The translations under genes and the position numbers were made by a program. Below are positions 1-29,737 of a stretch of DNA of 29,737 nt, one piece after another. The stretch's first letter is position 1; the number at the start of each line of letters is the position of its first letter. The notes below the pieces were generated by a model that was given only the letters and a program-made list of their open reading frames with translations, had not been told where the DNA came from and did not search any database. Origin of the DNA: a virus; the IMG/VR virus record IMGVR_UViG_3300031162_001016, positions 1-29,737 of that record. One strand, written 5' to 3'.

Positions 1-1
1 T

Positions 2-763
2 AAATATTTTCAGAGTTACGGCGAAGAGTTTAGCGACTTGTACAAAGGTCTGTATGATGAAAAACCTGACGGTGCAATCATACAAATGTCTACTGCTAGA
101 AATGATACGGGTAACGAATTCAACGATATCTTTGTTGATGGGCAAGAAATGTCTGCGAAAAAACTCGGTGAGATATTTGATGGGTACGATGTCAATTGGG
201 TCACACTCTCATGCGAAATAGCAGAGCCTGTGTTATGTAAAAATTTTAAAGAGGTATGTGAGTTCTTTAACAAACGACACATTCCTATAACTCTACAAAC
301 TAGATTAGAAAATCTTGTATTGGATGTTGATGTTGCCGAAATAGTCTACCTCCCACCTGAAGAAATATCTGAAGAAGAGCAGTCTGTGCAGGACACGATT
401 GGTAACAACAAGCCTGTCGATTTAGAAACTCTGCGTAAGTTCTATCACACCATAGAGACTCGCAATAGAAGAACAAAGGCAAAAGACAAAGATCCTGTTT
501 GGTGCGATGCAAGAAAGAGTTCATACTTCTACATAAACTCTGCGGGCAATACTTTCCCATGCGCATTCGTTGCAAGAGATGTTACCGAAAACAAATTGTT
601 TCCTTATCATCCTATTGACTACCCTTTCAATATGCAGTATAATGATAGTACAAAGTTTCCTATTGAAGAGATAATATATAATAGCGATATGCAAAACATA
701 AGTGAACATTTGAAGAGAAATCCTTTGCCTATATGCAAGAAGAAGTGTGGAGATTGTAAATGA
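2..763 (+). CDS. Probable radical-SAM/SPASM-type protein, C-terminal part (5' truncated by window)
   Basis: The reading frame is open from the first bases of the window, so this is the 3' part of a longer gene. What can be seen is a run of alternating beta strands and helices resembling the second half of a radical-SAM TIM barrel (for example VNWVTLSCE and HIPITLQTR), followed by a cysteine-containing tail. Cysteine codons lie at about 503 (VWCDAR), 560 (FPCAF), and 734, 746 and 755 (ICKKKCGDCK). The C...C...CxxxCxxC layout resembles SPASM/twitch auxiliary Fe-S cluster domains. The diagnostic CxxxCxxC SAM-cluster motif would lie upstream and is not in the window, so the assignment is inference. 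The stop overlaps the next start (ATGA at 760), so the two genes are probably translationally coupled. The glycosyltransferase neighbours suggest peptide or sugar modification, but the substrate cannot be read. Confidence 0.5.
   Translation, partial: KYFQSYGEEFSDLYKGLYDEKPDGAIIQMSTARNDTGNEFNDIFVDGQEMSAKKLGEIFDGYDVNWVTLSCEIAEPVLCKNFKEVCEFFNKRHIPITLQTRLENLVLDVDVAEIVYLPPEEISEEEQSVQDTIGNNKPVDLETLRKFYHTIETRNRRTKAKDKDPVWCDARKSSYFYINSAGNTFPCAFVARDVTENKLFPYHPIDYPFNMQYNDSTKFPIEEIIYNSDMQNISEHLKRNPLPICKKKCGDCK
749..752 (+). promoter_or_regulatory. Shine-Dalgarno GGAG for the gene at 760
   Basis: GGAG lies 7 bases before the ATG at 760. It supports this start, which overlaps the preceding stop as ATGA. 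Confidence 0.6.
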
Positions 764-1572
764 GAGTTAATTTCATCTGCTGCAAATGGGGTACGAAATA
801 CGGTCCGCATTTTGTGAATCGACTTAAAAATATGGCATTCAGAAATACTTCATCTGAGTTTGAAGCGCATTTCTATTGCTATACTGATAATGCAGAGGGT
901 TTAGATGCCGACATCAATGTTATCGATTTTCCTGATATTCCTAATATCCATCCTAAGTATTGGTTTGGTGCTGAAGATTTTAAGTATGGTATGGCTCGTT
1001 GTTGGGACCGCCCTAAGACTTTTGTTTTCAACACTCACAATTTTGCTCATGATAAGCCTACTGGTCGGTTTGTGTTTTTCGACTTGGATGTTATCATCCA
1101 ACGTGACCTCACCCCCGTTATAACATATAACTTGGAGCGACCTACTAAGATGAAGTCTTGGTGGCAAGATCCTAAACCAATGAATACGAGACGATTCAAA
1201 CTGTCTCATGGTGCGTACACTAATGGCAGTTGCCAAGTCTGGAGTGACGATCAGTGCGAGCCTATATGGAATGACGTATTAAAAAATCAAGAAAAGATAT
1301 GGTTCACGTTCACTGATGGTACAGACAATTATCATAGTTGGCGTTGGGGTAGGTATGGTGCAGATCTCTGGGATCACTTTCCCAGCTGGATGGCATACTC
1401 TTACAATCGAGGCAGGTCGTGGGACGAAGATGATTTGAATGTGGGCATCTACAGAGACAATTGCATCGTATGTGTTTTCAATGTTGACCTACTTCCGTTT
1501 GAAGATGAAAGCAGGGGCAGCACGAAACAAGATGAATTGGTAGATCCAAATTTACTGGCACATTGGAAATGA
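760..1572 (+). CDS. Glycosyltransferase, GT-A fold, DxD type (paralogue A)
   Basis: This 270-residue protein is a probable nucleotide-sugar-dependent glycosyltransferase of the cytoplasm. The N-terminal strand with KWGTKYGPHFVN resembles the nucleotide-sugar binding start of GT-A enzymes. FFDLDVIIQ at residues 106-114 carries the DxD metal-binding motif (D108, D110). Later aromatic and Asp-rich segments (TDGTDNYHSW, WMAYSYN) fit an acceptor-side region. There is no signal peptide or membrane segment. The next gene has the same KWGxKY start and FFDLDVIIQ motif, so the two look like a tandem duplication. The start is fixed by the ATGA overlap and a GGAG. The family (GT8-like or related) and the sugar are not determinable by eye. 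Confidence 0.75.
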   Translation: MRVNFICCKWGTKYGPHFVNRLKNMAFRNTSSEFEAHFYCYTDNAEGLDADINVIDFPDIPNIHPKYWFGAEDFKYGMARCWDRPKTFVFNTHNFAHDKPTGRFVFFDLDVIIQRDLTPVITYNLERPTKMKSWWQDPKPMNTRRFKLSHGAYTNGSCQVWSDDQCEPIWNDVLKNQEKIWFTFTDGTDNYHSWRWGRYGADLWDHFPSWMAYSYNRGRSWDEDDLNVGIYRDNCIVCVFNVDLLPFEDESRGSTKQDELVDPNLLAHWK

Positions 1573-2243
1573 ACATCTACACGGTGAAATGGGGAAACAA
1601 ATATGTTGCTTCTCATGTAAATCAGTTACTAGATAGCTGTAAGCAACATCTGAGTTGCTCTTTTCAATTTCATTGCATCACTGAAGATGGTGAAGGATTG
1701 TCAGAAGAAATAACTGTTATTCCCATTCCAGAGAACAATCGTATGGAAAAGTGGTGGAATAAAATGTATCTGTTTGATGATTTGATTGTCACGCAGAAAG
1801 GTGAGAAAATGTTCTTCGACTTAGATGTAATCATACAGAAAAATATTGATGTGATTGCAGAGTGGGAAACGGATGATTGCTTGACATTCGTTAAGACATG
1901 GTGGCATGACTTGGATGATTCGTATGAAAACACTCGCCACATCCCACATAAATATACAGACTTAAACTCTAGTGTTCTACGTTGGAATGATTCACTTGAT
2001 ACTAGGGCAATCAAAGAATACTTTTTAAAGTATAAGAAGCAAATTTTATGGTATTATCGTGGGCTTGACAATTTCTTTTATAATAGAAGAGTAGTAAAGC
2101 AGAAACTGTTTCCAATAGGTTGGGTGTATAGTTTCAATCAGGGCTTCTTGTTTCCGCAAGATACCGAAAAACATGTGTATAGGGAATTACCCTATATTTG
2201 TATTTTTGACTCGATGGGAAAAAGTGAAGATGTCAAATTCTAA
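1569..2243 (+). CDS. Glycosyltransferase, GT-A fold, DxD type (paralogue B)
   Basis: This 224-residue protein is a probable cytoplasmic glycosyltransferase closely related to the preceding gene. It begins MNIYTVKWGNKY and has MFFDLDVIIQ at about residues 81-90, with the DxD metal ligands D84 and D86. A C-terminal GWVYSFNQGF segment parallels the WMAYSYNRG region of paralogue A. I chose the ATG at 1569, which overlaps the upstream stop as ATGA, over the in-frame TTG two codons earlier. The protein is about 45 residues shorter than paralogue A, mainly because it lacks the insert between the N-terminal domain and the DxD motif. The 3' end overlaps the next gene by 14 bases. It probably acts in sequence with paralogue A on the same glycan, which is inference. 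Confidence 0.72.
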   Translation: MNIYTVKWGNKYVASHVNQLLDSCKQHLSCSFQFHCITEDGEGLSEEITVIPIPENNRMEKWWNKMYLFDDLIVTQKGEKMFFDLDVIIQKNIDVIAEWETDDCLTFVKTWWHDLDDSYENTRHIPHKYTDLNSSVLRWNDSLDTRAIKEYFLKYKKQILWYYRGLDNFFYNRRVVKQKLFPIGWVYSFNQGFLFPQDTEKHVYRELPYICIFDSMGKSEDVKF

Positions 2244-2925
2244 GTTGAACAGTAACTTTCTGAATAACTATAAAAACTGGGGTGAAGCGATGCATGTGAT
2301 CGAAAGACGCATGCCGCACAAGCTAACCGACTTTAGAGAGTCACTGTCTAACAACAACGTCGAGGCGAGTATATGGCTTGTTGAAGAACTGAAAGAATAC
2401 CTTGAAGAGCATTATCTAAAGACAGGTAACTTGCGTGTACTGATATTGAATTCTTGGTTAGGCATTCCTATGGTGCCATTGTTGTGTGAGAATTTAGATA
2501 TTGCTCAGTTACACTTGGTTGATATAGACGAAGAAGCAATCGAATTATCTAAGATTTTCCACAAGTACTATGCACAAGAAAAGTTCATTAAGACTAGACA
2601 TCACAACCTAGACATCCCGTTTGAATTTGATAATCTAAACAAGATTGAAGTTGATGTTGTAGTGTGCGTTCAGACTGAGCAGATGTATCCTCTTAAAGAT
2701 CTACGGACAAAGAATCCGCATGCTGTTTTCGCATTGCAAAATAGCAATGTCGTAGAAGAGATGTACGGTATCAATTGTGTTGATTCAATCGATGCACTTA
2801 AAGATCAGATTGGATTAGATGAAGTGAACTACGAAGGCTCTAGACCGCAAAACTATTATGCTTGGGACGGTAAGAAAGAGTTTGAAAGGTATATGATTAT
2901 CGGTCAACGAGACGGGCTGCTTTAA
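2230..2925 (+). CDS. Class I methyltransferase-like protein
   Basis: This 231-residue protein looks like a Rossmann-fold SAM-dependent methyltransferase. LRVLILNSWLGIPMVPLL at about residues 68-85 occupies the motif I position. LHLVDIDEEAIELS at about 94-107 looks like the strand-2 acidic SAM-ribose motif. VDVVVCVQTEQMYPL at 141-155 is in the motif IV position. Motif I lacks the classic GxGxG, so binding of SAM is not certain. The start at 2230 (MSNSK) fits the domain better than the in-frame ATG at 2173, which would overlap the previous gene by 71 bases. The stop overlaps that of the convergent gene. Its place at the end of the glycosyltransferase block suggests sugar or surface modification; this is inference. 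Confidence 0.5.
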   Translation: MSNSKLNSNFLNNYKNWGEAMHVIERRMPHKLTDFRESLSNNNVEASIWLVEELKEYLEEHYLKTGNLRVLILNSWLGIPMVPLLCENLDIAQLHLVDIDEEAIELSKIFHKYYAQEKFIKTRHHNLDIPFEFDNLNKIEVDVVVCVQTEQMYPLKDLRTKNPHAVFALQNSNVVEEMYGINCVDSIDALKDQIGLDEVNYEGSRPQNYYAWDGKKEFERYMIIGQRDGLL

Positions 2926-2931
2926 CAGCCC
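2914..2931. terminator. Bidirectional hairpin at convergent gene ends
   Basis: GGGCTG (2914-2919) pairs perfectly with CAGCCC (2926-2931). The 6-base loop CTTTAA contains the plus-strand stop (2923-2925), and the minus-strand stop (2922-2924) overlaps it. It sits exactly where two convergent blocks meet. Neither side has a strong U tract; the plus side reads TCTATATCTTCT. It may therefore be a weak intrinsic terminator or an RNA 3'-end protecting hairpin. Confidence 0.55.
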
Positions 2932-3554
2932 TCTATATCTTCTACCATCATTTCCCACATATCTTTATCAGGAATCACCATACCAAAAGTGTGTCTCGGC
3001 GAATCAGATCCTGCACAATGCCAGTAATGCAAATCTTCCGATTCATTCTTGCCGCCATAGTACCCTACTTTAGCTGACCACCCAGGCGTATCATGTAATG
3101 TGATAATTACATCTTCGCGTTTGTCATAATATTTGAACCAACCTTTCCCTTCTGGATTATAGTTGATTAGTATATTGTAACCAGGGCAATCCCAGTTGTT
3201 ATGCCATCCCATGTAATCGCTTGGCATATAGAATACATGTACAGCACTAAACTTAGCACCTAGAAACTTTACGAGTGCATCATTAATCTCGAATGACTTT
3301 GCGCGATGATCTGCAGGTATGTGCGGTCCCGCTTGCAAGTCTCGTATTTTAGATAACTCAGGGGGACCTTTATGTGATTCATCACCCATAACTTCTTGCA
3401 AGTATTTTCTCGCCGATGCCGTCTCTGAGTTGTGTGATATCCAGTCTCCGTTCTTATGTACTGGTAGATTCTCATAGTCCGTATCAAAGAACCATTGCAT
3501 ATATGGTTCTAAGATCTCAATTAATTCTGGGTTAATTTCTTCTAATATCTTCAT
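2922..3554 (-). CDS. 2OG-Fe(II) oxygenase-like protein
   Basis: This 210-residue protein resembles the small 2-oxoglutarate/Fe(II) dioxygenase-like proteins common in T4-like marine phages. The double-stranded beta-helix core is suggested by MGWHNNWDCPGYNILINYN (residues 115-133), with H118 and D122 as possible first iron ligands. LHYWHCAGSDSPRHTFGMVI (175-194) has a distal H179 and an R187 suited to 2-oxoglutarate binding. The first pair is spaced H-x3-D rather than the usual HxD, so the iron site is not certain. Its first bases overlap the end of the upstream glycosyltransferase by 23 bases, so the two are one transcription unit. The substrate is unknown; hydroxylation of a sugar or peptide in the neighbouring pathway is inference. 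Confidence 0.55.
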   Translation of the reverse strand: MKILEEINPELIEILEPYMQWFFDTDYENLPVHKNGDWISHNSETASARKYLQEVMGDESHKGPPELSKIRDLQAGPHIPADHRAKSFEINDALVKFLGAKFSAVHVFYMPSDYMGWHNNWDCPGYNILINYNPEGKGWFKYYDKREDVIITLHDTPGWSAKVGYYGGKNESEDLHYWHCAGSDSPRHTFGMVIPDKDMWEMMVEDIEGC

Positions 3555-4263
3555 TGCGTGTCAATTCACTATTAGGTATGGTGTAATGAAAAATTACACG
3601 TTCAGTATCCTCTAACTCTGCATCCAAATATCCTATTACAAAATTCCATCTTGCATCAGGCTTAGGAAACTCACCTACATTTATAATGTCTTTATGCTCT
3701 GTCTTGTTCAACAGATACCACATTGAGAATGTATCCCAGCGTCTAACTTCCCACGGATAAGGATCAGCGCTCCAATCAGGTTCGAGTTGTTTCATATACT
3801 GCTCGTACCAAGCATCCATCAATTTAAAAGTATGCTCATTACTCTTGTAAACAAAAAGACCACAGTGCCAAATCATTTCTTCTGTATCAGAGAGTTTGGT
3901 AATCTTAGCATTATATGGTCGATTGCGAGTAAAGATTATATCGTGGTCATCACAAAAATCAAATACATTTGCAATGTCTTCTGATTCAATAACGGTGTCT
4001 GCATCTATGTAAAGCGTTCTATCGTATGGCGTTTTTGATAGTGCCCATAGTTTTGCTCTGATATTTTTCGGCACATCTTCTGTAATGATTGTGTCGAATA
4101 TCCCATAGTCTTCTTCTTCAACCCACCATTCGTGCGTTGCTAAAGTTATCTTTGCTTCAGGATAAAAGTCTAACAGAGACTCGGCAGACTTTTTTGCTGC
4201 GTAGTAGTAAGATTTGTTTACTGAAGCGACATAGATGTAGCCGTTATTCAACATCTGCGGCAT
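3532..4263 (-). CDS. Glycosyltransferase, GT8-like, DxD type
   Basis: This 243-residue protein is a probable cytoplasmic glycosyltransferase of GT-A fold. It starts with a strand GYIYVASVNKSYYYAAKKSAES, as in glycogenin/GT8-like enzymes. RTLYIDADTVI (residues 82-92) contains the DxD metal motif D87-A-D89. IWHCGLFVYKSN (131-142) matches the family's acceptor-side strand. The C-terminal FHYTIP lies where GT8 members have a conserved His, an assignment from family knowledge. It differs from the two plus-strand glycosyltransferases, so it is a separate acquisition rather than a third copy. The ATG at 4263 overlaps the upstream gene's 3' end by 20 bases; an ATG three codons in is a possible alternative start. 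It runs into the oxygenase-like gene. Confidence 0.75.
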   Translation of the reverse strand: MPQMLNNGYIYVASVNKSYYYAAKKSAESLLDFYPEAKITLATHEWWVEEEDYGIFDTIITEDVPKNIRAKLWALSKTPYDRTLYIDADTVIESEDIANVFDFCDDHDIIFTRNRPYNAKITKLSDTEEMIWHCGLFVYKSNEHTFKLMDAWYEQYMKQLEPDWSADPYPWEVRRWDTFSMWYLLNKTEHKDIINVGEFPKPDARWNFVIGYLDAELEDTERVIFHYTIPNSELTRNEDIRRN

Positions 4264-4678
4264 ACTCTGATTGCATCAGAATAGTAGCATATGCTTGTGC
4301 CTCAATAGGAGACTTAGCTTTTCGGATAAGTTTTTTGAGTTCTTTGTTCTTGGACTTCTTGACTAAATCAATTTCAAAGATCTCCAGCTTCATGTTGAAA
4401 AGAATCTCTTGCTTTTGACGTTGAAACTGTTGTTCTTCTTGTTCTCTTTTCCTGGCTTGCTGCTTCTTTTGACTATCTTTATGGATCTGAGTTTTTTGAT
4501 CTAAGCCCTCGATACCAAATTGTTCAACGATAGCATCATAGTCTTGATTGACTCCGCCTTCACTTTCAGGTCCAGCAATAACATGCGCTACTGAATACTC
4601 GCCATTGCCTTGCAGCATTTCGCATACAAGATGTCTTCTCTTTTTATCCTGCCAGATAGGATTTCTATACTTTTCCAT
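4244..4678 (-). CDS. Small coiled-coil phage protein, function unknown
   Basis: I do not recognise a named family for this 144-residue protein. Residues 1-55 form a small domain beginning MEKYRNPIWQDKKRRH, a start pattern I associate with tail-fibre-adjacent proteins in marine T4-like phages. About residues 60-115 are very rich in Gln, Lys and Glu (QKKQQARKREQEEQQFQRQ) and look like a coiled coil or long helix. The C-terminus is a short helical region. GGAG (4686-4689 on the opposite text) lies 7 bases before the ATG, and a CATAAATA late-promoter octamer lies 33 bases upstream. It therefore probably starts its own late transcript reading into the glycosyltransferase. A virion or fibre-assembly role is inference. 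Confidence 0.6.
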   Translation of the reverse strand: MEKYRNPIWQDKKRRHLVCEMLQGNGEYSVAHVIAGPESEGGVNQDYDAIVEQFGIEGLDQKTQIHKDSQKKQQARKREQEEQQFQRQKQEILFNMKLEIFEIDLVKKSKNKELKKLIRKAKSPIEAQAYATILMQSEYAADVE

Positions 4679-4711
4679 AATATAACTCCACTTATTTAAT
4701 AGTTATACAAT

Positions 4712-4719
4712 TATTTATG
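4712..4719 (-). promoter_or_regulatory. T4-type late promoter CATAAATA
   Basis: On the minus strand this reads CATAAATA, matching the NATAAATA late consensus of marine T4-like phages. It is 33 bases upstream of the gene starting at 4678 and overlaps the end of the fibre gene. Confidence 0.6.
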
Positions 4720-6046
4720 CGATTCGTAGGAACAGTTTCTTAGACTCTTGTGTTGAAGATGTAGCCTGAACAGTCGCACCTACATAAGTGCCAGTGAAAC
4801 TTCGCGAGTAGGTTCCCGCGTATGCGCTGTTATATGTTCCAGCATATGCCCCTGAATATGCAGCAGTATATGAGCCGGTAAATGCACCGGTATATGATCC
4901 GGCATATGATCCAACATATGCACCCGAAAAGATTTGACTATAGCTACCAGAGTATGTTCCAGCATATGCTCCAGCATATATTCCAGAATAGTATCCGGTA
5001 AAGTTACCACCGACTGAGCCGCCGTAGAAAAGAGTGTATGTTCCAGCATATGCACCAGTGTAATAGCCAGTATAATAGCCTGTGTATGCACCAGTAAAGA
5101 ATCCAGTATATGAGCCGGTGTAATAACCTACATAATTGCCAGTGAAACTTCGCGAGTAGGTTCCCGCGTATGCGCTGTTATATGTTCCAGTATATGAGCC
5201 GGTGTATGCAGCAGTATACGAGCCAGTGAAAGCACCGGTGTATCCGCCGCTGTAGTTTACATTAGAAATAGTTTTTAATTGGTCTGTAAGAGTCTCCCCT
5301 TTTTGCTGCCAAGTTCCTGTACCTGGAGCGGAAGTTACTACTTGATAAGTACCAATGTTGTTTGAAATAATTCTATTTCTAAATCTATTTGTCAATGATT
5401 GTAGTTCAGCATCAGTTGCTTCTACTACACCATCATCAGCAAATTTAATAAGAGTTCTGTTTGTTGCAGATGCGGGTACTGTTGTTGCGGCGGTCTTTTG
5501 CCAAAGATACTTTGTTACAGTTGTTCCATCTGTTTGAGTATCATCAGTTTGCCCACGATTTACCCAAGTACCGCCTGAGGGTGCCGTAGCTGCTAACCAA
5601 TATTGACCGGCAGTATTCGCATCGTCGGTTATCATTGCATCGATCAGTTCATCCATGATCTCAGTATCGATCTCACTTTCCGTAGACTCTACTACGTCAC
5701 CGTTACTGTTTATTCTAAGAGGTGTGAATGTTTTATTGTCTGTAGCAGTGCTATCGTTTTGACCAAATGTATATACTTCTGTGGTTGTTGTACCTACTGC
5801 TGGGTGATCTCCTACATTCTCTACTCTGACCCTATCAGTAAATGTACCAATACTAGAAAAATTAGCCGACAGAGATCCATTTGCTGCTGTAACTTCAACC
5901 GAAGCAACACCCGAAGACCCTGCAAATGCAGTGGTAATTATGTTTGCGGTATAATCTTTTAGTTCAGAGGTAGATAGTTCTTGTAATCCATCGACAATAT
6001 CACCTGAAGTGATATCCGCTGTTTTTATCTTTAGGGGGCCAGCCAT
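4715..6046 (-). CDS. Tail-fibre-like protein with 40 aromatic-glycine tetrads
   Basis: This 443-residue structural protein is probably part of a tail fibre or adhesin. Residues 1-130 form an N-terminal domain (MAGPLKIKTADITSGDIVDG). About 130-260 hold two related small modules ending GGTWVNRG and GTGTWQQKG. Residues 265-424 are 40 consecutive tetrapeptides of the form [Y/F]-x-G-x with no insertion or deletion; only tetrad 21 (VGGN) lacks the aromatic. Tetrads 2-11 are repeated almost exactly as tetrads 31-40. A short basic tail (ESKKLFLRIA) ends the protein. AAAGG about 8 bases before the ATG supports the start. The neighbour upstream is another fibre-like gene. The regular array suggests a repetitive fibrous or helical shaft or a receptor-binding surface; no named family is assigned. 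Confidence 0.7.
   Translation of the reverse strand: MAGPLKIKTADITSGDIVDGLQELSTSELKDYTANIITTAFAGSSGVASVEVTAANGSLSANFSSIGTFTDRVRVENVGDHPAVGTTTTEVYTFGQNDSTATDNKTFTPLRINSNGDVVESTESEIDTEIMDELIDAMITDDANTAGQYWLAATAPSGGTWVNRGQTDDTQTDGTTVTKYLWQKTAATTVPASATNRTLIKFADDGVVEATDAELQSLTNRFRNRIISNNIGTYQVVTSAPGTGTWQQKGETLTDQLKTISNVNYSGGYTGAFTGSYTAAYTGSYTGTYNSAYAGTYSRSFTGNYVGYYTGSYTGFFTGAYTGYYTGYYTGAYAGTYTLFYGGSVGGNFTGYYSGIYAGAYAGTYSGSYSQIFSGAYVGSYAGSYTGAFTGSYTAAYSGAYAGTYNSAYAGTYSRSFTGTYVGATVQATSSTQESKKLFLRIA
4779..4898 (-). repeat. Direct repeat copy 1 within fibre gene (partner 5127-5246)
   Basis: The first 60 or so bases of this copy are almost identical to those of the copy 348 bases away, then diverge mostly by silent and conservative changes. 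The offset is exactly 29 tetrads, so the array probably grew by segmental duplication. Confidence 0.8.
5127..5246 (-). repeat. Direct repeat copy 2 within fibre gene (partner 4779-4898)
   Basis: This is the partner of the repeat at 4779-4898 and encodes tetrads 2-11. Both copies share the unusual tetrads YNSA and YSRS, which marks them as copies rather than chance similarity. Confidence 0.8.
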
Positions 6047-6057
6047 TGTTTAACCTT

Positions 6058-6909
6058 TTAGTTTAAGAGGGTGCCGCTTGAATCATATACTGCTAATGGT
6101 CTTTGCACACGCCAATCAGTAGCATCCTTGCAGGACAGCGTATAAGAAGTATTTGCCGGCAATGTTATTGCTGCGTTTGCGGGCCCGCCGTTAATCGTAT
6201 CAGACGAATTGGGATAAAGTTTACAGCCAGTTCCTGTAGTGTTAAATACTGTCAACGTTCTCCCAGCAACAGCAACAGCAAGTTTAACACCAGTAGTAGA
6301 TGCACTGTTTGTTGTAATAACATTAATGGTTTCAATCAACAGAGTAGCGTCACCCTGACTAGACCCTGCTGTAGTTACTGCTGCTGCCACACTGCTTTGC
6401 TCGAAACCGCCTACAGTCAAATTCCCCGTAGTTGTTACAGAAGTTACGTCTAAATCAGTAAGATCTGCTGTGAGTTGCTCCCAAGACGTGGCGCCAGTAG
6501 CAATTGCGTCAAACACATTACCTGGTCTAACTACTACGGGGGCGTTTATTGAGCCTCCATCGATACTTTCACTTGTTGCAGGATACACTTTAATGTTTGC
6601 GGCAGTTGAGTTGTATACAGTAACTTTAAGTCCAGCAGCAGCATCGGGAAGTTTAACCCCTTGGTTAGCTGATGCAGTTTGAACTAAGTTGTATGTCTTA
6701 GTAAGTGCAGTTGCGTCACCCTGTGTAGTGCCAGCTGCCGTAACAGATGCGTTCATACCAGCAACAAAGTTGCCCGTATAAGTAACTGCACCCACACTAA
6801 TGTTATCAGCCGCTTGATACTTATCAGTATTTAAGTTGGTGAAGTTATTGTCTACTTCTGTATTAGTAAGTGGAGTACCTTTACCTGCTCTTGTAGTTAA
6901 GGTTGACAT
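6058..6909 (-). CDS. Tail-fibre-like structural protein with two tandem domains
   Basis: This 283-residue protein starts MSTLTTRAGKGTPLTNTEVD then NNFTNLN, a pattern typical of the virion-attaching N-terminus of many phage fibre proteins. Residues 55-147 and 177-268 are two copies of a beta-rich domain of about 92 residues. Aligned marks are TAAGTTQGDAT / TTAGSSQGDAT, GVKLPDAAAG / GVKLAVAVAG, and ESIDGGSINA / DTINGGPANA. A short C-terminal tail follows. AGGAA lies just before the ATG. An exact TATAAATA octamer lies 73 bases upstream inside the preceding small gene. The protein probably forms part of a fibre together with the tetrad protein encoded next; the exact fibre cannot be named. Confidence 0.65.
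   Translation of the reverse strand: MSTLTTRAGKGTPLTNTEVDNNFTNLNTDKYQAADNISVGAVTYTGNFVAGMNASVTAAGTTQGDATALTKTYNLVQTASANQGVKLPDAAAGLKVTVYNSTAANIKVYPATSESIDGGSINAPVVVRPGNVFDAIATGATSWEQLTADLTDLDVTSVTTTGNLTVGGFEQSSVAAAVTTAGSSQGDATLLIETINVITTNSASTTGVKLAVAVAGRTLTVFNTTGTGCKLYPNSSDTINGGPANAAITLPANTSYTLSCKDATDWRVQRPLAVYDSSGTLLN
6106..6381 (-). repeat. Second copy of ~92-residue fibre domain
   Basis: Encodes residues 177-268, which align with residues 55-147 encoded at 6469-6747 at the protein level. Confidence 0.75.
6469..6747 (-). repeat. First copy of ~92-residue fibre domain
   Basis: Encodes residues 55-147, the partner of the domain encoded at 6106-6381. The copies share the QGDAT, GVKL and INGG/IDGG landmarks. 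Confidence 0.75.
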
Positions 6910-6920
6910 TTATCTTTTTC

Positions 6921-7115
6921 CTAATTTTTTTCGATTAAAAATTTGAGTGCTTCTTTAATTTCACTTAGCTCAGATCTCAAACTATTTATATCGGACGAAA
7001 TTTCGTCTACGCGCTTAGCCTGTTTTTTTTTCATTTTATACTGGCTAAGACCTTCAGAATCACTATTAACGAAAACGCCGTTGCCAACTTCTTGATATTT
7101 ATGTTCTACACTCAT
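6921..7115 (-). CDS. Small coiled-coil protein, function unknown
   Basis: This 64-residue protein has a short N-terminal segment (MSVEHKYQEVGNGVFVNSD), a basic patch (KMKKKQAKR) and a C-terminal heptad-like helix (about residues 36-63, EISSDINSLRSELSEIKEAL). It lies between the 2195-residue tail protein and the fibre genes, 2 bases after the former's stop, which points to co-expression. CAGG 7 bases before the ATG is a weak ribosome binding site. A small trimerising or attachment factor for fibres is possible but is inference; I do not recognise a named family. Confidence 0.6.
   Translation of the reverse strand: MSVEHKYQEVGNGVFVNSDSEGLSQYKMKKKQAKRVDEISSDINSLRSELSEIKEALKFLIEKN
6983..6990 (-). 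promoter_or_regulatory. Candidate late promoter TATAAATA
   Basis: Exact octamer on the minus strand, 73 bases before the fibre gene starting at 6909 and inside the small coiled-coil gene. The distance is longer than for other promoters here, so chance is possible. Confidence 0.4.
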
Positions 7116-7117
7116 AT

Positions 7118-10100
7118 TTATGCCTGTAATGCAATTCCTCTCAGGTTCTTAACTGCGGGAACCGAAGAAGAGTTTGAAGATTTTAACACGATCTTAATTG
7201 CGAAATCATTAAATCTAGTGTAAGTAATAGTAGACACTGCCGCTGTAGCTGTTGCGCTTGTACCACCGCCTCCAGCGAATGTTATACTAGGGGCACTTGC
7301 GTATCCTCTACCAGGATCAGTTACTACTATGCCTACGACAGCCCCACCTGAAATTTGAGCAACGCCTGTTGCCTGTTTCCAAGCACCACCGCCAGAGAAT
7401 GTTACAGTAGGTGCACTTGTGTACCCTGAACCACCAGCAGTAATAGTTGTACCGCTTACACGCTTGATAATGTATTCTAACACATCATCGTCATTGCCAC
7501 CAAGTCCTACATTATTAGATCCTCGCAACGGAAGAGTGTAAATCGTTTCTACAAACTTATTCGGAGATGATACTGCATCAGATGCGGTTGCCATCTGTAC
7601 CCAATACAAATCATTTCTAAATTTCGCGTCATCTTCTGTTGCTCTGAATTTCGCGTAGACTTCAACACTACCTTCTACCGGTATACGTTGATCTAAGTAC
7701 ACGCGCAAATCTTCTGATTGATTCTCTTTGTTTAATTGTACAATCTTAGATATGTACTTGCAAGTAGCATCGCCACTATTTCTAGCATCTTCATCTGTAG
7801 AATCATTGTTAATGACATTGGCTTCTAGTTGATATGTCGCTCTTGACAAGTCGATCACCGGTGATATGAAACTGTTTGGCGATGTAAAGATCGCTTCAGT
7901 TTTAAACGATTTGGCTTGTCCAGTCAAACCAGTGATTTCATTTGATCTAGAGAAAACTGCATACTCTACGGGAGTGAATGCCTCTTCTGCTCTACCAATC
8001 TTAGTTTGCACCGTGCCAGCCGATGAACCCGCTGAACCCGTGCCGTAGAAACTGTAATCTAATCTACTGTTAGCCGGTGTCAAGTCTGTGAAGTTGTGAG
8101 AGATTCTATTGTACTTCTTATTGTCAATAGTGGCAATTGTTGCCTGAGAAGACCCAGTACCAACAACATCACCAACAGCGAATGACCCTGACTCAATAGC
8201 TACCATACAAGTTGTAAACTTATTCTTGAATTCAACAACACTCGCAGTGTTTGTAGCGATATTGAATGTGGCGCCAGTACCACTGCCATCTGTAGAAGCC
8301 TGCGCGACAGTCGTGCCGTTTGCAGTATAATTAGTTCCCATTGATCCAGCTTTCACCCCGGTAATTGCACCTGAGTTTACACTGGTAACAATCAAAGTTG
8401 CCCCTGTGCCGTTACCGAAAGAATTCAAAGTAACGACATCATCTACGACATATCCTGAACCACCGCCCGCTATCGTAATATCAAACTGGTGAATAGCATC
8501 AATGTTGCTAAAGAATCCAGTTGTGAAGTCTTTCAAAGTCCAGTAATCAATGCCATCGTTATTGAATACCGCTTTACCACCGAGTTTACTAAACTTAGCT
8601 CTCCTCAGACTGTACTTTATATCTTCAGCTTGAATCGCGTTCCAAGTTCTATTGTTTGATGATACAAACAAAACACCCACTGAAGAATCTTCTGCTTGTA
8701 TGCGTTCTGTTGTTCCTAACTTATTCTGTCCTAATTCTGATACCCATGCTTCATACCCTGGATCATTCGCTTGGGGCATCAACACAAAGCAATACTCTTT
8801 ACCAGATCCTAAATACACTGGAGAGTCAAACGTGAACGTTGTTGCCGTTGTTGCATCTTCTGAAATGTTTACATTAGCAGCCGTCTTGAATACAGAGCCG
8901 TATGGTACGATGCTGCTTCCAGGATATCCGTTAACGACTTCTCTGATCTGTAGAGTTATGCCATTAGTAGCAGCTTTTGTCTTAAAGAAGACATCAATGC
9001 TGCTTGCAAATATACCATGTCCATTCGTAACGTTGAATGTCTGTGCGAGTGGGTCACCGCCGATGCCTATGCCGAGTTCGCCGCCAAATCCGCCGAGCTG
9101 GAGGTCTCTCCAATCGAAAACAAAATCGTCCGGAAGCGTAAAGCCCTCATTCACTGCTTCTGCTACCACCTCTACCGGCACCTCAGTAGTGGGCGGGTCA
9201 GCGGGATCTGGAGTAACCGGGGGTTGCTCTGCTGCCGGCGCAACTGCGACTGGGGCACCGGGTATAGTTTCAAGCGTCTCGTTAATCGTATTAGACGTAG
9301 TGCCAGTAGTTTGATTGAGTGAAGAATCTAACCTCACACCAGTTGTAACCGATCCAACTACTCGCGAGGGAGGATTCGCTGCTTCAAAGCCCATTGTAAT
9401 ATTTGGCCTAACCGTACTCAAGTTGAGCCTAGAAGATTCAATTGTTGTATTTACAAACGAAGAGTATTCAGATGCGGCAGATGATGTTACAAAACCATTT
9501 CTGTTTTTAATATCGTTGCTGATTACGATTAACTTATTGCCTACGCGATATCTCTCAGGTGGTATGCGAATCTGTGCTACCAATCGTCCAGTAGAATCAG
9601 ACTCGACGTAACCATTTGTCCAAACACCTGCGCTTGTAATTGCGCTGTAAGACCGTCTCTTCTGCGCTGCTGTAAGACCATCAAAAAATGCAGTAGGAAT
9701 CTGTCTAACTTTCGCCGCAGTTGTGCCTGTGATTCTGTCACCTTCAAGCGCGCCGTCAAAGAATACGTAAAATCTTGTATTTGGCATTAAACGAGTAACT
9801 TCAACAAAAATTGTTCGCTGTCGAATAAATTCGCTGAATGAAATGTCCTTGACTGCGGTGAATGATCCTTCTTCAAAGTCAGACAAGTTAGAGTTTGTAT
9901 TTACACCAAGAATTTCTGTAAACTGCGAAATGTCTCTACTAGTAACAGTCAATTCACTGTCTATCGTTGTTGTAGTAGTATCAACATATTGGATATCTGT
10001 GGTGCGTAATACAGTGTCTGCCGTAGACTGCCCATCTCTCAAGGTCTGTGTTTCTGATTCAACTTCCTGTGTAACAAAAGTTGACGAGGAGCTAGCCGCT

Positions 10101-13100
10101 GCAGTGTCACTCTGCGATGTATCAGATGCACTACCCATTGTGATATTAGATCTAGTTACACCGGCTGTTCCTAGATTATCAAATGCATTTACTAGCGCAG
10201 TACCAGCACCTTTAAGTCTGATGTTTACTGGCTCAGGAGATGCATCTTTATCAGACGCAGTATCAGATGTAGGAAATACTTTTATATCTCCAGTATAATT
10301 GAATAGCAATTCACCTACGCAATTTCTTGGCTTAGATGCAGCATTGTTTTTGCTGTATTCTACTTGTGTATATGGTAGTGTAACGAGGTTACCTGTTACT
10401 TGAACATTTGTAGACGACCCTGAATTGTACTCCAAATCAATGCTATGCTCTAAGATAGTCGGACCACCTTCGTGTAGCATGTCATTGATACCAAAGTTCA
10501 AGTCAGCATCGTTCACGTTCATCAGATCGTGGTTACTGAAACTATCTACGAAGAATCCATTCTTAAATCTATCCAATCCGCTTGTGTCTGTGATACTTTT
10601 ACTTGCAGTCGCAGACTCTAGGAAGTTCAATGAAGCGTAGTATTCCAATCTACCAATTCGCTTTTCAATCGCTGCAATGTCTTGCATCGTAAAACGTCTG
10701 TTTTGTTTTACGTCAATTCTACATGCTAAGTCAAGTCTAGCTTGCTTCTTCGCTGTCGAATAAGGAAGTGATGGATAAGGAGGAATGACCAAATCGGCAA
10801 TTAACATGTTACCGGGATTGAAAATAGGTGCTGTTGGATTCGGCGCGGGGCGTCCCTCAACATTAGTAATGCTACCATCATCTGACATCAAAATTCTATC
10901 AACTCTACCCTGCCAATATTCACCGTCAGTTGAGTAAGTCTCTCTTGGCATTGGGAATTGATAACCACCACTGATTGATCTGATATTGTTTCCAATTACT
11001 GGGTTTACAGTAGCACCTCCAATGGTACCTGAATCAGCTGCCGTGTTATCAAGATATGGTCTGAAATCAATTGCATCTCGTAGGTCTACTCTTCGCTTTC
11101 CTCGCAAGGTGTGCATAGGAATTTGATATGTGTAGAACGAAGGAGTACCCGCAGTCAATTCATCCGCTGGATACGAGTCTACTGCAAAGTATGTTGATTG
11201 ACTTGCAGCGTAGTTCGGCTCCAAGTAGCTTAGTTTAACAAGAATACTTTTACTTGCTGTGTCTAAGTTACCAGTCTTGATCAATTGTGAGTGTGTATAC
11301 AAGTTATCCGTTTGACCAGTAGTCGCTCTGAATAATTCCTTGTAATCCGTTGTAGTATCCGCGTATGAAGATCCAACAAAAACACCTTCGATGTCGTATA
11401 CGTTGCAGATTCCTAAGTTCCAAGGTCCAGTTGAACCACCCGCGTTTGATGCAGTATCGATCTTCACATACTTGCTCTTATTAGCAGCAAGAGGAACTGG
11501 AGTAGTATCAGTCTGTTTTACTTTAACATAAAACTTTGCGTCCGCAGTGTTATTTAATGTTGTGCCAATATCTAACGCGATAGCTGTTGCAGATGTACTT
11601 GTAAAATGCGATGATTGCAAATCAAAAATCTGACCCGCAGCATATGGTGTTCCATCAACAGTAACTGCCTCTTTAAACACCATGATGAATTCATCATCAA
11701 TTTGTGACTGAGAGGGTGTCGTTGAATACGGGAACGTTTCTGTGCCGCTCACGCTGAGAGTAGATGTACCATTAGTAGCAAACGTTACAGTAAATTCTTT
11801 CTGGAATGTGAAATTGTTGTCGTAAGTGTTAACCTGATCAACTTCGATTGTCTTCATTGCCCTTGCTGGCATTGGGAAGAGCATTTGATTTTGTAATTGA
11901 TTGAAGATTAATGGAGAACCGCTTGTGTTGTCAAATAACACGTCACCCGCACCGTTAAAGTTGCTTGTAGCAGAATCAAAGTAAATAGATTTAACGTTCG
12001 CTAAGGCGCCGCCGCTCATATTGATGCTGTACAAGTACAACCGATATACTGCTTCAGGTGCGCCTGGTGTGCCACTTTCTCTTGTGATATGTCGCACTCT
12101 AGCACTACCAATAATATTGCTAGGGGCGGCAACCGCACCATATGTGTTTGCTCTGCTAGAACCTATAGCTAACACATCGAAAGTAAGCGATGCGCCGCCA
12201 CCAGAACCCAACCTGCTGTCAGGTACAGTGATAGTTTCATTAACTATGAAGCCGCTCCCGCCTTCAATTATTTCAACTGTAGCTACACCTGCAGCACTTA
12301 TAGTAATTAAGAATTTTGCACCAACGCCGCTATTTTGAGTTGTATATGCGCCTGGCTCAATTACGTAAGTACCTTTTAATCTTAAAGTATCTGCGGCTGA
12401 GATTGTGTCAACACTAAGAACACCGTCGGTGTTCATATTTGCATCTAATTCAGCATCACCAAAATCTACTTGACTTCCTGTAGAAATGTCCCATTCGCCT
12501 GCAAGGTTGTTTACACGAATATAGTTTCCGTACACAGTTGATGTTGTAATAGCCTCTTGCAGTACGACATCCTTACCTTTTCTAATCTTTAAGTAAGTAG
12601 GAGCAACAATCTCGTGTGTTCTTCCGCGAACAACCGCTTTACCATCGGCAACACCCACAGCAATGTGCGAAGCTGATCCACCTCTAGTTAATTCAAGCAA
12701 CCCGTCATTTACCGCAGTAAGATCGTTCAAGTGTTCTCGTACAGAAACTTGGAAGTTTTTGCTTGTGTAGTGTCCGCTTTCTAAATATGTTCTTTCTGCT
12801 AGTCTGTCACCAATCAAGTTGTATATAGACAAGTCATCTTCGGCAATAGATGTAGATTTTTTACCGTCTACAATTCTATGCAGACTGACGAAATTGTCTT
12901 CGATTGTGTCAGTATCAAGTCTAAGAACGAGTTCGGTGTAAACCTTATATCTGTCTGCACCAGGAGCACTGAAGTTGAATGTACCAGATGCTGGATCTAA
13001 CAGCGTGTTGTCATCACCCGAATTGACAATTTCTTCTTTGATTAGTACTCCGACAAAACCAGTAATTGGCTCACCGAATTTACTAATTAAAACGTCTTGT

Positions 13101-13705
13101 GTTGTGTGCTCAATAAACTTGCCGGAGAAATATATTAGTCCAGCGGCAACCGAAAAGTGTGTAGAGTCGCCTCTGAAATGCTTTGCGCGTTCTAGGCTTT
13201 TACCTGCATCAACGATAAACGTATCGCCATTTCGACCGCTATCAGATGAAGATACTGTAAGTACTTCGCCAGCAGTGAACCGTGTGTCAGTTGTAGTCGT
13301 TGAACCTTCTGTGTACGCTAAATATAAAGTCTTCTTCAAAGAGACATCAGTATCGTCTCCAGTTAAAACTTTTTTGATTATAGCCTGTACACCACCTGTG
13401 CCGCCGATAACAGTGTCGCCAATATAGTTTTCTAAAGTAGAATTTAAAACTGCAACGGAGCTATTGTCCAAATCGTCAATCTTTATGAACGGGTATTTTT
13501 GAAGAACATCTTTGCAACCTAGTACAGGCGAGCCGTCAACAAATATATGTTCACCAAAACGAGCAATTTGATTCTGTAAGATACTCTGTAGTTGAGTTAA
13601 TTCTCTTGCTTGTACGGCGAATCCAGGCTTAAAAAGAATTCGGTTGAAATTCTTTGTAGCGTCAAAATCGTCATAATATGGACCCGTGTTTAGATTCAAT
13701 GCCAT
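7118..13705 (-). CDS. Giant DUF4815-type tail/baseplate protein
   Basis: This 2195-residue structural protein is by far the largest gene here. Residues 1-890 match what I know of the DUF4815 phage tail family: the start PYYDDFDATKNFNRILFKPG, then VQARELTQLQSILQNQI, then RVDLRDAIDFRPYLD near the end. Residues 1000-1030 (RRFTMQDIAAIEKRIGRLEYY) are a helical continuation also usual in this family. Residues 1480-1560 are an Ala/Pro/Val-rich linker and then a Gly-rich patch. After this comes a beta-rich C-terminal half (DPLAQTFNVTNGHGIFASSI). Glycine-rich modules at about 435-515, 1743-1820 and 2086-2160 resemble those in gp7 and gp8. It lies directly downstream of gp8, where T4 keeps its peripheral baseplate genes. 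A peripheral baseplate or fibre-anchoring role is inference. AAGGCGAAG precedes the ATG. Confidence 0.75.
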   Translation of the reverse strand: MALNLNTGPYYDDFDATKNFNRILFKPGFAVQARELTQLQSILQNQIARFGEHIFVDGSPVLGCKDVLQKYPFIKIDDLDNSSVAVLNSTLENYIGDTVIGGTGGVQAIIKKVLTGDDTDVSLKKTLYLAYTEGSTTTTDTRFTAGEVLTVSSSDSGRNGDTFIVDAGKSLERAKHFRGDSTHFSVAAGLIYFSGKFIEHTTQDVLISKFGEPITGFVGVLIKEEIVNSGDDNTLLDPASGTFNFSAPGADRYKVYTELVLRLDTDTIEDNFVSLHRIVDGKKSTSIAEDDLSIYNLIGDRLAERTYLESGHYTSKNFQVSVREHLNDLTAVNDGLLELTRGGSASHIAVGVADGKAVVRGRTHEIVAPTYLKIRKGKDVVLQEAITTSTVYGNYIRVNNLAGEWDISTGSQVDFGDAELDANMNTDGVLSVDTISAADTLRLKGTYVIEPGAYTTQNSGVGAKFLITISAAGVATVEIIEGGSGFIVNETITVPDSRLGSGGGASLTFDVLAIGSSRANTYGAVAAPSNIIGSARVRHITRESGTPGAPEAVYRLYLYSINMSGGALANVKSIYFDSATSNFNGAGDVLFDNTSGSPLIFNQLQNQMLFPMPARAMKTIEVDQVNTYDNNFTFQKEFTVTFATNGTSTLSVSGTETFPYSTTPSQSQIDDEFIMVFKEAVTVDGTPYAAGQIFDLQSSHFTSTSATAIALDIGTTLNNTADAKFYVKVKQTDTTPVPLAANKSKYVKIDTASNAGGSTGPWNLGICNVYDIEGVFVGSSYADTTTDYKELFRATTGQTDNLYTHSQLIKTGNLDTASKSILVKLSYLEPNYAASQSTYFAVDSYPADELTAGTPSFYTYQIPMHTLRGKRRVDLRDAIDFRPYLDNTAADSGTIGGATVNPVIGNNIRSISGGYQFPMPRETYSTDGEYWQGRVDRILMSDDGSITNVEGRPAPNPTAPIFNPGNMLIADLVIPPYPSLPYSTAKKQARLDLACRIDVKQNRRFTMQDIAAIEKRIGRLEYYASLNFLESATASKSITDTSGLDRFKNGFFVDSFSNHDLMNVNDADLNFGINDMLHEGGPTILEHSIDLEYNSGSSTNVQVTGNLVTLPYTQVEYSKNNAASKPRNCVGELLFNYTGDIKVFPTSDTASDKDASPEPVNIRLKGAGTALVNAFDNLGTAGVTRSNITMGSASDTSQSDTAAASSSSTFVTQEVESETQTLRDGQSTADTVLRTTDIQYVDTTTTTIDSELTVTSRDISQFTEILGVNTNSNLSDFEEGSFTAVKDISFSEFIRQRTIFVEVTRLMPNTRFYVFFDGALEGDRITGTTAAKVRQIPTAFFDGLTAAQKRRSYSAITSAGVWTNGYVESDSTGRLVAQIRIPPERYRVGNKLIVISNDIKNRNGFVTSSAASEYSSFVNTTIESSRLNLSTVRPNITMGFEAANPPSRVVGSVTTGVRLDSSLNQTTGTTSNTINETLETIPGAPVAVAPAAEQPPVTPDPADPPTTEVPVEVVAEAVNEGFTLPDDFVFDWRDLQLGGFGGELGIGIGGDPLAQTFNVTNGHGIFASSIDVFFKTKAATNGITLQIREVVNGYPGSSIVPYGSVFKTAANVNISEDATTATTFTFDSPVYLGSGKEYCFVLMPQANDPGYEAWVSELGQNKLGTTERIQAEDSSVGVLFVSSNNRTWNAIQAEDIKYSLRRAKFSKLGGKAVFNNDGIDYWTLKDFTTGFFSNIDAIHQFDITIAGGGSGYVVDDVVTLNSFGNGTGATLIVTSVNSGAITGVKAGSMGTNYTANGTTVAQASTDGSGTGATFNIATNTASVVEFKNKFTTCMVAIESGSFAVGDVVGTGSSQATIATIDNKKYNRISHNFTDLTPANSRLDYSFYGTGSAGSSAGTVQTKIGRAEEAFTPVEYAVFSRSNEITGLTGQAKSFKTEAIFTSPNSFISPVIDLSRATYQLEANVINNDSTDEDARNSGDATCKYISKIVQLNKENQSEDLRVYLDQRIPVEGSVEVYAKFRATEDDAKFRNDLYWVQMATASDAVSSPNKFVETIYTLPLRGSNNVGLGGNDDDVLEYIIKRVSGTTITAGGSGYTSAPTVTFSGGGAWKQATGVAQISGGAVVGIVVTDPGRGYASAPSITFAGGGGTSATATAAVSTITYTRFNDFAIKIVLKSSNSSSVPAVKNLRGIALQA
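7226..7450 (-). repeat. GGSGY-type module, DUF4815 protein C-terminus
   Basis: Encodes about residues 2086-2160 with AGGSGYTSAPTVTFSGGG and DPGRGYASAPSITFAGGG, two internal half-repeats. It is the same module type as in gp7 and gp8. Confidence 0.65.
8246..8479 (-). repeat. GGSGY-type module, DUF4815 protein middle
   Basis: Encodes about residues 1743-1820 with AGGGSGYVVDDVVTL and DGSGTGATFNIA. It is similar to the modules in gp8. Confidence 0.6.
12161..12403 (-). repeat. AADTLR...PDSxLG module, DUF4815 protein N-terminal half
   Basis: Encodes about residues 435-515. It is clearly related to gp7 residues 430-505: both have AADTLR, GxGAxF, TIT(V/I)PDS(R/L)LG and LTF in the same order. Confidence 0.7.
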
Positions 13706-13717
13706 TTTTTCTTCGCC

Positions 13718-15310
13718 TTAAAAATTGAATATTACTTTTACAGTTTCGACTTGATCTGCGTCTCTAGTAATAGGTTTCCTGTTGTCAATGTACATCACAT
13801 CACCCGAGTGTACGGACATTTCTGGACTTACCAAACTATTTATAGTCATTCCGGTAACGCCCGTATTCTCATTATTAAAACTTCCACCGACTGTTATACC
13901 AGGGAGAATCTCTTGTAAATATACTGTTTCGATGGTACCATCAGCATTCGTGTCTAATTTCTGTATGACTCTGAATTTACCGCCACTATCGACGGTGATA
14001 ATGTCATCTAAATTGTATGCACCTTGATTAGATACCGTTATAATGAAACATGGTGTACCTGTAGCCGCAGTAAATAGTGCATCCTCAGCATAATTTTGTA
14101 TGTTCTTAATAAGCCCAATCTGCCTGAATTCGTTTCCAATGATGATGTCATCATTCGTGCTTGTTAATGAAGTTGTAATACCAACATTACTTGCGAAAAA
14201 TTCTTTGGGTGGGTTACCGCCGTGTCCTTCGTACGGACTAATAATAGCTCTCATTGTGCAGCCTGTACCGCTGCCTGCCGTCTGAGTTAATACTACTGTA
14301 GCAAACGTATAGTCCGTGCCTGTATTCGTCACATTGATAGCCGTGATCGTTCCTGCTGCATCTACAGTAGCACTCCCAGTTGCGCCAGCACCATCACCGT
14401 TAATCAACACGACCACATCTCCTTGGATGTAATCTTGCCCGCCAGTGGTGACCAATATTCGATCAACAGTCCCAGAAACAGCCGTTGATTCAACTGCTTG
14501 CTGCAATGAAGGTGTCTCCGTAGACCCTAAAACTGCAAGAGCAGTTGCGTTTGTCCCATCGCCTGTAATTTCTACAAGTGCAAATGAGTATCCAAGTCCA
14601 GCAGAGGTTATAGTAATATCAGTGATGGCGTTACCTGCAATAGTTGCAGTAGCTGTTGCGCCAGTGCCGTCACCCGTAATAACAACAGCGGCAGTTGAGT
14701 AGCCAGAACCACCAGCAGTGACCGATATTGAATCAATTGATCCATTGACATCGAATGACGGATTGCCTACTCCAGCAATCTTTCTAACAGGCATAAATGC
14801 AGAAGACAAAAACTTGGTTCTATCTGCGGCGCCTATTTGATACATGAATTTCCAAACGTATCCGTCAATCAGTTCAAACGTTTCCGTTCCTGTTGCTGTA
14901 GGTTCAACGGTGCTTGTTGAATTATTGTTGTTATTCAAACATTTGTATACGTTGAAATCATCTGTCAGCACATAGAAATTAGCGTCTGCTAAATTGGTAG
15001 CACCTGAATTCGATTGATATGTAGATGAATAACTGTCATCATATTGATCGTACACCGTGCCTGCAACCCAATCGTATCTCTTGGTCAAAAGAACCGTATC
15101 CGCTGCCCCGATTTTTTTCACAAAAAGCATATCACGCTTATATTGCTGCATATATGCCTGTGAGTCTACCGGAGTTTCTGGTAGAGAGTCATCGGCCCAG
15201 GCTTGTGCCCGGGATGCGAAAACATAAAAATAATCGTTTACGTTATGTATATCTCTAAAAAAAGATCTAGCTAACTGTTGACGACCGGTTCTTCTAACTA
15301 AGATTGTCAT
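13718..15310 (-). CDS. 8: Baseplate wedge subunit gp8 with inserted glycine-rich modules
   Basis: This 530-residue protein matches T4 gp8, a wedge subunit that T4 encodes with 334 residues. N-terminal landmarks are NVNDYFYVFASRAQAWADD and NFYVLTDDFNVYKCLNNNN (residues 111-129), then DGYVWKFMYQI (149-159). The C-terminus SVHSGDVMYIDNRKPITRDA (499-518) with VKVIFNF corresponds closely to the end of T4 gp8 (HSGEMIYMENRPPI...ILFTF). Residues 190-355 are an insertion of glycine-rich GGSGY-type modules that explains most of the extra length. AGGAG lies 5 bases before the ATG. It follows the small structural gene and precedes the DUF4815 gene, continuing the T4 order 6-7-8. Confidence 0.85.
   Translation of the reverse strand: MTILVRRTGRQQLARSFFRDIHNVNDYFYVFASRAQAWADDSLPETPVDSQAYMQQYKRDMLFVKKIGAADTVLLTKRYDWVAGTVYDQYDDSYSSTYQSNSGATNLADANFYVLTDDFNVYKCLNNNNNSTSTVEPTATGTETFELIDGYVWKFMYQIGAADRTKFLSSAFMPVRKIAGVGNPSFDVNGSIDSISVTAGGSGYSTAAVVITGDGTGATATATIAGNAITDITITSAGLGYSFALVEITGDGTNATALAVLGSTETPSLQQAVESTAVSGTVDRILVTTGGQDYIQGDVVVLINGDGAGATGSATVDAAGTITAINVTNTGTDYTFATVVLTQTAGSGTGCTMRAIISPYEGHGGNPPKEFFASNVGITTSLTSTNDDIIIGNEFRQIGLIKNIQNYAEDALFTAATGTPCFIITVSNQGAYNLDDIITVDSGGKFRVIQKLDTNADGTIETVYLQEILPGITVGGSFNNENTGVTGMTINSLVSPEMSVHSGDVMYIDNRKPITRDADQVETVKVIFNF
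13837..13844 (-). promoter_or_regulatory. Candidate late promoter TATAAATA upstream of the DUF4815 gene
   Basis: Exact minus-strand octamer inside the 3' end of gene 8, 131 bases before the ATG at 13705. It could supply extra transcript of the giant gene; a chance match is possible at this distance. Confidence 0.35.
14246..14743 (-). repeat. GGSGY-type modules inserted in gp8
   Basis: Encodes about residues 190-355. Repeating marks are TAGGSGYSTAAVVITGDGTG, SAGLGYSFALVEITGDGTN, TTGGQDYIQGDVVV and NTGTDYTFATVVL. It separates the conserved N- and C-terminal parts of gp8. Confidence 0.75.
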
Positions 15311-15321
15311 TCTAACTCCTA

Positions 15322-15777
15322 TTAGGTGTCAGATACAGTGACAGTCCAAGTGATCTTCAATGTGTCATCAGCGCCTTTATTGACCACTGAAAACACTGTT
15401 CTACATAATAGAGTACCACCTGAAGAAGCGTTAAGTACACCTGCTTCTACAATTGCGCCAGTACCAGTACCTGCAGGGAAGTCACCGATATACTCGATGG
15501 CATTCGCTGTCACAGTAGTGCTTGTGAGTGCTACTCTTGCAGAAGAAATAGCTGCTCCTAGAGCAGTATTACCAGCAGCGGCTGCTGTATTGTCGGTGCC
15601 AACTTCCATGTGAGACATAGCAGTTGCAGTTGCGTCTTTCATTCTAGATGCGATGTAAGCTAGGCCAGTGTCAACAACAAGGTTGCTTACTATTTGCTCA
15701 TCTTTGATCGTACCTTCAGGCGAGATAAGTTGTAATTTAACTTGTCCTTGCGCTCTGGTTTTTTCTAAGTTAAACAT
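15322..15777 (-). CDS. Small phage structural protein, function unknown
   Basis: This 151-residue protein is all-beta in character and has no named function I can assign. It begins MFNLEKTRAQGQVKLQLISP, then IVSNLVVDTGLAYIASRM and SHMEVGTDNTAAAAGNTALG. This pattern (an unfixed leader, a helix, then MxxGTDNTA) recurs in small virion proteins of many tailed phages encoded beside tail genes. The C-terminal half alternates strands and ends TWTVTVSDT. A TATAAATA late promoter lies 40 bases upstream, so it probably starts a transcript covering gp8 and beyond. GGAG is 12 bases before the ATG. A baseplate-associated or decorating role between gp7 and gp8 is inference. Confidence 0.6.
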   Translation of the reverse strand: MFNLEKTRAQGQVKLQLISPEGTIKDEQIVSNLVVDTGLAYIASRMKDATATAMSHMEVGTDNTAAAAGNTALGAAISSARVALTSTTVTANAIEYIGDFPAGTGTGAIVEAGVLNASSGGTLLCRTVFSVVNKGADDTLKITWTVTVSDT

Positions 15778-15817
15778 TTTTGGTTGTTCTCCGTTTTCGT
15801 CAAATGATATTTAGTTA

Positions 15818-15825
15818 TATTTATA
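15818..15825 (-). promoter_or_regulatory. T4-type late promoter TATAAATA
   Basis: Exact late octamer on the minus strand in the gap between gene 7 and the 151-residue gene, 40 bases before the latter's ATG at 15777. Confidence 0.7.
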
Positions 15826-15828
15826 CAG

Positions 15829-18800
15829 TTAAAAAGTAGTAGAGGATACACCCGAGTAACTTTCTACATAATCCTCAGCAAAATAATCTCCAGCGTAGTT
15901 TTGCATATAGATCGTTCCTGCATCAGAAACTTCATAGTTGTCCGATTTCGTTGTTACGAAAAGCAGTGTCGCCGGATCTGCAAAGTCTGTTGTATCTGCG
16001 AGCGACTTACCGACATCAAATGAATCTAATGCATCGCCAGTTGTTGGGTTCTCCGTCTTTATTAAGTTCGGTTGCAATGAGGGAGCGTCTTGTATCTCAA
16101 GCTGCTCTGCTTTAATCAAACTAATTGCAAATATAGCTGCGTCTTGGGTAGACGGATTATCTGCTGGGTTTCTAATGATAAGCAATAATAATTCAACTAA
16201 TTCTGATAAATCAACGGAATCAGTGATATTGTTTTTATTGAAAGCCTTTGCTACTGCCTCAGTCAAATCCAATGTCTCTGTCTTATTTAGCACAACATCA
16301 AAATCGATATTGGTGTCATTCATATCAGGATTTTCTGATTTGACCAGTCCTGGCTCAAGAATTGCTTCATCATCTTGCGTTGCAAAAGTATCAGCAACTG
16401 GTCGAGAAAAAGATAGTATAACTAATTCAGATGTTACTGATGTGTCTATTATGACACTGTAAAGTGCATATGCTGTCGGTCTAATATTGAAATTAAGTCC
16501 AACGTTAACATTGTGCAAAATTTGTAAATCAGAAAATGCAACCATGCCTGCAGGGTTTGCAATACGATCTAGTATTTCACCCCAAACGCCTTTAGGCTGT
16601 GACGATTGTATCTGATAGGAATATGATTGATAAACTTTATTATCTTGCAGTCGATTCGCGTCTGACAAAAATCCTTGTGAATTTTTAAATTGCCCAGGGA
16701 ATGTATGCGCAAAGCCCGTTGTACATGAGACAGTAACATTTTGACCATTTCCACTATTCGCTAGAAAGTCAAACATCTGCCTTGCAAACGATACACCGGT
16801 TGAAATGATATCGAAAGTTAACGGGTAGTTGCTACTATCCACTGTCTTAACTCGGATGTATGCGTTATTGTCAATGCCCGTGAGAGTATAATCCTCAGAG
16901 AAATAATCAATAGCGTACTCACCCAATACGTTGCCAGCTTCAGCTACCTTAAATACTTGCCCAACTTTGAACCCACCATCTGCGCCAGCGGATGTGCTTT
17001 TGCGAACGGTTGAATTTAATACTCTAGCTAGGAATGCTCGCTTGTTATCTATTAAATCAATTGATTCATTTTCAAAAGCAATATAAGTGCGATATGGAGT
17101 AGTATTTAATACAAGTGTTGGAACCGTATTGTAACCCAATCCGTCTTCAGTTATTACAGTGCTTGAAATAGAGTTGGCAGTGAGGCGTGTTGTTATAGTA
17201 GCAGTAGTTGTAATAGTATCCGTGGAGCCTGCTAATACAATGACCTGAGGATTTGCACTGTATCCTTGTCCTGCGTCAGAGATAGTTACGCTTTTAATTT
17301 TGCCTTCTGTAATAGTAGAGATATTGAAAGTTAACGCGGCGGCGCCGCCTGTACCCAATAAAGAATCAGGAATCGTAATCGTTTCACCGGGTGCATAATC
17401 GTTACCGACAGTATCGACTGTTACAGTTGCGGCACCTGAGCTGTTTACAACCACTGTAAATTGCGCGCCTGTACCGTTTCCGTCTGTAGTGAAACCACTG
17501 TTAATATCGTATATTCCTGCAGTGCGCAATGTATCTGCTGCACCGATAGTTCCAACAGTCGCAATCTTACCGCCGATAACCGCGGTGAGTTCTCCTAACA
17601 CACCTGCACCAGGTATAGTAGTATTAGGGGGTAAATCTAAATCCAATTCATATATTGCTGGATTAGTAAACGCAATCTTTTTAGCCTGCGTGATTGCAGT
17701 TGTAAACTTCTTTCTTGCAGTGATAGACGCGATAGATTCGTAATAATAAATATCTACCTTTCTCGATTGCAGATCTAGCGGATTGTACGCAGCCGATCTT
17801 TCTTCATTCGCTGATACTTTAATTGCAAGCTGCTCAGACCAAATACCATCAGAAGGTCGAAGCACATACTCAGACGGTTTAAATACTGCTACTTCTTCCC
17901 CATACATCATTCTGAAAAAAGCCTTTATGCTTTCAGATGATCCTTTAGACGTATAAAAATCACGAATGCGTTTAATTAAAAACCGTGTATCGATTTCTTT
18001 ACTTTCTGGAAAGTCCAGAGCGTACTGCTGTAACAACGTTTCTAAGAAATCACCATGATAACTACTTACACCGAATCTGTCCACCAATTCTTGCAATACA
18101 TAGTTAGGAGATTGTGACGATGCATTCAATGCACTTGTGACACTCGAATCTGCATCTAAGAATGAAAAATACTTGGTAATAAAGTTAGAGAATTTAGGAT
18201 ATTCGTCTCTGATCCACTCAGGTATTTGGTATTCTGCGATATATGAAGAGTTTTGGTGAAAATATAATTGTGGTTTATTAAGAAAGAGAATATTGGGAGC
18301 CAATACTGCCCCAGAACCACCTGCAATAGTAGCAGCAGTCAATACTACATTCGCAGCAGAGCCATCACCACCAAGAGAAGTGTCCAGGATTGTAATCGTA
18401 TCGCCTTCAGCATAGCCTGTGCCAGCAGTAGTAACCGTAACACCAGTAACTTCGCCACTAGCATTTATTACTACTCTAAATTGTGCGCCAGTACCAGTAC
18501 CGGTAGAGCTTGATTGTGAAACAGTAAGGTAAGTTCCCGCGCCTCTCCCAGAATCAGCTTGTGCTGTAAATGATACAGTAGATAATATACCTACAAGTTT
18601 TACTGTTGGGGTAACATTATAGCCATCACCTGCTTCAGTTACAGTTATTGTCTCTATTGCGCCACCTGAAATAGCAACAGTTGCGGTACCTTGTATTAAA
18701 ACTTGTCCAGTGTTACTGGCAGTCGGTGCGCTTATGAAAACAGTGGGTGGATTTACGCTACTATAACCACTGCCGGAAGAAGTGATGGTTATAGATTCGA

Positions 18801-18834
18801 TGTACTGCTTAAAGGTTGGTCCAGTTCTAGCCAT
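15829..18834 (-). CDS. 7: Baseplate wedge subunit gp7, with repeat modules and a repetitive C-terminus
   Basis: This 1001-residue protein corresponds to T4 gp7 (1032 residues), the central wedge protein. The diagnostic region is residues 250-330: VDRFGVSSYHGDFLETLLQQ, then TRFLIKRIRDFYTSKGSSES and FFRMMYGEEVAVFKPSEYVL. T4 gp7 has the comparable SYDFYSTKGIEASYKFLFKV with YNEEVEIEI. Near residue 750, WGEILDRIANPAGMVAFSDL also parallels T4. Two glycine-rich module blocks are added (about 16-175 and 425-580). Residues 798-975 form a degenerate Asp/Ser-rich repeat tail unlike T4. YFSEDY (644-649) and YFAEDY (984-989) recur. It overlaps gene 6 as TAATG and continues the T4 order 6-7-8. Confidence 0.85.
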   Translation of the reverse strand: MARTGPTFKQYIESITITSSGSGYSSVNPPTVFISAPTASNTGQVLIQGTATVAISGGAIETITVTEAGDGYNVTPTVKLVGILSTVSFTAQADSGRGAGTYLTVSQSSSTGTGTGAQFRVVINASGEVTGVTVTTAGTGYAEGDTITILDTSLGGDGSAANVVLTAATIAGGSGAVLAPNILFLNKPQLYFHQNSSYIAEYQIPEWIRDEYPKFSNFITKYFSFLDADSSVTSALNASSQSPNYVLQELVDRFGVSSYHGDFLETLLQQYALDFPESKEIDTRFLIKRIRDFYTSKGSSESIKAFFRMMYGEEVAVFKPSEYVLRPSDGIWSEQLAIKVSANEERSAAYNPLDLQSRKVDIYYYESIASITARKKFTTAITQAKKIAFTNPAIYELDLDLPPNTTIPGAGVLGELTAVIGGKIATVGTIGAADTLRTAGIYDINSGFTTDGNGTGAQFTVVVNSSGAATVTVDTVGNDYAPGETITIPDSLLGTGGAAALTFNISTITEGKIKSVTISDAGQGYSANPQVIVLAGSTDTITTTATITTRLTANSISSTVITEDGLGYNTVPTLVLNTTPYRTYIAFENESIDLIDNKRAFLARVLNSTVRKSTSAGADGGFKVGQVFKVAEAGNVLGEYAIDYFSEDYTLTGIDNNAYIRVKTVDSSNYPLTFDIISTGVSFARQMFDFLANSGNGQNVTVSCTTGFAHTFPGQFKNSQGFLSDANRLQDNKVYQSYSYQIQSSQPKGVWGEILDRIANPAGMVAFSDLQILHNVNVGLNFNIRPTAYALYSVIIDTSVTSELVILSFSRPVADTFATQDDEAILEPGLVKSENPDMNDTNIDFDVVLNKTETLDLTEAVAKAFNKNNITDSVDLSELVELLLLIIRNPADNPSTQDAAIFAISLIKAEQLEIQDAPSLQPNLIKTENPTTGDALDSFDVGKSLADTTDFADPATLLFVTTKSDNYEVSDAGTIYMQNYAGDYFAEDYVESYSGVSSTTF
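15910..16443 (-). repeat. Degenerate ~22-25-residue repeats in gp7 C-terminus
   Basis: Encodes residues about 798-975. Repeats have the form [LI]xK(A/S/T)E, 4-6 residues, then D/S-rich turns: GLVKSENPDMND, LNKTETLDLTE, SLIKAEQLEIQD, NLIKTENPTTGD. The spacing is irregular. Confidence 0.55.
17095..17562 (-). repeat. Glycine-rich modules, second block in gp7
   Basis: Encodes about residues 425-580: an AADTLR...PDSLLG module related to the DUF4815 protein, then SDAGQGYSANPQVIVL and TEDGLGYNTVPTLVL half-repeats. Confidence 0.7.
18310..18789 (-). repeat. Glycine-rich modules, N-terminal block in gp7
   Basis: Encodes about residues 16-175, with GSGYSSVNPPTVFI, AGDGYNVTPTVKLVG and a TGTGYAEGDTITILDTSLGG unit. 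Confidence 0.7.
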
Positions 18835-20753
18835 TAGTAATCTATTACCTTAGGATTTGCGGTGACCGTCACGCCTGCAAACACGTTATTGGGAGCATCT
18901 CCAGTAGTAGTATCTAAATTCAATATAACGTTTTTAGATGGTTGCGGCATGACCGCTGATCCTGCAGATGATTCTACCGTAGTTGAAACTAGTATCTGAG
19001 TTTTTATATCTTTTGCTGTCTCGTGTGGGGTTACTGTAACTCCGAGTGTTGTATTATTCGTGCCTGTGATAGCTGTAATCTTTGTGCCATCTAAGATAAC
19101 AAGTCCAGTGTCATAATTTACAGTACCTGCGCTTGCAGAAACCGTGGTGTTTCCTGATACTAACTTCAACGCAATCGTGCCGCTACCACGGTATGCAGGG
19201 GCGACTACAGTTGCATTTGGCACATCGACCATTTTAACTTCATACGCTTTGCCATTAATATCTACAGTGAAATTATTACTACTCAGCGCATACGGATTAA
19301 TTTTATTATTAAAATCAAATTGATATTTTGTTGATATGTTCAACGCAGGAGTAGCTGTCTTTTTCAGTCTAAGTGCGATGTTCGCGCCAATGATCGATTT
19401 GTCGGCTCTAACAAGTTCAGCGGTTAATTTAGAATAATAGAAATTACTATCCAATGTGTTCAATGTAGTGTTAAAAAAGTCAGTTATTGCCTGGCTTACA
19501 AAAGTTGCTATCTCACCTGACGTTGATGATGTGGTCTTCGCATCATAATCAACATTTACATCCAAGCCGATGCTCAGAAAATCTGGGTCTACAAACTCCG
19601 TCAACAATGAGATGGGCTGCCTAGGTTCGATAAAATCTCGCAATATTCGATCCTTATCAATATCTGTAATAATGAAGCCATCTTTTGCCTGTAAAGAAAC
19701 AAATACTTTACCGTAAATTGGGGGTACGTTTCTCTCGCCGCCCCACACAGCAACAGATTTTACATTCGGGTTGTTATCTAATATTAAACTTTGATAATCG
19801 TTTGATGTTATTGCTCTATTTTTTGTAGCGTTGAATCTCGGAGCACTAAAACGTATACTATCTGTACTCTCCTGAGCAGATCCTCCAAATGATTGCGATA
19901 CCAGAGTTAATGTAGTGGTTGACCCAGATCCGGTAAGTCCTGATGGAGCTTGAAATATTTTAGCGCCATTGCCAGCTGCTGCGTTTGTTGCAATATAATC
20001 AACTCTAACTACATTACCTACTGTCAGTTTTTTACCAATATTACCATCACCAAATATTACTTGATATGAACCATTTAGTGATTCTTCAATAAAAAATACT
20101 CTACTCGTGCCAGTAACCGCAATGATGTTATCAGAGAAGGTGTAACTGGCTAATGTAATGTCAGTCAATGAGGATTGTATTTGGACTCTTACTGTGGTTG
20201 TATCTACGTCAGGATTCGCCATTAACACGGGACCTTGCACACTGTTCGCTTCTACTAGTTCCGAGTTCACTACTCTAGATCCTTCTACTAACTCAACGTT
20301 TGTAAATGCGAAAACTTCCACACCATTCAATAAAGTCCTGCCTGCAACGTAATCTTCTTTTGGGTAAAATGTTAATGTCTTTCCGTCGATTGATGTTTTG
20401 AAAATAGCATCGCGTGAGAGTGTAAAATTACTTGCTGTATATCCAGGATCAGGAACAACAGTAACATTAATCGTAGCTCTTGCCGCCCTAGCTGATCTTG
20501 CGGTGTATCCCATAGTCTTCGCAATAGACGCTACTGAGCTTCTTTTTACAGCAGAATCTAGGAACGCTTCGTTTGCTGTCATGTGTGCTAATATAGCATT
20601 ATAATGCGTGTTATATGCAAGAAGATCAATCAACACAGCCATACCAGAGGCTTCAAAATCATAGTCTTGAAACTCTGATTGATCTTGCAGGTACAATTTT
20701 AAATTGTTCTTAATACCTTCAAAATCTAATTCTGTTACACTTCGTGTTGCCAT
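18834..20753 (-). CDS. 6: Baseplate wedge subunit gp6
   Basis: This 639-residue protein is close in length to T4 gp6 (660). gp6 forms the continuous ring that clamps the wedges in the T4 baseplate. The N-terminus is characteristic: TELDFEGIKNNLKLYLQDQS, then YDFEASGMAVLIDLLAYNTH and an NEAFLDSAVKRSSVASIAK segment, followed by a gp6/baseplate J-like beta core and FGDGNIGKKL at about residue 240. The C-terminal half (YSKLTAELVRADKSIIGANI) also fits the family. A CATAAATA late promoter lies 19 bases upstream of the ATG, and AAGAGA is a weak ribosome binding site. It is followed by gp7 with a TAATG overlap. No repeat insertions are seen, unlike in gp7 and gp8. Confidence 0.9.
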   Translation of the reverse strand: MATRSVTELDFEGIKNNLKLYLQDQSEFQDYDFEASGMAVLIDLLAYNTHYNAILAHMTANEAFLDSAVKRSSVASIAKTMGYTARSARAARATINVTVVPDPGYTASNFTLSRDAIFKTSIDGKTLTFYPKEDYVAGRTLLNGVEVFAFTNVELVEGSRVVNSELVEANSVQGPVLMANPDVDTTTVRVQIQSSLTDITLASYTFSDNIIAVTGTSRVFFIEESLNGSYQVIFGDGNIGKKLTVGNVVRVDYIATNAAAGNGAKIFQAPSGLTGSGSTTTLTLVSQSFGGSAQESTDSIRFSAPRFNATKNRAITSNDYQSLILDNNPNVKSVAVWGGERNVPPIYGKVFVSLQAKDGFIITDIDKDRILRDFIEPRQPISLLTEFVDPDFLSIGLDVNVDYDAKTTSSTSGEIATFVSQAITDFFNTTLNTLDSNFYYSKLTAELVRADKSIIGANIALRLKKTATPALNISTKYQFDFNNKINPYALSSNNFTVDINGKAYEVKMVDVPNATVVAPAYRGSGTIALKLVSGNTTVSASAGTVNYDTGLVILDGTKITAITGTNNTTLGVTVTPHETAKDIKTQILVSTTVESSAGSAVMPQPSKNVILNLDTTTGDAPNNVFAGVTVTANPKVIDY

Positions 20754-20772
20754 GTTTGATCTCTTTTGATTT

Positions 20773-20780
20773 TATTTATG
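20773..20780 (-). promoter_or_regulatory. T4-type late promoter CATAAATA for gene 6
   Basis: Minus-strand late octamer in the short gap between genes 25 and 6, 19 bases before the gp6 ATG. It suggests a fresh late start for 6-7. Confidence 0.65.
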
Positions 20781-20790
20781 CGCTATGAAA

Positions 20791-21180
20791 TTATCTAGCT
20801 CTCTTCAGAGAGGTGCTAAATGTTTGCGGCCCTCGGACACCTAAAACATGAAAGTCAAGCTGTATTTTATACAGATTGTTATTGAAGTCCGGGTAGACTG
20901 TAACTTCATCGATCCTAACTCTTCGCTCATAATTTGAAATCGTTTCATCAATTATATTAGCAATCGCATTCCCTGTTATGCTATCCATTGGTTCAAATAG
21001 CAAACCTGCAATGGGTGACCCATAATTGGGTGCAAACGGTTTAGAATAAAAAGGTGTAAGCATTATGTTTTTTAACGCTTGCTTCACTGCTTCAACATTA
21101 GTTTTTTTGTAGATATCCTGAGTAACAGGATTTGATGCAAAATCCATGTCTATATCTGAGTATATTCTTGCGGTAGCCAT
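20791..21180 (-). CDS. 25: Baseplate wedge subunit gp25
   Basis: This 129-residue protein matches the gp25 family in length (T4: 132) and pattern. gp25 nucleates sheath polymerisation at the baseplate in T4 and related contractile systems. Landmarks are ARIYSDIDMDFASNPVTQDI at the N-terminus, VEAVKQALKNIMLT, PFAPNYGSPIAGLLFEPMD (a loop typical of gp25, about residues 48-66), and ISNYERRVRIDEVTVYPD, which contains the EPR-like core as ERR. The protein ends in a beta hairpin (LDFHVLGVRGPQTF). The ATG has no ribosome binding site at normal spacing, but a TATAAATA octamer lies only 6 bases upstream, so the transcript may have almost no leader. It is the second gene after gp5, with one unassigned gene between. 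Confidence 0.9.
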   Translation of the reverse strand: MATARIYSDIDMDFASNPVTQDIYKKTNVEAVKQALKNIMLTPFYSKPFAPNYGSPIAGLLFEPMDSITGNAIANIIDETISNYERRVRIDEVTVYPDFNNNLYKIQLDFHVLGVRGPQTFSTSLKRAR

Positions 21181-21186
21181 AATAGT

Positions 21187-21194
21187 TATTTATA
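21187..21194 (-). promoter_or_regulatory. Late promoter TATAAATA abutting gene 25
   Basis: Exact octamer only 6 bases before the gp25 ATG. In T4 late promoters transcription starts about 5-6 bases after the octamer, so the mRNA would begin at or next to the start codon. Confidence 0.55.
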
Positions 21195-21200
21195 TGTCCT

Positions 21201-21998
21201 TTAGTTGCCGGATGCAGCATCAACGGTGTTTTCTACCGTATCGAGGCCGCTTTGTACTTTACCTAATACGTCACCAAACAAATTACCACCGAAACCTTCT
21301 TTCAACGCGCCAAACGGGTTGCCGCCTTTGAGTGCGTCTAATGAGATGTTTCGTTTTCTAGCAAATCTAGGTACGCCATTCATTCTAAAGGCTTGTCCAG
21401 GTTCTTCGCTTACAGTAAACCCTTGCTTATTTGGGTCCAACTCCACCTCGAGTTCTACTTTACCGGCAGCGTCTTTGAAGTTGCCAACTACATCTGGGAA
21501 TTTACCTTCTTTTACAATACGCTTTACATTGATTTCTGGCATCGATAATGGGATACCTTTCAGTACAAACTCACCCCCAATATTTTGTATGTTAGGAACA
21601 ATATTGCATATCTTGTCAAGATCATTCCCTGCTTCATTCAAAATACCTACGATGTTATCGATATCAACATCTAAATCACCATACTTGTCCTTCATCTGGT
21701 TTAGATACAACGCAGAACCCACGACACCTGCAGCGACACCTGCATATTGATCAACAAACCCTTGTATATCAGCCGGCAGTCCTGGAATCAACCCGCCCAC
21801 TGCTGCGAGTGGATCTTCTAACAGCATATTCAAAAGCTGTATCTTTGATTGCAATGAAGTTAGCAATTGCACTTCCACAAATCCTGGAATAGATGCAATT
21901 TTAAAAGGAAGCACTACCAGTGCAGTGTCTGCAATGGTGAGTAATTGTTCAACGTTAGCTGATAAATCCTTAACTAATTTTGCTGGTCCGCAACTCAT
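21201..21998 (-). CDS. Baseplate-cluster protein of unknown function
   Basis: I do not recognise this 265-residue protein. Residues 1-120 are helical and hydrophobic (LLTIADTALVVLPFKIASIP, VGGLIPGLPADIQGFVDQYA, GVAAGVVGSALYLNQMKDKY), but no clear signal peptide or stable transmembrane segment is evident. The middle contains DNIVGILNEAGNDLDKICNI. The C-terminal part is Gly- and Phe-rich (FGALKEGFGGNLFGDVLGKV). AAGGAG (22005-22010 on the opposite text) lies 7 bases before the ATG, the strongest ribosome binding site in this block. It sits between gp5 and gp25, a place where marine T4-like phages carry an extra gene. A hub or wedge accessory role is inference from position only. Confidence 0.6.
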   Translation of the reverse strand: MSCGPAKLVKDLSANVEQLLTIADTALVVLPFKIASIPGFVEVQLLTSLQSKIQLLNMLLEDPLAAVGGLIPGLPADIQGFVDQYAGVAAGVVGSALYLNQMKDKYGDLDVDIDNIVGILNEAGNDLDKICNIVPNIQNIGGEFVLKGIPLSMPEINVKRIVKEGKFPDVVGNFKDAAGKVELEVELDPNKQGFTVSEEPGQAFRMNGVPRFARKRNISLDALKGGNPFGALKEGFGGNLFGDVLGKVQSGLDTVENTVDAASGN

Positions 21999-22015
21999 TT
22001 AAAACTCCTTATTAA

Positions 22016-23527
22016 TTAACCTAATCCAGGCGCTGTCGGACCAGGTGCTGACGAACCACTAGCAATAGCGTGGACGTGTGTTGCGAGTGTTGTTGAAACT
22101 GACGTAATTATCGGTGAAATCACAGACGCCGCTGTAACTGCCCCAGTACACGCGACAGTTGCCGAGGTGATTGTTACACCCGCTGCGATAATACCTAGTG
22201 CGGCTGTTGTTATCGATGTCGCCGCAGAGACCTGCGTGTATGCCGCAGAATTCACAATATGCGCACCAAGAGTATTAGTTGAGAAAACACCACCCGTGTT
22301 GATCGTAGTTGCACCGACTGTACCGACATTGAAAAATCCGGCTGAAAAACTTATTGCGCCTGTAAGTGCAGTACCGAAATCCATATCTCGCAATGAGAAC
22401 ACTCGATACGCGCCTAGTTCGGATGTGATATTGTATCCCATCAATGCTGATTGAATGATCTTCATACCTACTTGTGTATTGTAGTTTTGTCCGACCATCA
22501 CATCTCTACGACCTAGAACAGTAAGTTTGTCACCGCCCAATCCTAAACCACCTTGACTACCAACACGCACACCTCGGTTACCGTTGATGTTCATACCGTA
22601 ATCAGATTCAATTTCGGCTACATGATTGCCCTGTGTCTTCTCATGCCGTGTACCACGAACAGTAGAAAACTTATTACCTGTAATATCTTCGTAAAAGTCT
22701 CCCTTGACATTCAGGGTCATATCACCTTCGACCGTGATATTGAAATCACCTTTGATAAACATATTCTTATCTTTAATGACGATCTCATAGTCTTCACCAA
22801 CAACTTTACTTACTTTTGTTCCATCAGGCTGTATCTCTTCAAACGTACCTGTTCTATGAAAGTTGTGTATTCTTTCTGCACCTGGCGTATCATCGACTTC
22901 AAATATGTGACCACTTTCAGTTTCTCGCACATGATTGTATGGATACTTTGTTTTCGTTTCCGCTGAACCTTGAGGATCAGGTTCGTCCCAAGATGATTCA
23001 GTCTTCCTAGCTTTTACTGGATCGCCATCGATCTCAGGTGCAAATGCAATCGGAACACCTTTCACTTGCATCTCTCGTTTGACTGCTAGAGAATAATGCT
23101 TCTCTGCAATGTCTTCTCTACTGAGTCTAGGTACATCAGACTCTGGGACTGTGTTTCTTCCTGATGCATTGTCGCTGAATGGGTACACGCCATTAGGATC
23201 ATTGAATCCAACGTTTTCGTTTGGGGGCTGCATAGAAAGCGCAGACAGAGATCCCATAATAACAGGTATTTGTGAATCTGCACCATCAGCAAAAAATCCA
23301 AATACATGTGAGCCTTCTACGAGTCCTGTAGGTGACTGACCGATACCAGATACGCCTGCTGAGGTTACTGGGTTCATTAGCACTGCAAGGGGTAAATCTT
23401 CTGTAGGTAATTCAGTCTTATCTGGAGTATGATAACCGAGAATTCTGACTCGCACTCTTCCTATTTGTGCGGGGTCATTTCTATCTTCTACCACACCTTG
23501 CCACCATGTAAATTGCGGATATACCAT
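22016..23527 (-). CDS. 5: Baseplate hub/spike protein gp5 without a lysozyme domain
   Basis: This 503-residue protein corresponds to T4 gp5 (575 residues), which forms the trimeric spike under the hub. Residues 8-95 form the OB-fold domain (FTWWQGVVEDRNDPAQIGRV, GSHVFGFFADGADSQIPVIM). Residues about 195-360 form the gp5/VgrG-type beta-prism stem (YNHVRETESGHIFEVDDTPG, IHNFHRTGTFEEIQPDGTKV, GDFNITVEGDMTLNVKGDFY). A long low-complexity beta region follows and ends THVHAIASG near residue 490. The stretch between OB fold and stem (about 100-195) is too short for the T4 lysozyme insertion, and no such sequence is seen. It overlaps gp27 as TAATG, as expected for a hub pair. Confidence 0.88.
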   Translation of the reverse strand: MVYPQFTWWQGVVEDRNDPAQIGRVRVRILGYHTPDKTELPTEDLPLAVLMNPVTSAGVSGIGQSPTGLVEGSHVFGFFADGADSQIPVIMGSLSALSMQPPNENVGFNDPNGVYPFSDNASGRNTVPESDVPRLSREDIAEKHYSLAVKREMQVKGVPIAFAPEIDGDPVKARKTESSWDEPDPQGSAETKTKYPYNHVRETESGHIFEVDDTPGAERIHNFHRTGTFEEIQPDGTKVSKVVGEDYEIVIKDKNMFIKGDFNITVEGDMTLNVKGDFYEDITGNKFSTVRGTRHEKTQGNHVAEIESDYGMNINGNRGVRVGSQGGLGLGGDKLTVLGRRDVMVGQNYNTQVGMKIIQSALMGYNITSELGAYRVFSLRDMDFGTALTGAISFSAGFFNVGTVGATTINTGGVFSTNTLGAHIVNSAAYTQVSAATSITTAALGIIAAGVTITSATVACTGAVTAASVISPIITSVSTTLATHVHAIASGSSAPGPTAPGLG

Positions 23528-24924
23528 TACACTACATCTCCTATACTATCACGCGCAATTTCTAATGTCATTTCATGTTCTCGGGTCACACTAATTTGGT
23601 GTCTGATCCCGGTAATTACATATATACCAGATATCTGAGGGTCAAATAAGTCATCAATATTTGGATTGATGCCTTTTTCGCCTACGTTAGGGAAATTGAA
23701 TCGTATCAACTTACCTACTTCAATGTCTGTTTTACCTGGTACAGTTATTTCATATTTTATAGCAGACAGCTCAGCCAGTGCAGTATTTCTGAATGCAGTT
23801 GCGGTAACCTGACTAACATTGAATGCATCATTTTCACCGAACAATCCAGATGCTCCAGCTTTAAAGTTAATTACTGATAGCGGGTCTGATTTGACAGTAA
23901 TACCATGCGGTGCTGTCTCTGTAATATGCTTAAATGTACCAAATGTATCTGGTAGCAAATTCTTTAATTGCCCTGAACGTTCTGCATGCTGACTAGTATA
24001 ATCAAATCGTATGTCATACAAATCTTTATTTGTAAAATCATAGGCAAAAGTAGTATTGCCATAATAACCACTCATTCTATTATCTAATTGGTCATAGTAT
24101 ACAGGCATATCAACATTAGCTACGGTTATCATTTGATCTGATTCGTAGGGTGAAGAGTATGCAAACCCCTTCGTTCGATTATCAGTTTTCGTATCTTTCG
24201 ACTCATCAAGTGTACTTACATAACTGTATTCATCGTACAGTACTTTAGCCTTGATCTGCTCCTGCACTAAAGACGATATCGAAGTAAAATAAAAATTCTT
24301 ATTAGATTCAAAAAACATCACGTTGGGCATCTTTAATTCCTGCCCAATAGAATTCTTAGCCAGAAAACTCAAACACTTAAATGGTGACCAATAAGATGCA
24401 ATAAACTCAAAGTTGTTCGTATTGTGTGGGGTATCGTACAACAGCACTTCACTGGTAGTCGCCGCCCCACCCTTAACTCTAGGCTCTTTCAAGTCCTCAA
24501 ATATCTCAGACGCAATAATATCAGTGCCGCCAGTGTATTTTTTTGCAAGGCGCGTTATGCTATCTTTTTGACCTTCAAGTGACATAAACTGGAGTTCATA
24601 AAATTGCTGTCTGTCGCCACTAAGTTTCCTATTTGTAACCGAGTATATCGAAAAAGTCTTGTATATTGACTGACTCGGATCATCAGATAGATAAGGGGTT
24701 CTAAGTTTAAAGGTAATATACTCGTCTCCCGTAAATAACTTCCCTAAGATATTTGCCGCGTCAGCAATCAATGCATCACCAAACATACATGGCTGATATA
24801 TACTCTCTGTCAGCGTAAGTTCCATTAAAAAGTTATTTAGATCTATTTTTTCGCCGTTAGATAGTATTAAAGTAATTTCTTCAACTCTGACATCACCGGC
24901 AGTTTGTTGCGCACTTTCAGCCAT
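23527..24924 (-). CDS. 27: Baseplate hub subunit, gp27-like
   Basis: This 465-residue protein is the probable hub ring that connects the gp5 spike to the tail tube. The N-terminal part (ITLILSNGEKIDLNNFLMEL, then TLTESIYQPCMFGDALIADA, with SIYSVTNRK and FYELQFMSLE) fits the tube-like first domain of gp27/gpD-type hub proteins. The C-terminal part (ITVPGKTDIEVGKLIRFNFP, then DPQISGIYVITGIRHQISVT) is typical of the final barrel domain. It is longer than T4 gp27 (391 residues). It is encoded directly before gp5 with TAATG overlaps at both ends, supporting the hub assignment and coupled expression. Identity with gp27 rests on pattern and gene order rather than on close sequence match. Confidence 0.8.
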   Translation of the reverse strand: MAESAQQTAGDVRVEEITLILSNGEKIDLNNFLMELTLTESIYQPCMFGDALIADAANILGKLFTGDEYITFKLRTPYLSDDPSQSIYKTFSIYSVTNRKLSGDRQQFYELQFMSLEGQKDSITRLAKKYTGGTDIIASEIFEDLKEPRVKGGAATTSEVLLYDTPHNTNNFEFIASYWSPFKCLSFLAKNSIGQELKMPNVMFFESNKNFYFTSISSLVQEQIKAKVLYDEYSYVSTLDESKDTKTDNRTKGFAYSSPYESDQMITVANVDMPVYYDQLDNRMSGYYGNTTFAYDFTNKDLYDIRFDYTSQHAERSGQLKNLLPDTFGTFKHITETAPHGITVKSDPLSVINFKAGASGLFGENDAFNVSQVTATAFRNTALAELSAIKYEITVPGKTDIEVGKLIRFNFPNVGEKGINPNIDDLFDPQISGIYVITGIRHQISVTREHEMTLEIARDSIGDVV

Positions 24925-25433
24925 TACGCAGCAACCAATAGTTTAAATTCTTGCACAAAATCATTTATATGTGTAGGGCGCAATAGAAGAATTTCTTGTC
25001 TTGCTTCATTTTCCAATTCTTCATGCTCCAAATGTGTGATTGGTATTAGCTCGCCGTTTGCTATCTGTGTAGGATTGTAGTCACTGTATACCAACGGCCT
25101 TGATGCTAGTGCATAATGATGTATCTCGTTTTCATTGCCTACACCATAACGCTGTTTTACCATTGACCGCAATTGATCCGGTGTGTAATACCACTCATTG
25201 TAAGGATCTATTATATTATTGATCAGTAGAATTACCCAATGATATTCAGGGTCACCGTATAAAAAATACGCGATATCTTCGGGTCTTTCACCGGACTTAA
25301 TGACGTAGCGTTCAAGAAACATTTCATTTACAATAAATTTATCTCGAGGTACTACTCGCCGAAATATATCGGTTACGACCTCTTTCGTTGAATCGAAGGG
25401 GTATAACATTCTAGGAAAATGATTGAAAAACAT
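24924..25433 (-). CDS. 53: Baseplate wedge subunit gp53
   Basis: This 169-residue protein matches gp53 (T4: 196), the wedge subunit that links neighbouring wedges. Landmarks are FFNHFPRMLYPFDSTKEVVT at the N-terminus, then the LysM-like ERYVIKSGERPEDIAYFLYG and HWVILLINNIIDPYNEW (residues about 64-80), which is strongly characteristic. EWYYTPDQLRSMVKQRYG follows. The C-terminus (HINDFVQEFKLLVAA) is short. It overlaps the hub gene as TAATG and follows the tube-cap gene by 4 bases, so it is part of one leftward late operon. In T4, gene 53 lies between 4 and 5; here gp4 is divergent and gp27 intervenes. Confidence 0.88.
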   Translation of the reverse strand: MFFNHFPRMLYPFDSTKEVVTDIFRRVVPRDKFIVNEMFLERYVIKSGERPEDIAYFLYGDPEYHWVILLINNIIDPYNEWYYTPDQLRSMVKQRYGVGNENEIHHYALASRPLVYSDYNPTQIANGELIPITHLEHEELENEARQEILLLRPTHINDFVQEFKLLVAA

Positions 25434-25437
25434 TTGA

Positions 25438-26715
25438 TTAATAGCCCTCGTCTATTGCGTCTCGATTTAAAACTTCCAATTCTTTAAATACAAGCTGCAT
25501 AGTAATTTCTGATGGTGCACCTTGAGTGCCTGCAATTGTTGTAAATGTCCCGGCGCTGCCATATACTATGCTCAAATCTACTAGCGCACAATTTTTAATT
25601 TTATGTAACCATATATTAGGACCATCATTGTACTGAAATTTAATTTCAAATTCTGATGGATAGATTAAAAAGAATCCTTCAGTTGATCTTTCTGAATGCA
25701 TATTCTTTTTAAATTCTCTGATAATAGCGTGAACCGAGTCATTTTCTGATGCGTTTCTTGGCGCAAATTTATAATCAAATGAAAATTGCCTAAAATTCAT
25801 AGACTTAAACAATTGCTCTTTATTTGGATTAGGTACCTTACCAGATGCTGCTTGGAGTGCACCCTGAATGTTTACATCGGCACCGAATGCTTTTGGGATA
25901 TCAGACAATCCTGCAAGTGTTCTACCGAGAAACTCTGCTGCTTCACCTGTCATAGCGGTTTCCATCAAGGACGTTAGGTTACCACCACTTCTAGCTAATA
26001 TGCCTGTCAATGCACCAATATCTGCTTCTTGCCATTGAGCACCGTACTTTACTGAAGGAGAAGTTGGAATGTGCAGTGTAATTGATGTTTTTGTTTTAAT
26101 TACTCGATTGTTAGCAAACGCATCACCTGCCGCAGCACCGAGAGCTTGTCCACCGGCAAAGCCGGCAGCAGCCCCTAAGACCGCGGCTCCCGATTTTACA
26201 ATATCGTTGCTGCCGCCCGCGACTACTTTCGATGCAAGTCTGGAGCCGACAACAGCGCCCGCTACGCCGGCTGTGACCTTGTATAGTGATTTGGCGCCGG
26301 CTGCATCTAGTCTGTTATTATTATTGTCATCATATTCTATATCTTTATTATTTTTAGTAAGTGCTTTACCAGCCGTTGAATTTTCTCGTACTTTGATGTC
26401 AAAAGTCACAGTATGCGGCTGCTCAGTATTGCTACCCCCAACATTAGAGGGATAACGAAGCATAGCAAGCCCAAGTCGTTTATCGTGTGTGGAGCGTTCC
26501 TCAGCAGTTTTATCTTTTTTAGATGCGGTATTTGTTTTTTTCGATGCTTGATTGGAGGACGCTTGCTCATCGTCTATAATAGTACTGACAGAGTTATCAC
26601 TCTTAGGAAGAAAAGTGCTATTTTGTCCTGGTGCCAAACCAATTTTGACACTTCTATTAGGTACTCCGGACAGATCACGACCGATTTTGTCAGAAGTTTT
26701 AGAGCGTGAATCCAT
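25438..26715 (-). CDS. 48: Baseplate tube cap, gp48-like (or gp54-like)
   Basis: This 425-residue protein is the probable cap or initiator on which the tail tube assembles. The conserved parts are LAMLRYPSNVGGSNTEQPHT at about residues 83-102, and the C-terminal tube-like domain: FRQFSFDYKFAPRNASENDS, then EGFFLIYPSEFEIKFQYNDG and ITMQLVFKELEVLNRDAI. That last segment parallels the end of T4 gp48 (LEITMREIITLNRASL). An N-terminal polar, Ser/Lys-rich region of about 80 residues precedes it. Residues about 143-203 are a striking Ala/Gly-rich segment with repeated GxxxG spacing. A TATAAATA late promoter lies 33 bases upstream, so this is the first gene of the long leftward unit. gp54 is the alternative identity. 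Confidence 0.75.
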   Translation of the reverse strand: MDSRSKTSDKIGRDLSGVPNRSVKIGLAPGQNSTFLPKSDNSVSTIIDDEQASSNQASKKTNTASKKDKTAEERSTHDKRLGLAMLRYPSNVGGSNTEQPHTVTFDIKVRENSTAGKALTKNNKDIEYDDNNNNRLDAAGAKSLYKVTAGVAGAVVGSRLASKVVAGGSNDIVKSGAAVLGAAAGFAGGQALGAAAGDAFANNRVIKTKTSITLHIPTSPSVKYGAQWQEADIGALTGILARSGGNLTSLMETAMTGEAAEFLGRTLAGLSDIPKAFGADVNIQGALQAASGKVPNPNKEQLFKSMNFRQFSFDYKFAPRNASENDSVHAIIREFKKNMHSERSTEGFFLIYPSEFEIKFQYNDGPNIWLHKIKNCALVDLSIVYGSAGTFTTIAGTQGAPSEITMQLVFKELEVLNRDAIDEGY

Positions 26716-26717
26716 GT

Positions 26718-26725
26718 GATAAATA
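26718..26725 (+). promoter_or_regulatory. Late promoter GATAAATA for gene 4
   Basis: Plus-strand NATAAATA octamer 30 bases before the gp4 ATG at 26756. It mirrors the minus-strand octamer serving gene 48. Confidence 0.6.
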
Positions 26726-26748
26726 CCTGTACGTTATCTAATTTATAC

Positions 26749-26756
26749 TATTTATA
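26749..26756 (-). promoter_or_regulatory. Late promoter TATAAATA for gene 48 and the leftward operon
   Basis: Exact minus-strand octamer 33 bases before the gp48 ATG at 26715. It overlaps the first base of the gp4 ATG on the other strand. Confidence 0.72.
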
Positions 26757-27199
26757 TGCCATATAACAAAGAGATACACAAAGGACGCTTTAAACCAAAA
26801 AATGTCCACAAGTATAGGGGCAATCCCACCAATATTATTTATCGCTCTGGATATGAGCTAAAATTCATGAATTGGTGCGACAAGAATGCCGATGTGCTTG
26901 CATGGGGTTCAGAAGAGATTGTGATACCCTATAGATCGCCATTAGACAACAGAGTGCATAGATACTATCCAGATTTTGTCCTCAAGATAAGAGATACGAC
27001 ATATTTAATAGAAGTCAAGCCATTTAGATTCACACAAGAACCTAAGATACCTAAAAGAAGAACAAAACGATTTATAACTGAAGTTAAACAATGGGGTGTA
27101 AATTTAGCAAAGTGGGAGAGTGCTACTGAATTTTGCTTAGATCGAGGGTGGGAATTTAAGATAATCACCGAAAAGGAACTTGGCATATCGTATAAATAG
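26756..27199 (+). CDS. 4: Head completion nuclease gp4 (gp50)
   Basis: This 147-residue protein matches T4 gp4 (150 residues) over its length. gp4 is needed to complete DNA-filled heads. The start FKPKNVHKYRGNPTNIIYRS parallels WVPKNISKYRGDPKKITYRS of T4. A PD-(D/E)xK nuclease core is visible: E33 in RSGYELKF, D in YYPDFVL and ExK in YLIEVKP. The SEEIVIPY and RFITEVKQWGVNLAKW segments are also family marks. The ATG has no clear ribosome binding site but lies 30 bases after a GATAAATA late octamer. The TAG stop lies inside the next TATAAATA. It diverges from gp48, so head-completion and tail genes share one control region. Confidence 0.9.
   Translation: MPYNKEIHKGRFKPKNVHKYRGNPTNIIYRSGYELKFMNWCDKNADVLAWGSEEIVIPYRSPLDNRVHRYYPDFVLKIRDTTYLIEVKPFRFTQEPKIPKRRTKRFITEVKQWGVNLAKWESATEFCLDRGWEFKIITEKELGISYK
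27191..27198 (+). promoter_or_regulatory. Late promoter TATAAATA abutting the gene at 27204
   Basis: Exact plus-strand octamer that overlaps the first two bases of the gp4 TAG stop and lies 5 bases before the ATG at 27204. The same close arrangement is seen at gene 25. Confidence 0.55.
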
Positions 27200-27203
27200 T
27201 CAC

Positions 27204-27773
27204 ATGGCTACTTTAAACGACATACGAGCAAAAGATCAAGATCAGATACGATCTGTTGATTGGTACCGAAGGCAGGTGCAGTCATTACCAAATACATTTA
27301 GCAGCCCAGATGGCGTCATGCGATCTAACCTAGGACAGCGAGATGCTCGACCTGAAGTTGGTAGTATGTACTTGTATCTGTACGATCCGAAGACAAAAAA
27401 GAAACTACCATATTACGATACGTTCCCGCTTGTGCTACCATTTGAAGATGCAAAGGGTGGCTTCTACGGACTGAATCTGCATTACTTACCTTATGGTGTT
27501 AGATTTGAATTGCTAGAACAGTTGAAGCGAACAAAGAACACACGCAATATAAATCAAGACACTCAATTTCAACTTAGCTGGAATCTATTAAAATCAGCAT
27601 CTAGATTTCCTGCAGTGCAACCAACTATAAAACGGTATTTGTATTCGCAAATACGATCCAGATTACTAAAAATAAACCCACAAGATTGGAGCACAGCCGC
27701 AGCACTTCCCGTAGAGCAATTTGTGGGAGCAAGTAAGCAAACTGTATTCAACAGGTCAAGGAAAGCAATTTAA
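27204..27773 (+). CDS. Conserved T4-type phage protein, function unassigned
   Basis: I cannot name this 189-residue protein with confidence. Residues about 50-107 carry a distinctive block, MYLYLYDPKTKKKLPYYDTF then PLVLPFEDAKGGFYGLNLHY and LPYGVRFELLEQL, which I associate with a conserved family in T4-like phages of uncertain annotation. The N- and C-terminal parts are helical and basic (SRLLKI, KQTVFNRSRKAI). The start at the ATG 27204 (MATLND) is preferred to the in-frame TTG at 27180, which overlaps gp4; the next gene also begins MATLND. There is no ribosome binding site at normal spacing; the late octamer is 5 bases upstream. It ends in a TAATG overlap with the tube-fold gene. It may be a head or tail completion protein; that is inference from position. 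Confidence 0.65.
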   Translation: MATLNDIRAKDQDQIRSVDWYRRQVQSLPNTFSSPDGVMRSNLGQRDARPEVGSMYLYLYDPKTKKKLPYYDTFPLVLPFEDAKGGFYGLNLHYLPYGVRFELLEQLKRTKNTRNINQDTQFQLSWNLLKSASRFPAVQPTIKRYLYSQIRSRLLKINPQDWSTAAALPVEQFVGASKQTVFNRSRKAI

Positions 27774-28411
27774 TGGCAACTTTAAATGACTTTGTAAGTA
27801 AAATAAGAGAAGGTGATCTTGCAAGAAGCAATAGATTTGAAGTCGAAATATTTTCGCCCGGGTCAATAGATAGCAGCCATGTAAACATACTATGCGAAGA
27901 CGCATCGGTACCTGGATTAATTATCCCTTACGTCCCCATAAAAATTGGAAACATAATAGAACCTAGAGCGCATGGTATGGAGTTCTTTGGTGACAATGCA
28001 ACATTCACATTTTTCTGTGACACGAATTGGGATGTGAGATCGTACTTTGAAAATTGGATGTCTGCTACTGTAGACCCTGTATCCAGAGAAGCCTCATTTT
28101 TTGACTCATGCGCGGGTACGATAAACATATTTACATTGAATAGAAAAGATGCCAGAGTACGCGGTTGGGGATTAGTAGACTGTATTCCTAGAAACATATC
28201 ACTCGGTAATTTTTCACAAGGAAACGAGGCGCCAATGCGAGTGTCAATCTCAATCGCATATAAGAAATGGGTTGCTTTAGGCAGCGCAGATATCGGCGCC
28301 AAACAAATATTAGACTCTTCGGTTGGTGATCCAAGTACTAACATGCCGCCTAAAGGCCCAGCATACCACGATCCTAAGGGGTTTACAAATACACTAATAA
28401 CATACGCTTAA
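27773..28411 (+). CDS. Tail tube-fold protein, gp19/gp54-like
   Basis: This 212-residue protein belongs to the T4-type tail tube fold group. Marks are LARSNRFEVEIFSPGSIDSS at residues 16-35, CEDASVPGLIIPYVPIKIGN (42-61), and EFFGDNATFTFFCDTNWDVR with SYFENWMSATVD (about 70-103). The C-terminal INIFTLNRKD and RVSISIAYKKW strands complete the fold. It is longer than T4 gp19 (163 residues). It lies with hub and chaperone genes rather than beside a sheath gene, so it may be the main tube protein or the tube-initiator paralogue (gp54 role). The start overlaps the previous stop as TAATG, and it is followed by the gp26-like chaperone. Confidence 0.7.
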   Translation: MATLNDFVSKIREGDLARSNRFEVEIFSPGSIDSSHVNILCEDASVPGLIIPYVPIKIGNIIEPRAHGMEFFGDNATFTFFCDTNWDVRSYFENWMSATVDPVSREASFFDSCAGTINIFTLNRKDARVRGWGLVDCIPRNISLGNFSQGNEAPMRVSISIAYKKWVALGSADIGAKQILDSSVGDPSTNMPPKGPAYHDPKGFTNTLITYA

Positions 28412-28416
28412 TTAAT

Positions 28417-28420
28417 GGAG
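28417..28420 (+). promoter_or_regulatory. Shine-Dalgarno GGAG deciding the gp26-like start
   Basis: GGAG lies 6 bases before the ATG at 28427 and overlaps the upstream in-frame ATG at 28415, so translation should start at 28427 (MALPSIDAP). Confidence 0.65.
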
Positions 28421-28426
28421 AATATT

Positions 28427-29128
28427 ATGGCATTACCTAGCATTGATGCACCTACATATGAGATTGAAATACCTCATACAAAGGAAGTTAAGAAGTTCAG
28501 ACCCTTCTTAGTAAAAGAAGAAAAACTTCTTGTCTTAGCAAATGAGTCTGGTGAACAGCGAGACATGATACGAGCAACACAGCAAATTGTCACAAATTGT
28601 TCGTTTGGTGAAATTGATGGTGAGAAATTGCCGCTGTTTGCGCTGCAAAAAATATTCATGGATATTAGAGCACAATCAATCTCTAGTGTCATCGATCTTG
28701 TGTTGGCGTGTGGTTCGTGTGAAGCACAAAATGAACACATGCTAGACCTAACCACACTTAAAATTGAAGAGACTGAAGGTCACAACACAATGGTTCAATT
28801 GAGTGATACAGTATTTGTTGAAATGAAGTATCCGGATCCATTTGAAATTGGCGAATTGCTAGATACTAAAGACCCCGAAACTGTATATAGAATTGCAGGT
28901 AATTGTGTAAATGTAATTTATGATGGCGATGAAAAATACAATGCGTTTGAGTCTTCAGACGATGAAAGGCAAGCATGGATAGAGCAACTAACACTCGACC
29001 AGTTTGTAAATCTACGCAAATTTTTTGAAACTATGCCTGTATTAGAACATGCAATAGAATTTGATTGCGTAAAGTGTGGTAAAGCAAACTATATTAACTT
29101 CAATGGGTACCAGGATTTTTTCGTTTAA
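28427..29128 (+). CDS. 26: Baseplate hub chaperone, gp26-like, zero-frame product
   Basis: This 233-residue protein resembles T4 gp26 (208 residues), a non-structural or low-abundance factor for hub assembly. The start PTYEIEIPHTKEVKKFRPFL then VKEEKLLVLA is characteristic of the family. Two CxxC pairs (C95-C98 in ACGSCEA and C214-C217 in DCVKCGK) look like a zinc-ribbon site. The middle (YPDPFEIGELLDTKDPETVY) is helical. The gene ends GYQDFFV. The codons for D230-F231-F232 form a T_TTT_TTC slippery heptamer three codons before the stop, with a long-range stem downstream, so a longer -1 product is predicted. It precedes a probable tape-measure gene. Confidence 0.78.
   Translation: MALPSIDAPTYEIEIPHTKEVKKFRPFLVKEEKLLVLANESGEQRDMIRATQQIVTNCSFGEIDGEKLPLFALQKIFMDIRAQSISSVIDLVLACGSCEAQNEHMLDLTTLKIEETEGHNTMVQLSDTVFVEMKYPDPFEIGELLDTKDPETVYRIAGNCVNVIYDGDEKYNAFESSDDERQAWIEQLTLDQFVNLRKFFETMPVLEHAIEFDCVKCGKANYINFNGYQDFFV
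29116..29122 (+). promoter_or_regulatory. -1 frameshift slippery heptamer T_TTT_TTC
   Basis: In the gp26-like frame the bases divide as gaT TTT TTC, the X_XXY_YYZ form required for tandem slippage. The zero-frame stop is one codon later (TAA at 29126). A 7-base spacer leads to the downstream stem. Confidence 0.7.
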
Positions 29129-29298
29129 ACCTCTCCCATGATACGCTAGAGAATTATTTTAAGACCAATTTTCTACTAATGCAGGAACATAAATATTCCC
29201 TGAGTGAGATTGAAAATTGGTTGCCTTGGGAGAGGCAAGTCTATATTGCTATGTTAATCGAGCATCTACAGAAAAAGGCAGAAAGGGCTAAACACTAA
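29122..29298 (+). CDS. -1 frame extension of the gp26-like gene (tail assembly chaperone-like)
   Basis: The -1 frame is open from 29098 and ends at TAA 29296-29298. Read after a slip at 29116-29122 it adds 58 residues (RLNLSHDTLENYF...AERAKH), giving a 290-residue fusion. The added part contains HKYSLSEIENWLPWERQVYI then AMLIEHLQKKAE, which resembles the short helical domain found in many tail assembly chaperones (helix, W/M-x-x-x-P-W-E-R-x-x-Y, helix). The only internal ATG (29179) would give 39 residues and has no ribosome binding site, so independent translation is unlikely. The end overlaps the next start as TAATG. By analogy with lambda G/GT it would bind the tape-measure protein; that is inference. 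Confidence 0.65.
   Translation, partial: RLNLSHDTLENYFKTNFLLMQEHKYSLSEIENWLPWERQVYIAMLIEHLQKKAERAKH
29130..29235 (+). promoter_or_regulatory. Long-range RNA stem, putative frameshift stimulator
   Basis: CCTCTCCCA (29130-29138) and TGGGAGAGG (29227-29235) are perfectly complementary over 9 bp, 6 of them GC, with an 88-base loop. The 5' arm begins 7 bases after the slippery site, within the usual 5-9 base spacing. A local CTCT/AGAG alternative (29131-29134 with 29148-29151) is weaker. Confidence 0.6.
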
Positions 29299-29737
29299 TG
29301 GCGGACGATCCACAGAACAAAAAAAGTTTTCTGAGCAAAGCTGCTTCAGCTACAGGCGGGCGGATAAAAGAAAGTTTGGGTGTAAACAAAGATACTCAAG
29401 GTTTCGGTAACATCATGGGCGGGGCGTTTAGTGCTGCGAACATGTTTGGTGCTGATAGCTTCCTCGGTGAGACATTAAGTAGCGATGAAGAACGAGATCG
29501 TGTAAAGCAATTCAGCAAAGATGGAAAATCATCTAGGCAATCGAAAGCCAAAAGTTCTGGTGGGGGCTTGTTTAGTACCGCTAAAGGCGTAGAAAATGCA
29601 TCTATTTCTGCTGAAGATTTAGCACCATTAGCAGAAGACGTAAAAACACTGCGAGTCATTGCAGAGGAAGAGTTTACTGCACCCCCTGTTGAAAAAACAG
29701 ACCCTGTTGCAGCTAAAGAAGATAAGAAAGAAGATAA
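29298..29737 (+). CDS. Probable tape-measure protein, N-terminal part (3' truncated by window)
   Basis: The frame is open from the ATG at 29298, which overlaps the previous stop as TAATG, to the end of the window (146 complete codons). The visible part is polar and helical: MADDPQNKKSFLSKAASATG, then FGNIMGGAFSAANMFGADSF and LAPLAEDVKTLRVIAEEEFT, ending in a Lys/Glu/Ala-rich stretch. There is no recognised domain in this part. In many tailed phages the order is tube gene, frameshifted chaperone pair, tape measure, so this position makes a tape-measure or gp29-like role likely. That is inference from order; the decisive part of the gene is outside the window. Confidence 0.5.
   Translation, partial: MADDPQNKKSFLSKAASATGGRIKESLGVNKDTQGFGNIMGGAFSAANMFGADSFLGETLSSDEERDRVKQFSKDGKSSRQSKAKSSGGGLFSTAKGVENASISAEDLAPLAEDVKTLRVIAEEEFTAPPVEKTDPVAAKEDKKED

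Follow-up and report, generated by a model that had tools for sequence, protein, structure and literature searches.

The window analysed here, a 29,737-nucleotide stretch of viral DNA (positions 1 to 29,737 of IMG/VR record IMGVR_UViG_3300031162_001016), carries on its + strand a gene for a gp26-like short tail assembly chaperone, denoted TAC-N (28427–29128; 233 amino acids plus stop). The assignment rests on profile matches, namely PF12322 in Pfam (7.1e-53) and phrog_150 (9.9e-60); the protein has matches in 903 phage records and is the only PF12322 match in the whole 29.7-kb record. The start codon kept in six aligned proteins is the ATG at 28427, with a Shine-Dalgarno-like GGAG (28417–28420, + strand) 6 nt before it. 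The upstream ATG at 28415, which appears in the open reading frame listing, was considered as the TAC-N start and rejected, the six-protein alignment keeping ATG 28427 instead.

The last codons of this gene, GAT TTT TTC GTT TAA, include the heptamer TTTTTTC (29116–29122, + strand), which is phased in the TAC-N frame as T_TTT_TTC, a canonical arrangement for a −1 slip. A single codon (GTT) separates it from the 0-frame stop TAA (29126–29128), which is itself part of a 7-nt spacer (29123–29129, + strand) leading to a putative stem. The −1 frame is open over 29116–29295, that is, for 60 codons from the slip site and 58 after the Phe-Phe pair, and its stop (29296–29298) overlaps the next ATG as TAATG. 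The predicted fusion, TAC-NC, is 290 amino acids long. Past the heptamer, the −1 frame has no ATG, GTG or TTG until codon 22, an ATG at 29179, and no Shine-Dalgarno-like sequence was seen by eye directly 5′ of it. Accordingly, what an earlier, sequence-only reading of this DNA had observed is real: a PF12322 gene with an in-phase heptamer, a 7-nt spacer, a 9-bp stem, an open −1 frame of 58 codons ending at the next start, and an internal ATG with no ribosome binding site visible by eye. That reading had also credited the −1 tail with a motif like those of tail chaperones; the chaperone-like pair stands, but the motif gives way to homology with a known protein. The −1 tail (TAC-C; 29116–29298, + strand) matches phrog_634, annotated as ‘baseplate hub assembly catalyst’ (2.6e-24), and comparison with relatives and with T4 gp51 identifies it as a homologue of the C-terminal part of gp51. 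It also matches positions 232–278 of phrog_150 (9.9e-6), beyond the end of the short protein, which suggests that the tail is fused in some members of the family.

A heptamer followed by an open frame is not in itself rare in the window: TTTTTTC occurs eight times on its + strand, and four open reading frames of at least 150 codons on the two strands, the 28427–29128 gene included, carry an in-phase XXXYYYZ motif within their final codons. What places the signal far above chance is the comparison with relatives, rather than the heptamer and the open frame alone. As a separate observation, the open reading frame at 760–1572 has an in-phase A_AAT_TTA near its stop, and the −1 frame there is open for 231 codons and overlaps the next one (1536–2243); this arrangement is probably an ordinary gene overlap.

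The putative stimulatory stem consists of a 5′ arm, CCTCTCCCA (29130–29138, + strand), that pairs perfectly over 9 bp with a 3′ arm, TGGGAGAGG (29227–29235, + strand; −1 codons W-E-R), across a loop of 88 nt and after the spacer of 7 nt. The minimum-energy RNA fold of 29123–29245 contains this stem together with an inner predicted stem of 11 bp (arms 29163–29173 and 29212–29222, + strand) and has an energy of −32.3 kcal/mol, which only 1 of 200 shuffles equalled (z −3.06). For the longer segment 29105–29297 no excess stability was found, 75 of 200 shuffles being as good (z −0.32).

The gene that begins at 29298 is cut by the end of the window, and the available fragment (29298–29737, + strand) has no significant match (best E 0.14). 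In relatives the corresponding position codes for a long protein that matches tape-measure-like and other tail proteins: the next long open reading frame matches tape-measure family phrog_794 in locus L009 (3.6e-11) and phrog_23574 in L002 (2.1e-4), both with stronger matches to other families, among them a tail-associated lysin and some without an assigned function. In Pelagibacter phage HTVC008M the tape-measure gene is the second gene downstream. To judge from these sequence matches, the locus likely lies before the tape-measure gene. Elsewhere in the window, the gp4-like head closure protein encoded at 26756–27199 matches a TnsA-like endonuclease domain in Pfam (7.7e-21).

The structure model of TAC-N (pLDDT 89.9) had no Foldseek match at E 0.001. 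In structure alignments of the first 95 residues, the best scores were obtained with 3fgx (Z 7.4), the HK97 tail assembly chaperone 2ob9 (Z 6.6) and YqbN 3klu (Z 6.3), followed by scores of 5.3 and 3.4; the second-best of these matches, to 2ob9, covered 84 residues within TAC-N residues 1–90 with an rmsd of 4.3. The modelled fold of the N-terminal domain points towards that of a tail assembly chaperone, but all Z scores lie below 8. The tail is modelled as three helices (pLDDT 74.8), the first of which is predicted at residues 3–24; Foldseek gave no useful match for it, the one listed having an E of 8.4. Sequence searches against solved structures yielded nothing at E 0.001 (three matches at 0.5–0.9), and NCBIfam nothing above cut-off.

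For comparison, we assembled 336 loci from IMG/VR and phage records, in addition to the window, and located the gp26 gene and the tail by HMM without reference to the heptamer. The set is a sample that includes the best 80 matches from each of four scans: A1 used a peptide pattern that includes Phe-Phe, albeit not its codons, A2 and A3 used tail motifs, and A4 neither. Five of the 337 entries were unpaired (L015 and L030, which are cut; L096 and L099, with no tail match; and L094, with no gp26 match on the scanned strand). In all 331 two-ORF entries, among which some contigs recur from several scans and the window is counted twice (as itself and as L013), the tail lies in an overlapping −1 frame, never in frame 0 or +1; in gp51 of Aeromonas phage Aes012, the gp26-like part and the tail occupy one open reading frame. 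After identical junctions had been merged and near-identical ones retained, 256 distinct junctions remained, 255 of which have T_TTT_TTN in phase; this bears out the expectation, raised by the sequence-only reading, that heptamer and phase are conserved in relatives. The forms are TTTTTTC (182), TTTTTTT (56), TTTTTTA (16) and TTTTTTG (1), and the heptamer is located one codon 5′ of the stop in 194 junctions and directly before it in 48. As a control, we counted the Phe-Phe pairs that these genes encode away from the junction: 14 of 253 use T_TTT_TTY, and TTT makes up 73% of Phe codons. The 80 best loci of scan A4, the patterns of which lie away from the junction, all have both the −1 tail and the heptamer (80/80). 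In nine distinct junctions (including L064, L078, L087 and L091), the 0-frame stop is found 24 nt past the heptamer and the short protein has a longer end. The single exception among the 256 junctions is Escherichia phage Cba120 (L101; Ackermannviridae, Ackermannvirus), where a homologous −1 tail (2798–2965) is present with neither a heptamer nor an ATG near the gp26 stop. The site being a T homopolymer, one might suspect that a sequencing or assembly indel split what is really one gene. We give this practically no credence: the same −1 layout in all 331 entries extends to the complete isolate genomes S-PM2, S-RIM32, HTVC008M, QD01 and 65.2, and these independent genomes already refute the idea of an indel.

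A more substantial alternative holds that the small frame is a gene in its own right, whose translation depends on re-initiation or coupling where the gp26 frame stops. Some isolate records treat it in this way: those of S-PM2, S-RIM32 and QD01 annotate the tail as a separate gene, and in the records of S-RIM32, HTVC008M and S-PM2 that separate gene is gp51, ‘baseplate hub assembly catalyst’. Some relatives have start-stop overlaps (ATGA, TAATG or TAAGCATG), and an in-frame start is present within 12 nt of the stop in 60 of the 255 heptamer-bearing relatives, the set used for all counts of starts and stems. The sequence-only reading had held that relatives with an independent start and ribosome binding site would tell against slippage; in-frame starts near the stop do occur, yet the heptamer is kept there. 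An ATG within −1 codons 1–17 is found in 97 of the 255, so that re-initiation is possible for some of these, but all 97 are at junctions that keep the heptamer, and an SD-like core precedes only 19 of the 97. No ATG, GTG or TTG at all is present in codons 1–17 in 109 of the 255, and a −1-frame start codon upstream of the heptamer is absent in 236. In the window itself, initiation at the first available start, codon 22, would delete most of helix 3–24. The call of gp51 in HTVC008M (L011, 3693–3890) illustrates the same difficulty, given that it starts from an internal ATG 20 codons late and loses conserved codons. Separate initiation therefore fails as a general account in view of the start counts (109/255, 236/255 and 60/255), and we regard it as very improbable for this locus. 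It may nevertheless apply to Vibrio phage K452 (L099, 2714–2902), which has a start at the stop (overlap TAATGATG) and no heptamer, so that its lineage may use coupled initiation; K452 is not among the 256 junctions because its tail missed the HMM. In Aeromonas phage 65.2 (L100, 2672–2848), the tail is without annotation.

A fusion could also arise if RNA polymerase slipped on the T run and produced mRNAs of mixed length. The run is T6 here and reaches T8 in some relatives, such as HTVC008M, but the commonest form, accounting for 182 of the 255, is TTTTTTC, the T run of which is short for polymerase slippage, and a stem starting 4–11 nt downstream fits a ribosomal stimulator instead. This mechanism thus appears exceedingly unlikely. 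By contrast, −1 ribosomal frameshifting is by far the best reading, because the heptamer is present at 255 of 256 junctions, the tail is in the −1 frame in 331 of 331 entries and 109 of 255 lack an early start; with this comparative sequence evidence in hand, we are highly confident that the locus is a −1 frameshift tail chaperone locus making TAC-N and TAC-NC.

The sequence-only reading had set the frameshift signal beside T4 gp26, for which it knew of no described case. T4 itself is without the signal, and has two paralogous genes instead, 26 (short) and 51 (long). Gene 26 (208 amino acids) and gene 51 (249 amino acids) lie divergently, and the products of both belong to PF12322 (8.8e-64 and 3.9e-52, respectively); in T4 (L094), where they are encoded at 4303–4929 and 4980–5729, BLASTP recovers them as paralogues at 2e-06 with 33 of 161 columns identical. 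The possibility that gp26 is the sole T4 counterpart of the window gene was ruled out, given that PF12322 takes in gp51 as well as gp26 and that the tail is found in gp51: residues 147–246 of gp51 match phrog_634 (1.2e-23), and the alignment of gp51 with the predicted window fusion (41 letters against DFFRLNLSHDTLENYFKTNFLLMQEHKYSLSEIENWLPWERQ) is unbroken through the slip position. The C-terminal end of gp26, GLKEFFELL, retains the Phe-Phe pair, but its EFF codons are GAG TTC TTT, with no slippery heptamer, and the −1 frame of gene 26 runs into gene 25 and holds no tail. T4 and the window thus resemble each other in having the same two products, gp51 being the same domain plus the tail, and differ in that T4 has two divergent paralogous genes, with a gene 26 end lacking the heptamer, where the window has one gene. 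No T4-style second paralogue with the tail fused in frame was found in the 29.7-kb record fragment, its lone PF12322 match having the −1 tail. By sequence comparison, then, the short and long forms come from one frameshifting gene in the relatives and from the two paralogues 26 and 51 in T4; the direction of change between the one-gene and two-gene states is something we infer.

The stem had been proposed by the sequence-only reading from a single sequence, which makes its examination in relatives an independent test. Covariation was assessed in 246 gapless tails, with 9 of the 255 left out (two short, seven not fitting the gapless frame); all nine stem pairs are formed in 53 of these tails and eight in 42. 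When 820 pairs of third codon positions were ranked by corrected mutual information and Watson-Crick excess, the two third-position stem pairs with a synonymous site in each arm, those of codons 5–40 and 6–39, came first and second. The 95 loci forming eight or nine of the pairs compare with 39–53 in 20 within-column shuffles of synonymous codons. For 144 of 145 representatives chosen from the 246 at 80% identity (L097 was left out), the covariation score was 0.168 versus a shuffle mean of 0.130, with none of 500 shuffles as high, and paired cells amounted to 72.8% versus 39–59% for slid partners. In the same 144 sequences, a slide of −1 scored higher than the stem register (0.190 vs 0.168), a slide of +3 came close to it in the number of cells where both partners have changed (86 vs 87), and two of five stem measures were not above shuffles, 136 and 233 of 500 being as high. 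A tree-aware parsimony count (246 merged to 238, of which 234 were used) placed pair 5–40 first of 820, with 12 pair-to-pair double changes, pair 6–39 at rank 44 (43 at the same count) and pair 7–38 at rank 389. The covariation in relatives that the sequence-only reading had proposed as a check is hence seen in the two top-ranking pairs, with mixed results in the slide comparisons and the tree-aware count.

The position of the stem is more uniform than its partner. Scanning positions −140 to +176 of the heptamer in 248 of the 255 loci, the rest being without flank, we found a strong helix starting at offset 12–15 in 49% and at 16–19 in 19%, as opposed to 0–8% in other offset windows; among the 129 loci lacking the register seen in the analysed window, 30% have a strong helix at the same offset versus 0–9% elsewhere. 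With short loops allowed (244 of 255 loci, again the rest without flank), the higher score for a strong helix was reached at offsets 11–18, corresponding to 4–11 nt past the heptamer, in 42% of the 244 compared with at most 9% elsewhere, and after clustering at 75% identity in 43% of 75 clusters compared with at most 9% in the 12 other offset windows compared. Classification of 253 of the 255 loci, the other two lacking flank, assigned 81 to the register of the analysed window, 15 to a class with a 62–68-nt loop and the 3′ arm in the SLTE codons, 40 to short hairpins in several registers, including the 14-bp hairpin of cyanophage S-PM2, 19 to mid-length loops and 17 to other long registers, whereas in 81 no strong helix is present at the expected place. 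Loops in the various classes span 84–96, 62–68, 33–49 or 4–17 nt. Within several classes, both partners of a base pair have changed; one pair of the 62–68-nt-loop class, for instance, occurs as G-C, T-A and A-T. Because members of a class were picked for pairing, only such changes, and not the pairing rate, count as evidence. On the gp26 tree, parsimony puts the number of class changes at 66, a rough figure given the arbitrary class threshold.

Could the stem be a mere by-product of the conserved protein motifs LSH and PWER, with no role of its own and the heptamer acting alone? Both arms code for conserved residues, eight or more of the nine pairs still form in 39–53 loci when codons are shuffled within synonymous columns, a strong helix is missing from 81 of 253 loci, and the slide and tree-aware results are mixed. 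The observed number of 95 loci nonetheless exceeds the shuffled range, the synonymous pairs 5–40 and 6–39 occupy the two top ranks, and loci in other registers keep a helix at the same offset, which together make a by-product unlikely, if still conceivable. As judged from these sequence comparisons, the stem is in excess of chance and holds its place after the slip site, and its 3′ partner differs among lineages. The sequence-only reading was thus right to treat the stem as meaningful, given its position and covariation, but the stem is not universal and its partner varies; its loss with both frames kept, which that reading had taken to speak against frameshifting, does occur in relatives, and the heptamer stays. 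On balance, we lean towards the idea that frameshifting in T4-like TAC genes is set by a stem whose 5′ arm is fixed 4–11 nt from the slip site and whose 3′ arm is recruited variously by lineage. One may further speculate that an 88-nt loop delays transcription of the 3′ arm; the first ribosomes could then reach the slip site before the stem has folded and later ones after it, which could tune the ratio of short to long products over time.

The sequence-only reading also took the frameshift to be undescribed, which it is not. The abstract of Vladimirov, Gautam and Davidson 2022 (Virology 566:9-15) reportedly concerns genes 26 and 51, with frameshifting kept in several T4-like groups. Lambda slips at G_GGA_AAG, and the window differs from lambda and HK97-type chaperones in its T_TTT_TTN slip site and its separate sequence family, PF12322. 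Lambda G/GT and HK97-type TAC genes, which the window locus resembles in our reading, use −1 frameshifting to make a short and a long chaperone, and these bind the tape-measure protein, according to a 2016 review (PMC5009743); the modelled N-terminal domain of the window protein may be similar in fold to the HK97 chaperone (Z 6.6). In the same review, G-T frameshifting is described as conserved ‘except T4’ (PMC5009743), and T4 gp26 and gp51 are included among hub assembly chaperones in a further account (PMC3004832). With reference to Vladimirov et al. 2022, the PRFect paper describes some T4-like phages as encoding the short form and the long, fused form in one gene each, with no frameshift (PMC10885494), and the Adele paper attributes the poly-T frameshift signals of T4-like TAC-N genes to the same work (PMC12846349). 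As these two papers credit the 2022 work with T4-like TAC genes, two forms and poly-T slip sites (PMC10885494; PMC12846349), the frameshift in the window is not new; the gp26-like TAC-N, the longer C-terminal form and the poly-T slip within TAC-N are those of the genes that this work, as cited there, describes. The TAC locus of phage Adele (Vandenendeviridae/Andersonviridae) is similar in having a poly-T slip, GTTTTT, a −1 extension and a tail annotated as hypothetical; it belongs to another phage group, and the part of the account available mentions no stem (PMC12846349). A literature search on gp26/gp51 frameshifting and on structures at tail-chaperone slip sites returned no such T4-like stem among the matches listed, which comprised titles and the beginnings of abstracts, with subscription journals little covered. 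It is the stem with the changing partner that is the part worth following.

Collectively, these results allow us to propose that the locus is the TAC gene of a T4-like phage with a contractile tail, distantly akin to cyanophages and Pelagibacter phage HTVC008M. Most ribosomes would read 28427–29128 and produce the 233-residue TAC-N, and a minority would slip back one base at T_TTT_TTC, possibly helped by the RNA stem starting 7 nt downstream, pass the stop and produce the 290-residue TAC-NC with its C-terminal helical domain extending up to 29295. We infer both the slippage and its rate. By analogy with lambda gpG/gpGT, TAC-N would coat the tape-measure protein and TAC-NC would recruit tube subunits, and in T4 the same two products would be supplied by the paralogous genes 26 and 51. 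Of the earlier interpretation, the frameshift cassette, the chaperone-like pair and a meaningful stem are retained, whereas its novelty is not; moreover, the −1 tail is no unknown motif, T4 shows no such signal and the stem is not universal.

The frameshift provides a further example, backed by a broad comparison, for the idea that T4-like phages have the same pair of short and long chaperones as lambda-like phages, and the comparison makes the T4 exception visible in sequence, as two paralogues of which the short one has its Phe-Phe but no heptamer. It shows, too, how the tail figures in isolate records, namely as a separate gene (S-PM2, S-RIM32, QD01), with a late start (HTVC008M) or not at all (65.2). 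The stem with its changing partner offers a testable case of a regulatory RNA persisting inside coding sequence and, if our reading is true, a stimulator that keeps its place while swapping its partner within coding sequence would represent a new evolutionary mode for frameshift signals.
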